This document shows positions 1 to 44,845 of a DNA stretch of 44,845 bases, one piece after another; the stretch's first letter is position 1; every line of letters begins with the position of its first letter. The position numbers and the translations under genes were made by a program. Location of the stretch: the IMG/VR virus record IMGVR_UViG_3300034257_000035, positions 1 through 44,845 of that record; one strand, given 5' to 3'. The notes beneath the pieces were generated by a model that saw only the letters and a program-made list of their open reading frames with translations, had not been told where the DNA came from and ran no database searches. The stretch comes from a virus.

Positions 1-127
1 GGTGGACCAGCACGCGGCTGTATCGTCGCACCAAGACTGAGATCGCTTCAGGGGATACAACCGGGCTTTTGCGTGGTGATGAGTGCGATGGCTCAGGCGT
101 TTCGTATAACGCTTTGCGCCTGGCACG
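1..127. repeat. Left copy of 127-bp end overlap (circular contig)
   Basis: Bases 1-127 are identical to 44719-44845. The reading frame of the head morphogenesis gene runs unbroken from 44004 through the right copy into base 128 onward. A single overlap of exactly 127 bases is what a de Bruijn assembler with k=127 leaves on a circular contig, so this is most likely one locus written twice rather than a biological terminal repeat. Confidence 0.93.
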
Positions 128-527
128 CACCGAGATCCAGAAGGCGCATGCACTGGCCACGGACCGCATCATGGCGGCCCAGCCGTGGGTGGAGAAAGAG
201 AAGATCCACTTAAGTGCAGCTCATCCTGGAACGGACATCTGCGATGATGTTGTGCAGGGAGGGGAAAAAGGGGAGGGGGTTTACGACGTCGGAACAATCG
301 AATTGCCACTGCACCCGAATTGCCTGTGCTACAAGACCGCGGTGTTGATGAATGAAAAGGAATTCACATCAGGTTTGCGTGGCTGGCTGAATGGCACGAC
401 CACGTGGTCGGAGATGGATGATTATGCAGAGCTGGTGGGTGGTGATGTGAATGAGTCCATTTTGCCAAATGCGATCAACCTGGCGGTGTGGCTGTTCGGT
501 GAAGACCTGGAGAAGTGGCTGCAATGA
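1..527 (+). CDS. Phage head morphogenesis (minor capsid) protein, C-terminal part
   Basis: This is the 3' part of the gene that begins at 44004; joined across the circle it is 413 residues. The visible part has the hallmarks of SPP1 gp7/Mu gpF-like minor head proteins: an 'RTE' segment (LARTEIQKAH) followed by a CxxC/H-type end, 'HPNCLC'. Such proteins bind the portal inside the capsid and help early DNA ejection. The stop at 525-527 overlaps the ATG of the next gene. A GGGGAAAAAGGGGAGGGGG stretch at 263-281 may be a decayed copy of the interspersed palindromes found elsewhere. Confidence 0.85.
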   Translation, partial: WTSTRLYRRTKTEIASGDTTGLLRGDECDGSGVSYNALRLARTEIQKAHALATDRIMAAQPWVEKEKIHLSAAHPGTDICDDVVQGGEKGEGVYDVGTIELPLHPNCLCYKTAVLMNEKEFTSGLRGWLNGTTTWSEMDDYAELVGGDVNESILPNAINLAVWLFGEDLEKWLQ

Positions 528-940
528 GCCTCAGTGACGATATCAAAGCTGCGTTGGTTGCAGATGGCACGTTGAATACTCTGTTGACCGGTGGCATCTT
601 CAATGATGTGGAGGAGATCAGCAGGCAGAATACAGCGTCCGCGTTTGATGCGACCACGAAGGAGATCAAGCCGTGTGCGTTGATCAAGCATTCGACGGAA
701 GTCCCAACCGGTCCTTATCTAACGAGTGCGAGAACAACATTTGTGATCTATTTTTATCAGCGGGCAGGCTATGACGTGATCGAGCTTGCCATGGGATATG
801 CGTATGCGGACCTGAACGAAAAAAGGATTGGAACGAGGGTTTGGAATATTGAGTATGTAGGTGCGGTGTATCAACAGCGAGACCTGGGTCTTGATTGTCC
901 ACTAGGCTCACTGAGATTTATGGCTGTACGCCAACTATAA
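524..940 (+). CDS. Putative tail terminator / tail completion protein
   Basis: 138 residues from the ATG at 524, which overlaps the preceding stop (ATGA); an upstream in-frame GTG at 515 is less likely. It opens with a helix (SLSDDIKAALVADGTLNTLL) and then alternates beta strands (CALIKHS, TTFVIYFYQ), the size and pattern of tail terminator proteins such as lambda gpU or SPP1 gp17. Its place directly before the tail-tube protein supports that role, capping the tube and joining it to the head. The call rests on position, size and fold impression; no diagnostic motif is visible. Confidence 0.55.
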   Translation: MSLSDDIKAALVADGTLNTLLTGGIFNDVEEISRQNTASAFDATTKEIKPCALIKHSTEVPTGPYLTSARTTFVIYFYQRAGYDVIELAMGYAYADLNEKRIGTRVWNIEYVGAVYQQRDLGLDCPLGSLRFMAVRQL

Positions 941-950
941 GGAGAAAACT

Positions 951-1790
951 ATGACTGCAACACCTGGACAAAATGATAAACCGTTTGGATTGAAGGAAAT
1001 CATTATCGAGAACCTGGCTGGCACATTAAGAGTGTCCCTGCCAGCAGCACTGGAGCTCGGTTTTGAAGAGATGGTCGTCACTGGCGAGTTCTATGGCAAT
1101 GACGATCTGCAAGGCGTGGTGACACAGCCCATCGGTGTGAAAGGCACCTTCAAGCAGGGTGGCTATCCACTCAATGCCTTGTCGCTGATGACGGGTCATG
1201 ACTATGCCGTGGCCGGTTCCACACCGAACCAGGTGGCGACCCTGCAGGGCGATTCGTCCACGTATCCATATTTCAAGATCTATGGAAAATCGCTGGGTGA
1301 TGAAGGCGATGATATCCATGTGAAGATCTTCAAGGCGAAGCTGACCACCAGCCCGAAGGGTACTTTCAAGCGTGCGGAGTTCTTCATGCTTGAAACGGAA
1401 TTTACGGGCGTCAAGTTGGCTGGCAAAGCCTATGACGTGGTAGCCAACGAGACCACCACTGACCTGCCCGCTCTCTCAGGTTCACCGGCAGCCTTCACAC
1501 TGACACCTGTTCCTGCGGATGCTGCAACCGGTGTGGTCATCACAGCTAACGTTGTACTCACCTTCAGCAACGCGCTGGCATCTGGTGCTGAGAATGGCAT
1601 CATCCTGACCACCGCGGCGGGTGTGCCCATTGCTGTGGCACGCACGATCAACGGTGCGCGCACGGTTGTGACTCTCAACCCGACCGCCAGCCTGGGTGCG
1701 GCCACAGAGCACTTGGTGATCATCCCTGGTGTGACCGATGTATTTGGCCAGACCCTGGCAGACACGGTCATCAATTTCACGACTGCGTAG
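951..1790 (+). CDS. Major tail (tube) protein with C-terminal Ig-like domain
   Basis: 279 residues, preceded by a good ribosome site (AAGGAG). Residues about 1-185 form the tube domain, following the terminator gene and preceding the chaperone pair as in other siphophages. Residues about 186-279 are a separate bacterial Ig-like (Big_5/SbsA type) domain, seen in 'TPVPADAATGVVITANVVL', 'LTFSNAL' and the closing 'GVTDVFGQTL'. Such add-on domains decorate tail tubes, as in lambda gpV, and probably touch carbohydrate surfaces. The tube call is from order and length; the Ig-like call is from motif. Confidence 0.75.
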   Translation: MTATPGQNDKPFGLKEIIIENLAGTLRVSLPAALELGFEEMVVTGEFYGNDDLQGVVTQPIGVKGTFKQGGYPLNALSLMTGHDYAVAGSTPNQVATLQGDSSTYPYFKIYGKSLGDEGDDIHVKIFKAKLTTSPKGTFKRAEFFMLETEFTGVKLAGKAYDVVANETTTDLPALSGSPAAFTLTPVPADAATGVVITANVVLTFSNALASGAENGIILTTAAGVPIAVARTINGARTVVTLNPTASLGAATEHLVIIPGVTDVFGQTLADTVINFTTA

Positions 1791-1820
1791 TCTCCACTCC
1801 TTTGGCGTTCAGCTCTTCCC

Positions 1821-1870
1821 ACCTCACCCCTAACCCCTCTCCTCTAAGGAGAGGGGGAGGGAGCTAGGAG
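1821..1870. repeat. Interspersed palindrome (GGAGAGGGG type), intergenic
   Basis: The arms CCCCTCTCC (1834-1842) and GGAGAGGGG (1848-1856) form a perfect 9-bp stem with loop TCTAA, after the common lead-in 'CCTCACCCCTAA' and before 'GAGGGAGCTAGGAG'. It fills the gap between the tail-tube and chaperone genes, and its tail supplies the GGAG ribosome site for 1875. It belongs to the dispersed family described in the findings. Confidence 0.85.
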
Positions 1871-1874
1871 AATT

Positions 1875-2324
1875 ATGTCAAAAAAGAATGGTACAGATGC
1901 ACTGAACCAATCGGTGCAGGCGAAACGCTTTAATTTGGCTGAGTGGCGTGTGAGTATGGCACGCCCACATGATCTGGTATTACCCAGCGGATTAGAAGTT
2001 AAGGTGCGCGATATATCCCTGGTTGATCTACTCTTAGCGGGTGAAATCCCCAACACACTTGAGAGCTTTGGTGATATTCCAGATGTAACGAAACCAAATG
2101 AAATCAGCAGAGAGCAAATTGAAAAATCATCAGACATAATGAATATGGTAGTTACTGCTGTTTTGCTTGAGCCAAAGGTAGGCGATACACCCGATGAGAC
2201 GCATGTGACATTGGCTGAATTACGGTTCGCTGATAAAAACTATATCCTTGAATACGTCAATCGGGATGCAAACGCGGTGCGTCCCTTTCGCGAAGGAACC
2301 ACGGAACCTGCTCAGGCTGCATAA
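1875..2324 (+). CDS. Tail assembly chaperone, upstream part (gpG-like)
   Basis: 149 residues between the tail-tube and tape-measure genes, the standard place of the gpG/gpGT chaperone pair that coats the tape measure during tail assembly. The protein is acidic toward its end and has no catalytic motif. Its 3' end overlaps the next open frame (to 2574) by about 75 bases in another phase, and that frame has no convincing start of its own, so a programmed frameshift product is expected. Family membership comes from context, size and the overlapping frame. Confidence 0.7.
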   Translation: MSKKNGTDALNQSVQAKRFNLAEWRVSMARPHDLVLPSGLEVKVRDISLVDLLLAGEIPNTLESFGDIPDVTKPNEISREQIEKSSDIMNMVVTAVLLEPKVGDTPDETHVTLAELRFADKNYILEYVNRDANAVRPFREGTTEPAQAA

Positions 2325-2574
2325 CCAGGCTGAGGCGTATGGAAAACTGCCTAGCGAGATCATGCACCTTGAAACCGATTGGGGTGCGTGGCAGTTGAAT
2401 GAGATCACGCTGATGGTTGGCAGACGCGTCCAGAAGAATGTGGACGATGGCAGGGATGCGTTCTATGGGTTCAGCGGTCAGCGCTCAGCGGTTAGCAACC
2501 GACTTGCGAGTTATCGAAGCATAAAAGGCAAAGTGACGAAAAAGGTCAAGGTCAAATCTGATGGTACATGGTGA
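2284..2574 (+). CDS. Tail assembly chaperone, frameshifted extension (gpT-like)
   Basis: This frame is open through the overlap with the upstream chaperone and continues to 2574, with 'YGKLPSEIMHLETDWGAW' and a charged, Lys-rich end typical of the T part of G-T chaperones. No ATG with a ribosome site opens it. It lies in the +1 (equivalently -2) phase relative to 1875-2324. The clearest slip point is CGT CCC TTT C at 2280-2289, where tRNA-Pro on CCC could re-pair with CCT one base on. The start given is the first re-paired codon. The frameshift is inferred, not shown. Confidence 0.6.
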   Translation, partial: PFAKEPRNLLRLHNQAEAYGKLPSEIMHLETDWGAWQLNEITLMVGRRVQKNVDDGRDAFYGFSGQRSAVSNRLASYRSIKGKVTKKVKVKSDGTW

Positions 2575-2577
2575 TGC

Positions 2578-4413
2578 ATGGCAATAAATCTTGGAAGTGC
2601 ATACGGAAAAGTTAGCCTTGATGTAAAGGGTTTGCTGACTGGTGTTGCCAGCGCCAAGTCTGGTATTAATTCGCTGCACGAATCTGCCGTGAAATTAGGG
2701 GCACAGATGAAAGATGTTGGGCAAAAGATGACCATTGGTTTGACTTTGCCCATTTTAGCGTTGGGAGCTGCATCTATAAAAATGGCTTCCGACATGGTGG
2801 AAACAAAGAGCAAAGTTAAAGTCGTTTTTGGTGAGATGACTGATGATGTGATGAAGTGGTCTGAGGGTTCGTCGAAAAGTATGCAGCTCTCACAACAAGA
2901 GGCTCTTGAAGCAGCGGCGACCTTTGGGAATCTGTTCGTTGCGATGAAGATCGGAAAACAAGACGCTGCGGAGATGTCCACAGTGCTGGTTCAGTTGGCC
3001 GCTGACTTGGGATCAATCAATAATATCGATCCATCTGTTGTGCTGGTGAAGTTAAAATCAGGTATTGTCGGTGAAACGGAAGCGGTGCGTGATTTAGGTA
3101 TTGATTTACGCATGATTGTCGTGGAAGCTAAAGCGGCGGAAATGGGCTTCAAAGAACTGAATGGACAATTTTCCCAGGGAGATCTAATTGCTGCGCGCTA
3201 TGCCATTATTTTAGAACAAACAAAAGTTGCCCAAGGGGACATTGCAAGGACAGGTGGGGAATTGGCAGGGCAAATGCGCACGCTGAATGCGCAATGGAAA
3301 GATGCCCTGGCAATTCTAGGGCAGAATTTATTGCCGATCGCTTTGAAATTTGTCACCATGCTCAATAACATGCTGGAAGCATTCAACAAGATGTCACCAT
3401 TTCAACAAAAGGTCATAATCGGGTTTTTGGCATTGGTCGCGATCATTGGTCCGCTGTTAATAGTGTTCGGAACTTTATTGCCGATGATCCATCTTACGAC
3501 CAGAAGTATAAATCCGCTTTCAGGTGGCATATTTGGATTGGTATTTAGTCTTGTCAAACTTCTTGCGGTGCTTTCCATCGTTGTGAAGGTACTGGCATTT
3601 TTAGGCGTTTCGACTGGTCCCGTCGGTGCTGGAATTCTGGGATTGAACGCGGCAGTTGTGGGTGTTGGTGGATCGATCCTTGCTGCGTTGGCTCCGGTCC
3701 TGTTTCTTCTGCTCACGATCGCGGGCGTAATTGCGTGGTGGGCGGTTGCATGGAAGATCAACCTATTCTATATTCGCGATACCGTAGCTTCGACCGTGAG
3801 GATTATCAAAGCCTTGTGGGGTGCGTTGACTGCGTTCCTGCGTGGCGATACGGAGGAAGCGATGGAGTTTTTGCAGGCTGCCTTCGACGCGTTCGGTGAG
3901 CATGTCAATCTGATTTTCATGAAGGTGTTTGGCATCAAAGATGCGTGGGCAAAGTTTTTTGATTTTATGCGGGATGCGTTGGGCAAGACCGTATCTTTCA
4001 TTGTCAAGACTTTCACCAACATGGACTGGTCGCTGGTGGGAAAATCTATTTTGTCGGGCATTGCCAATGGAATGCTGTTGGGCTTGCCCACGTTGTTAAT
4101 AACTGCGGGGCGTGTCGCCACTTCGGTGCTGGCAGAGATCAAGAAGTCTTTGGGCATCAGTTCACCATCTACAGAAGCGATGAAGCTGGGGGCGTTCACG
4201 GCGCAGGGTTTCATGCTGGGAATGCAGACCATGAACCCTGATGATATTGCGCGTTCATTGACCCGACCGATCACGAATAACAGCAATTCACAAAATCAAA
4301 CCATCGTTCAAAATTTTTCAACTGGTCTCAGCTTGAAGCAAGTCCGCGCGATGATCGATACCAAGGTGGATGCGCTTGCGAATGAATTGATTAACAATTT
4401 GGGAGGTGCTTAG
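2578..4413 (+). CDS. Tail tape measure protein
   Basis: 611 residues, the largest gene after the chaperone pair. It begins with a Gly/Ala/Lys-rich helical region, has a core with repeated amphipathic helices, several long hydrophobic stretches near residues 270-400 (such as 'FLALVAIIGPLLIVFGTLL'), and an Ala-rich end, the pattern of phage tape measures. At roughly 0.15 nm per residue the tail would be about 90 nm. The stop lies one base before the ribosome site region of the next gene's ATG at 4415. Identity is firm from position and composition. Confidence 0.85.
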   Translation: MAINLGSAYGKVSLDVKGLLTGVASAKSGINSLHESAVKLGAQMKDVGQKMTIGLTLPILALGAASIKMASDMVETKSKVKVVFGEMTDDVMKWSEGSSKSMQLSQQEALEAAATFGNLFVAMKIGKQDAAEMSTVLVQLAADLGSINNIDPSVVLVKLKSGIVGETEAVRDLGIDLRMIVVEAKAAEMGFKELNGQFSQGDLIAARYAIILEQTKVAQGDIARTGGELAGQMRTLNAQWKDALAILGQNLLPIALKFVTMLNNMLEAFNKMSPFQQKVIIGFLALVAIIGPLLIVFGTLLPMIHLTTRSINPLSGGIFGLVFSLVKLLAVLSIVVKVLAFLGVSTGPVGAGILGLNAAVVGVGGSILAALAPVLFLLLTIAGVIAWWAVAWKINLFYIRDTVASTVRIIKALWGALTAFLRGDTEEAMEFLQAAFDAFGEHVNLIFMKVFGIKDAWAKFFDFMRDALGKTVSFIVKTFTNMDWSLVGKSILSGIANGMLLGLPTLLITAGRVATSVLAEIKKSLGISSPSTEAMKLGAFTAQGFMLGMQTMNPDDIARSLTRPITNNSNSQNQTIVQNFSTGLSLKQVRAMIDTKVDALANELINNLGGA

Positions 4414-4414
4414 C

Positions 4415-4786
4415 ATGGCTGAGTTTGAAATTGGCACAACACAAGTTGGAATGACAAACATCGAATCTCTGGCGACGCCGGTTCCACTGCCACAGTTTGA
4501 TTACCTGCCCTTCGCACGTGTGGTCAATCTCGGAAGCGGAGGGACACGTGGTGTGGGGTCTCCTGTGGCAACATGGACGTTCGGATTGCTTTCCATCCAG
4601 GAATATAACCAGTTGAGAACCTTCTGCGCGGGCGCATCAGCAGTTGTATATATTCGCACCCGGGTGGACGATGATACCTATGACGATTTTCAGGCAAAGA
4701 TGATCTGGCCCAACGAGGGGCAAGGCCGTTGGTTTGGCAATAGAAAAAATTTCGTGATCACATTTCGAAATCTAGTGGCGGTATAA
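4415..4786 (+). CDS. Distal tail / minor tail protein
   Basis: 123 residues starting at the ATG behind GGGAGG at 4401-4406. It is mostly beta (FEIGTTQVG, ATWTFGLLS, VVYIRTRVDDDTYDDF) and ends 'NFVITFRNLVAV'. Between tape measure and the large tail-tip protein, such genes usually encode tail-tip or distal tail pieces. No diagnostic motif is seen. Confidence 0.5.
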   Translation: MAEFEIGTTQVGMTNIESLATPVPLPQFDYLPFARVVNLGSGGTRGVGSPVATWTFGLLSIQEYNQLRTFCAGASAVVYIRTRVDDDTYDDFQAKMIWPNEGQGRWFGNRKNFVITFRNLVAV

Positions 4787-4787
4787 G

Positions 4788-7742
4788 ATGGCACGTGCCC
4801 TCACCGGCCCTGAGCTCACACTTCTCCGCTCGAATGGACCATGGAGTAAATTGTATTTGGCGATCCTAAAGCCAAATACGATCTATACAGCGCGGCTGGC
4901 ATCCCTGCCTGGCTCCACTGACCTGGTGTATGAGATCACCTTCACATCTGGCTCTGGCACTTTGGCTGATGTGAAGCCTGGCATGACGCTTTATGTGGGC
5001 TCCACTTTAGGAGCGTATGACCTGGGCATGTGCTGCATCCGGAAGAACCCGATCAGCGGGACTTTTTATATCAGGCTTACGAGTGCGATCGTTTGGCAGG
5101 GCAGTTGTTATCTCACAGTTGTGGATGACTTCGAACTGTGGGCGAAACATGCGATCCTTGTAGATGATGAGCTGATCATGGATGTGGACGTGGCTTACAG
5201 TGATCAGCATGAAGATTTCAACCCTGTGCCCATTCTGGGATCTCACGCGGTTGCTAAATTAGAGAGTGCAACAGTCGATGTGCAATTGGGGCCAGAAGAT
5301 GGAGATGCATCCTGGGTGATTGGTTCCACCATATCTTCAATTCTCTGGGTGATCCCTGATGCAGTCAGCATCGATGACGCTACAAACGCAAGACCGATTG
5401 CAACGTTCGACAGTGTTGGCAATCATGTGGCTTATTGCACTGTGACCGCTGCGAATGGTAAGACCACAACAGGCGTTAGACAAGTTTTTATTTGGGATGA
5501 TGAAAATCCACCGGCGACGGTGTTTCAACTGGCTCAGGCAGTGGCAGATTATCAAACGGGTGGATGGATGTTCGATCTCGTGATGGAAGCTGAAGCCAGC
5601 CTGAGCGAGATCCGTGATCGATCATTGGTTGCCCTCTTCGCTGAGGATATTTATGGGATCCCGCCTAATCAAGTGTTTCAGTCCATCGGTCCGCTGGAGG
5701 GACGCGAGAATATTGTTTGTGTGGGCCGCATCATGGGAGAGAGCATTCGCTGGGACCGTGAATCGGGTCTGGTCCATTTCACGGTGCAGGGCGCACACCA
5801 TTTCCTTAATAAGATCAAAGGATTCCCCATCGAGTTATCTTTTGTCACTGGGCTGGCAGCTGCGTGGTCCGAGATGCCCGTCATGACCGTGGACCGTGTG
5901 CTCTTTCATCTTTTGTACTGGCATTCGACTGTAATCGAGACGATGGATTTTTATCCCACGAATGACACAAATTATTTGCCTGAAGGAAAGTCCATGGCTT
6001 CGATGGTCTGGGGGCAGATGCTGGATATCGCCATGAGCAGGCTGGTGGCGTCTCCAGGCGTGGACCGCTTTGGAAGATTGTTCGTTGAGATCGATCCGCA
6101 GATGGTGCCTGAAGCGGACCGTGACTGGCCAACCGTGATGGCGCTGACCGATGATGACTGGCAGGAAGGCATTGACCTGCAGCGCGTGATCGTGAACGAT
6201 GTTTCGCTCATCAGGCTTTCCACGCACCAGGTGAATTCATCGGGCGTGACTGCAACGCTTTACAGCCTTTCGCCCGGGCACACACCGATGCGACATGGCG
6301 AGCCTGAGATGGCAGACCGACTCCTGGCAGCCTCACAGAGCGACGCAAATTCAAAAGCGGGACTGTTGATGGGGTGGCGCACCAATCAGTTCCCTGATGT
6401 GCCTATGGTGCTGGCTCAGAACAACCGCATGATCGATCTGTGGCCAAGGCAGTTCTGCGCGCTGGCCATGCAAACCACAGACAACCCGCGTGAGGTGGCA
6501 TTCGATGGCAACCTGATCCCGCGGCGCATTACATTTTTATTTGATGGCGACATTGGATATCTGCATGCAGAACTCAACTTCGAAGCTGAGACCTTCGAGC
6601 AGATCTCGGTGGATGGTGATATCCCTGATCTGGATGGCCTGGACATCTCGTTCCCACCGGAACCAGAACTACCTCCGTTACCTGATTTCCCGATCCTTCT
6701 ACCTGGTGATGGCCCCAAGATAGGACCCAAACGGGTTCTCTTCCACGATCCATCAAAAGGCTTCATTTACTGCAAAAATTTTTATGAGGATTCCACTAAA
6801 ACCCTGTATGCGACGGTCAATTCTGGTCTGAGCGCAGATCAAAGGGCGTTTGCCAATTTCATGTTCATCTGCCCGAATGGGGCTTTCTATGTCGGAAGAA
6901 TTCGAGCAGTGGATGATAGCAACTATACGACCAGCCCGCCATTCATTGCGCGTGCGCCCTTCATTGGTGCAACGTTCACGATCCTATATGATGAGCCAGC
7001 CATGCGCCCGTCGCCCTTCGCGGGGAAACAGTGGGGATTATTCGCAGTAGCGCACAACCCGCTTCTCTCTGAAAAAGTGGCGTTCATTATGGGGACGGTG
7101 AATGAAAACAAAAAGTTTTGGATAGGCTCAGGCAGTTCTTTTGCTCCCACCATAGATGCTGATCCGACAAGCTTTTTCCCTGGCGGGTTATCTTTTGGGA
7201 AAGGCTATTGGCTCTATACCCGCGATGATGTTTGGGCCACAGCCACACCCGATGGAACTTCGTCACCTGCCAGCGGGACTGAGAGTATCGACGATCTATA
7301 TCAAGACGTTCCTTTTGTCAGTCACGTCAGAGCCAGCACAACAGGACGCACATTTCACACAAAACCAGGCGGAGGCGGGTTGGTCGTTGCTGAGGACAAT
7401 CTTTCCAGCATCACAACGATCACCGATGCTGACTTCCCCGACGGTCCTGGCTTTGCCTGTGACCCCACTGGAAATTATCTGATGACACGTTACGGAGCAG
7501 GGGCGCGCGGCAAATCTTCTGACGCCGGCGCAACCTGGGCGACCATGGGAAGTTTGCCCGTTGGGATCTGGACGTTTCAATATGCGGGTGACGCGGGAGT
7601 AGAATCTCGTTGGATCGCAGCGGGAGCAGTGATCAGATACACACCGGACTTTGGCGTGACCTGGGAGAATAAAGAATCAAGCAGCCTCAACCAGATCACT
7701 TTTTTTCCTGAGATCGATATGATCCGGGTTGTGGAATTTTAA
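4788..7742 (+). CDS. Large tail-tip protein with C-terminal Asp-box propeller-like region
   Basis: 984 residues, the longest protein here. The N-terminal two-thirds read as tail-hub/host-specificity type sequence. A Pro-rich linker (FPPEPELPPLPDFP) sits near residue 620. The last third contains two Asp-box (BNR) motifs of the form S/T-x-D-x-G-x-T-W: 'SSDAGATW' and 'TPDFGVTW', with other beta-propeller-like stretches around them. Asp-box propellers are typical of glycan-binding and sialidase-like proteins, so this end may bind or trim host surface glycans; no glycosidase active site was identified. It overlaps nothing and is followed at once by the fibre gene. Confidence 0.7.
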   Translation: MARALTGPELTLLRSNGPWSKLYLAILKPNTIYTARLASLPGSTDLVYEITFTSGSGTLADVKPGMTLYVGSTLGAYDLGMCCIRKNPISGTFYIRLTSAIVWQGSCYLTVVDDFELWAKHAILVDDELIMDVDVAYSDQHEDFNPVPILGSHAVAKLESATVDVQLGPEDGDASWVIGSTISSILWVIPDAVSIDDATNARPIATFDSVGNHVAYCTVTAANGKTTTGVRQVFIWDDENPPATVFQLAQAVADYQTGGWMFDLVMEAEASLSEIRDRSLVALFAEDIYGIPPNQVFQSIGPLEGRENIVCVGRIMGESIRWDRESGLVHFTVQGAHHFLNKIKGFPIELSFVTGLAAAWSEMPVMTVDRVLFHLLYWHSTVIETMDFYPTNDTNYLPEGKSMASMVWGQMLDIAMSRLVASPGVDRFGRLFVEIDPQMVPEADRDWPTVMALTDDDWQEGIDLQRVIVNDVSLIRLSTHQVNSSGVTATLYSLSPGHTPMRHGEPEMADRLLAASQSDANSKAGLLMGWRTNQFPDVPMVLAQNNRMIDLWPRQFCALAMQTTDNPREVAFDGNLIPRRITFLFDGDIGYLHAELNFEAETFEQISVDGDIPDLDGLDISFPPEPELPPLPDFPILLPGDGPKIGPKRVLFHDPSKGFIYCKNFYEDSTKTLYATVNSGLSADQRAFANFMFICPNGAFYVGRIRAVDDSNYTTSPPFIARAPFIGATFTILYDEPAMRPSPFAGKQWGLFAVAHNPLLSEKVAFIMGTVNENKKFWIGSGSSFAPTIDADPTSFFPGGLSFGKGYWLYTRDDVWATATPDGTSSPASGTESIDDLYQDVPFVSHVRASTTGRTFHTKPGGGGLVVAEDNLSSITTITDADFPDGPGFACDPTGNYLMTRYGAGARGKSSDAGATWATMGSLPVGIWTFQYAGDAGVESRWIAAGAVIRYTPDFGVTWENKESSSLNQITFFPEIDMIRVVEF

Positions 7743-7743
7743 G

Positions 7744-8817
7744 ATGGCGCCACGAACAAACTCACGCTTGCGAAAAGTTTTGAAGCAGGTCCAGAAGCCA
7801 CAGACGGGCTGGCTGGATGTCTCCCCTGCGACCATTGGCAAGGCGGATGGGACCATATCCGCTGGCACGAATGGCCTGATCTGGGTGCATAATATTTTGA
7901 ATGGGCAGGATAATACCGTCTATAACTTTGTTGTGCCAAATCGATTCGGACTGCAGGTGGACGTGGGCAGGCGGGTGGATCAGCCTGGTCTGTGGCAGGT
8001 GAAAGGCGCGCTCGAAACATTCGCTGCGCCTGCAGGTGGGACATCCGTTCCATACCATGCCGAGCAGCATCAGTTCCCTCATGGCGACACGCTTTATATC
8101 AACCGGAAGCAGATCATTCCGCTGACAGTGTTGGTGTCAGACGCGGCGGGCTTCATCGTGCAGGTATACGGTTCAACGGTCCGCACTGCAACGGGCATCG
8201 CCAGGATCAGCACACAAGCCGTGGATCTCTCTTCGTATCTTCCAACCACTGGAGCAGTTTACGTTTCCATTGAATCAGATGATGATGGCGTGTTGGCTGT
8301 GAATGCAGGCACTGGGTTCGCAGCACCGGCGATCGCCACCGTGGATGATATCCCTGTGCCTGCGGCTGGAAAATATATGATCGCTTTTATCCTTCTGTGG
8401 GAGGGGATGGAAGAGTTGAAGGATGAGCAGATCGTTGTGCCTTTCCCGCTGGCCACCGATTATTCAGGGTTGTCAGGTCACAATCACAATATCGTCTATG
8501 TGCGAAAGTTCATTGGCAAGACCGCTGCGCCAACGGTGGACGATGATATTTCATTGGGCTACATCATTGGCGACGTGTGGATGGACGAAACCAACGACAA
8601 GAGTTATCAGCTATTCGATAGCACGGATGGCGCTGCGGTGTGGGAGGAACTGACGGGATCGGGCGGCAGTGGTGCATGGGGAGCGATTACTGGCACTCTG
8701 TCGGATCAGACGGATCTGCAGGCGGAGCTGGATGGAAAAGCAGATCTTGCCCATATACATACCATTGCTCACAGTCCTGCTGACAAAGTATTCATGAACC
8801 AGAATTTTACTATCTAG
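7744..8817 (+). CDS. Tail fibre protein
   Basis: 357 residues from the ATG at 7744, directly after the stop at 7742. The middle is beta-rich. Near the end it has 'WGAITGTLSDQTDLQAELDGKADLAH', a classic trimeric-fibre neck found just before tip domains in many siphophages (long runs shortened here to the key words 'ITGTLSDQTDL' and 'LDGKADLAH'). It probably forms the receptor-reaching fibre together with the next two genes. The short end after the neck suggests the tip is supplied by another protein. Confidence 0.75.
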   Translation: MAPRTNSRLRKVLKQVQKPQTGWLDVSPATIGKADGTISAGTNGLIWVHNILNGQDNTVYNFVVPNRFGLQVDVGRRVDQPGLWQVKGALETFAAPAGGTSVPYHAEQHQFPHGDTLYINRKQIIPLTVLVSDAAGFIVQVYGSTVRTATGIARISTQAVDLSSYLPTTGAVYVSIESDDDGVLAVNAGTGFAAPAIATVDDIPVPAAGKYMIAFILLWEGMEELKDEQIVVPFPLATDYSGLSGHNHNIVYVRKFIGKTAAPTVDDDISLGYIIGDVWMDETNDKSYQLFDSTDGAAVWEELTGSGGSGAWGAITGTLSDQTDLQAELDGKADLAHIHTIAHSPADKVFMNQNFTI

Positions 8818-8826
8818 GAGAATGAC

Positions 8827-9222
8827 ATGACTGCCAACCTAAATCCCATTTTCCCACTTACTCCTGTGATAGGACTCGCACAGGTCACTGCTGCCAATGC
8901 CAATAGAGATGGCACAGGAACAATCGTTGCTGTGCTTACAGGCGCAACTGATGGCACACGTATTCATAGGATTACTATTCATGCCGCAGTGACCACCACC
9001 CTTGGAACTGTAAGGCTTTTCATAACAGGGGGTGGCGTCACACGCTTGTGGAAGGAAATTGCGATCCTGGCTGTGACTGTCAGTGCATCGGTTGCAGGTC
9101 ACGAAGAAATACTGGAATTGTTTGGGGAGTCTGCTTTACATTTACCGAGTGGCTACATTCTCTCGGCTTCCACTCATAATGCCGAGGCAATCAATGTGAT
9201 TGCCGAAGGTGCAAATTACTAA
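8827..9222 (+). CDS. Phage structural protein, probably fibre-associated
   Basis: 131 residues behind a clear TAGGAG site. It is beta-rich and low in charge, with repeated Thr/Ala segments (LTGATDGTRIHRITIHAA, TVRLFITGG). Proteins of this look and size lie among tail fibre genes in many phages and environmental contigs. I recognise the style but not an experimentally defined family. It lies between two fibre genes, in the same transcript. Confidence 0.5.
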   Translation: MTANLNPIFPLTPVIGLAQVTAANANRDGTGTIVAVLTGATDGTRIHRITIHAAVTTTLGTVRLFITGGGVTRLWKEIAILAVTVSASVAGHEEILELFGESALHLPSGYILSASTHNAEAINVIAEGANY

Positions 9223-9233
9223 GGAGATGCATA

Positions 9234-10154
9234 ATGAATAGAATGTTTGGAATGGGCGCTAATCCTAATGAGGGTGATATTCCTTATGCAACTCTGACAG
9301 AAGCAGGGTTGATAAGACTGGCGACAGAACAAGAAGCAGCATCATATAACCCGCTGGATGGTCTTGGTGCTCTAACACCAGCTACTACATCCGTCCTTAT
9401 CTTTTCGGGTTGGATACCTGTCTATGGTACAGCATGGACATACGTCAGTGCAGATGCCCCCATCTTCGTGGTCAACATTCCGGTTAATGATGTGGATAAC
9501 TATAACATACGGGCTGGAACCAAAATTCGCATCGAACAATCAGGAACTAAGTTCTTTGTTGTTGTGGGAGTCGGTGCTGAGGTTTCCGGATTTTATCCAG
9601 TAACAATTTATGGTGGCAATCACTCTGTTCTAACCAGTGCAGCGATTACACAAGCTTCCTTTTCAGATGCCCATAGCCCAATGTGGTTTCCAATGGAGAG
9701 GAGTGCATGGGATTTGGAAACGAATACCAGTGACAGTCCTGCGAAGGCAGGCCCTACAGCAAGCACTTGGTACGGAGGTTCTGGCCTGACTCCAACTGGC
9801 CCAAGTATCATTGTTCCCATTGGCGCATGGTATCTTAGATACAAGATTACAGCAGACTACAGCACTAATTTGGCTGCGGTGGCAAACATAGGTTTGCGTG
9901 CCACTCTTTCAAATGCCAATAATACGGCAAGTGATCCTGATTTCACAACTGGTTTTACTGTAACACTTCCTATCTCGGCAACTGCATTGCAAAGGGCTAC
10001 CTACCAAGCCGAGAAGCTGGTGGTGCTCGCGGCCAAGACCACTTACTATGTAAACTTATTCAGTGGGACTATTAGTGGTACTAGCCCGTCATTCACTATG
10101 AACGCAGGCGGTGTATTCCGAAATATTATTCGCGCCAGGTTTGCTTATTTGTAG
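9234..10154 (+). CDS. Putative receptor-binding / tail fibre tip protein
   Basis: 306 residues with an AAGGAG site 8 bases upstream. The N-terminus 'DIPYATLTEAGLIRLATEQEA' is the kind of short fibre motif (x-T-x-x-x-G-L-I-R-L-A-T) that precedes tip domains in phage fibres. The remainder is beta-rich, with many Asn, Thr and Gly and no charge clusters, as expected for a tip. It is the last gene of the late operon before the two-way terminator at 10189-10213. Confidence 0.6.
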   Translation: MNRMFGMGANPNEGDIPYATLTEAGLIRLATEQEAASYNPLDGLGALTPATTSVLIFSGWIPVYGTAWTYVSADAPIFVVNIPVNDVDNYNIRAGTKIRIEQSGTKFFVVVGVGAEVSGFYPVTIYGGNHSVLTSAAITQASFSDAHSPMWFPMERSAWDLETNTSDSPAKAGPTASTWYGGSGLTPTGPSIIVPIGAWYLRYKITADYSTNLAAVANIGLRATLSNANNTASDPDFTTGFTVTLPISATALQRATYQAEKLVVLAAKTTYYVNLFSGTISGTSPSFTMNAGGVFRNIIRARFAYL

Positions 10155-10188
10155 TCGAAAAAACACCGACACCTTCAGGAAATAAAAA

Positions 10189-10213
10189 CTCCCTGCTCAT
10201 TTCGAGCCGGGAG
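10189..10213. terminator. Two-way terminator between converging operons
   Basis: CTCCC-T-GCTC (10189-10198), loop ATTTC, then GAGC-C-GGGAG (10104-10213 side at 10104 corresponds to 10104+0; arms are 10189-10198 and 10104..., i.e. 10104 should be read as 10204-10213) make a 9-pair hairpin with one mismatch. On the - strand it is followed by a T-rich run (complement of AATAAAAA at 10181-10188). It sits where the late operon and the integrase gene converge and overlaps the last integrase codons. Confidence 0.6.
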
Positions 10214-11807
10214 GTTTGCTTTCCACGGGATAAGTAAAAAGTTGCCTATATAGATGTGCCCCCACGGGGTCTGGTGACTTAGACAACGTGGGGATGAGAT
10301 CAAAAGGGGGCGGGTAGTAGTAGGTGATGAAGGCACGGATGTGCTTTCCATCACGCTCCGCGATGATATCATGTACGATTCCACGCAGGAGCTGCCTGCG
10401 CTGTTCGATGGGGGAGTGGTTGAGGTGTTCGACCAGGGCCTGAGAAACGGTTTCAATTTCCGGCGTGGAAAGATGCGGGATCGTCTGAATGGGGACAAGC
10501 AATCCTTCAATTTCCGCCTTCACCTGAGCACGCATCGATTCCTTTTGTTTGAGCGCATCCAGGAGTGCATCCGAATGGCCAGAGTCTGCGATCGCTTTTG
10601 TGATGTTGGCGATCTGACGTGAGAGCTCACCACGTTCGTCACTTAATGCAGACTTGCGTTCTGCGCGCTGGGTCTCACCGGTGGTCTGATTCTTGATGGC
10701 GATCTCCTGAATGGCTGTGAGATTTTCTGGGGTGAGGATGTAATCAGTTAAAGTGGATAGCACCAGGTCTTCAATTTTTCGACGTGAGATGCGTCCCGCG
10801 TCACAATCGCGGCGACGTTTGGCGCGTGAGCAGCGATAGCCTTCATCCCGTCCGTGGAGGGCTGGGCGTGTGGTGGTGTTGCCATTCATGGGAGCTGAAC
10901 ATCTTGCACAACGGATGATGCCGCTGAGCAGGTAAATGGATGTGACTCGTTTGGGGTGTGAGGCTCCGAAGCGGGTTTGGGATGTGGCTTTGATCTTCGC
11001 CTGGACCGCGTTCCAGGTGCTCATGTCTATGATCGGGTCGCAATATTTTTCAATGACCATATCCCCGAATTCGAGAATGCCAATATAAATTGGATTGGTG
11101 AAAAAGGTGCGATATGAATTCAGGGATGAATAAAGCCGCGTGGATTTGTGGATCTCGAAAAGTGTGGACCCTTTAGCGCGCATCTCGAACGCTTTGCGGA
11201 CCTGGTGAATCAGTTTTTTATCTGGTACCCATTTGTGATTTTTACGTTCTTCGCCGGTGCGTGCGTTGACGGTGAAGAGGGGCACACGCTTGAAGCCACG
11301 TGGTGGTGTGCCTGGCACGGCTCCCTGGCTGACGATGGAGCGCAGCCCGTCTTTTGCATCGATGCCCGTCTGCCTGGAGCGTTCTTCGTTGGAGATGTCG
11401 ATCAGGGTTTCGACGAAGCGGGCATACGGACCTTCAGGGATCGGATCGGTGAGTGAATGGATGATCAACCCGTTGCGTCGCAGAAACGATTTGTAGTATT
11501 GTGAATCATCCAGTTCACGCGCGAACCTTGCAAAGTTCCAAAGCAGCAAGCCATGGGGGTTGCTCTCAATTTCTTTGCTTTGCGCGATCATCCGATGGAA
11601 GTCATCACGCCCGGCTGTGGTGGTGCCTGATTTGGCTTCGTCTTTGAAGACACGCACGAGCATCAACTGACGTTCCTTGCACCAGGCTATTATCGCTTCG
11701 AGCTGACGCGGGATCGAGCGGTCCTGTTTTTCTCCACCACTATCGCGCAGATATGCCCAGACAGTGGAACCAGGTGGAAGTGTGGAGGGAGGCGGGAGGA
11801 GATTCAT
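10197..11807 (-). CDS. Large serine recombinase (phage integrase)
   Basis: 536 residues. The resolvase-type catalytic domain (about 1-150) shows 'YLRDS' with the nucleophile Ser23 and the 'FARFARELDD' segment near 91-101. The recombinase domain (about 165-290) is followed by a zinc ribbon with Cys300, Cys303, Cys326 and Cys335, and then a coiled-coil stretch near 385-430 that in this family controls integration versus excision. It inserts phage DNA into a host attB. attP should lie close to one end of the gene; I could not identify it. The gene is last in the leftward lysogeny operon, 26 bp after the Excalibur gene. Confidence 0.92.
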   Translation of the reverse strand: MNLLPPPSTLPPGSTVWAYLRDSGGEKQDRSIPRQLEAIIAWCKERQLMLVRVFKDEAKSGTTTAGRDDFHRMIAQSKEIESNPHGLLLWNFARFARELDDSQYYKSFLRRNGLIIHSLTDPIPEGPYARFVETLIDISNEERSRQTGIDAKDGLRSIVSQGAVPGTPPRGFKRVPLFTVNARTGEERKNHKWVPDKKLIHQVRKAFEMRAKGSTLFEIHKSTRLYSSLNSYRTFFTNPIYIGILEFGDMVIEKYCDPIIDMSTWNAVQAKIKATSQTRFGASHPKRVTSIYLLSGIIRCARCSAPMNGNTTTRPALHGRDEGYRCSRAKRRRDCDAGRISRRKIEDLVLSTLTDYILTPENLTAIQEIAIKNQTTGETQRAERKSALSDERGELSRQIANITKAIADSGHSDALLDALKQKESMRAQVKAEIEGLLVPIQTIPHLSTPEIETVSQALVEHLNHSPIEQRRQLLRGIVHDIIAERDGKHIRAFITYYYPPPFDLIPTLSKSPDPVGAHLYRQLFTYPVESKPPGSK

Positions 11808-11833
11808 AAAATGCAGAGACTGGAGATTAGAGA

Positions 11834-12412
11834 TTAGTTGTTTTCGCAGGCGAGTCCATCATTATCTTGATCCAGTCTATGGATATCTCCTGCGCCCTGT
11901 TGAACACAATAATTGAAACAAGCCTGAGCACTCCCCTGGCTGGAAAAATCAGTGCAATTCAACGTGTCACCAGAGCATGAGCAAACACTGCCTCCTGGAG
12001 GTGGGTTCGTTGGCAATACGAAGATCACCGTGTTCGTTGGCAATATGAAGATGACTGTGTTTGTTGGGATGGGTGAATTGATTGCTGATGGAATGGTGAT
12101 TGGAGTTGGAATCACTGGTTGAGTCAACGTGGGCAAATCTGTCGAAGTGACCGCCAGGGTTGGAGTGATGGCCATCGCTGTTTGAGTGATAGCCATCTCA
12201 GCAGTTCCAGCAACAATCGTTGCGATGTTTTGAACTGTGAATGTCGCTGTTGGGGTTGCATTATTTCCACCGATGACATTTGACAAAGCAATAACGAAAA
12301 TGCAGATGATGCACAAAGCGAAAAGAACCCCTGCGACAATGATCCAGTTTTTATTATTTCTTTTTGGTCCTATATTCTGCGACCTGGTCTCTGACTGCCC
12401 GCTTTTGTTCAT
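11834..12412 (-). CDS. Membrane-anchored Thr/Pro-rich protein with Excalibur domain
   Basis: 192 residues. A basic N-terminus, one transmembrane helix (23-43, WIIVAGVLFALCIICIFVIAL shortened: 'WIIVAGVLFALCII'), a Thr/Pro/Ile-rich stalk with the repeat 'PTNTVIFxLPTN', and a Cys-containing C-terminal domain ending in an Excalibur calcium-binding motif (D181, D183, D185, C189, E190; 'DQDNDGLACE'). It should sit on the outer face of the cell membrane. Being between repressor and integrase, it is probably made in lysogens, so superinfection exclusion or a surface change are plausible, unproven roles. Its start overlaps the repressor gene by 59 bases. Confidence 0.65.
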   Translation of the reverse strand: MNKSGQSETRSQNIGPKRNNKNWIIVAGVLFALCIICIFVIALSNVIGGNNATPTATFTVQNIATIVAGTAEMAITQTAMAITPTLAVTSTDLPTLTQPVIPTPITIPSAINSPIPTNTVIFILPTNTVIFVLPTNPPPGGSVCSCSGDTLNCTDFSSQGSAQACFNYCVQQGAGDIHRLDQDNDGLACENN

Positions 12413-12686
12413 CGTTTAGATTCTTCCATTCACTGACAACATACCCATACAGCGGATCAGGATGGGGAAGATGCTGTACATCAAGAAAACGATTATCGCC
12501 TGTCTTTTTTGCAAGGTGCAACGCCATGTGATTGCTCATCGGTCTTTTATCGTTGATGAGCAAATTCAATGTGCTTTCGTTGATATTCAGATATTTTGCG
12601 AATTCTCTTAAAGACACCGTCCGTTCCTGGAGTCGCTGATATTCGCGGTAGTGCTCCAGGAGCAGTTTTGATTGTTCAGAAGCCAT
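12354..12686 (-). CDS. XRE-type phage repressor
   Basis: 110 residues. A helix-turn-helix lies at about 25-60 (SLREFAKYLNINESTLNLLI, then 'NDKRPMSNHMALHLAKKTGD'), typical of Cro/CI-type DNA binders. It is divergent from the Cro-like gene at 12851, forming a lambda-like switch. The ATG at 12686 is chosen because the ATG at 12698 overlaps the -10 box of its own promoter (12697-12702); transcripts would then start almost at the start codon, as for lambda cI from PRM. The C-terminal half has no peptidase motif, so it is not a self-cleaving CI. Confidence 0.75.
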   Translation of the reverse strand: MASEQSKLLLEHYREYQRLQERTVSLREFAKYLNINESTLNLLINDKRPMSNHMALHLAKKTGDNRFLDVQHLPHPDPLYGYVVSEWKNLNDEQKRAVRDQVAEYRTKKK

Positions 12687-12696
12687 AGTCTTTTGC

Positions 12697-12725
12697 ATTA
12701 TGCCGTAACCTTTTAGGGTTGTAAA
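12697..12725 (-). promoter_or_regulatory. Leftward promoter of the repressor operon
   Basis: On the - strand TTTACA (12725-12720) and CATAAT (12702-12697) are separated by 17 bases. The -35 box lies inside the operator TTGTAAACAC at 12719-12728, so repressor binding would control it directly. The predicted transcript begins within a few bases of the ATG at 12686. Confidence 0.65.
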
Positions 12726-12769
12726 CACCCTTGACAAATCCTTTATATGTTGTACAATTGTGTTTACAA
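12719..12769. promoter_or_regulatory. Paired inverted operator sites of the lysogeny switch
   Basis: TTGTAAACAC (12719-12728) and GTGTTTACAA (12760-12769) are perfect reverse complements, 41 bp apart start to start. They flank the rightward promoter and overlap the -35 of the leftward one. They are the natural binding sites for the two divergent XRE-type proteins. Confidence 0.65.
12731..12758 (+). promoter_or_regulatory. Rightward early promoter
   Basis: TTGACA (12731-12736), a 16-base spacer and TACAAT (12753-12758) match sigma70-type boxes (6/6 and 5/6). It lies between the two operators and points at the Cro-like gene 12851 and the early region. Confidence 0.7.
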
Positions 12770-12850
12770 ATACAAAGAAGTTCGATATTTTTTTATCAAG
12801 TAGCTTTTCAGAATACAAAACACCTTGACAACACGAAACACGGAGAGAGA

Positions 12851-13186
12851 ATGGAAGCAAATACAAAAGTAAGCGAAATTGTTCGAATATATCGCGAGAA
12901 ATTAGGGGTGATTCACGAGCGTCAGATCAATCAAGAGCAATTCGCCAAATTGCTGACTGATGGATTACCCAATATCAGCGTTACAAGGCAAACAACTTAC
13001 AACTGGGAACAGGGCACGCGCGAGCCCGATATGAAGTTTTTGATGTCACTTTACACCTATCACTTTGGTAAAGATACCTGGCAGTTGGGTTTCGCCGTAG
13101 AGTGCATAGAAGCCATGCTCTCGGAGATCAGCGGCACTATGGAGTTCAAACTGCCAAGGGGAACAAATCATAACGGAAATAAATAA
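12851..13186 (+). CDS. Cro-like XRE-family regulator
   Basis: 111 residues from the ATG behind GGAGAGAG. Residues about 24-70 read as a helix-turn-helix (NQEQFAKLLTDG, then 'ISVTRQTTYNWEQGTREPDMKFL'). It is the first rightward gene after the operator region and divergent from the repressor, the position of Cro. A second TTGACA (12819-12824 region) precedes it, without a clear -10. Its partner gene at 12354 has a different HTH sequence, so the two are not recent duplicates. Confidence 0.7.
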   Translation: MEANTKVSEIVRIYREKLGVIHERQINQEQFAKLLTDGLPNISVTRQTTYNWEQGTREPDMKFLMSLYTYHFGKDTWQLGFAVECIEAMLSEISGTMEFKLPRGTNHNGNK

Positions 13187-13201
13187 CATAGCAGTTTACA
13201 G

Positions 13202-13420
13202 GTGCCTGATGTAACGAATTTGCCACAAACGATCATACGGAGCAGTGAAGAAGGCGACCAGATCATCATCAACTTCATCCCACTCCCGCCCGAAAAGCGC
13301 GCGGACTGGGAACAAGCAATGAGATTGATCACAGAAATAATCATCGAAATTATTAACCAGCGTGGGGCTGGTGGAGAGAACAAAAACAATGACAAAGAAA
13401 CTGAACGAACAACAACTTGA
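13202..13420 (+). CDS. Small hypothetical early protein
   Basis: 72 residues from a GTG at 13202. The reading frame is open and its 3' end overlaps the next gene by 32 bases, as is common in this tightly packed early region. The sequence is strand-then-helix (TIIRSSEEGDQIIINFIPL, then WEQAMRLITEIIIEIINQ) and ends in a charged tail. No family recognised. The start is uncertain because no strong ribosome site precedes it. Confidence 0.45.
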   Translation: MPDVTNLPQTIIRSSEEGDQIIINFIPLPPEKRADWEQAMRLITEIIIEIINQRGAGGENKNNDKETERTTT

Positions 13421-13937
13421 AGACCTGGTGGAAGCGCTGAATGCACAGGTCAACTCATTAACAGAGAAGAATCAATCAATGGCGTGGGATGATGCCTATG
13501 GTTGTTATACAAGGGCAGGCTTTGAAAAGGTCATCTGGCCTGAAATAGTGGATCGAGCCAAATGGATCATTTATTTCGATATCGACAACATGAATGCGTT
13601 GAACGCAAAACATGGGAAGCCCGCTGTAAATGCAATGATCAAAAAGAGCCTGACTTTACGACATAGTGATTACGTCGCAGCAAGATACAACTCAGGTGAT
13701 GAAGGTGTGATCTGCATTACAGAGAATGAGGCACGTATTCTAGTTGATCCATATCAACTTTGTGAACGATTGGCAATATCTTTTGATGAGAATGGTTGCC
13801 CCGCCACTTTTGCAATTGTTCCTGTTATTTCAAAAGAATTAGCCCAGAATGTCGATCCTGCAGATGAAATGGTGCAAGCTTCCAAAAATGCGAATCGGCG
13901 CGGACGCATTCTCCGTTCAGAGGGGATGCAATCATGA
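13389..13937 (+). CDS. GGDEF-like nucleotidyl cyclase domain protein, degenerate signature
   Basis: 182 residues from the ATG at 13389 with GGAGAG upstream. After a short helix (about 1-30), the sequence follows the GGDEF palm fold: 'DDAYGCYTRAGFEKV' (matching D-x-L-T-G-L-x-N-R-x-x-F), the metal-binding strand 'YFDIDNMNALNAKHG' at about 62-76 (matching F-D-x-D-x-F-K-x-x-N-D-x-x-G-H), and 'RYNSGDEGVICI' at 99-110 in place of R-x-G-G-D-E-F. Metal-binding Asp64 and Glu105 positions are kept but the signature is SGDEG. It could make a cyclic dinucleotide, bind one, or be inactive. Confidence 0.65.
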   Translation: MTKKLNEQQLEDLVEALNAQVNSLTEKNQSMAWDDAYGCYTRAGFEKVIWPEIVDRAKWIIYFDIDNMNALNAKHGKPAVNAMIKKSLTLRHSDYVAARYNSGDEGVICITENEARILVDPYQLCERLAISFDENGCPATFAIVPVISKELAQNVDPADEMVQASKNANRRGRILRSEGMQS

Positions 13938-14092
13938 AGATCACCATTGAACCGATCACCAAATGTCCCTGTGGCAGACCCGCAGCAACTGCCTCCGAGC
14001 ATCCTGCTGCGCATGCAGAGCAAAAGTGTGTGAGCTGTTACGAGATTGGAAAGTTCGTTTCCATCATTGCAAAGAAGGCGGGTCAATCATGA
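13934..14092 (+). CDS. Small zinc-ribbon-like protein
   Basis: 52 residues, ATG overlapping the preceding stop (ATGA). Two Cys pairs, 'CPCG' near residue 11 and 'CVSC' near 32, suggest a single zinc ribbon. Its stop overlaps the next ATG, so it is translationally coupled on both sides. Role unknown. Confidence 0.6.
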   Translation: MKITIEPITKCPCGRPAATASEHPAAHAEQKCVSCYEIGKFVSIIAKKAGQS

Positions 14093-14307
14093 AAATCATC
14101 ATCGATCAAAGACTGACCGACAGACTCGAATCCGTTCGATTGAAACCCAAACGCTTTTATTTCTGCGCGGTCTGCAACACCAATTATCAACGTCAGAGTG
14201 TGAAAAAGGTTCAAGGCACCTATTCCTGCATCCACTGCGGCAAGCCTGTTGTGGACATCACAAACACTGACGCAGGTCAGCAACTCATCACAATGCTCGG
14301 AATGTAA
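14089..14307 (+). CDS. Small zinc-ribbon protein
   Basis: 72 residues starting at an ATG that overlaps the previous stop. 'CAVC' and 'CIHC' about 20 residues apart form a clean zinc-ribbon core, followed by an acidic-hydrophobic tail. No defined family is recognised. It belongs to the run of coupled small early genes between the GGDEF-like gene and the tyrosine recombinase. Confidence 0.6.
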   Translation: MKIIIDQRLTDRLESVRLKPKRFYFCAVCNTNYQRQSVKKVQGTYSCIHCGKPVVDITNTDAGQQLITMLGM

Positions 14308-14369
14308 ATTCAATATCGATTCAACCTTTCCGCCCGGAAGGTATTAGTGTCCCTGTAAGGAGAGAACCC

Positions 14370-14510
14370 ATGTTCATAAAAGATCGTTTTGCTGAAATTA
14401 TCTTATCCCTTTTTGATCGCATTATGGATTGGAGATCACATGGCATGTGGACCCGGGTCCGTGAAAGTGTGATTCCCAATATCACCAAGGTAAACAAGGG
14501 TGGTGCCTGA
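14370..14510 (+). CDS. Small hypothetical protein (46 residues)
   Basis: A strong AAGGAGAG site lies 6 bases before the ATG at 14370, and the TGA at 14508-14510 overlaps the next gene's ATG. The peptide is amphipathic and basic (MFIKDRFAEIILSLFDRIMD). The 62 bases before it contain CCTTTCCGCCCGGAAGG (14326-14342), a hairpin that could be a weak regulator or terminator. Confidence 0.55.
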   Translation: MFIKDRFAEIILSLFDRIMDWRSHGMWTRVRESVIPNITKVNKGGA

Positions 14511-15091
14511 TGGCAATGCAACAGTTGGCGTTTGGGGGCATGAGACGCGTGAGCTTTTGCTCACGTTGTAAGAAACCATTGAGCAACCCAGCGTCTGTGG
14601 ATGCAGGCATGGGACCAATTTGTAGAGGTCACAACCGAGGAGCTGACATGAATATTTCCAAACGAGATAATTTTGCTGATGAAGAAATTAAAGAGGATAT
14701 CAATCTGAGCGAGGCATTGGTCTTACAGCGTCATGGGGACGATGATCATTCGATCGTGCGGACCAATGTTCCGCACCTGGTCGTTCATCATTCTCCAAAT
14801 GGCTTTGAGTTTGGCTATGGCGGTTCAGGTCCTGCGGATCTGGCATTGAATGTATGCCAGGCTTATCTGAATAGCATTGACTATCAAGGTGAGAAATCGG
14901 AATGCTTTGATGGCAATTGCTGGTCGCTGGCATGGGTGCTCCACCAGGAATTCAAACGTGCATTCATTGCAGGTGCACCGCGAAAAGGTATTGTGATTCC
15001 GACGTCGGAAATCAAGCGTTGGTTTGACGAACACATCACGGATGATATGAAGCGCATTTATTCAACGATGATCGAAGATGAGCTTGAGTAA
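14510..15091 (+). CDS. DUF6011/DUF6166-like protein
   Basis: 193 residues. The N-terminus has the DUF6011-type zinc motif 'CSRCKKPLSNPASVDAGMGP' ending in a distant Cys. From about residue 95 it has 'FGYGGSGPADLALNV', the signature stretch of DUF6166 proteins found in phages and mobile elements, followed by a region that ends acidic. The combination in one chain is unusual but both motifs are clear. Function unknown. Its stop shares a base with the start of the tyrosine recombinase, so the two are coupled. Confidence 0.65.
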   Translation: MAMQQLAFGGMRRVSFCSRCKKPLSNPASVDAGMGPICRGHNRGADMNISKRDNFADEEIKEDINLSEALVLQRHGDDDHSIVRTNVPHLVVHHSPNGFEFGYGGSGPADLALNVCQAYLNSIDYQGEKSECFDGNCWSLAWVLHQEFKRAFIAGAPRKGIVIPTSEIKRWFDEHITDDMKRIYSTMIEDELE

Positions 15092-15990
15092 TGACCTGGC
15101 AAACCGACTTCCCCGATTATCTCGCATCCCTGGGCAGGGCCCAGGGCACCATCTCAGCCTATTGCAGCGATATCAAAGTCTATGTGCGCTGGTATGAAGC
15201 CACCAACAACGAAGCCTTTCAACCCTCCGTGCTCGTGGCGCCAGATCTACGTGAATGGCGGTACCACTCCATCAACGTCGAGAAGGTCAACCCTGCCACC
15301 TGGAACCGCAGGCGCATCAGTCTCATCGTCTTTGCGAATTGGTGCATGCAGGAAGGCTTCATCCAGGAAGATCCACTGCAAGGTGTCAATCCCATGGCCA
15401 TCGTAGAACTGCCTCCATTCTGGCTCAACCCGGATGAGTTTCGACGGGTCCGCAGGCACATGGATATCGCCATCAACACCGCCAACACCGAACTGCAACG
15501 CAGCACCGCCATCCGTGATCGTGCCATCAACTCGCTCATGCTCTATGCCGGTCTGCGTGTCAGTGAAGTTGTGAACTTGCAGCGCGAAGACCTACTACTG
15601 AGGGAGAAGAGTGGACACGTCAACGTTCGATGCGGCAAAGGTGACAAGTTCGCATTGGAACTTCCACTTGGAAAAGAAGCGCGTCTCGCATTGCAAGCCT
15701 GGATGGATATCCACCAACAAGAAGATGGACTCCTCTTCGAAGGGCTTTCAGCGCGCCAAATACAACGCAGCGTCTCTGACCTTGGCCGGGCTGCCAAACT
15801 GGAGGGTGCACTCACGCCTCATCGCTTCCGTCACACCTACATCCGCAGGTTATCTGTGGACGATGAAGGCAAGCCAGTCAATCCCGGAGCATGGGTCACC
15901 TATCTTGCGCGTCACTCCACTCGCCTCACAACAGAACGTTACTATCAGGCATCACGCGATGACCATCAACGTATGGTTGAGAATATGTAG
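15091..15990 (+). CDS. Tyrosine recombinase (Xer/phage integrase type)
   Basis: 299 residues. A SAM-like core-binding domain (about 1-95) is followed by the catalytic domain with the full set of residues: R156 (LYAGLRVSEV), K183 (GKGDKF), H244-x-x-R247 (TPHRFRHTY), H275 (LARHSTRLTTERYY) and nucleophile Y284 or Y285. At 299 residues with a short N-terminal part it resembles XerC/D more than large phage integrases that have an arm-binding domain. With a serine integrase already present, resolution of genome multimers in the plasmid state is a plausible role. A 440-bp gene-free stretch follows. Confidence 0.88.
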   Translation: MTWQTDFPDYLASLGRAQGTISAYCSDIKVYVRWYEATNNEAFQPSVLVAPDLREWRYHSINVEKVNPATWNRRRISLIVFANWCMQEGFIQEDPLQGVNPMAIVELPPFWLNPDEFRRVRRHMDIAINTANTELQRSTAIRDRAINSLMLYAGLRVSEVVNLQREDLLLREKSGHVNVRCGKGDKFALELPLGKEARLALQAWMDIHQQEDGLLFEGLSARQIQRSVSDLGRAAKLEGALTPHRFRHTYIRRLSVDDEGKPVNPGAWVTYLARHSTRLTTERYYQASRDDHQRMVENM

Positions 15991-16390
15991 CGGCATAGTT
16001 ATCCATGCAGTAATAAGCGGTTACGCAAACAGGTGTCCATTCAGTTGGAAGCGCAGCGGCTTTGATTATGAAATCAGTAGCAGGAAGAATCCCATATTTC
16101 ACTTTTCCTCTACGTTTACTGGCGTGGGTGTGGGTCTCCCACAAAACCGTTTGCCTGACCGCATAAGTCTATAGGTTCTGCGACGCGGATGGCAGGGTGT
16201 GCTGATCACGCTACGGTACACGGGACAGGGGGATCGCTTCTTTTTTGCGACGCATAACGGGATGGGGTAGGGGGGAGGGGTCTTCGGGGATTGTGTTTTA
16301 TTTATATATACGTATATGTGGCGAGCTTACTCACCCAGCCACTATGTTTCCAGAAAACGGGTTTCTGGATGAACGGAGAGCAATATGAAA
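15991..16390. other. Gene-free control region after the tyrosine recombinase
   Basis: About 400 bases without a convincing gene. It holds GTGGGTCTCCCAC (hairpin near 16127-16139), a 12-bp palindrome ATATACGTATAT (near 16303-16314), a G-rich stretch (16262-16279), and TCCAGAAA-ACGGG-TTTCTGGA (near 16350-16370), an 8-bp perfect inverted repeat around a 5-base centre. That last site, or the palindrome, could be a core site for the neighbouring recombinase or an operator. No tRNA was found. Confidence 0.4.
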
Positions 16391-16602
16391 GGTAACTATC
16401 TAGCTGTCTCACCTGAAAGGCATTGAGAAATGTTTATACAAACCCCAGTCACCATGCCGTTTGGCAAGGGAATGCTACCGCCCGATCATCCACCTGGATG
16501 GAACAATCTCAGCGAGAAAGAAAAACGGAAGTACGAAAAGAAACCGAAGAAGCCAAAAAGCAAGGCGAAGAAGTGACATTATGACGAAATAGGTGAGTCA
16601 AA
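16391..16602 (+). mobile_element. Decayed small gene cassette (copy 0)
   Basis: The left end GGTAACTATCTAG (16391-16403) followed by TCTCACCTGAAAGG matches the left end of the intact cassette at 33258 (CTCACCTGAAAGG is identical). One ORF (16430-16576) follows with its own ribosome site. The right end keeps AGGTGAGTCAA (16591-16601) but the outer GTATATAGTTACC is gone and no 8-bp duplication can be read, so the element looks truncated or old. Confidence 0.55.
16430..16576 (+). CDS. Small basic cassette-borne protein (48 residues)
   Basis: Starts 15 bases after the cassette's left repeat. The first half is Pro/Gly-rich (TMPFGKGMLPPDHPPGW) and the second half a run of Lys and Glu ending in 'KPKSKAKK', so it may bind nucleic acid. 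No family recognised. Carried by the decayed cassette at 16391. Confidence 0.5.
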   Translation: MFIQTPVTMPFGKGMLPPDHPPGWNNLSEKEKRKYEKKPKKPKSKAKK

Positions 16603-16614
16603 AAGGAAATAATC

Positions 16615-16788
16615 ATGGATCAGAAGGATGATTTATCTGTGAACATTAATAATGAGTTTTCAGTTCTTCAAGACTTTTGGAAATTCTCCGATAAATATCC
16701 AAGAGATACCTTTCGATTCTGGTTTTCACATGTTCTTTACAACCTGGTGAAGGATGCTTGTTATTTCTTGAAGATAAGGAAGTTCTGA
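16615..16788 (+). CDS. Small hypothetical protein upstream of primase
   Basis: 57 residues from the ATG at 16615, with AAAGGAAAT upstream and a TGA that overlaps the primase ATG (TGATG at 16786-16790). It has an acidic start and an aromatic, basic second half (FRFWFSHVLYNLVKDACYFL). The overlap indicates translational coupling to the primase. No family recognised. Confidence 0.55.
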   Translation: MDQKDDLSVNINNEFSVLQDFWKFSDKYPRDTFRFWFSHVLYNLVKDACYFLKIRKF

Positions 16789-17873
16789 TGGATCAGTTTG
16801 ATGACATTGTTCAGCGGATCAAGGAAGCGAACCCGATCGAGGATGTGGCGGGGGAGCTGGGGATGAAGTTTGAGCGGGAGCATGGTAGATGGCTACGCGT
16901 GCCACATGCAGGCGGGCTGGTTGTGAATGTGGGAAGACAACGGTTCTTTTCTGCTACTGAGGGAATCAATGGGGATGTGATCGAGCTGGTGCGGTGGAAG
17001 AAAAGTTGGGAATTCAGATCTGCTGCTGAGTGGTTGGCGCGGCGGGCGAATATCGAGCTGCCCAACTGGGGACGGATGGATGATAAAGCGTTGAAGACGC
17101 ACCGGTTGAGGCTGAGTGTGTTCGAGATCGCCCAGCAGTTGTTCCATGCCTGGCTGTGGGAAGACCCAGAGGCTCTGGCTTATGTGCGCGGACGCGGGTT
17201 CACGGATGAGACGATCCGTGAGAGTGGGATGGGGTTCAGTGGCCGCAGGTCGAAGGAGCAGATCGGGGCGATGAAGGGCCAGTTCAATTTGTTTGGGATC
17301 GATGTGGATTCGCCGCTGGGGGTGGTGGTGTTTGGATTTGAGGGAGACGTGATGGCGTGGACCGTGAAGCGTGGGGTCGATATGAGCGATGCTGATTGGA
17401 ATTCTGAATGGGTGCAGAAGGGAAGGATGCATGGAATGATGATGACGCCTGGGATCGTGTTCGCGCATACGTGGGCAGGGCAGGTGACATATCTTTCGCG
17501 GAGGCAGTTACCAGGTCACGACCGAATCGGGGATCGGGATTGGAAGTCGTTTAATCCGCAGGCCATCTTCGCAGGTCGGAGGCAGGCTTATTTCAACTCC
17601 GCATTTAAGAGTGATGCGAGTGATTGTGTGATCGTCGAAGGTCCTGCAGATGCTGAAAGTTTCAGTCAATGGGGATTGAGTGCGGTGGCATTGTGCGGTG
17701 TGAATGCGGATGATGAAGGGATGGCTACGTTGAGGGGCAGGTTGAAGCGCATCAAGAAGGTTTATGTGGCGCTGGACCGTGATGAGGCGGGGGATGTGAA
17801 GAGGGAACGTGTGGCTGCTGTGTTTGGGGCGAAGACGCGGCTGGTGGATTGGTCGTTTTTGGAGGGCGTGTGA
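16788..17873 (+). CDS. DnaG-like primase with a cysteine-less N-terminal domain
   Basis: 361 residues from the ATG that overlaps the previous stop, behind AAGGA. Residues 1-90 follow the layout of the CHC2 zinc domain (IVQRIKEANPIEDVAGELG, later 'FFSATEGINGDVIELV') but the zinc-binding Cys/His set is missing. The Toprim domain is intact: 'IVEGPADA' with E284, and 'ALDRDEAG' with D330 and D332. It would make RNA primers for phage replication; the helicase two genes later is its likely partner. Loss of the zinc site suggests a changed template-recognition mode. It overlaps the methyltransferase gene by one base. Confidence 0.75.
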   Translation: MDQFDDIVQRIKEANPIEDVAGELGMKFEREHGRWLRVPHAGGLVVNVGRQRFFSATEGINGDVIELVRWKKSWEFRSAAEWLARRANIELPNWGRMDDKALKTHRLRLSVFEIAQQLFHAWLWEDPEALAYVRGRGFTDETIRESGMGFSGRRSKEQIGAMKGQFNLFGIDVDSPLGVVVFGFEGDVMAWTVKRGVDMSDADWNSEWVQKGRMHGMMMTPGIVFAHTWAGQVTYLSRRQLPGHDRIGDRDWKSFNPQAIFAGRRQAYFNSAFKSDASDCVIVEGPADAESFSQWGLSAVALCGVNADDEGMATLRGRLKRIKKVYVALDRDEAGDVKRERVAAVFGAKTRLVDWSFLEGV

Positions 17874-19480
17874 TGGCGAAGAAATCTTTTATTACTTTGA
17901 CTGATCAATTCTGCGGAGCGGGTGGGAGTTCCATTGGTGCAACAATGGCAGGTGCAGAAGTTCGGCTTGCGATGAACCATTGGAAGCTGGCAATTGAAAC
18001 GCATAACACCAACTTCCCAAATGTCAGTCATGATTGCACAGATATATCAGCGGTCAATCCACGTCGTTATCCTTCCACCGACATTCTCATCACAAGCCCC
18101 GAATGTACGAACCATTCATTGGCAAAAGGAAAGCCCCGACGCTTTTACGAAAAGAATTTGTTTGGTGATGTGTTGTTGGATCCATCCGAAGAGCGCAGCC
18201 GTGCAACCATGTGGGACGTTCCACGCTTTGCTGAATATCATGACTACAACATTATCGTGGTCGAGAATGTTGTGGATGCTGCCAAGTGGCGCATGTGGGA
18301 TGCCTGGCTGAGCGCAATGCACGCACTGGGCTATGAACATGAAGTGGTTTATTTCAACTCCATGTTCGCCTGGCCAACCCCGCAGAGCCGTGACCGTCTA
18401 TATACGATCTTTTGGAAGAAAGGTAATCGTAAGCCGGACCTGGAATTCCGTCCATTAGCTCGATGCTCCACTTGTAAAAAGGACGTTGAGACCATTCAAA
18501 CATGGAAGAGCAGGAAGAAATGGGGAAGATATAAGGCACAGTATTTCTATCGCTGCCCTGAGTGCCATGAACAGATCACACCTTATTACTATGCCGCATT
18601 CAATGCCATTGATTGGAGCATCCAGGCTGAGCGTATTGGCGACAGAAAGAGACCCTTGAAGCCGAAGACTTTGGCACGCATCCAATATGGGCTGGATGCT
18701 TACGGGCGACAGGTCATGATTGTTACCGGGCGCTATACCAGCGGACTTGAATGCCGAGTCAAGGATGCTTATCGTGAGCCACTTCCCACTCAACCTGGCG
18801 ATGCGAGTCATGCAGTGGTTTTGCCCTGGCTGGTTGACACCGCTCATTCCCAGGCGAATGGCAGATACGTCAACCATAGCTCCGATCCAGCCGCAACACA
18901 AACCACGCAACAAACACTTGGCGTTGTCGCTGGATTTTTGAGCAAACAGTATGGTGGTGGGGCCAACCCGAAATACATGGGTGTTGGCTTGAACGATCCG
19001 ACGGGAGCGATTACGACCTGGGACCATCATGCCTTGATAGGAATTCCATCAAACACACGCAAAAAACTGAGCGTGGCCGCTCCGGGGTTTATCGCCGAGT
19101 TGCATAAAACATCGAAGGCGCGTGGACTTGACGAGGCATTGATGTGCATGACTACCGGCGGAGGCCACCACGCTTTACTCTCTTCGAAAGCCTTCCTGTC
19201 TTATTACTATGGCACACAGCAAGCCAGCGGGATCGGTGAACCGATCCACACACTGACCGGGATCGATCGGGCAGCTCTTGTCCAGGCACTTGATAGTCTC
19301 ACAATCGATGATCTGTACTTCCGTATGCTGCAACCGCATGAGATAGGTAAGGCGATGGCTTTCCCAGGGAAATACGTTGTCCTTGGAACAAACCGGGATG
19401 TGGTCAAGCAATATGGAAATGCCGTTACGCCGCCGGTGATGGAAATGTTGATCCAACGTTGCATGGCAACCTTGCGATAG
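17873..19480 (+). CDS. DNA cytosine-5 methyltransferase
   Basis: 535 residues. C5-methyltransferase motifs in order: I 'FCGAGGSSIGATMAG' (13-27), IV 'SPECTNHS' with catalytic Cys78, VI 'VENV' (130-133), VIII 'QSRDRLY' (161-167), and X 'QYGNAVTPPV' near 513. The loop reads PEC rather than the usual PCQ. A zinc ribbon (C188, C191, C218, C221) and a long variable region follow motif VIII, so the target-recognition part is large. Standing without a restriction enzyme, it probably protects phage DNA from host restriction. Coupled by overlap to the primase gene. Confidence 0.88.
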   Translation: MAKKSFITLTDQFCGAGGSSIGATMAGAEVRLAMNHWKLAIETHNTNFPNVSHDCTDISAVNPRRYPSTDILITSPECTNHSLAKGKPRRFYEKNLFGDVLLDPSEERSRATMWDVPRFAEYHDYNIIVVENVVDAAKWRMWDAWLSAMHALGYEHEVVYFNSMFAWPTPQSRDRLYTIFWKKGNRKPDLEFRPLARCSTCKKDVETIQTWKSRKKWGRYKAQYFYRCPECHEQITPYYYAAFNAIDWSIQAERIGDRKRPLKPKTLARIQYGLDAYGRQVMIVTGRYTSGLECRVKDAYREPLPTQPGDASHAVVLPWLVDTAHSQANGRYVNHSSDPAATQTTQQTLGVVAGFLSKQYGGGANPKYMGVGLNDPTGAITTWDHHALIGIPSNTRKKLSVAAPGFIAELHKTSKARGLDEALMCMTTGGGHHALLSSKAFLSYYYGTQQASGIGEPIHTLTGIDRAALVQALDSLTIDDLYFRMLQPHEIGKAMAFPGKYVVLGTNRDVVKQYGNAVTPPVMEMLIQRCMATLR

Positions 19481-19494
19481 AAGGAATATGTGTA

Positions 19495-21348
19495 ATGGCT
19501 AAGAACCCCTCCCGGCACTCCGTGCCACCCTCCCCAAATTCTACGAATTTGGAGAGGGAGAGCAATGGAAAGATCGATGCAAATGCTTTGCTGCAGGCGT
19601 GGGTGAAGGAGGGTGTTTCGCTGGATGAGCAGAAGGCGAAGGTGCAATCGTTGCTGCGGACTTCGAGACCGTTGATCTCGATCGTGGCTGAGCGTGTGGG
19701 GGAGATGGAAGCGCAGGATAAGCCTGAAGGTGCGAAGGTTGTGATCGAGCTGTTGAAGACGATGGAGGGAACGGAGCGGGATATCTGGTTGGGGACCGTC
19801 GCGAAGACAACGGGATTAAATAAGGCGGACCTGGCAAAGTCGTTTTCGAAGAACGGGAAGAAGCACGACTCGGATGATGATGAAGGAGAACCCATCTTCA
19901 GCGCGGGCGGGTGGATCCAGAAGCACCTGGTGGAGCTGCTGTATGACCCGGAGCGGATGCGGACCGCGTTCTGTGTGCGGTTCCCGGATGGGAAGATCGA
20001 GGAGTGGGCGGATAAGGTGGTGATCGAGGGGAGGAAGTATGTGCCAATCCCGCCTAATTCGACTCTGAAGAAGAAGGTGGTGCTGCTTCCCAAGGAGATG
20101 GGTGAGAGATTACAGGAGGCTGAGCTGTTGGATGTGGTGCGGAACCATATCCACAAGTATTTCGACTTTGGAAGTGATTCGTTCTTCGAGGAGCTTTCGC
20201 CACTCTATGTATTGTTCACATATTTATATGATGCATTCATGGAAGTTTCCTATCTTCGTGGACTGGGGGATTATGGAACCGGGAAGACTCGTTTTTTGAA
20301 GGCAGTGGGGAAGATCTGTTATCGCCCGGTGTATATGAGCGGTGGTTCGAGCGCAGCGACAATCTATTCGCTCCTGGATATCTATCATGGGACGCTGGTT
20401 TTGAACGAAGCGGATTTTGAGATGAGCGATGAGAGCTCGATCATTGCGAAGATCCTGAACGGTGGAACGGAGAAGGATGAGGGGATCACCAGGATGCGCG
20501 GATCGATGGAGAAGATGGATGTGGAAGCGTTCAATGTGTTCGGTCCGAAGGTGATCGTGACGCGCAAGAGTTTCAATGACCGGGCGATCGAGAGCAGATG
20601 TCTCACCATGGACATGGTGCCCTTCATCCCACATCCACGCATCCAGCAGTCGCTGCCGCCTGAGTTCGATGTGGAGGCGATGGAGATCCGCAATCTGTTG
20701 ACCACATTCCGCATGCACCAGGCTCTGGAGAGCATCACGATCGATCAGAGCAAGAGCGATCGCTCTTTGGAGCCACGATTGAACCAGGTGACGCTGAGCC
20801 TGCTTTCGACGGTCAAGCAGGAAGCGACCAAAGAGAAGATCCAGGCATTTTTGAGGGAGTACAACCAAAAGACGCGGGAAGAGCGGAAGGAGTCCATGAC
20901 CGCACGAGTGCTGGAAGGGTTGATGATGGCTTATGCGTGGGGTCCGGTGAGTGATCATCCGGCTGATCTGGAGCGCGTGTATTTGAAGGATGTGGCCAGC
21001 GCGGTGAATTTCATCATGGATGATATGCGGAAGCGGATGGGCGAGGATGAGGAGGAGGATAACCCGAAGAAGCCCAAGAAGACCACGAGCCGCGGTGTGA
21101 GTGGGATCCTGCGGAAGTTCTGCCAACTGAGGGTGCGGGAAACGACAGACGGGGCGGATAGTTATCGCGGGACGAATGAGGTGGTGTGGGAAGCGGAGCG
21201 CATCGAGGCTTTGTGTGAGCGCTGGGCAGTGGATCCCCGTAAGCGGGGGAGTATGAAGAGACCGGTGGTTATTGATTTCAATAAGAATTCCCCCGGGTTG
21301 GATAGGATGCGGGAGGAATGGAACAATACGAGGATGGAAGATGAGTGA
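19495..21348 (+). CDS. Phage replication ATPase / putative helicase
   Basis: 617 residues from the ATG at 19495, chosen for AGAAGGA upstream. The ATPase core has Walker A 'GDYGTGKT' (258-265) and Walker B 'LVLNEADFE' (301-309), then 'FGPKVIVTRKSF' and an Arg-rich segment that fits a sensor/arginine finger. A Lys/Glu-rich linker (near 535-550) precedes a C-terminal DNA-binding-like part. Right after primase it most likely unwinds DNA at the origin just downstream. Residues about 4-22 (NPSRHSVPPSPNSTNLERES) are translated from an interspersed palindrome in frame, so the native N-terminus has been extended. Confidence 0.65.
   Translation: MAKNPSRHSVPPSPNSTNLERESNGKIDANALLQAWVKEGVSLDEQKAKVQSLLRTSRPLISIVAERVGEMEAQDKPEGAKVVIELLKTMEGTERDIWLGTVAKTTGLNKADLAKSFSKNGKKHDSDDDEGEPIFSAGGWIQKHLVELLYDPERMRTAFCVRFPDGKIEEWADKVVIEGRKYVPIPPNSTLKKKVVLLPKEMGERLQEAELLDVVRNHIHKYFDFGSDSFFEELSPLYVLFTYLYDAFMEVSYLRGLGDYGTGKTRFLKAVGKICYRPVYMSGGSSAATIYSLLDIYHGTLVLNEADFEMSDESSIIAKILNGGTEKDEGITRMRGSMEKMDVEAFNVFGPKVIVTRKSFNDRAIESRCLTMDMVPFIPHPRIQQSLPPEFDVEAMEIRNLLTTFRMHQALESITIDQSKSDRSLEPRLNQVTLSLLSTVKQEATKEKIQAFLREYNQKTREERKESMTARVLEGLMMAYAWGPVSDHPADLERVYLKDVASAVNFIMDDMRKRMGEDEEEDNPKKPKKTTSRGVSGILRKFCQLRVRETTDGADSYRGTNEVVWEAERIEALCERWAVDPRKRGSMKRPVVIDFNKNSPGLDRMREEWNNTRMEDE
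19505..19562. repeat. Interspersed palindrome inside the helicase gene
   Basis: A small hairpin GGCAC-TCC-GTGCC is followed by CCCTCCCCAAATTC (19528-19541), loop TAC and GAATTTGGAGAGGG (19545-19558), a 14-bp stem with one mismatch. It lies in frame at the 5' end of the gene. Confidence 0.85.
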
Positions 21349-21906
21349 ATTATGAGAGAAAAATTTATATTTAGTAAAGAAGTAAAGAAAATTTACCCCC
21401 TGGCTACCCCTGCTTTTTTCTTTCCAACTTTACTAAAGTCCTTGACTGCGGCTCATCCTCCTCTCATGATGCAAAAAACAGGCGTTTTTTTTGCAATTTT
21501 GGGTCAAAATGCCCTAAAAGTGAAGGTCAGTGAAGATACGTTTTTTGTAGATATATATATTTAGAAAAAAATTGTTTGACTAGGCGAAATTAGTGGAGAT
21601 AAAAAGGACGCTTTCTCTTCGTAGAGGAGATCGTTCTTCACAATCTGAGAAAAATTTCGTATAAACAATACCGTTTTATGAGAATAAGATTAAAAATGGT
21701 CAAAAAAATGGAAGAAATGGAGTTTCAGCGCTTTTCGTGACTAAAAGAGTTGTCTTTTTCGTTGGTTATGAGAAATTAGAAATATATGAGAGAGATTTTA
21801 TTGTGCTCATGTTCGCATTTACGGGTAAATCAGGGTTCGCAGTGAAGATCAGTGAAGATAAATGTTTATGGAACTGCGTATAAACATGAATTCTGGAGCG
21901 TGAAAG
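21349..21906. other. AT-rich origin candidate with iteron-like repeats
   Basis: About 550 bases, AT-rich, directly downstream of the replication genes. AGTGAAGGTCAGTGAAGATA (21519-21538) and AGTGAAGATCAGTGAAGATA (21841-21860) are near-identical 20-mers, each itself two copies of AGTGAAGRT. TTATGAGA-type words recur (21350, 21676, 21766, 21786), and an A/T hairpin (GCAAAAAA...TTTTTTGC) lies at 21471-21494. A 70-residue open frame at 21352-21564 has no homology I know and atypical composition, so I do not call it. Confidence 0.45.
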
Positions 21907-22041
21907 ATGGAAAAAATCAAAAAGTTGTTCATTTCACTGCTCAGGTGGTTCCGAATCGTGGAGGAGGAGCCGGATCTGCGGGCGCTGCGGGAAGAGTTTG
22001 TGAAGAAGTTGAGGAGGTTGGTGGGGAAGGGGAAAGATTGA
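21907..22041 (+). CDS. Small amphipathic basic protein (44 residues)
   Basis: ATG at 21907 with GGAG about 9 bases upstream. An N-terminal hydrophobic stretch (IKKLFISLLRWFRIV) is followed by acidic then basic helices (EEEPDLRALREEFVKKLRRL). It may associate with the membrane. No family recognised; an interspersed palindrome follows at once. Confidence 0.45.
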   Translation: MEKIKKLFISLLRWFRIVEEEPDLRALREEFVKKLRRLVGKGKD

Positions 22042-22080
22042 CCTAACCCCCCGACCCCTTCCCTAAAAAGGAAGGGGAGC
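22041..22080. repeat. Interspersed palindrome (CCCCTTCC type), intergenic
   Basis: CCCCTTCC (22055-22062) and GGAAGGGG (22070-22077) flank a CTAAAAA loop after the lead-in 'CCTAACCCCCCGA'. Same family as the copies at 29891 and 41230. Confidence 0.85.
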
Positions 22081-22105
22081 GGACTGAGAGAGATTGGAGG
22101 TTGTT

Positions 22106-22186
22106 ATGGAAAATTTTCAGGTGTGGGATTGGCTGGTGGCGCTGATGGGTGTCCTCCTGGGTGTGCTGGCCGCGATCAGGTTGTGA
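22106..22186 (+). CDS. Very small single-TM protein (26 residues)
   Basis: ATG at 22106 with GGAGG seven bases upstream. Nearly the whole peptide is one hydrophobic helix (WLVALMGVLLGVLAAIRL). Just upstream of the membrane ATPase gene, it may be a small membrane partner. Short length keeps confidence low. Confidence 0.4.
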   Translation: MENFQVWDWLVALMGVLLGVLAAIRL

Positions 22187-22265
22187 TGAGTGCCCGCCCT
22201 GGTGGTAGGAGCTGCGGTTCTTTCCACCAAGACGAGCAAGATTATTTTACCAATAGGAGCTGCAA

Positions 22266-24143
22266 ATGCGAAGAACTATCCAAATGAAAGGCAAACAAAT
22301 CTTATTTCTTCTCCTGCTACTGATGCTGGCAGGCTGTGCGACGCCACCTACAGGAGATCTATTTACAGGCGCGCAGAGTTCACGTGCTACTGCGGATGCA
22401 GCGAACCAACTGGCGTATTTCCAGGAGCAGTTCTTAACTGCCAGCGCTCAGGCGCCGATCATTGATATCACTTCAACCGCGGCCGCTTTTGCGATGGAAC
22501 AATCCTACGCTCAGGCCACCTCAGCTGCAGGGGCACAAACTCAGATAGCCGCCATGACGGTTACTGCTCAATCGTGGACGCCGACTCCAAATGCTGAGTC
22601 AACAGCGATGTTCCTGGCATTGAACGCGCAAAGCACACAGACCGCACTCTCTCTGCAGCGCCAGGAGATATCGAATCAATTCAATGCAATTAGAGACGGT
22701 GTCATCCTAATCTTTGGTTTGTTGGCTGTGAGTGTCTTATTGATGCTGTTTGTTCGTCGAGAGCGAAATAAACCAGCGACTGTTGACGAGCGTGGCAGGA
22801 TCATACCTATCATTGATACCGTTCATGGCACCGTGGTTGATATTGAGCGCATGCCCAATTATCGAGGGACGATGATCGAGAGCCTGCTCGAACAGTGGCT
22901 GCGTAAGAGGTTTGATCTTCCGCCCCTTTTGCCCGAGATCACGGCAGAGCGCCAGGATCAAGTCACCGCGCGAGCGCAGCTGGTGGATCTGGCTACGCGT
23001 GCCCGCTTGCCGAAGCGACTGCTGGATGAACAAGAGCAGTTGTTATTGCCCGCTTCTTTGCAGTCCATGGATAACAAGTTTGTATTGCCATCCTGGGAAT
23101 TGATTAATAGCTGGGATGGAAAGAACGGCATCCCATACTATACAGCCAACGGGCTTGAGACGATCGATATCGAACGCTTTCCGCATCTCTCTGCAATCGG
23201 TGCCACAGGCGCGGGGAAAAGCCGCCGCTTCTTCAGGCCATTGATCGCCTGTGCACTGGCTGCAGGTCATCGCGTGGTCATCATCGGCAAATCAGCAGAT
23301 TACTGGCCCTTCGAAGGTCACCCCAATGCCACGCTGTTGAAAGTCAATAAGATCACTGAACAGGGCCAGGCGCAACGCTACGCCAAAATTCTTGAAGCAG
23401 TGGTTGTGGAAATGAACCGGCGTGACGATGTTCTGACTGCTGCACATCAATCCACCTGGACCCATGCTGGCCGCAACCGAACCTTCATCGTATTGGATGA
23501 AGCTGGAAATGCGCTTCGCCTGATGGATAAGGAATCATCGAATCAGTGCCGGATATGGATAGAGGGTTTGGTGAGCGAAAGTCGCAAAGTGGGTTTTAAC
23601 ATTGTTCTCGCAAACCAGCGGGCTACTGGCATGGCTAGTATTCTGTCACAAACAGGCAAGGCGATTTTCCGTGTGGAAGCGGACGAGGAGCGCGCGCATC
23701 GATCGTTGGCTGGTGCGAGCACACTGCATGATGGTTATTTCCTGGCTAAGTTCGGTGTGCCCAAGATCGCTGGTGCATTCGAACCGAGCGATGAACAGAT
23801 CAAGGCATTCCTGGCAAGCCGACCCGTGGATAAGGTGGATGATGATGATCAATGGATCGAGGGCGTACTTTCAGATGCGCCCGCCAGTTTACCCCGTCAA
23901 AATCAGACAACTGACGTTGCACCTCAATCACTTTCGCAGCTGGTTGACTCGCTGGATGACAAAGGACTGAAGGTCCTTGAACTATTCCAGGCTGGTGGAA
24001 TTAGCCAGGCGGACATCGAGCGGGATGTATATGGATATAAGGGTGGATCAGCCGCAAACAAAGTTGCTGAGATCATCCGACTTTACAAGGTCGCTACCGC
24101 TACTACCCCAAATATGAGCTTTCAGGGCGCTACTGGGCAGTAG
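22266..24143 (+). CDS. Lipoprotein-type FtsK/HerA-like membrane ATPase
   Basis: 625 residues with AGGAG upstream. A lipoprotein signal with lipobox LAGC (Cys24) is followed by an Ala/Gln/Thr-rich stalk (30-135), a transmembrane helix (about 144-163) and a cytoplasmic FtsK/HerA-like ATPase: Walker A 'GATGAGKS' (312-319) and Walker B 'FIVLDEAG' (407-414). A winged-helix-like end lies near 565-615. A signal peptide plus internal TM is an odd layout for this superfamily, implying an exposed stalk. DNA transfer, segregation or cell-pole anchoring are possible roles. It directly precedes parM. The gene ends in TAGTAGTAG, three stops in a row. Confidence 0.65.
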   Translation: MRRTIQMKGKQILFLLLLLMLAGCATPPTGDLFTGAQSSRATADAANQLAYFQEQFLTASAQAPIIDITSTAAAFAMEQSYAQATSAAGAQTQIAAMTVTAQSWTPTPNAESTAMFLALNAQSTQTALSLQRQEISNQFNAIRDGVILIFGLLAVSVLLMLFVRRERNKPATVDERGRIIPIIDTVHGTVVDIERMPNYRGTMIESLLEQWLRKRFDLPPLLPEITAERQDQVTARAQLVDLATRARLPKRLLDEQEQLLLPASLQSMDNKFVLPSWELINSWDGKNGIPYYTANGLETIDIERFPHLSAIGATGAGKSRRFFRPLIACALAAGHRVVIIGKSADYWPFEGHPNATLLKVNKITEQGQAQRYAKILEAVVVEMNRRDDVLTAAHQSTWTHAGRNRTFIVLDEAGNALRLMDKESSNQCRIWIEGLVSESRKVGFNIVLANQRATGMASILSQTGKAIFRVEADEERAHRSLAGASTLHDGYFLAKFGVPKIAGAFEPSDEQIKAFLASRPVDKVDDDDQWIEGVLSDAPASLPRQNQTTDVAPQSLSQLVDSLDDKGLKVLELFQAGGISQADIERDVYGYKGGSAANKVAEIIRLYKVATATTPNMSFQGATGQ

Positions 24144-24160
24144 TAGTAGCGGTAGTAGCG
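24092..24160. promoter_or_regulatory. Inverted/direct TAG-rich repeats before parM (centromere or terminator candidate)
   Basis: CGCTACCGCTACTAC (24092-24106) is largely the reverse complement of GTAGTAGCGGTAG at 24143-24155, and GTAGTAGCGGTAGTAGCG carries the unit GTAGTAGCG twice. This lies just upstream of parM, where the parC centromere/operator of ParM systems is found. A hairpin at the 3' end of the ATPase message is the simpler reading. Confidence 0.4.
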
Positions 24161-24212
24161 ATTAGACGTGAGAAAGATGATTATTCTAAAAGATTTTCAA
24201 AAGGAGCATGAA

Positions 24213-25250
24213 ATGTCTACAAATAATAATGTTTTGGGTTTGGATCTTGGTATGGGGGCGATCAAGTTGTGGGGTGCTGGTGGAGGCGTGCAGGTGCTTT
24301 CGCAGGTGGCGTTCAATGGGACGACTGTATTGGGTGAGGGCGTGCTGGGGTTGAAGAGTAAGGCGCGACCGATGCAGATCCGTAGTGCGAGTGGGTCATT
24401 CTATGTGGGACCCGGGGCGCATGATTATGGTCCGCCGGTGGAAAATTTGGATTTCGACCGGTTGACGGGCACAGCGGAGATCCGCTCACTGGTGTATGCA
24501 GCTCTGACGCAATATGCACATGAGCACCACCCCACCCCCGGCCCCTCCCCATTTTCTGCGAAAATGGAGAGGAGGGAAGATCTGAAGTTGCAAGTGCTGG
24601 TGGGACTGCCATTCCAGATGATGACGGGAGACGATGCTGACAATTTCAAGAAGTCAGTGCGCAAGTGGATGAATGGCGTGCATGAGTGGGATGCGGATGG
24701 TGAGCCATTCCGTGTGGAGATCGAGGTGGGTCCGAAGGGTCTGGTCCCGCAGGCGCTGGGTGCGTTGTTCGATTTCACGCACAGTGATGAGGGAGTCCTT
24801 TTGCCTGAGCAGGCATGGGCACTGAAGCAGGAGATCGGAGTGCTATCGATCGGTTTCAATACGATCGAACTGCTGGTGACTCAACAGATGACCGAGAAGG
24901 GACGATTCACAACCGGCATTCAGATGGGTGTGCGCAGACTTCTGGAAGATGTGAACCGTGAATTGGGCGGGCTGTATACGCTGGGGGAACTGGATATGAT
25001 GCTGCGCCGCGGCGCTCTGGACATCAAGCGGGCCCTGCCCAACTGGGCGGATCGTGTGACCGGTGCGGTGGAGCAACGCTGGGGACAGACGTTCAAGCGC
25101 TTCTCACGTGTGCTGGTGGTGGGTGGTGGCGCTGAGCTGCTGAGGGATTATCTGACGATCAAGTTCCGTGGGAAGGCGGTGGTGCTGGATAACCCGGTGT
25201 TGAGCATTGCACATGGGCTGCATAAGATGACGTTGAGGTTCAAGAAGTGA
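24213..25250 (+). CDS. parM: ParM/actin-like segregation ATPase
   Basis: 345 residues from the ATG at 24213 behind AAAAGGAG. Actin-fold signatures: phosphate 1 'GLDLGMGAIKLW' (9-20), phosphate 2 'LSIGFNTIELLV' (211-222), and the adenosine motif 'VLVVGGGAELL' near 313. Such proteins polymerise to push plasmid or phage DNA copies apart. Residues about 105-122 (HHPTPGPSPFSAKMERRE) come from an interspersed palindrome in frame. The intergenic region after it has been invaded by two gene cassettes, so its partner gene is displaced. Confidence 0.8.
   Translation: MSTNNNVLGLDLGMGAIKLWGAGGGVQVLSQVAFNGTTVLGEGVLGLKSKARPMQIRSASGSFYVGPGAHDYGPPVENLDFDRLTGTAEIRSLVYAALTQYAHEHHPTPGPSPFSAKMERREDLKLQVLVGLPFQMMTGDDADNFKKSVRKWMNGVHEWDADGEPFRVEIEVGPKGLVPQALGALFDFTHSDEGVLLPEQAWALKQEIGVLSIGFNTIELLVTQQMTEKGRFTTGIQMGVRRLLEDVNRELGGLYTLGELDMMLRRGALDIKRALPNWADRVTGAVEQRWGQTFKRFSRVLVVGGGAELLRDYLTIKFRGKAVVLDNPVLSIAHGLHKMTLRFKK
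24526..24576. repeat. Interspersed palindrome inside parM
   Basis: CCTCCCCATTTTC (24544-24556), loop TGC, GAAAATGGAGAGG (24560-24572): 13 bp with one mismatch, preceded by the lead-in 'CACCCCCGGC'. It is in frame with parM. Confidence 0.85.
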
Positions 25251-25312
25251 AAAGGCAGGGTAACTATATACCTACCACGCACAACTAGACAACTTGAAAA
25301 GGAGTAAATGAA

Positions 25313-25525
25313 ATGGATACTGGACAAGGAAAGTTTGAGCAAGTGCAAGCGACCAACGAACAGCAACTTGAAGAAATGAAAAAGTTACTCGAAGGGAAAC
25401 ACCCGAATCATGGCGGATGGTTTCGAGAGGGCGAGATTGTGCAATTGAAAGGCAGTACCTTTCGAGTGAAGCGCATCAAGCCAACTGAAATAACGCTGAA
25501 ACTCATGAAACGAGTTGAATCATGA
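25313..25525 (+). CDS. Small cassette-borne protein A (70 residues)
   Basis: ATG at 25313 behind AAAAGGAG. A charged helix (about 1-28) precedes a beta section 'GEIVQLKGSTFRVKRIKPTE', reminiscent of small barrel/KOW-like folds in phage accessory proteins. The stop overlaps the next ATG (ATGA), so the two genes of the cassette are coupled. Family not recognised. Confidence 0.6.
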   Translation: MDTGQGKFEQVQATNEQQLEEMKKLLEGKHPNHGGWFREGEIVQLKGSTFRVKRIKPTEITLKLMKRVES

Positions 25526-25743
25526 ACCAAAATCGAATAGAGATTTACAACGTCGAAGGGAAAGTCAAGAGAACTGGAAAAACCGTAGTGCTTGAGATTG
25601 AAACAGGCGGAGCGGTTTTAGAGATGCACTTTGGCGACCCCGTTCAACTGATGAACTTCTTTGTTCTAATGATGGAAGATATGGCAAAGGTGTTCCCGGA
25701 TTTTGAAGCGTCTAAGCTTTGGCTTGACGATAGTTTCAAGTAA
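25522..25743 (+). CDS. Small cassette-borne protein B (73 residues)
   Basis: ATG overlaps the stop of protein A. Beta-rich first half (IEIYNVEGKVKRTGKTVVLE) and an acidic helix with Met and Phe at the end (MNFFVLMMEDMAKVFPDF). It stops just before the right end of the cassette. Family not recognised; accessory 'moron' role is plausible. Confidence 0.6.
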   Translation: MNQNRIEIYNVEGKVKRTGKTVVLEIETGGAVLEMHFGDPVQLMNFFVLMMEDMAKVFPDFEASKLWLDDSFK

Positions 25744-25777
25744 CCATGCGTGCCAAGTATATAGTTACCAAAGGCAG

Positions 25778-26022
25778 GGCAACAATATACTTGACACACC
25801 TATGGAGTAAATCATGAGAATGTCGATTGTAACCACGATGGAAGAGCTGCAAGAAGGCGACCATTTGGTATCCGAAGAGATTTACAAAGAGCTTGCGCTA
25901 CTTATTATGGTGAAAACACACCAAGATTGGTATCTCTGCGTGATTTGTCGTGTAAACCCAGCCAGCGCCAACAGGTCTGTATGCGAGAAATGCTGGCCAG
26001 GTGTGTCAAGTATATAGTTACC
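25778..26022 (+). mobile_element. Gene cassette 2 with inverted ends (245 bp, one gene)
   Basis: Left end GGCAACAATATAC followed by TTGACACACCT (25778-25801) and right end AGGTGTGTCAA followed by GTATATAGTTACC (25999-26022) pair over 24 bases with two mismatches. AAAGGCAG flanks it left (25770-25777, shared with cassette 1) and right (26023-26030). The gene's stop TAG lies inside the right end. Confidence 0.75.
25814..26017 (+). CDS. Small cassette-borne zinc-ribbon protein (67 residues)
   Basis: ATG at 25814 with GGAG 8 bases upstream. Two Cys pairs, 'CVIC' and 'CEKC', 16 residues apart suggest a zinc ribbon. The last residues (PGVSSI) and the stop are encoded by the cassette's right repeat, so the ORF fills the cassette. 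Role unknown. Confidence 0.6.
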   Translation: MRMSIVTTMEELQEGDHLVSEEIYKELALLIMVKTHQDWYLCVICRVNPASANRSVCEKCWPGVSSI

Positions 26023-26040
26023 AAAGGCAGAGACTAGATA

Positions 26041-26084
26041 CTTCGACAAGCTCAGTACAAGGATTAGAGAATTGGAGAATTGAT
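26041..26084. repeat. CTTCGACAAGCTCAGTAC repeat and GAGAATTG tandem leader
   Basis: CTTCGACAAGCTCAGTACA (26041-26059) is a word I know as dispersed in many bacterial genomes. It is followed by GGATTAGAGAATTGGAGAATTG, a tandem of RGAGAATTG units that also stands before the genes at 35947, 29857, 28045 and 27219 and supplies the GGAG ribosome site. Confidence 0.5.
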
Positions 26085-26390
26085 ATGAGTGAGAAATTTG
26101 AACAATTCGCAGTTGTAGAGTTATTCGGGCATCAGATCATTGCTGGCAAAGTTACTGAACAGATAATTGGCGGACAAGGATTTGTGCGAGTGGATGTTCC
26201 TGCTGCGGATGGAGAAGAGGCTTTTACAAAATTCTATGGAGCCGGAGCGATCTATGCAATGACCCCATGCGATGAGGAAACCATGTTGTCTGCTGTGGTT
26301 GGCTTGAAGAGAAAGCCAGTGGAAGTCTGGAAATTGAACCTGCCACAATTATCGGTAGGTCATAAACATGAAGATGAGGAGCTTGATTGA
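26085..26390 (+). CDS. Conserved small protein of the 'VELFGHQxIAGKVTEQ' type
   Basis: 101 residues from the ATG at 26085, with GGAG in the leader repeat. The pattern E-L-F-G-H-x-x-I-A-G-x-V-T-E-Q, then 'GFVRVDVP', then 'FYGAGAIYAMTPC' is one I recognise from small proteins in phages and environmental bacteria, often without a function assigned. It lies between parM and the candidate parR once cassettes are removed. Stop overlaps the region of the next gene's ribosome site. Confidence 0.6.
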   Translation: MSEKFEQFAVVELFGHQIIAGKVTEQIIGGQGFVRVDVPAADGEEAFTKFYGAGAIYAMTPCDEETMLSAVVGLKRKPVEVWKLNLPQLSVGHKHEDEELD

Positions 26391-26391
26391 T

Positions 26392-26658
26392 ATGTCCAGA
26401 CCAAAAGATAAGATGGCTTCGATACGCATCCGCATTGATAAGAATGTGAAGCCTGATCCCGAGGATGAACGGACGATGAAGACGCTGGCCTGGCTGCGGT
26501 CCCTGCCACCACGCAAGGTTGCGACGATCGTTTGGGAGTTGATTGTGCAAATTGTGAATGGGGAGGTGGTTGGAGTCTCTGTGAAGGAGTCAGGTGAGTT
26601 CGATGTGGCAGCTGCAGAGCAGGCAGCAGAGGATCTGTTCGATAAATGGGCAGGGTAA
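26392..26658 (+). CDS. Putative ParR-like ribbon-helix-helix adaptor
   Basis: 88 residues. A basic start and one strand (MASIRIRIDKNV) are followed by 'DPEDERTMKTLAWLRSLPPRK' and a helix (VATIVWELIVQIV), the strand-helix-turn-helix order of ParR of plasmid R1 (strand 'IAFKLNP', 'LDSIPQGER', helix). ParR binds parC and caps ParM filaments. Position one gene after parM (ignoring the cassettes) supports this. The resemblance is of pattern, not strong identity. An in-frame ATG at 26368 is an alternative start. Confidence 0.45.
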   Translation: MSRPKDKMASIRIRIDKNVKPDPEDERTMKTLAWLRSLPPRKVATIVWELIVQIVNGEVVGVSVKESGEFDVAAAEQAAEDLFDKWAG

Positions 26659-26660
26659 GG

Positions 26661-26730
26661 CCTCCCACCCCTATTCCCCCGCCCTTTCCCCTTTTGCAAA
26701 AACCGCAAATGGAGAAAGGGAGCCAAGGGA
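26661..26730. repeat. Interspersed palindrome, intergenic
   Basis: CCCTTTCCCCTTTTGC (26682-26697) and GCAAATGGAGAAAGGG (26705-26720) form a 16-bp stem with two mismatches, after the lead-in 'CCACCCCTATTCCCCCG'. It is close to the copy at 41843. Confidence 0.85.
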
Positions 26731-26738
26731 ATTCTTAA

Positions 26739-27013
26739 GGCAATAATATACTTGACACACCAAGGAGAAAAAACGATGGAAACAAGATGTAAAAACCATG
26801 CAACTTTCAGATACACATGGCCTGGTAAAGATGAGAGCTTCGCCTGCTTGGAACATGCAGCCCAATTACAGAAAATAGCATCCATATTAGGCATGTATTT
26901 GCAAATTATCCCAATCGTTCAATACGAAGGAGAGATATTTTGCACCCAAATAGTAAGCGACAAAAACGCCTTAGAACAAGTCGATGACTAGGTGTGTCAA
27001 GTATATAGTTACC
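26739..27013 (+). mobile_element. Gene cassette 3 with inverted ends (275 bp, one gene)
   Basis: Left end GGCAATAATATAC then TTGACACACC (26739-26761), right end AGGTGTGTCAA then GTATATAGTTACC (26990-27013). ATTCTTAA flanks it exactly on both sides (26731-26738 and 27014-27021), a perfect 8-bp duplication. One ORF, whose TAG stop overlaps the first bases of the right end. Confidence 0.78.
26776..26991 (+). CDS. Small cassette-borne protein (71 residues)
   Basis: ATG at 26776 behind AAGGAG. Contains Cys and His early ('RCKNHATFRY', 'FACLEHAAQL'), a possible metal site of C-x-x-H and C-x-x-H type, then a hydrophobic helix and 'QYEGEIFCTQIVSD'. No family recognised. Fully contained in cassette 3. 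Confidence 0.6.
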   Translation: METRCKNHATFRYTWPGKDESFACLEHAAQLQKIASILGMYLQIIPIVQYEGEIFCTQIVSDKNALEQVDD

Positions 27014-27025
27014 ATTCTTAACCGC

Positions 27026-27175
27026 ATGCAACAAGTACCTATTCTTAACCGCGAAGAATGTTTGCGTGCGCTCGGACAGGTGCGCGAACGGGGATTGAAG
27101 GTTAAGAGGGGGAGGGGAGGAGTTGGCGAGTTGGTGTACGCGTGTGTGAGTGTGTGTGTTGATTGGAGATTTTAG
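27026..27175 (+). CDS. Possible small protein after cassette 3
   Basis: A 49-residue open frame from the ATG at 27026 (MQQVPILNREECLRALGQV...). Cassette 3 lies right before it, so an original ribosome site may have been separated from it. The end is low-complexity (GTGTGTGAGTG). ATTCTTAACCGC occurs at 27014 and 27041 as a direct repeat. Weak support. Confidence 0.25.
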   Translation: MQQVPILNREECLRALGQVRERGLKVKRGRGGVGELVYACVSVCVDWRF

Positions 27176-27218
27176 ATTTGTCCCTAAAGGGATGCTTCAC
27201 AATGATTGGAGATTGTTT

Positions 27219-27812
27219 ATGGAATCAACAAGATCATATCCGTTGTATTGGCCTGAAGGATGGCCGCGGGCGAAGTCTCACCAGGTGAAGCGGGCGCGCT
27301 TTGGTGATCACTCCGTGGATCAGGGACGCCGGATGCTGGCTGACCAGGTGCGTTTGTTCGGTGGGAGTGAGTTGATCATTTCCTCCAACTTGGAATTGCG
27401 ATTGGATGGATATCCACGTTCGAAGCAGAAGCAGCCCAGTGATCGCGGTGTGGCTGTCTTCTTCGAACGCGATAAGGTGCCCATGGCTTTGGCCTGTGAC
27501 ATTTACACAACCATCGAGGATAACCTGTGGGCGTTGTGCAGGACTCTGGATGCGCTGAGGCAGATCGAGCGCGATGGTTCGCCTTCGTTGATCAACCGGG
27601 CGTTCAAAGGTTTTGCAGCATTGCCAGATCCGAATGATCGGAAGTGGTGGGAAGTGTTGAACGTGCCTGAGACTGCAAGCAATGAAGAGATCAAGAAGTC
27701 TTATTTTGATAAGGCGCGGCAATATCATCCTGATAACCAACAGACCGGTGATGAAGATTTGTTTCGCCAGGTGGATGAGGCTTTTCAGTTGGCGATGGGT
27801 AGAGGAGGATGA
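27219..27812 (+). CDS. J-domain (DnaJ-like) protein
   Basis: 197 residues from the ATG at 27219 with GGAG in a 'GATTGGAGATTG' leader. Residues 1-140 hold 'YWPEGWPR' and a mixed region of no known fold. Residues 143-195 are a J domain with the HPD triad at 170-172 ('ARQYHPDNQ') in 'WEVLNVPETASNEEIKKSY'. J domains recruit and stimulate Hsp70; phages can use this for replication or particle assembly. No Hsp70 is encoded here, so host DnaK is the likely partner. The next gene starts one base beyond its stop. Confidence 0.8.
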   Translation: MESTRSYPLYWPEGWPRAKSHQVKRARFGDHSVDQGRRMLADQVRLFGGSELIISSNLELRLDGYPRSKQKQPSDRGVAVFFERDKVPMALACDIYTTIEDNLWALCRTLDALRQIERDGSPSLINRAFKGFAALPDPNDRKWWEVLNVPETASNEEIKKSYFDKARQYHPDNQQTGDEDLFRQVDEAFQLAMGRGG

Positions 27813-27813
27813 C

Positions 27814-28002
27814 ATGGCAAAACAACGTTGTGTGAAGTGTGGTGAGATGCTGGATAGTTTCCGCATGGAGTTGATGATGGGGCCGAAGGGGTTCAGGCGC
27901 TATGCGGTGCATGTTGAGAAGTGTGTGAAGAAGGTGGACGCTTCGTCTTCACGAGCAAAGATCGCTCGCTCCGCTAAGCGCGAGATGAAGCGAGGTGTGT
28001 GA
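27814..28002 (+). CDS. Small zinc-finger-like protein
   Basis: 62 residues behind AGAGGAGG. 'CVKCG' and 'VHVEKC' give a C-x-x-C...H-x-x-x-C pattern for one zinc; the end is basic (SRAKIARSAKREMKRG) and may contact nucleic acid. It follows the J-domain gene at once. No named family. Confidence 0.6.
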   Translation: MAKQRCVKCGEMLDSFRMELMMGPKGFRRYAVHVEKCVKKVDASSSRAKIARSAKREMKRGV

Positions 28003-28044
28003 TTGGTAAATGGTAATTAGTAATTGGTGATTGGAGATTGAATT

Positions 28045-28674
28045 ATGGAATCAACAAGAATTAACGCTGGAGAAAAGTGGTGCACAAAAGGCAAGCACTT
28101 CGCACCGATCACCCAGTTTGGAATCGATAACTCGCGTGGTGATAAATTAGCCGCAAAGTGTAAAGACTGTTTACACAGTAAAAATCCGTGGGCTTCGCTG
28201 AAAGGCAGAATTTCAACGTTTCTTGGAAAGAGTCACACAGCAGCAGCCAAGGAAAAACAAAGCCTGGCTAAAAAAGGCAAGCCGAGTCTGAAGAGGGGAG
28301 TCGCTCGATCCAAAGGTGAACGGGAAAAGATCAGACTAACTGTCTTGAAAACACAGAAATATGGAGCCGATCATCCTAACTATAAGCACGGCAACAATGC
28401 AAGAAACTTGGATGCTAGGCGTGATCCAAAATACCGAGCATGGCGAAAGGCGGTATTTGAAAGAGATCATTACACATGTCAAAAGTGTGGTGACAACCGC
28501 GGCGGCAATTTGCGCGCTCATCATAAAAAGCCTTTTGCCAATTATCCTGAACTTCGTTTTGAAGTCAGCAACGGAATTACCTATTGCAACACGTGTCATG
28601 AATTAGAACATTTCAAGCCGGATAGTATTCGGAATCAAAGAAAGCTGAAACGCGGCGAGAGACTTTGGAGATAA
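28045..28674 (+). CDS. HNH endonuclease with NUMOD3-like repeats (homing type)
   Basis: 209 residues. N-terminal C-x(n)-C-x-x-C region (13-42), then 'GKSHTAAAKEKQSLAKKGKP', a NUMOD3-type DNA-binding motif found in homing nucleases. The HNH nuclease follows (about 130-190): 'RDHYTCQKCGD' with C145/C148, 'LRAHHKKPF' with H159/H160, and 'YCNTCHELEH' with C181/C184. Free-standing HNH homing enzymes spread by cutting gene copies that lack them, so the flanking region may be an invaded locus. The preceding spacer is a GATTGGAGATT-type leader. Confidence 0.8.
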   Translation: MESTRINAGEKWCTKGKHFAPITQFGIDNSRGDKLAAKCKDCLHSKNPWASLKGRISTFLGKSHTAAAKEKQSLAKKGKPSLKRGVARSKGEREKIRLTVLKTQKYGADHPNYKHGNNARNLDARRDPKYRAWRKAVFERDHYTCQKCGDNRGGNLRAHHKKPFANYPELRFEVSNGITYCNTCHELEHFKPDSIRNQRKLKRGERLWR

Positions 28675-28678
28675 GCTA

Positions 28679-29839
28679 ATGGCAGATAATACTAAAATCG
28701 AATGGTGTGACCGAACTTACAACCCTTGGATGGGATGCACGAAGGTTTCACCAGGGTGCGCGCATTGTTATGCTGAGACGTTGATGGACCATCGTTATGG
28801 GAAGGTGCATTGGGGCCCGCAGGGGGAACGGAAGCGCACAACGCCTGCTTATTGGAGGAAGCCTTTGCAGTGGAATAAAGATAGTTGGTATGAATGTCAT
28901 GACTGTGGTTGGCGCGGTTCGCATGATGATGCATTGCCACATGCTTATTGGCAGCGGGAAATTTGTCCTTTATGCAAAAGTTTCAATACAGAGATGACCC
29001 GTCAACGCGTGTTTTGTGCGAGCCTGGCTGATGTGTTTGAGGATAATCCGCAGCTGGCTGACTGGCGGGGAGAGTTGTTTCAGTTGATCGAGCAGACTCC
29101 GAACCTGGACTGGTTGATCTTGACGAAGAGACCAGAGCGCATCTTCTCACTTGGCACGGATGCAGTCGGTGAGATCTTCGATAACTGGCTGATGCGAAAT
29201 AAGAATGTATGGCTGGGGACATCGATTGAAAATCAGAAGACTGCGAATGAGCGCATCCCACATCTGTTGAAGATGTGTGCGCATGTGCGTTTCCTGTCCT
29301 GTGAGCCTATGTTGGGTCATATCGATTTGAGTGAGGCGGTTGAACCAGATGAGGAAGCATGGGATGAAGTTAATGCGCAATGGGATGATCATGATGAACC
29401 TGAAGAGTTCGTGGAGGAATGTGAGGCTGAGCTTGATTGGGTGAACTATGGGAATGATCTTGTATATAACCCTGAGCATCGTGAATGGGTTGAGAGTCGA
29501 CGTGCGCGGGCTGGCTTCAAAACACTGAAGCATGGCGTGATCGATTGGGTGATCTGCGGTGGTGAGAGTGGTCCGCAGGCGAGGGTGATGGATCCGAATT
29601 GGGCAAGGTCATTGCGGAATGAATGTGAGCAGGCGGGGGTTCCGTTCTTCTTCAAGCAGTGGGGTGAGTGGGCACCTGCAGGAGCATTTGAGATCACTGA
29701 GGGGAGTAGGTTCAAGCATAAGCCTGTGGATATGAATGGCACGTTGATGTATCGCGTGGGGAAGGGGATGGCTGGGAGGTTGTTGGATGGCAAGGAATGG
29801 AGTGAGTGGCCGGTATTAGGAAAAGAGACTAGAGATTAG
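28679..29839 (+). CDS. DUF5131 (phage Gp37/Gp68) family protein
   Basis: 386 residues. The family signature 'IEWCDRTYNPWMGCTKVSPG' continuing 'CAHCYAE' carries C20-x6-C27-x2-C30, a cluster resembling iron-sulphur or radical-SAM sites; later blocks 'WLGTSIENQKTANERIPHLL', 'FLSCEPMLG', and 'WVICGGESGPQARVMDPNW' are also typical. A zinc ribbon (C73, C76, C96, C99) and an acidic stretch (near 206-245) are inserted. The activity is not established; it is common in phages and mobile elements. It follows the HNH gene by 4 bases. Confidence 0.85.
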   Translation: MADNTKIEWCDRTYNPWMGCTKVSPGCAHCYAETLMDHRYGKVHWGPQGERKRTTPAYWRKPLQWNKDSWYECHDCGWRGSHDDALPHAYWQREICPLCKSFNTEMTRQRVFCASLADVFEDNPQLADWRGELFQLIEQTPNLDWLILTKRPERIFSLGTDAVGEIFDNWLMRNKNVWLGTSIENQKTANERIPHLLKMCAHVRFLSCEPMLGHIDLSEAVEPDEEAWDEVNAQWDDHDEPEEFVEECEAELDWVNYGNDLVYNPEHREWVESRRARAGFKTLKHGVIDWVICGGESGPQARVMDPNWARSLRNECEQAGVPFFFKQWGEWAPAGAFEITEGSRFKHKPVDMNGTLMYRVGKGMAGRLLDGKEWSEWPVLGKETRD

Positions 29840-29856
29840 AGACTGGAGAATAGTTG

Positions 29857-30126
29857 ATGATGAAGCGGCAGGCATTAACCTATCCCCCGACCCCTTCCCT
29901 TGATGGGAAGGGGAGCAGACCCTGGCGGTGTGTTAGGGGACATGTGTTGGGGGTGATCGTGCATAACGGGAGTGGTAAACCGTTGCTGGAGTTGTATCGT
30001 CATGCGGTGGATCTGAAGGCGGAGCAGCCCGCGGAGGTGGATGTGATCGGTGTGCTGAGTGGGGGGATGCGGAATATCCGTTGTGATGTATGTTTGGATG
30101 TGCAGGTGTGGCATTTCAAGAGCTGA
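29857..30126 (+). CDS. Small zinc-ribbon protein with palindrome-derived N-terminus
   Basis: About 89 residues. From residue 22, 'RPWRCVRGHVLGVIV' and later 'IRCDVCLDVQVWH' form a two-part metal site (C...H...C-x-x-C). Residues about 6-20 (LTYPPTPSLDGKGS) are translated from an interspersed palindrome (29880-29915), so the gene was either extended by it or its true start lost. The leader is a run of GAGATTAGAGACTGGAGA. Confidence 0.55.
   Translation: MMKRQALTYPPTPSLDGKGSRPWRCVRGHVLGVIVHNGSGKPLLELYRHAVDLKAEQPAEVDVIGVLSGGMRNIRCDVCLDVQVWHFKS
29880..29916. repeat. Interspersed palindrome inside a small gene
   Basis: CCCCTTCCC (29891-29899), loop TTGAT, GGGAAGGGG (29905-29913): perfect 9-bp stem, lead-in 'CCTATCCCCCGA'. 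In frame with 29857. Confidence 0.88.
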
Positions 30127-30200
30127 CCCCCTTCGGCTTCGCCGCTTTCCCCCAAATGCGGGAGAGCACCGAATTTGGGGGAAGACTTGGAGAGGGGAAC
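30126..30200. repeat. Interspersed palindrome, long type
   Basis: CGGC-TTC-GCCG small hairpin, then TTCCCCCAAAT (30147-30157) and ATTTGGGGGAA (30173-30183), 11-bp perfect stem with a 15-base loop. It fills the gap after 30126 and is a sister of the copies at 31330, 33210 and 34289. Confidence 0.85.
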
Positions 30201-30255
30201 TTTTTTTGTTTGTTGGCTTTGCAAGTTACAAAATTATTTTGCGAATTGAAAAGTG

Positions 30256-30450
30256 ATGTTTCATTTTTATTCTGTGTTATTTGGATTTGCGGTGGTGATG
30301 ATGTTGAGATCGCTGGTGAAGGGAGATTGGGATGCAGTGGATGCGTATTTTATCCTGGCTGCGTTTTCGTTCATCACCTTGTGTGATCTTTTGTATTGGG
30401 GCGATATGGGGACCCGGTTTGGGTTTTGGGTTTTCGTGGTTGGATTTTAG
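30256..30450 (+). CDS. Small two-TM membrane protein
   Basis: 64 residues from the ATG at 30256. Hydrophobic helices at about 1-20 (FHFYSVLFGFAVVMML) and 29-64 (YFILAAFSFITLCDLLY). No ribosome site beyond 'AAAAGTG'. It is the last rightward gene of the early region. Membrane location is clear; role unknown. Confidence 0.5.
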   Translation: MFHFYSVLFGFAVVMMLRSLVKGDWDAVDAYFILAAFSFITLCDLLYWGDMGTRFGFWVFVVGF

Positions 30451-30462
30451 ATTGATGTTCGA

Positions 30463-30669
30463 CTAATCATTGTCTTTTTCCTGTAGCTTCTTGATCAACT
30501 GTTGTTCTTTGGCGAACTTGCGGATCGGTTCGGCGGCATAGAGAGTTTCTCTGTTGCGTGTTCCAACCACCACAAAAACCTTTGGGCGGCGTTTGCGGTG
30601 GTAGTGGAAGGTGGTCGGTTGTATGCCGAGCAGTTGCTGGATTTCCTTGCGGGTGAGGGTGTCGCTCAT
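30463..30669 (-). CDS. Small HTH (excisionase/MerR-like) DNA-binding protein
   Basis: 68 residues with AAGGAGA 9 bases before the ATG at 30669. 'LTRKEIQQLLGIQPTTFHYH' is a helix-turn-helix of the MerR/excisionase type with a basic wing after it (RKRRPKVFVVVG). Such proteins can be recombination directionality factors or repressors. It is the second gene of a leftward pair with its own promoter. Confidence 0.6.
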   Translation of the reverse strand: MSDTLTRKEIQQLLGIQPTTFHYHRKRRPKVFVVVGTRNRETLYAAEPIRKFAKEQQLIKKLQEKDND

Positions 30670-30685
30670 GGGGTGCAATCTCCTT

Positions 30686-30880
30686 TTAGCAATGATCGAA
30701 TGTCTTGACGTTCGTTTCGTCCAGGTAGATGACAGGGCGGTTGTGCTTTTTCTCCAGGTTGATGACCGCCATGCACTTGGCTTTGATATAGATCCCCTGG
30801 CTTTCAATCAGTAAGTATTCTCCGGGTCCTTCATAGTTCACTACTTTGTTGTCCGTGGTGTGTATCATTAGATTGGTCAT
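30686..30880 (-). CDS. Small hypothetical protein, first of the leftward pair
   Basis: 64 residues from the ATG at 30880 (an internal ATG at 30868 is possible). Beta-rich: 'NKVVNYEGPGEYLLIESQ', 'AVINLEKKHNRPVIYLD'. No family recognised. It follows the promoter at 30990-31018 with a leader of about 100 bases that holds a strong hairpin. Confidence 0.5.
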   Translation of the reverse strand: MTNLMIHTTDNKVVNYEGPGEYLLIESQGIYIKAKCMAVINLEKKHNRPVIYLDETNVKTFDHC

Positions 30881-30942
30881 GGCTGTTTTACTTTGCTGGG
30901 TGAGTGTTACAATTGGGGCGGCTGCTCATTGCTGGGTGGCCG

Positions 30943-30968
30943 TCCCTGCCCGCTAGAACGGGCAGGGA
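30943..30968. promoter_or_regulatory. Strong hairpin in the leader of the leftward pair
   Basis: TCCCTGCCCG (30943-30952), loop CTAGAA, CGGGCAGGGA (30959-30968): perfect 10-bp GC-rich stem. It lies in the 5' leader of 30880-30463 and could act as an attenuator, a protein site, or block read-through from the early region on the + strand. No T-run follows on either side. Confidence 0.6.
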
Positions 30969-30989
30969 TATTCTTTATTCAATGTTGTT

Positions 30990-31018
30990 AGTATACTAGT
31001 CAGTAGTACAGACGTCAA
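30990..31018 (-). promoter_or_regulatory. Leftward sigma70-type promoter
   Basis: On the - strand TTGACG (31018-31013), a 17-base spacer and TATACT (30995-30990), each 5/6 to consensus. It drives the leftward pair 30880-30463. Confidence 0.7.
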
Positions 31019-31087
31019 GGGTTGGGACATTTCAGTTATGCAAGCATTGGGAAGTAGTGTAAGTAACTTTTCAAACTACAAAAATAC

Positions 31088-31115
31088 TTGACAACGCGCT
31101 AAGAAGGGTTAAAAT
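31088..31115 (+). promoter_or_regulatory. Rightward promoter before ncRNA/late region
   Basis: TTGACA (31088-31093), 16-base spacer, TAAAAT (31110-31115), 6/6 and 5/6. It points at a 150-base gene-free stretch that ends in a strong terminator, then at the late operon. Confidence 0.7.
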
Positions 31116-31121
31116 TCTTTG

Positions 31122-31300
31122 TAGGACTGAGGTTCGCCTTGGTTCTCTCCCCACCCCCCGTTTGACGGGTGGATCGCAAGGTCCACCCCAACGGAGGAGG
31201 AGGGAGCGGGAGTTGGTGTGGATGGTTGTTCTGCCTGGTGCGGAACGACTGACGGTTAAGTGAACCACCCGTCGAGACTATGTGTCTCGGCGGGTTTTTT
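31122..31300 (+). ncRNA. Candidate small structured RNA or attenuated leader (~180 nt)
   Basis: Between the promoter and the terminator no convincing ORF is present. The predicted RNA has GGGTGGA-(8)-TCCACCC (31165-31186 region), GC-rich flanks with 'CCCCACCCCCCG', and a GTTC...GGAAC hairpin before the terminator. It may be a stand-alone RNA, or a leader whose terminator must be overcome to express the late operon. Size and fold are inference; no known RNA family was recognised. Confidence 0.5.
31268..31300 (+). terminator. Rho-independent terminator
   Basis: CCCG-T-CGAGAC (31268-31278), loop TATGT, GTCTCG-G-CGGG (31284-31294), then TTTTTT. Eleven-pair stem with a T:G pair and a T-run, textbook form, placed about 150 bases after the promoter at 31088. 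Confidence 0.85.
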
Positions 31301-31310
31301 GTTACCTACC

Positions 31311-31390
31311 CCCTTCGGCTGAAGCCGCTTTCCCCCAAATGCGACCCCGCAAAAGCAGCGGGGCAGGGAGCCGAATTTGGGGGAAGAAGG
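31311..31390. repeat. Interspersed palindrome with a nested hairpin
   Basis: CGGC-TGAA-GCCG, then TTCCCCCAAAT (31330-31340) and ATTTGGGGGAA (31375-31385). The loop holds a second hairpin, CCCCGC...GCGGGG (31345-31363). It is an elaborated relative of the copy at 30147. Confidence 0.85.
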
Positions 31391-31412
31391 TCAAATACAA
31401 AAGGAGATTGAT

Positions 31413-31730
31413 ATGGATTTTTTGTTTCAGAATTTTGTGCCGCTGCCGGATGAAGCGAAGGTGTTGATCCTGTCATTGCTTACTGCAGGGGTGACGTGGC
31501 TGTTGTTGAAGCTGAGTGCGCTGACAGGGGTCCAGCTTTCAGGGTGGGCGAATGCGGTGGCGGCCGCGCTGGCGCCGATCGTTGTCACTCTCTTCGAAGC
31601 TGGTTTGAAACTCATCCCCCCGATCTTCGACAATATTGTTTTGAGCGTCATCCACATGATCGTTTTGCTGATTGCTTCCCTGGGCGCGTTCTGGTTATTC
31701 CAACGTAAGCGCGCACCGAGTTTGCAGTAA
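31413..31730 (+). CDS. Putative holin
   Basis: 105 residues from the ATG at 31413 behind AAAAGGAG. Three hydrophobic helices (about 16-36, 43-62, 70-96) and a short basic end 'FQRKRAPSLQ', the layout of class I holins. It is the first gene of the late operon, ahead of other envelope-linked genes and the terminases. Holins form holes in the inner membrane at lysis. The call is from topology and place. Confidence 0.6.
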   Translation: MDFLFQNFVPLPDEAKVLILSLLTAGVTWLLLKLSALTGVQLSGWANAVAAALAPIVVTLFEAGLKLIPPIFDNIVLSVIHMIVLLIASLGAFWLFQRKRAPSLQ

Positions 31731-31743
31731 ACGGCCCACAAAG

Positions 31744-32295
31744 ATGCATCAAGACGTAAGAGAAGTCGTGAACATTATCGGCAGCATGCGCGAGCAGTTC
31801 AATCATCATGGACCGCGCGTGAGTGGCAATGCGGTGAAGCTGGCGGAGGCGGTGGGGATGAGCCGGTACGACATCGGAATGATCGCGGCAGGGGCGCAAC
31901 TGCATGATATCGGGAAGCTGCTGATCAGGCCTGAGCTGTTGAATGCGCCGCGCGCATTGACTGAAGATGAACGCGCGGAGATCAACACGCATGTGGTGAT
32001 GGGCTGGGACATTGTCAACCAGGCAGGATATGAGAAGACGATCCAGGATATCGTGCGGCATCATCACGAAAAGTGGGATGGGACCGGCTACCCGGATGGA
32101 TTGAAACAAACGGACATTCCGATTGCGGCGCGCATTGTTGCTGTCTGTGACATCTATCAGGCGATGACAGATGACAGGATTTACAGGGATGCGGTTACGC
32201 CTGAATTTGCGAAGGAGTATATGCTGTCAAGCAAGGGCATCATTCTGGACCCTCAGTTGGTGGATCTGTTCTTTGAGAAGGTGGTGACTGAATGA
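31744..32295 (+). CDS. HD-GYP domain phosphodiesterase
   Basis: 183 residues, a stand-alone HD-GYP domain. Metal ligands: H54-D55 in 'HDIGK', H83, H107-H108-E109, and D136; the signature 'HHEKWDGTGYPDGL' (107-120) is intact. HD-GYP enzymes cleave c-di-GMP, and some cleave 3',3'-cGAMP. There is no sensor domain. In a late operon next to a holin it may lower the host's cyclic-dinucleotide level at lysis or blunt CBASS-type defence. Overlaps the next gene (ATGA). Confidence 0.85.
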   Translation: MHQDVREVVNIIGSMREQFNHHGPRVSGNAVKLAEAVGMSRYDIGMIAAGAQLHDIGKLLIRPELLNAPRALTEDERAEINTHVVMGWDIVNQAGYEKTIQDIVRHHHEKWDGTGYPDGLKQTDIPIAARIVAVCDIYQAMTDDRIYRDAVTPEFAKEYMLSSKGIILDPQLVDLFFEKVVTE

Positions 32296-32828
32296 GTCCG
32301 CCCGATAAGTCAAAGACCCAGCCGATCGACGTGTCAGTCATCTATACGATGCTGAGGCAGTTGGCCCAGGATGATGATGAGAACAAGAGGAAGATCCTGA
32401 AGGCGATCACGGAGCTGAGTGGACGGATTGCCATCGCACAGCGAGATGTGATCGATCTGACAGGCACGATGAAGGTCATTTCCAACGATGCCGCGAATTC
32501 TCGTTTACAGAGGCTCCAGGCAGAGGTAGCAGAACAAGAGCGCGAGCGCAAAGTATTAGAGGAACGTCTGCGGATTGTGGATGAACGCCTGGTGGAAAAG
32601 AAGACCCTCACCGTCGGAGTGTTGAACACCACTGACAAAATGATAGCGGCTGCCGCACTGACCTTCGAACAACGTGAGAAGCTCGAACAGGATGCGAAAG
32701 ACGCAGTATGGGCGAGGCGCAAAGAGCAGATCATTACTGCCGTGATGATCTCCACAGCTGTGGGTGGAGTGGGAACTGTCATCACAGCAATTTTATGGTT
32801 CATAAATTTTTACATGAGTAACCGCTAA
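32292..32828 (+). CDS. Coiled-coil protein with C-terminal TM (lysis-linked?)
   Basis: 178 residues. A helical N-terminus, a long coiled coil (about 68-105, RLQRLQAEVAEQERERKVLE), and a C-terminal TM helix (about 150-172, AVMISTAVGGVGTVITAILW). It overlaps the HD-GYP gene and precedes the SH3-like gene. Its tail-anchored form suits a lysis accessory or membrane scaffold; no spanin motif is seen. Confidence 0.5.
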   Translation: MSPPDKSKTQPIDVSVIYTMLRQLAQDDDENKRKILKAITELSGRIAIAQRDVIDLTGTMKVISNDAANSRLQRLQAEVAEQERERKVLEERLRIVDERLVEKKTLTVGVLNTTDKMIAAAALTFEQREKLEQDAKDAVWARRKEQIITAVMISTAVGGVGTVITAILWFINFYMSNR

Positions 32829-32839
32829 TTGGAGTCATT

Positions 32840-33178
32840 ATGGAACTGGGACCTAAATTTCTTTTGCTCGTAAAGGTGGCGAAGGGACTTGTTATCCGTG
32901 ATACGCCACGGCCTGAATCGCAGGGTGGAAGGTCGATGAGGACGGTCGGAGTAGGCACTGCGCTTTATGCATATCAGATCATCAATGTGGGTGGAGTTGA
33001 TTATGCCAGACTGGTCCCGCAAAACCCTTTGAAGCCCGAATGGGTGCGTGTGGCTGAAGCTGACCACAGTATTGAATATGTGGATGTGATGGAGATGGAT
33101 CCGACGGACAGCAACAGTGTGCTGGCGGATGCCATCACTTTACTGGCCACTGCGATCCGCGAACTGGCGAGGAAATGA
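32840..33178 (+). CDS. Small SH3-like domain protein
   Basis: 112 residues behind a GGAG site. 'GLVIRDTPRPESQGGRSMRT' and 'WVRVAE' show the start and end of a bacterial SH3 (SH3b) domain of the kind that binds cell walls. A helix (ADAITLLATAIRELAR) ends it. There is no amidase, lysozyme or peptidase domain here, so it is not an endolysin by itself. Could guide lysis or bind wall polymers. Confidence 0.55.
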   Translation: MELGPKFLLLVKVAKGLVIRDTPRPESQGGRSMRTVGVGTALYAYQIINVGGVDYARLVPQNPLKPEWVRVAEADHSIEYVDVMEMDPTDSNSVLADAITLLATAIRELARK

Positions 33179-33180
33179 CG

Positions 33181-33249
33181 ACCCCCGGCCCCCTTCGCCC
33201 TTCGGGCACTTCCCCCAAATTCGACGAGCATCGAATTTAGGGGAAGAGG
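33181..33249. repeat. Interspersed palindrome, long type
   Basis: GCCC-TTC-GGGC, then TTCCCCCAAATTCGA (33210-33224), loop CGAGCA, TCGAATTTAGGGGAA (33231-33245), 15-bp stem with one mismatch. It ends one base before the 8-bp duplication of cassette 4. Confidence 0.88.
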
Positions 33250-33257
33250 ATAGGAAT

Positions 33258-33544
33258 GGTAACTATATACCTACCTCACCTGAAAGGAAACGGACTGATG
33301 GAAGAGAAAAAGAATAAACAAAAGTGGCCTGTGCATTACTCAAAGGATGGTGTTTGGTCAACGGGTGGCATGGGACGCCACATGGACGATGCTTTTTATG
33401 CCGAAGTTGAAGCATTTGACAGAGATGACGCCCAAGCGCAGGCAGAAAAGATGATGGCTGAAGATGAACTCAAGCCTGGCACTTGGGATTATTGGAACGC
33501 CGTAACATCTAAAGGTGGCTAGGTGAGCCAAGTATATAGTTACC
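33258..33544 (+). mobile_element. Gene cassette 4 with inverted ends (287 bp, one gene)
   Basis: Left end GGTAACTATATAC-CTAC-CTCACCT (33258-33281), right end AGGTGAG-CCAA-GTATATAGTTACC (33521-33544): 24-bp ends identical except for the 4-base block. ATAGGAAT flanks both sides exactly (33250-33257 and 33545-33552). The gene's TAG stop overlaps the right end. The cleanest copy. Confidence 0.82.
33298..33522 (+). CDS. Small cassette-borne protein (74 residues)
   Basis: ATG at 33298 behind AAAGGAAA. Lys-rich start (MEEKKNKQKWPVHYSKD), then 'VEAFDRDDAQAQAEKMM' and 'LKPGTWDYWNAV'. The acidic-helical middle resembles no family I know. It lies between late genes, so it may be expressed with them by read-through. 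Confidence 0.6.
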   Translation: MEEKKNKQKWPVHYSKDGVWSTGGMGRHMDDAFYAEVEAFDRDDAQAQAEKMMAEDELKPGTWDYWNAVTSKGG

Positions 33545-33554
33545 ATAGGAATAC

Positions 33555-34346
33555 ATGACGATACGTAAATCACGGATCACACAGTTGGAGCTCGAAGGCT
33601 TTGCCGCTCAGTTGCAGGATGCTGAGGAGGGCGGTGTGGGCTTCGTGGCACTGTCTGCGCAGGAGATCCGTGAGCGTAGTTTGGCCGCGAAGATGGTCTT
33701 AGAAAAAACAATTCTTGACCGAATGCTGAAAGATAAAGACAAGGAGGTGAAGGAGACTCTCTTCCCCGATTGGTCTGAACCTTATCACCGTCTTCTCAAT
33801 GCGGGGCTGCCCTGGCGGATCGCGGCTTATGTGGCATGGGCCACGATGCCGAAAAATCACCGCTGGCCAGAGACGCAGGATCAGCTTGCGATGGAGGTGC
33901 TGGGTCTTACGTCTGACCGGTCGATATCGACCTGGAGACGAAAGCACCCTGAGATCGATCAACTGATCGCGGACATGCAGGCGGAGGCGATGCTGGAATA
34001 TCGCCCGGGTGCTATCCATGCGCTGGGGACAGTGGCATCCGATGCGAGTTATCGGGCGAACCCAGATAGACGGTTGTTGTTCGAGATGACGGGGGATCAC
34101 GTTCCGCGCAGCAAAGTGGATGTGGGCCAGGCGAGCGGGATCGGGAAGAGTATTCTCGACCGGCTGGATAAGTTGCCTACTGATAAGTTGATCGAGATGC
34201 TAGGCCCGGATGCGCTGGATATTATCGAGGAGTTGAAGGAAGAAATCGAAGAGACCCCCGACCCCCGACCCCCTTCGGCTTCGCCGCTTTCCCCCAAATT
34301 CGAGAGTGCATCGAATTTAGGGGAAGAAGATGAGGGGATTGAATGA
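33555..34346 (+). CDS. Terminase small subunit (TerS-like)
   Basis: 263 residues. The HTH-like section 'QLAMEVLGLTSDRSISTWRR' near 110-140 and the helical middle fit a packaging small subunit that recognises phage DNA and feeds it to TerL. It overlaps TerL by 4 bases. The last 30 residues (TPDPRPPSASPLSPKF and on) are translated from an interspersed palindrome (34253-34330), replacing the native end. Confidence 0.7.
   Translation: MTIRKSRITQLELEGFAAQLQDAEEGGVGFVALSAQEIRERSLAAKMVLEKTILDRMLKDKDKEVKETLFPDWSEPYHRLLNAGLPWRIAAYVAWATMPKNHRWPETQDQLAMEVLGLTSDRSISTWRRKHPEIDQLIADMQAEAMLEYRPGAIHALGTVASDASYRANPDRRLLFEMTGDHVPRSKVDVGQASGIGKSILDRLDKLPTDKLIEMLGPDALDIIEELKEEIEETPDPRPPSASPLSPKFESASNLGEEDEGIE
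34253..34330. repeat. Interspersed palindrome forming the end of TerS
   Basis: Two CCCCCGACC units, CGGC-TTC-GCCG, then TTCCCCCAAATTCGA (34289-34303), loop GAGTGCA, TCGAATTTAGGGGAA (34311-34325). The frame stays open through it and ends at 34346, just after the TerL start at 34343. Confidence 0.88.
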
Positions 34347-35929
34347 TCGATCAGAAGCAGGCGATCAAGAGCGCGCTGAAAAGTCGACTCGTTGCGAAGC
34401 GGGATTTTATGACGTTCTGCAAATTCACCGATCCCAAGTATCCGAGTGAGGCGCGGCATTTGCAGTACCTCACGAAGAAGCTGGAGCAGGTGAAGCTGTA
34501 TATCAAAACGAAAGGTGAGCAGGGAATCGGGCGCCTGATGATCTTCATGCCTCCACGTTACTGGAAATCGCAGACCGCTTCACGCAAGTTCCCTGCCTGG
34601 CTGTTGGGTGACATGTCGGATGTGCGCATCATCCTCACGTCGTATGGTGCGGACCTGGCTACGAAGCATTCACGCGAGGTGCGCGACTTGATCCAGTCTG
34701 ATCGTTATCAGACGATCTTCGGTGAGCTGGCATCGGTGGGGGAGCCTGTTTTGTTGGACCCTGAAAGCAGGAGCGCAGCTGCATGGGAGGTGGCACATCA
34801 CAGCGGCGGCATGATCGCTTCTGGTGTGGGTGGTGCGATCACAGGTTTCGGGGCGAATCTGTTCGTGATCGATGATCCGGTCAAGAGTCGGGATGAAGCG
34901 TCTTCGACAACGAGGCGGGAGGCGGTCTGGGAGTGGTACCGGTCCACTGCATATACACGTCTCGAAGATGGTGCGGCCATCATCCTGATCATGACCCGTT
35001 GGGATATCGAAGACCTGGGCGGGAAACTTTTGAATGCGATGGTGAGTGACCCTGAAGCGGACCAGTGGGAAGTGGTGATGATGCCTGCGACCGCACTGGA
35101 GGCGAAGGCTTACCCGAAGACGCGTGAAGAGTACGTTGAGAATTTATTGCGCGGAATTTTTATCCCGATGGGTGGCGACCAGCTGGGGCGCGAGCCGGGT
35201 GAGCCATTGTGGGAGCAGAAGCATGACGAGGCGCTGTTGAAGGCGATCTCTGCCAACATGGGTGACTTTGAATTCGTGGCACAGTTCGGTCAGATGCCGC
35301 GGCTGGCAGAGGGGAATTTCTTCGATGAGCAGGATCTTGGAATTGTGGAGCGTGCCCCTGAAGGTTTGCAGTGGTATCGCTATGTGGACCTGGCATTGGG
35401 GAAGACCGAACAGAATGATTTCAATGCAACCGCAGCGGTGGCCATGGGTGAGGATGGCATTCTCTACATCCGCGATATGTTGAAGGAGCAGAACCTGGAT
35501 TCGTTTTTTCCCTTATGCAGCACACTGATGCTTTCGGATGAGGAAGAGGGAACGATCTGGGGCATTGAAGATAATGCGTTCCAATCCCTGGTGGTCAGGG
35601 ACTTCCTGAAGGATAAACGCCTGGCACGAGTTTCGATCATTGGCATGACGCGCAAGAGTTCGGATGGGGATAAAACGAAGTGGGCACAGCCCTGGCGGTT
35701 GCGCTCGAAGCAGGGAATGGTGAGGCTGGTGCGCGGCACATGGAACCTGTCATTTATGCGGACCGCAGCTTCCTTCCCGAATGGCAGACGTGATGATGAG
35801 ATCGATACGGTGAGCGGTGGCAATGAGATGATCGCGGAGAACGTGAGTGGAAATGGAAAGACCGCGAGCGCGGAAGCAATTGTTTTTGACGCAAGTTCCA
35901 TGTTCCAGGTTTCAGGTATAGAGAATTAG
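34343..35929 (+). CDS. terL: Terminase large subunit
   Basis: 528 residues. The ATPase has a Walker A variant 'PPRYWKSQ' (70-77) and Walker B 'LFVIDDPV' with D177/D178, followed by 'ILIMTRWDIEDLGG', a usual coupling-motif area. The RNaseH-like nuclease part begins near 345 ('YVDLALGKTEQNDFNATAAV') with later acidic residues in 'WGIEDNAFQS' and 'DEIDTVSGG'. It cuts and pumps phage DNA into the head. ATG overlaps the stop of TerS. Complete and apparently functional. Confidence 0.93.
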   Translation: MIDQKQAIKSALKSRLVAKRDFMTFCKFTDPKYPSEARHLQYLTKKLEQVKLYIKTKGEQGIGRLMIFMPPRYWKSQTASRKFPAWLLGDMSDVRIILTSYGADLATKHSREVRDLIQSDRYQTIFGELASVGEPVLLDPESRSAAAWEVAHHSGGMIASGVGGAITGFGANLFVIDDPVKSRDEASSTTRREAVWEWYRSTAYTRLEDGAAIILIMTRWDIEDLGGKLLNAMVSDPEADQWEVVMMPATALEAKAYPKTREEYVENLLRGIFIPMGGDQLGREPGEPLWEQKHDEALLKAISANMGDFEFVAQFGQMPRLAEGNFFDEQDLGIVERAPEGLQWYRYVDLALGKTEQNDFNATAAVAMGEDGILYIRDMLKEQNLDSFFPLCSTLMLSDEEEGTIWGIEDNAFQSLVVRDFLKDKRLARVSIIGMTRKSSDGDKTKWAQPWRLRSKQGMVRLVRGTWNLSFMRTAASFPNGRRDDEIDTVSGGNEMIAENVSGNGKTASAEAIVFDASSMFQVSGIEN

Positions 35930-35946
35930 AGAATTGGAGAATTGCT
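35930..35946. repeat. GAGAATTG tandem leader before the capsid gene
   Basis: The 3' end of terL and the 17 bases after it read TAGAGAATTAGAGAATTGG then AGAATTGCTATGG, three RGAGAATT units. The GGAG within them serves as ribosome site for 35947. Same motif as at 26061. Confidence 0.5.
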
Positions 35947-38619
35947 ATGGCTAAGAAAATCAAAAAAGGGAAAGTGCTTGAAGAGCTGGTGAAGGGAAGC
36001 ATGGAGTACACCATGCAGTTGATCATGACTGCTTTTCGAGCGCAGTTCCCACGTCTAGAATCATACAACACATTGCATTATTACATCTCCGAAGTGTTCA
36101 GCGATTATGTGATCGTCTCCTGCTACGGGGATGGAAGCCCACTTAAGAGCGATGAATATTTCAAAGTGAGTTATTCGAAGAGTGGCGATGTTTATACATT
36201 CGCGGCGCGGGATGAGTGGGAAGTTGTGGAGCTGGCATATCAGCCGCAGACATCCCTCACCCCTAGCCCCTCTCCCGTTGGAGAGGGGAAGAATGGAAAG
36301 CGGAAGGGGAAGCGGTTTGAGGAGCGGGTCGATGCACGTGTGGCATTGCAGGAAGCTGAAGAGGGCAAGCCGCGCAGGATCCGTATTGAAGGTGCAATGA
36401 CGGCGAACGTTGTCAATGGCAACAATCGTCGATATCCCAGTTCTGTGCTTGAGTCAGCGGTTGCCGAGTTAGGCGGTCATCTGAATGAGAGCCCAGGGCA
36501 GGGCCGAGCCGCTCAGATACTCGGCGAGGCAGAACATCCGTCCGATAAAGGCGGGCGTCCAAATTTGCTGGAGACGGTGACGAAATGGGCTGAAGTTGCG
36601 TTCGATGGAAGCAATGTTAATCTCACTGGTCACATCGTTGAAACCAGCAAAGGCAAGGACATCCTGACCCTAATGGAAAATGGCGTGATGCCTGGCGTGT
36701 CGATGCGTGGCTATGGTGAAGGTAAGAATGTGAAAAATGGCGATGAAAAAATATTCGAGGTGACGGAGCTGCACATCACAGGCTTTGACCTGGTGCTCGA
36801 ACCGTCCTTTGAGAATGCCGCCGAATTAATTGAATCTCAATCATCTATGGAGGATGACATGAACGTATTGGAAGAACTAAAGAAATTACTGGCTGAACAT
36901 CCTGAATTGTTTGGCAATGGCATGACCGAAGCGCAGCTCGAGGCGCTGAATGAAAAGCAGTTGAAGAAACTGGATGAGTCTCTGCGCTCCGCACTGGGCA
37001 TCGATGCGAACGCGAACATCGTTGAAGCTGTGAAGGCGAATGCAGATAAGGCAAAGTTGTACGATGCAATGCAAGCCAGGCTTGCGGTGGATGCGGCGAT
37101 CACGGAGGCGACGAAGGATCTTCCGTTTGGCAAAACTTTGAACGGGATGTTCATTGCATCCATCACGGAAGCCAATCTCAGCACGCCTGAAGCGGTCAAG
37201 CAATTTGCTGAGAGCAAGCGCAAGGAATATGGCAAGCTGGCTGCAGCTGGCGCACTGAAGGGTATGGGCTTCGATGAGAAGACCAAGAGTGTCCGTGTGA
37301 TCGGTGATGTGCTGGAGAGTGAGACCGGCACGCCCGAATTTGCACGGGCTTCATTCGAGCTGGTCGAATCGATCCAACGCGCTGAGAACCTGCCTGTGCG
37401 CAATCTCAGCCAGGGCGTGAATGCGGCTGAGATCTTCACACGGCGTTTGCTGGAACGCTTCGATATGTTGCACAGCGTGGCGTTGATGGCAGAGAGCCAG
37501 ATGCTTCAGGAAGCGACATTGACCACCGATCTCAATATTCCGTATAGCGTGAGCCGCGCAATCATCGAAGAGACATTCCCCAATTTGGTGGCAGCCAACA
37601 TCTTCGACGTGGGCACGATCGAGACTTCGCCCACGCGTTTGTATTTTGAAGCGACCACGGGCGAGACCGGCTATGCCGTTGACATCACGGATGAGGTGGA
37701 GACTGCTGGCGTGGAAAACACCTGGTATGCCCTTTCGCATGGCCGCATCACTCCGGGATCGGTCGTGGTCACATCCAACCCCGCTGGTACGACTTACGTC
37801 GAAGGCACTGATTTTGTGATTGATTACGCGGCGGGCAAGATCAAAGCGCTCACGGCTGGCTCGATCAATGCCAATGATGTGCTGGTGGATTATTCGTACA
37901 GCGCCATCCGCAACGGTGAGATGCAGCCGATCGAGCGTGTGAAGACATCGCTGGCTTATATCACCATCGAGGCCGCGGCTGACCGCCTGGCTGACCAGAT
38001 CAGCCGTGAGGCAATCGTATTCTCCCGCTCACAATTGGGCTGGGATGCAGTGGCACGCACGATGGCAAACCTTATCAAGCAGTTACGCCGCAAGATCGAT
38101 CAGGGCCTGCTTTATGCGGCATTCTCTGCGGTGATGTCTGTTCCCGATAACAGTACCGATACGTGGACAGTCGATACTGCGCAAACTGCCCTGGCTGAGC
38201 TGGTGCGTTTGATGGGCAATGCCAACGTGATCGTTGGAAATCGGTTCTATGAGCCCACCTTCTATTTGATGAGCGTGACGAATGCTGACCGCTTGAGCAA
38301 CTGGGAAGGTTACATGCGGGATGGTTTCCCGAATGTGCTGCTGAATGCGGCTGGCTTTGCTGGCATGGTGAAGGGCAAACCGATCTTTGCTTCGACAGAG
38401 TTCCCCGATACGCTGATCATCGCGGGCAACCGTGAGCTGGTGCAGCACCGTGTGTTCCTGCCGTTGAGTATCAAGGGTCCATTCCCCACGTATGCAACCA
38501 CCGGCGATGTGACACGTCTTGTTGCGGCTGATCAATATTACGCTGAGGAGTTTAACTCGACGAACGTCACTGTGAATGAGAAGGGCGCGTTCGTGCCGAT
38601 TAATGACGCGGGGTCGTAA
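35947..38619 (+). CDS. Prohead protease - scaffold - major capsid fusion
   Basis: 890 residues in one frame. (a) 20-100: a head-maturation type domain ('VFSDYVIVSCYG', 'WEVVELAYQ'). (b) 102-121: palindrome-derived insert. (c) about 143-287: S80/T4 gp21-like protease with 'NNRRYPSSVL', 'GEAEHPSD' (H197) and 'VSMRGYG' (S242). (d) about 300-440: helical, charged, scaffold-like. (e) about 450-890: HK97-fold capsid, with an Ig-like insert near 640 ('PGSVVVTSNPAGTTYVEG'). Protease and shell are usually separate genes, so the precursor must cut itself free on assembly. Confidence 0.82.
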   Translation: MAKKIKKGKVLEELVKGSMEYTMQLIMTAFRAQFPRLESYNTLHYYISEVFSDYVIVSCYGDGSPLKSDEYFKVSYSKSGDVYTFAARDEWEVVELAYQPQTSLTPSPSPVGEGKNGKRKGKRFEERVDARVALQEAEEGKPRRIRIEGAMTANVVNGNNRRYPSSVLESAVAELGGHLNESPGQGRAAQILGEAEHPSDKGGRPNLLETVTKWAEVAFDGSNVNLTGHIVETSKGKDILTLMENGVMPGVSMRGYGEGKNVKNGDEKIFEVTELHITGFDLVLEPSFENAAELIESQSSMEDDMNVLEELKKLLAEHPELFGNGMTEAQLEALNEKQLKKLDESLRSALGIDANANIVEAVKANADKAKLYDAMQARLAVDAAITEATKDLPFGKTLNGMFIASITEANLSTPEAVKQFAESKRKEYGKLAAAGALKGMGFDEKTKSVRVIGDVLESETGTPEFARASFELVESIQRAENLPVRNLSQGVNAAEIFTRRLLERFDMLHSVALMAESQMLQEATLTTDLNIPYSVSRAIIEETFPNLVAANIFDVGTIETSPTRLYFEATTGETGYAVDITDEVETAGVENTWYALSHGRITPGSVVVTSNPAGTTYVEGTDFVIDYAAGKIKALTAGSINANDVLVDYSYSAIRNGEMQPIERVKTSLAYITIEAAADRLADQISREAIVFSRSQLGWDAVARTMANLIKQLRRKIDQGLLYAAFSAVMSVPDNSTDTWTVDTAQTALAELVRLMGNANVIVGNRFYEPTFYLMSVTNADRLSNWEGYMRDGFPNVLLNAAGFAGMVKGKPIFASTEFPDTLIIAGNRELVQHRVFLPLSIKGPFPTYATTGDVTRLVAADQYYAEEFNSTNVTVNEKGAFVPINDAGS
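36250..36291. repeat. Interspersed palindrome inside the capsid fusion gene
   Basis: CCCCTCTCC (36267-36275), loop CGTT, GGAGAGGGG (36280-36288): perfect 9-bp stem, lead-in 'CCTCACCCCTAG'. It encodes part of the linker between the N-terminal and protease domains. Confidence 0.88.
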
Positions 38620-38715
38620 CCCCCACCGCCGCTAAAGCGGCACCTCCCCCAAATAGCCTTTGGGCTCGATACGGCCTTCGGCCTACTCGACCAGCGGGCT
38701 ATTTGGGGGAGGGAA
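38620..38715. repeat. Composite palindrome with 16-bp perfect stem
   Basis: GCCGC-TAAA-GCGGC (38629-38642), then CCTCCCCCAAATAGCC (38643-38658) and its exact complement GGCTATTTGGGGGAGG (38697-38712). The loop carries CTCGATACGGCCTTCGGCC then TACTCGACCAGC, itself a palindrome known to me from other bacteria. It looks like one repeat nested in another, and may also end capsid transcription in part. Confidence 0.85.
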
Positions 38716-38727
38716 AAAGGAATGAAT

Positions 38728-39429
38728 ATGAGTTCTGCTGGGATCTTGTATATGGCATTTGGAGCGAAGGCGGCTGCCGCAATCGGGAAGAGCGTCGTTT
38801 CGTTGAGAAAGATCGGAATGAAACTTCCTTTCTGCGTTGTTGGAGATACGGCTGTGGGAGACGCGCAGTTCATCCGATGGGAGGGTGAAAGTCCGTTCGA
38901 TGGGAGTCAGCGCCATAATTTTCAGTTCAGGGCGGGGCGTATCAAGCCGTGTTTATATAGGATCTCGCCATTCGAGCAGACGCTGTACATCGATGCGGAT
39001 ACAACTTTCATCCGATCCATACAAGATGGTTTCGATGGTTTGGATAACCATGATATTGTGGCGACTGAGGAAAATTTGACACTGGAAGGCTTGTACAACA
39101 AGAAACTGGCAGGTTGGGAGATCAATCTGCAGGAGCGTGATGTGACCGTGGCTGAAACAGGCGGGGATGCAAAACAAAAATTTATCAATACGGGTGTGAT
39201 GTTTTTCAAGAAGAACATTCAGACCGAGAAATTATTCGATGACTGGCATGGCCAGTGGCTGCGCTTCCAGCAATGGGATGAACAACTCGCCTTTCACCGC
39301 GCCATTTATGCCAACCAGGATGTGAAAGTTAAATATCTTTCTGTGAAATGGAATAACCCACAGCTCGATGCAGGAACTGTTATTCACCATCTTTACGGAA
39401 GGGGTGTGGTGAGGATGGACATCAAATGA
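38728..39429 (+). CDS. GT-A fold glycosyltransferase (GT8-like)
   Basis: 233 residues from the ATG at 38728, chosen because AAAAAGGA is 7 bases ahead; the ATG at 38722 is too close. The DxD metal/sugar-nucleotide motif is 'YIDADTTF' (D89, D91), with 'FINTGVMFF' and 'HLYGRG' downstream, typical of GT8-like enzymes. It would add a sugar from an NDP-sugar to a virion protein or cell surface. It is the first of three coupled genes between capsid and connector. Confidence 0.75.
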   Translation: MSSAGILYMAFGAKAAAAIGKSVVSLRKIGMKLPFCVVGDTAVGDAQFIRWEGESPFDGSQRHNFQFRAGRIKPCLYRISPFEQTLYIDADTTFIRSIQDGFDGLDNHDIVATEENLTLEGLYNKKLAGWEINLQERDVTVAETGGDAKQKFINTGVMFFKKNIQTEKLFDDWHGQWLRFQQWDEQLAFHRAIYANQDVKVKYLSVKWNNPQLDAGTVIHHLYGRGVVRMDIK

Positions 39430-40001
39430 TGGATGTGATGTTTCTAAAGAAGCTGCATCTTAATAATGCAATAACCATTGTTGGGAAGGGGCCAAGTCTG
39501 GAATATTTGACCGCTGTATATTTTGCAGCAGGCAGTCCCATCCTATGCCTAAATGATTCGATAAGGATTGTGCAGGATTTTGAGCTTGATAACCCATTGT
39601 ATTCCCTGCAAAAGGATGGAACGGCGGAATATATGGTGAGGCCAGAGGAACGAGTTATTTTGCTCCTGCAGGGAACCCCAGGTTATTCTGGAGAATACTT
39701 TAAGAGCCATAAAAAAAGAATTGTGCTTGACCCTGTGACGGAGCTGGGTTTTCAACATGAGGAAACAACTGCGGTTGAAATTGCCATCGCCATTTCAAAG
39801 TTCATGGGATGCAATTTTATCCACATGCTTTGCTGCGATCTGCTAACCACCAAAGATGGCAGAACCTTTGATATCCGTACACACCTGTCGCGGCTCGATG
39901 CCGATAAGTCCACAATTTATTCCTATGCCAAACCAGCGGTGCTTAAGGGTTTGGAAACCATTGCACATGACTTCATAATCCCTGAGGAGATACTCGTATG
40001 A
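39426..40001 (+). CDS. GkGPSL-type protein (DUF115-like)
   Basis: 191 residues. 'ITIVGKGPSLEYL' near the start followed by 'PILCLNDSIRIV' is the G-x-G-P-S-L ... L-N pattern of DUF115/sialic-acid-linked transferases; 'HMLCCDLL' lies later. It may pass a sugar or sugar precursor in the same pathway as its neighbours. It overlaps both neighbours by 4 bases (ATGA). Function is inferred. Confidence 0.5.
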   Translation: MMDVMFLKKLHLNNAITIVGKGPSLEYLTAVYFAAGSPILCLNDSIRIVQDFELDNPLYSLQKDGTAEYMVRPEERVILLLQGTPGYSGEYFKSHKKRIVLDPVTELGFQHEETTAVEIAIAISKFMGCNFIHMLCCDLLTTKDGRTFDIRTHLSRLDADKSTIYSYAKPAVLKGLETIAHDFIIPEEILV

Positions 40002-40579
40002 ATGCCAAATTACCAAAAATCAGTGAAGTCGCCGCAGTGGAGCTTGCACGGGTGGTGCGACCGTTGACTGAGATCAATGAGCGTGAGTGCGTGGCGCGGC
40101 TGGCTTCAAAAGTTTCCCCAGATCGAAACAGTATTATTCTTGAGATAGGCTGTCTTTATGGAGGTATGACCGCTGTGCTTGGATTGGCTGCTGACCCACA
40201 GGTGAGAATATTTTCGATTGATGATTTCTCATGGCACCCTGCGGATGATATTCCAACGAGCGCAGAATTGCTTTATATGAATATGGAAAAAGTTGGTGTG
40301 AACAACGTTGAATTATTGGAAGGCGATAGCCGCAAGATCGGCAAGAATTGGACAAGCCCGATTGAACTGCTTTGGATCGATGGCGGACATTCGTTTGAAT
40401 ATGTCTACCAGGATATTTGCAATTTTGGTCCGTACGCGCAGGTGATCGCGCTGCATGATTGGGAAAACCCTGCCTGGCCCAGCATCCGGCAAGCGGTTGA
40501 GAAGTTCATGGCTCGGAATGCCGAGTGGAGAATTGATGAGGTTGTTGGAACGGTTGTGGTGTTGAGGAAAAACTCATGA
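39998..40579 (+). CDS. SAM-dependent class I methyltransferase
   Basis: 193 residues. Motif I 'ILEIGCLYGGMTAVL' (near 47-61), the acidic strand 'FSIDDF', 'VELLEGDS', and 'LLWIDGGHSFEYVYQDI' then 'ALHDWE' match Methyltransf_24-type enzymes that often modify sugars or small molecules. It overlaps the gene before (ATGA) and the connector gene after. Together with 38728 and 39426 it forms a glycan-modifying trio. Confidence 0.78.
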   Translation: MNAKLPKISEVAAVELARVVRPLTEINERECVARLASKVSPDRNSIILEIGCLYGGMTAVLGLAADPQVRIFSIDDFSWHPADDIPTSAELLYMNMEKVGVNNVELLEGDSRKIGKNWTSPIELLWIDGGHSFEYVYQDICNFGPYAQVIALHDWENPAWPSIRQAVEKFMARNAEWRIDEVVGTVVVLRKNS

Positions 40580-41217
40580 GTACCACACTTGCCGCACTCG
40601 TAGCTTTGTTGCAATCGGAAGTCCCAGCAGTGGATGGTGTGCCTACGACCGCGCAGTATGAGCAGGCAGTGAAAGATGCTGTGATGGAGTTTTCGCATCA
40701 ATGCGGTCTGACGACGATCGCCACGTTAAGTGTCGTTTCAGGCACTGCGACTTATAGCCTACCGCCAAACTTCCTAAAGTTGATCATGCTCGAATCGTTC
40801 GCGAGTGCGGACGGTGTGATCATTTCGGCTACTGGTCTGATCCCTGTGAGCGCAGATTGGGAAGAGGAATATACGATTGTTAATAAGCAGATCACTTTCT
40901 TTCCAACCCCCACTTATTCACTGGGGCGTGATTATAAATATAAGGCTGGGTGGGCGATGACTGGCACAGCAGGCAGTGAGACGTATGCGACGCTGGGTGA
41001 GGATGAGGCGCGCATCGTTCTGTTGAAGGCCAAGGCCATTGCTGTGACGAAGCAGAACAATGCCACAGGCGGCAGCCCGCTGAAATATTCCCTGGGTGCG
41101 GTGAGCGTGGACAATAGCGCGTACGTTCAGTCGAACGCAAGCTGGGCTGATAGTTTGGAGAAGGAATTTCTGGCGGCGTGCGATAAGTACAACGGTCAAG
41201 TGGCGATGTATGGGTGA
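40576..41217 (+). CDS. Head-tail connector (adaptor) protein
   Basis: 213 residues. An N-terminal helix bundle (ALVALLQSEVP, QYEQAVKDAVMEF) with beta strands 'TATYSLPPNFLKL' and an Ala-rich helical end that is typical of gp6/gp15-type adaptors sitting under the portal. It starts within the last codons of the methyltransferase gene. Call from pattern and position. Confidence 0.6.
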   Translation: MSTTLAALVALLQSEVPAVDGVPTTAQYEQAVKDAVMEFSHQCGLTTIATLSVVSGTATYSLPPNFLKLIMLESFASADGVIISATGLIPVSADWEEEYTIVNKQITFFPTPTYSLGRDYKYKAGWAMTGTAGSETYATLGEDEARIVLLKAKAIAVTKQNNATGGSPLKYSLGAVSVDNSAYVQSNASWADSLEKEFLAACDKYNGQVAMYG

Positions 41218-41258
41218 CCTAACCCCCAACCCCTTCCCTAACAGGGAAGGGGAGTGAA
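41215..41258. repeat. Interspersed palindrome, intergenic
   Basis: CCCCTTCCC (41230-41238), loop TAACA, GGGAAGGGG (41244-41252): perfect 9-bp stem, lead-in 'CCTAACCCCCAA'. It directly follows the connector stop. Confidence 0.88.
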
Positions 41259-41267
41259 AGGATTTTT

Positions 41268-41516
41268 ATGGAACCAAATACTTTTCCGCAAGCCAATAAG
41301 GATTTGTTGAAGCCTGAAGGCATGACCGATGAAGAGTGTGGCAGTCTTCCGGTCCATTCAGATGGCGAAGTGTGTATCTCGCTTTGGCAGATGACCTGGC
41401 GTGAGAGGTTCTCCGCGTTGTTCTTTGGGAAGGTTTGGTTGTGGGTCTACAGTGGACAGACTCAACCGCCCGTTGGTCTCCTGGCTTCAAGAGAAATATT
41501 CGAGGAAGCAAAGTAA
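41268..41516 (+). CDS. Conserved small phage protein (SLPVHSDGEVCISLWQ type)
   Basis: 82 residues. 'SLPVHSDGEVCISLWQMTW' and 'RFSALFFGKVWLWVYSGQTQ' are segments I know from many phage and prophage head regions, without a known role. Stop overlaps the next ATG, so it is part of the head-completion group. Confidence 0.65.
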   Translation: MEPNTFPQANKDLLKPEGMTDEECGSLPVHSDGEVCISLWQMTWRERFSALFFGKVWLWVYSGQTQPPVGLLASREIFEEAK

Positions 41517-41827
41517 TGGACTGGAATGCGATCGCAGCTGACATGCGTTTGATACGAGCGGAGAATGAAGTTAATCTCACCATTCGCCGCGGGACTTCCA
41601 CTATTGCAGCTCAGGCAATGCGGATTGAGTATGCCGGTACACGCGGCTTTCGTTTGCAGTCTGATGCGGCCAGGTCCGCACAGCAGCCGATGTTCATTCT
41701 GGGTGAGCCTGATATGGATATCGCAGTGGATGATCGCTTGACCTATACAAATATTTTGATGAGGGTTGTCTTCATTCAGCCGAATCGATTGGCGTGCACG
41801 ATTGCGGAAGCGGTGGCGGTGGAATGA
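41516..41827 (+). CDS. Putative head closure / head-tail joining protein
   Basis: 103 residues from the ATG overlapping the previous stop. Beta-rich: 'VNLTIRRGTSTIAAQAMRIE', 'DMDIAVDDRLTY', ending 'ACTIAEAVAVE'. Between connector and gp10-like genes, such small beta-barrel proteins close the portal channel. No diagnostic motif. Confidence 0.55.
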   Translation: MDWNAIAADMRLIRAENEVNLTIRRGTSTIAAQAMRIEYAGTRGFRLQSDAARSAQQPMFILGEPDMDIAVDDRLTYTNILMRVVFIQPNRLACTIAEAVAVE

Positions 41828-41885
41828 ACCCCTATCCCCCCGCCCTTTCCCCAAATCGGAAAGCGGATTTGGAGAAAGGGAGCTA
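41828..41885. repeat. Interspersed palindrome, intergenic
   Basis: CCCTTTCCCCAAATC (41843-41857), loop GGAAAGCG, GATTTGGAGAAAGGG (41866-41880): 15 bp, one mismatch. Tail 'AGCTAGGA' gives the ribosome site for 41894. Confidence 0.88.
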
Positions 41886-41893
41886 GGAAAATT

Positions 41894-42328
41894 ATGAATA
41901 GTGGTTTTCAATGGGTTGTTTCGCCGAAGGTGATTGCACAGGGTCTTGAAGACTATGGACAGAAGGCTTTGATCGCAATTCAGGCTTTGGCGAATTATTG
42001 GGGGCAGTCTGTGCAGGATGAAGCCAGGGAGAATGCGACCTGGGAAGATCGTACCAGCAACGCCCGGGGCGGTCTGTTCTTCGCGGTGGATGGTTTTGGG
42101 CTTGGGACGATCACCGGCGAGGTGACACCTGAAGCGAAGAGTGAGATGAGTGACGTGGCTGTGGAAAGCGGTTCGCAGGATACATTGATCATCACTTTGG
42201 CACACACTGTTTTTTATGGAAAATATTTGGAAACATCGTATGGTGAAACATACGCAATTATTATGAGCACGATGGAAGCAAACCTTCCGAAGTTGGAACG
42301 CATGATAGAGGAAATTTTCAGAGGATAA
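41894..42328 (+). CDS. HK97 gp10-like tail completion protein
   Basis: 144 residues. 'VQDEARENATWEDRTSNARG' and 'TLIITLAHTVFYGKYLE', ending 'MEANLPKLERMIEEIF', are the signature blocks of gp10-like head-tail/tail completion proteins. It follows the closure protein. Recognition is good. Confidence 0.8.
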   Translation: MNSGFQWVVSPKVIAQGLEDYGQKALIAIQALANYWGQSVQDEARENATWEDRTSNARGGLFFAVDGFGLGTITGEVTPEAKSEMSDVAVESGSQDTLIITLAHTVFYGKYLETSYGETYAIIMSTMEANLPKLERMIEEIFRG

Positions 42329-42331
42329 AAA

Positions 42332-42571
42332 ATGGCAACAGATAAAGCAAAATTCAAAAAAGGCGACAAGGTCATATTGTTTGGATTGGTTGATCATCCA
42401 GAATTCAATAATGCACACGTAACAATTGCAGGCAATGCCGTGCCTATGGATGCTTTTAATTGTCCGAGTGGATATGGCTATTATTTGAAGGAAAAAAAGT
42501 ATGGTCTTTATCCATACTTTCAAGAACGGCTTATTAAAGAGGAAGAATTACTTCCAGTATTAACGAGATAA
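42332..42571 (+). CDS. Small hypothetical protein
   Basis: 79 residues. 'KFKKGDKVILFGLVDHPEF' looks like a small barrel or KOW-like start, with an aromatic middle (GYGYYLKEKKYGLYPYF). No family known to me. It starts 3 bases after the gp10-like stop and ends 3 bases before the portal gene; AT-richer than its neighbours, so possibly a recent addition. Confidence 0.6.
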   Translation: MATDKAKFKKGDKVILFGLVDHPEFNNAHVTIAGNAVPMDAFNCPSGYGYYLKEKKYGLYPYFQERLIKEEELLPVLTR

Positions 42572-42574
42572 ATC

Positions 42575-43846
42575 ATGCCAACACTCAGACAAAGAGTCGA
42601 TGCCTTTCTCAATCCGGTCAGTGTGGCTGATACCACTGCGGCGCCTGCTGGCCAGCAGGCTGTTGTGGCTGAGTATGAAAAGCTGAAAGCGGACCGTGAC
42701 CGCATTGCCATCATCAAGACCTGCAGACGGATGTACAAGGAAGATCCGCGCGTGAAGAAGGCATTGAAGATGTACTCCACTGATCTCGTGAAGGCTGGCT
42801 TCATCGTGAAAACGAAGGATGAACAGGCAAAGCAGATCGCAACCGATCTGCAGACGAGGCTCGGGTTGAACAAGAAACTTCAGGATGTGGTGCGCCTCTC
42901 AGGGCGTGATGGTGATTCGTTCTATGAGTCTGTGGTGGATGAGGAGCTCAACATCACCGAAGTTAGCCGCAAGCCCACCCTGCGCATGAGGCGCAATAGC
43001 AATAACGCGGATAAGTTCGACGATCCGAACCGGGCGTTTTATATGGCGGATGAAATGCACCTGAGCCCGGAGATCCCAAAGAATGCACTCTTCTTCCCCG
43101 CCTGGCAGATCATCCATGCACGCTGGGAACATGATGACGAGAGCCGCTATGGAAACCCGATGTGGGCTTCAGCCACCGGCGCGTTCAAACGTGTGAGCGA
43201 AGGTGAGACTGACCTGGCTGTTCGTCGCAAGGTCCGCGCTGGAATGAGATTGCTGCACGTCGTTGAAGGCAATGAGGCGGATGTGAAAGCCTATAAGGAG
43301 ATGAATAAGAAGGCCTTGGAAACACCGACCGCGGCGCATCTGGATCTGTTTTCAAACAAGCAAAGCTCGATCACCGTTATTCAGGGCGATGCACATTTGA
43401 ATGAGATCAATGACATTCTGCACCAGGTGGCCACCATGTTCGCAGCCAGCGATGTGCCCATGGAACTTGTGGCTTATGGCGAAGGACTTAATCGTGACAT
43501 CCTGAGCGAGAAAAAGGATGAATACGACGAATCACTCGACGATGGGCGTGAGTGGGTGACGGAGGAATTCATCAAGCCATTATTCGAACGTCAGTGGCTT
43601 CTCAAAGGGATATTACCTGCAACTGTGAAGTATGAAATCGTGTGGCGCCTGGCGAAGAAGCTCACGCCTGCAGATCTGCGTGACCTGGCGGATGCGCTGG
43701 CTCGATTACGTGTGTTGGGTGTGAATGAAGAAATTATTCAATCCATTGCTGCCATGTATCTTCGCAATGTCGATGATGAGATCATGAGCGGTGATGCTTT
43801 CAGTGCAGAGCAGTTTGCGAAGTCAATTCAAGGGATAAGCATCTGA
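42575..43846 (+). CDS. Portal protein
   Basis: 423 residues. It begins with a helical wing, then 'KTCRRMYKEDPRVKKALKMY', 'ARWEHDDESRYGNPMW' and 'YGEGLNRDILSEKKDEYDES', the usual pattern of portal cores, with helical crown at the end (LRDLADALARLRVLGVNEE). It forms the ring through which DNA enters and leaves. It lies after the connector and closure genes instead of directly behind terL, an unusual place. Followed by ATGA overlap. Confidence 0.85.
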   Translation: MPTLRQRVDAFLNPVSVADTTAAPAGQQAVVAEYEKLKADRDRIAIIKTCRRMYKEDPRVKKALKMYSTDLVKAGFIVKTKDEQAKQIATDLQTRLGLNKKLQDVVRLSGRDGDSFYESVVDEELNITEVSRKPTLRMRRNSNNADKFDDPNRAFYMADEMHLSPEIPKNALFFPAWQIIHARWEHDDESRYGNPMWASATGAFKRVSEGETDLAVRRKVRAGMRLLHVVEGNEADVKAYKEMNKKALETPTAAHLDLFSNKQSSITVIQGDAHLNEINDILHQVATMFAASDVPMELVAYGEGLNRDILSEKKDEYDESLDDGREWVTEEFIKPLFERQWLLKGILPATVKYEIVWRLAKKLTPADLRDLADALARLRVLGVNEEIIQSIAAMYLRNVDDEIMSGDAFSAEQFAKSIQGISI

Positions 43847-44007
43847 TGAAAGGATTTTTTTATTATCTGCGTTTCTTCATCTCCCTTCCGTTTTTATTAA
43901 TCTGGATAGTTTGTGCGTTAGTTGTTCAATTCGTTTGTCCAGAACTTTCGGGCATATTCTGGAGAAGTTTTATAGCAACAGTCAGAGACGACCAGAGGTT
44001 TCAATGA
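43846..44007 (+). CDS. Small membrane protein (53 residues)
   Basis: ATG overlaps the portal stop, and its own stop overlaps the ATG at 44004. One strong hydrophobic helix (FISLPFLLIWIVCALVVQF) and an Arg/Asp end. A membrane protein coupled to portal and head genes on both sides is odd; it could act on the host envelope late in infection. Confidence 0.55.
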   Translation: MKGFFYYLRFFISLPFLLIWIVCALVVQFVCPELSGIFWRSFIATVRDDQRFQ

Positions 44008-44845
44008 GCCTTTTATTGCCGCCCATGCAGCTGGAAGAGAAATCCAAAACTGCCAAGCTGATCGATCAGCTGGACAAAGTTCCACTTGGCAGGATGTATC
44101 AGGCTTCCTTCAAGGCGGTGGTGCGTTTGCATTTGTATTTCACGGGTCGCACGCATGAGATGATGCTTGAGTTCACGAAGCAGGCTCAGGTATTGATCTT
44201 GAAGAAGGCGACCCTCACCCCTAACCCCTCTCCCGGTGGGCGAGGGGAACGTGTGCTCGATGGAGCAAGTGGTTTCGCAGTGCAGACTGCGTTGCTGAAG
44301 ATGTGGGATAAGCTGTTCAGAGAATGGCAGGTTGAATTCGAGAAGGTGAGGCGGGAGGCGGCTTCGATCCCCTTTGGGGTGATGGCGGTGATGCATGAGA
44401 GGTTGGTTGTTCCAAGTGCCAAGTCTCAGGTGTCAAGTGAAAGCGTTGAAGAGCAGATTGCTTCGCAACGTGCGCTCGCAATGACAGAGGCTGTTGAGGA
44501 TGGTGTGTTCAGCCCTCAGCTGAAACTCCTGTTGAATGTAGCAGCTGAGCATTTGTATGGTGATACCTTGAATCTCTCACAGCGCATCTGGCGATTGGAC
44601 ATGGATACCCAGAATGGGATCAACTCGATTTTGTTGAAGGGGATCGCGAACGGTGATTCAGCCTGGAATATTGCCGAGGGGTTGGAGCAGTTCCTGGGCG
44701 CCAACGAGGATTGCCCCAGGTGGACCAGCACGCGGCTGTATCGTCGCACCAAGACTGAGATCGCTTCAGGGGATACAACCGGGCTTTTGCGTGGTGATGA
44801 GTGCGATGGCTCAGGCGTTTCGTATAACGCTTTGCGCCTGGCACG
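44004..44845 (+). CDS. Phage head morphogenesis (minor capsid) protein, N-terminal part
   Basis: Starts at the ATG overlapping the membrane-protein stop and runs to the window's end; it continues at bases 128-527 to make 413 residues. The last visible section 'RLYRRTKTEIASGD' belongs to the Mu gpF-like domain. Residues about 72-84 (TLTPNPSPGGRGE) come from an interspersed palindrome in frame. Position next to portal fits its role in the head. Confidence 0.8.
   Translation, partial: MSLLLPPMQLEEKSKTAKLIDQLDKVPLGRMYQASFKAVVRLHLYFTGRTHEMMLEFTKQAQVLILKKATLTPNPSPGGRGERVLDGASGFAVQTALLKMWDKLFREWQVEFEKVRREAASIPFGVMAVMHERLVVPSAKSQVSSESVEEQIASQRALAMTEAVEDGVFSPQLKLLLNVAAEHLYGDTLNLSQRIWRLDMDTQNGINSILLKGIANGDSAWNIAEGLEQFLGANEDCPRWTSTRLYRRTKTEIASGDTTGLLRGDECDGSGVSYNALRLA
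44211..44250. repeat. Interspersed palindrome inside the minor head gene
   Basis: CCCCTC-T-CCC (44225-44234), loop GGT, GGG-C-GAGGGG (44238-44247): 9 pairs and a mismatch, lead-in 'CCCTCACCCCTAA'. In frame with 44004. Confidence 0.88.
44719..44845. repeat. Right copy of 127-bp end overlap
   Basis: Exact duplicate of bases 1-127. Removing one copy gives a 44,718-bp circle. The molecule may be a plasmid-like circle or a circularly permuted virion genome; the sequence alone cannot separate these. Confidence 0.93.

Follow-up and report, generated by a model that had tools for sequence, protein, structure and literature searches.

The question raised by this locus is why one 8-bp sequence should stand three times around two small gene-bearing cassettes and whether its middle copy is a target duplication or the core of a recombination site. 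The window, by which we mean the whole stretch of DNA that was analyzed, is a 44,845-bp virus record that encodes a ParM-like partition protein and a large terminase. As the sequence-only reading of this DNA had stated, AAAGGCAG begins at 25251, 25770, and 26023, forming the edges of cassettes 1 and 2. Further copies at 25448, within cassette 1, and at 28201 are tied to no element ends, and 1.5 copies are expected in the window by chance; the nonrandom feature is the placement, in that three copies directly adjoin the outer borders of two pairs of terminal inverted repeats (TIRs). An exact triple of one 8-mer of this kind occurs once in the window. The features concerned are as follows.

16391..16602, plus strand: a fifth cassette, decayed, with a left TIR of 20/23 but no longer any right tip or duplication
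25251..25258, plus strand: first copy of AAAGGCAG, shared 8-bp target duplication
25259..25769, plus strand: cassette 1 (c1), 511 bp, TIRs GGTAACTATATACCTACCACGCA / GGTAACTATATACTTGGCACGCA, without transposase
25313..25525, plus strand: c1a, 70 amino acids (aa), orphan, in c1
25522..25743, plus strand: c1b, 73 aa, orphan, in c1
25770..25777, plus strand: middle copy of AAAGGCAG, serving c1 as its right duplication and c2 as its left one
25778..26022, plus strand: cassette 2 (c2), 245 bp, TIRs GGCAACAATATACTTGACACACC / GGTAACTATATACTTGACACACC
25814..26017, plus strand: passenger ORF of c2, 67 aa, orphan, stop codon within the right TIR
26023..26030, plus strand: third copy of AAAGGCAG
26731..26738, plus strand: left target duplication of c3, ATTCTTAA
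26739..27013, plus strand: cassette 3 (c3), 275 bp, TIR subtype as c2
26776..26991, plus strand: passenger ORF of c3, 71 aa, orphan
27014..27021, plus strand: right target duplication of c3, ATTCTTAA
33250..33257, plus strand: left target duplication of c4, ATAGGAAT
33258..33544, plus strand: cassette 4 (c4), 287 bp, TIR subtype as c1
33298..33522, plus strand: passenger ORF of c4, 74 aa, orphan
33545..33552, plus strand: right target duplication of c4, ATAGGAAT, placed where the ribosome-binding site of the following ORF (33555) would lie

The window contains four complete cassettes, each with TIRs of about 23 bp and perfect 8-bp duplications, the latter being of three distinct sequences. Two TIR subtypes can be distinguished, one shared by c1 and c4 and the other by c2 and c3. 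The inverted ends of the cassettes begin with GG, as is typical of the IS1595 family, and between them lie one or two very small passenger genes and no transposase, the arrangement of a mobile insertion cassette (MIC). The passenger proteins gave no significant family match in Pfam or PHROGs. Of the decayed fifth cassette, a 48-aa ORF at 16430 to 16576 and the inner right TIR (TAGGTGAGTCAA, at 16590 to 16601) can still be recognized. No RNA family was found in the region of the tandem pair, and no convincing promoter match spans the c1/c2 junction.

A scan of viral contigs for the end sequence recovered elements that share these ends and are flanked by perfect 8-bp duplications; the smallest measures 245 bp and the largest almost 6 kb. 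Contigs other than the window contributed 42 elements with perfect 8-bp duplications. The long elements encode transposases with PF12762 and PF12760 domains that NCBIfam assigns to IS1595 (NF033547), and in bacterial genomes, as in viral contigs, IS1595 transposase genes lie in elements that have these ends and perfect 8-bp duplications. The IS1595 family (DDE_Tnp_IS1595) comprises relatives of eukaryotic Merlin. A wider search started from seven of these transposases, aligned, and located ends de novo; it yielded many more elements with ends of the same kind, GG and then a TATATA-like core. Small cassettes that carry different genes were seen in four contigs (L009, L013, L069, and L270). IS1595 insertion sequences have GG tips, 8-bp target duplications, and a transposase with a zinc ribbon and a DDE domain (PMC8101967), features that recur in the autonomous partners of the cassettes, whereas the window cassettes have the tips and duplications but no transposase, their cargo being limited to tiny genes. 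Because no match to PF12762 was found in the window, we can only infer that transposase is supplied in trans. On these sequence comparisons, we consider it highly probable (about 0.9) that the cassettes are MIC-like, nonautonomous members of the IS1595 family that bear small orphan genes, that they are mobilized in trans, and that the second of the tandem pair inserted into the duplication of the first.

The ParM-like protein of the window is also encoded by three sister phages, L268, L248, and L069 (46 to 52% identity). At 3823 to 5606, L268 carries an autonomous element with two small ORFs and an intact 320-aa transposase (NF033547), and the terminal 24 bp of this element are identical to the right end of c1 (24/24). 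L248 has a 1,015-bp cassette (14767 to 15781) with two small ORFs, in which the reading frame of the IS1595 transposase extends no further than the zinc ribbon, and L069 has a cassette of 361 bp. The truncated-transposase cassette of L248 is the intermediate that would be expected, and the phage group offers each step of a series, with an autonomous element, a truncated one, and minimal ones. The second ORF of the L268 element ends in NNGKLGGRPKTKK, as does an ORF in L248. At the limits used, relatives of the L268 transposase were only distant in cultured phages (39% and 36%) and absent from plasmids. Past movement of c3 is suggested by its unoccupied site at a conserved flank in relatives, since ATTCTTAACCGC ... 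GCGTGCGCTCGGACAGG runs uninterrupted in L249 and, with ATTTTTAACCGC in place of GCGTGCGCTCGGACAGG, in L069. Beside c3, ATTCTTAACCGC is present twice, 27 bp apart (window positions 27014 to 27052), as a pair conserved in L069 and L249, and c3 is located in the first of these copies. No unoccupied site was found for the position of c1 and c2; the nearest relative, L244, is without the whole region.

We suggest that a transposase provided in trans by a sister phage or by the host would cut a cassette at its GG...CC tips and insert it with an 8-bp target duplication; one cassette would already have been resident in AAAGGCAG, and the other would later have inserted by using exactly one copy of AAAGGCAG, giving the order AAAGGCAG-c1-AAAGGCAG-c2-AAAGGCAG. 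Of the two alternatives offered by the sequence-only reading, the first, that the second element struck the flank of the first exactly, is the best explanation. Three identical 8-mers arise because any insertion that leaves exactly 8 bp makes the gap the duplication of both elements; their sharing is a necessary outcome and therefore adds no evidence, and the anomaly lies in the exact gap. The refutation proposed earlier, a search for tandem junctions with different 8-mers, has no discriminating power, as an exact 8-bp gap forces identity. The ends, the 8-bp duplications, the family of the partner transposases, the autonomous partner with matching ends, and the unoccupied site of c3 can be read in the DNA itself; mobilization in trans, the order of events, and any steering of the second insertion by a nearby end we infer. 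Tandem duplication of a single cassette was ruled out, as c1 and c2 differ in TIR subtype and have no cargo in common. Movement of the c1-AAAGGCAG-c2 block in one step, as a composite transposon, would account for the fact that the 764-bp block is itself bounded by AAAGGCAG, but such a move requires a lucky match between the inner 8 bp and the new target (4^-8, 1 in 65,536), and we give this explanation almost no credence.

The junction reads GTATATAGTTACC-AAAGGCAG-GGCAACAATATAC and does possess the layout of inverted arms around a spacer that had been noticed, although the arms are not of the claimed 13 bp but of 20 bp at 85%. This layout, together with the presence in the window of a tyrosine recombinase (PF00589; best NCBIfam match XerC, far below cutoff), lends some appeal to an Xer/dif, pdif, or loxP-like array with 13-bp arms and an 8-bp core on which the XerC/D-like protein at 15091 would act. 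Arms of more than 13 bp do not suit such a site, the ends are common to IS1595 DDE transposons, and no dif- or pdif-like site was found in the window at up to three mismatches to a dif consensus. Moreover, the putative core differs at every insertion (AAAGGCAG, ATTCTTAA, and ATAGGAAT) and in this behaves as a target duplication would, unlike a recombination core. The analogy with tyrosine recombinase systems was accordingly abandoned, and we regard it as very improbable. Integron and pdif arrays resemble the window in that small gene cassettes adjoin in one orientation, but they depend on a tyrosine recombinase as well as on a conserved core site, neither of which appears to apply to the cassettes described here. 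The integrase at 15091 scored 27 bits against a cutoff of 265 bits for an integron integrase. The window phage encodes a large serine recombinase (10197 to 11807, minus strand) in addition to the tyrosine integrase (15091 to 15990, plus strand).

Under transposition by an IS1595 enzyme, the second insertion could have been drawn to the resident end or could have fallen beside it by coincidence. Target duplications of the family display a strong preference for A/T at positions 2, 3, 6, and 7. When the 8-mers of the window were scored against a target profile derived from 45 further duplications of the family, ATTCTTAA (c3) and ATAGGAAT (c4) ranked within the top 0.3% and 1.3%, respectively, and AAAGGCAG proved a mediocre target, equalled or beaten by 20% of window 8-mers, and therefore no hot spot. 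That AAAGGCAG is not intrinsically preferred argues against two independent insertions, without attraction, in a small tolerant intergenic site and for a directed hit, in which the transposase or a target complex would be drawn to an end of its own family and insert in the adjoining 8 bp, so that arrays could grow. Four random insertions would include an exact hit with a low probability, 0.0003 for the whole phage, 0.002 for its noncoding DNA, and 0.01 for one fifth of the noncoding DNA, which again favors direction; coincidence gains from the last of these values, about 1% on the assumption that few sites are tolerated, from the fact that several relatives accept insertions in their accessory region, downstream of the gene for the ParM-like protein, and from the presence of but a single exact array in the window. 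In IS30, a second copy inserts beside a resident end, next to inverted repeats of its own kind (PMC9333248), as in the c1/c2 pair, and this precedent speaks for attraction, but IS30 differs in its copy-out/paste-in transposition, 2-bp duplications, and reactive IR-IR junction, whereas c1 and c2 keep the full 8-bp duplication.

A collection of 84,980 genomes was scanned for the tandem-junction pattern, and three true cases emerged, all bacterial (L129, CAAATTAG; L138, TTTATAGA; L147, CAAGATTG), in which the perfect 8-bp duplication of an IS1595 element adjoins another end. The existence of these partial arrays favors a directed hit over coincidence, but the neighbors are incomplete, and the full triple is confined to the window: no right end was found for the neighbors in L129 and L138, which look like solo ends, and the neighbor in L147 is cut by the contig edge. 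With about 0.26 copy pairs per genome (samples of two phyla, seeds excluded), some 0.01 exact pairs would be expected over the 84,980 genomes, assuming uniform insertion, 3.7-Mb genomes, and the copy numbers of the two samples, against the three cases seen; by our own estimate, however, preferences for intergenic and A/T-rich DNA may lift this expectation to perhaps 0.1 to 0.6. A directed hit is further disfavored by the lack of a neighboring end at the duplications of all 42 elements of other viral contigs (0/42) and at the few chromosomal elements resolved, and by a search of 396 genomes of the seed's phylum that recovered only the seed. We regard the attraction of insertions by the family's own ends as no more than plausible. 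We give coincidence about even odds and treat a directed hit at this locus as possible; the general proposition, that IS1595-type ends attract family members into the adjoining 8 bp and that linear arrays of phage mini-cassettes are thereby built up through DDE transposition, we hold to be rather doubtful. The second alternative of the sequence-only reading, a junction that itself attracts cassettes, is in this sense weakly indicated, by the partial arrays and the mediocre target, with the 42 other viral elements standing against it.

MICs and gene-bearing MITEs consist of transposon ends and a passenger gene, with no transposase and with direct repeats. The window cassettes match them in each of these features and are distinguished by being phage borne, by their IS1595 ends, by genes of 61 to 152 aa that are mostly orphans, and by the occurrence of several per genome, with one tandem pair; MICs have been discussed in PMC5444012, among others. 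Casposons, too, may occupy a single target as a tandem pair bearing TIRs and target duplications (PMC6563490), as c1 and c2 do, and a paper on the casposase describes tandem insertion as frequent among insertion sequences (PMC6977970), but casposons use another enzyme and particular target genes, whereas the cassette family has no fixed target. The SaTar MULEs of plants are small nonautonomous elements that, like the window cassettes, form nonnested linear arrays (PMC5907723); they differ in that their arrays are built by microsatellite targeting, and the window has only a pair. The component parts of the present system are known, and what is new is their combination, in which a phage carries gene mini-cassettes of the IS1595 type and two of these lie in tandem; the open-licence papers searched included none that deals with cassettes of this type in phages. 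They offer an explanation for the collection of tiny accessory genes by phages, in the form of transposon-ended cassettes probably moved in trans by the transposase of a sister phage. If it is true that the ends attract insertions, this would constitute an integrase-free route to cassette arrays, with integron-like growth in the absence of a fixed site. The cassette ends, the autonomous partner, and the array junction are now available as directly testable material.

Most of the 20 matches from the genome scan were set aside as a palindromic repeat with GATTGATC-like centers, found in alphaproteobacterial MAGs and not belonging to the IS1595 cassette family. Many copies of TATATAATTACC-GATTGATC-GGTAATTATATA and its variants are present in these MAGs (L128, L130 to L137, and L139 to L146), and the repeat seems unrelated to the cassettes. 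Scans of the viral contigs with two tandem-junction patterns returned nothing or only unrelated palindromes. A broader pattern gave one possible junction, in L259, for which outer duplications were not found; it lies in a cluster of three IS1595-like ends at 649 to 715 (TATATAATTCCC, TATATAAGTCCC-TTTGCGAA-GGGAACTATATA). A scan of the viral contigs with variable gaps added one candidate locus, L284.
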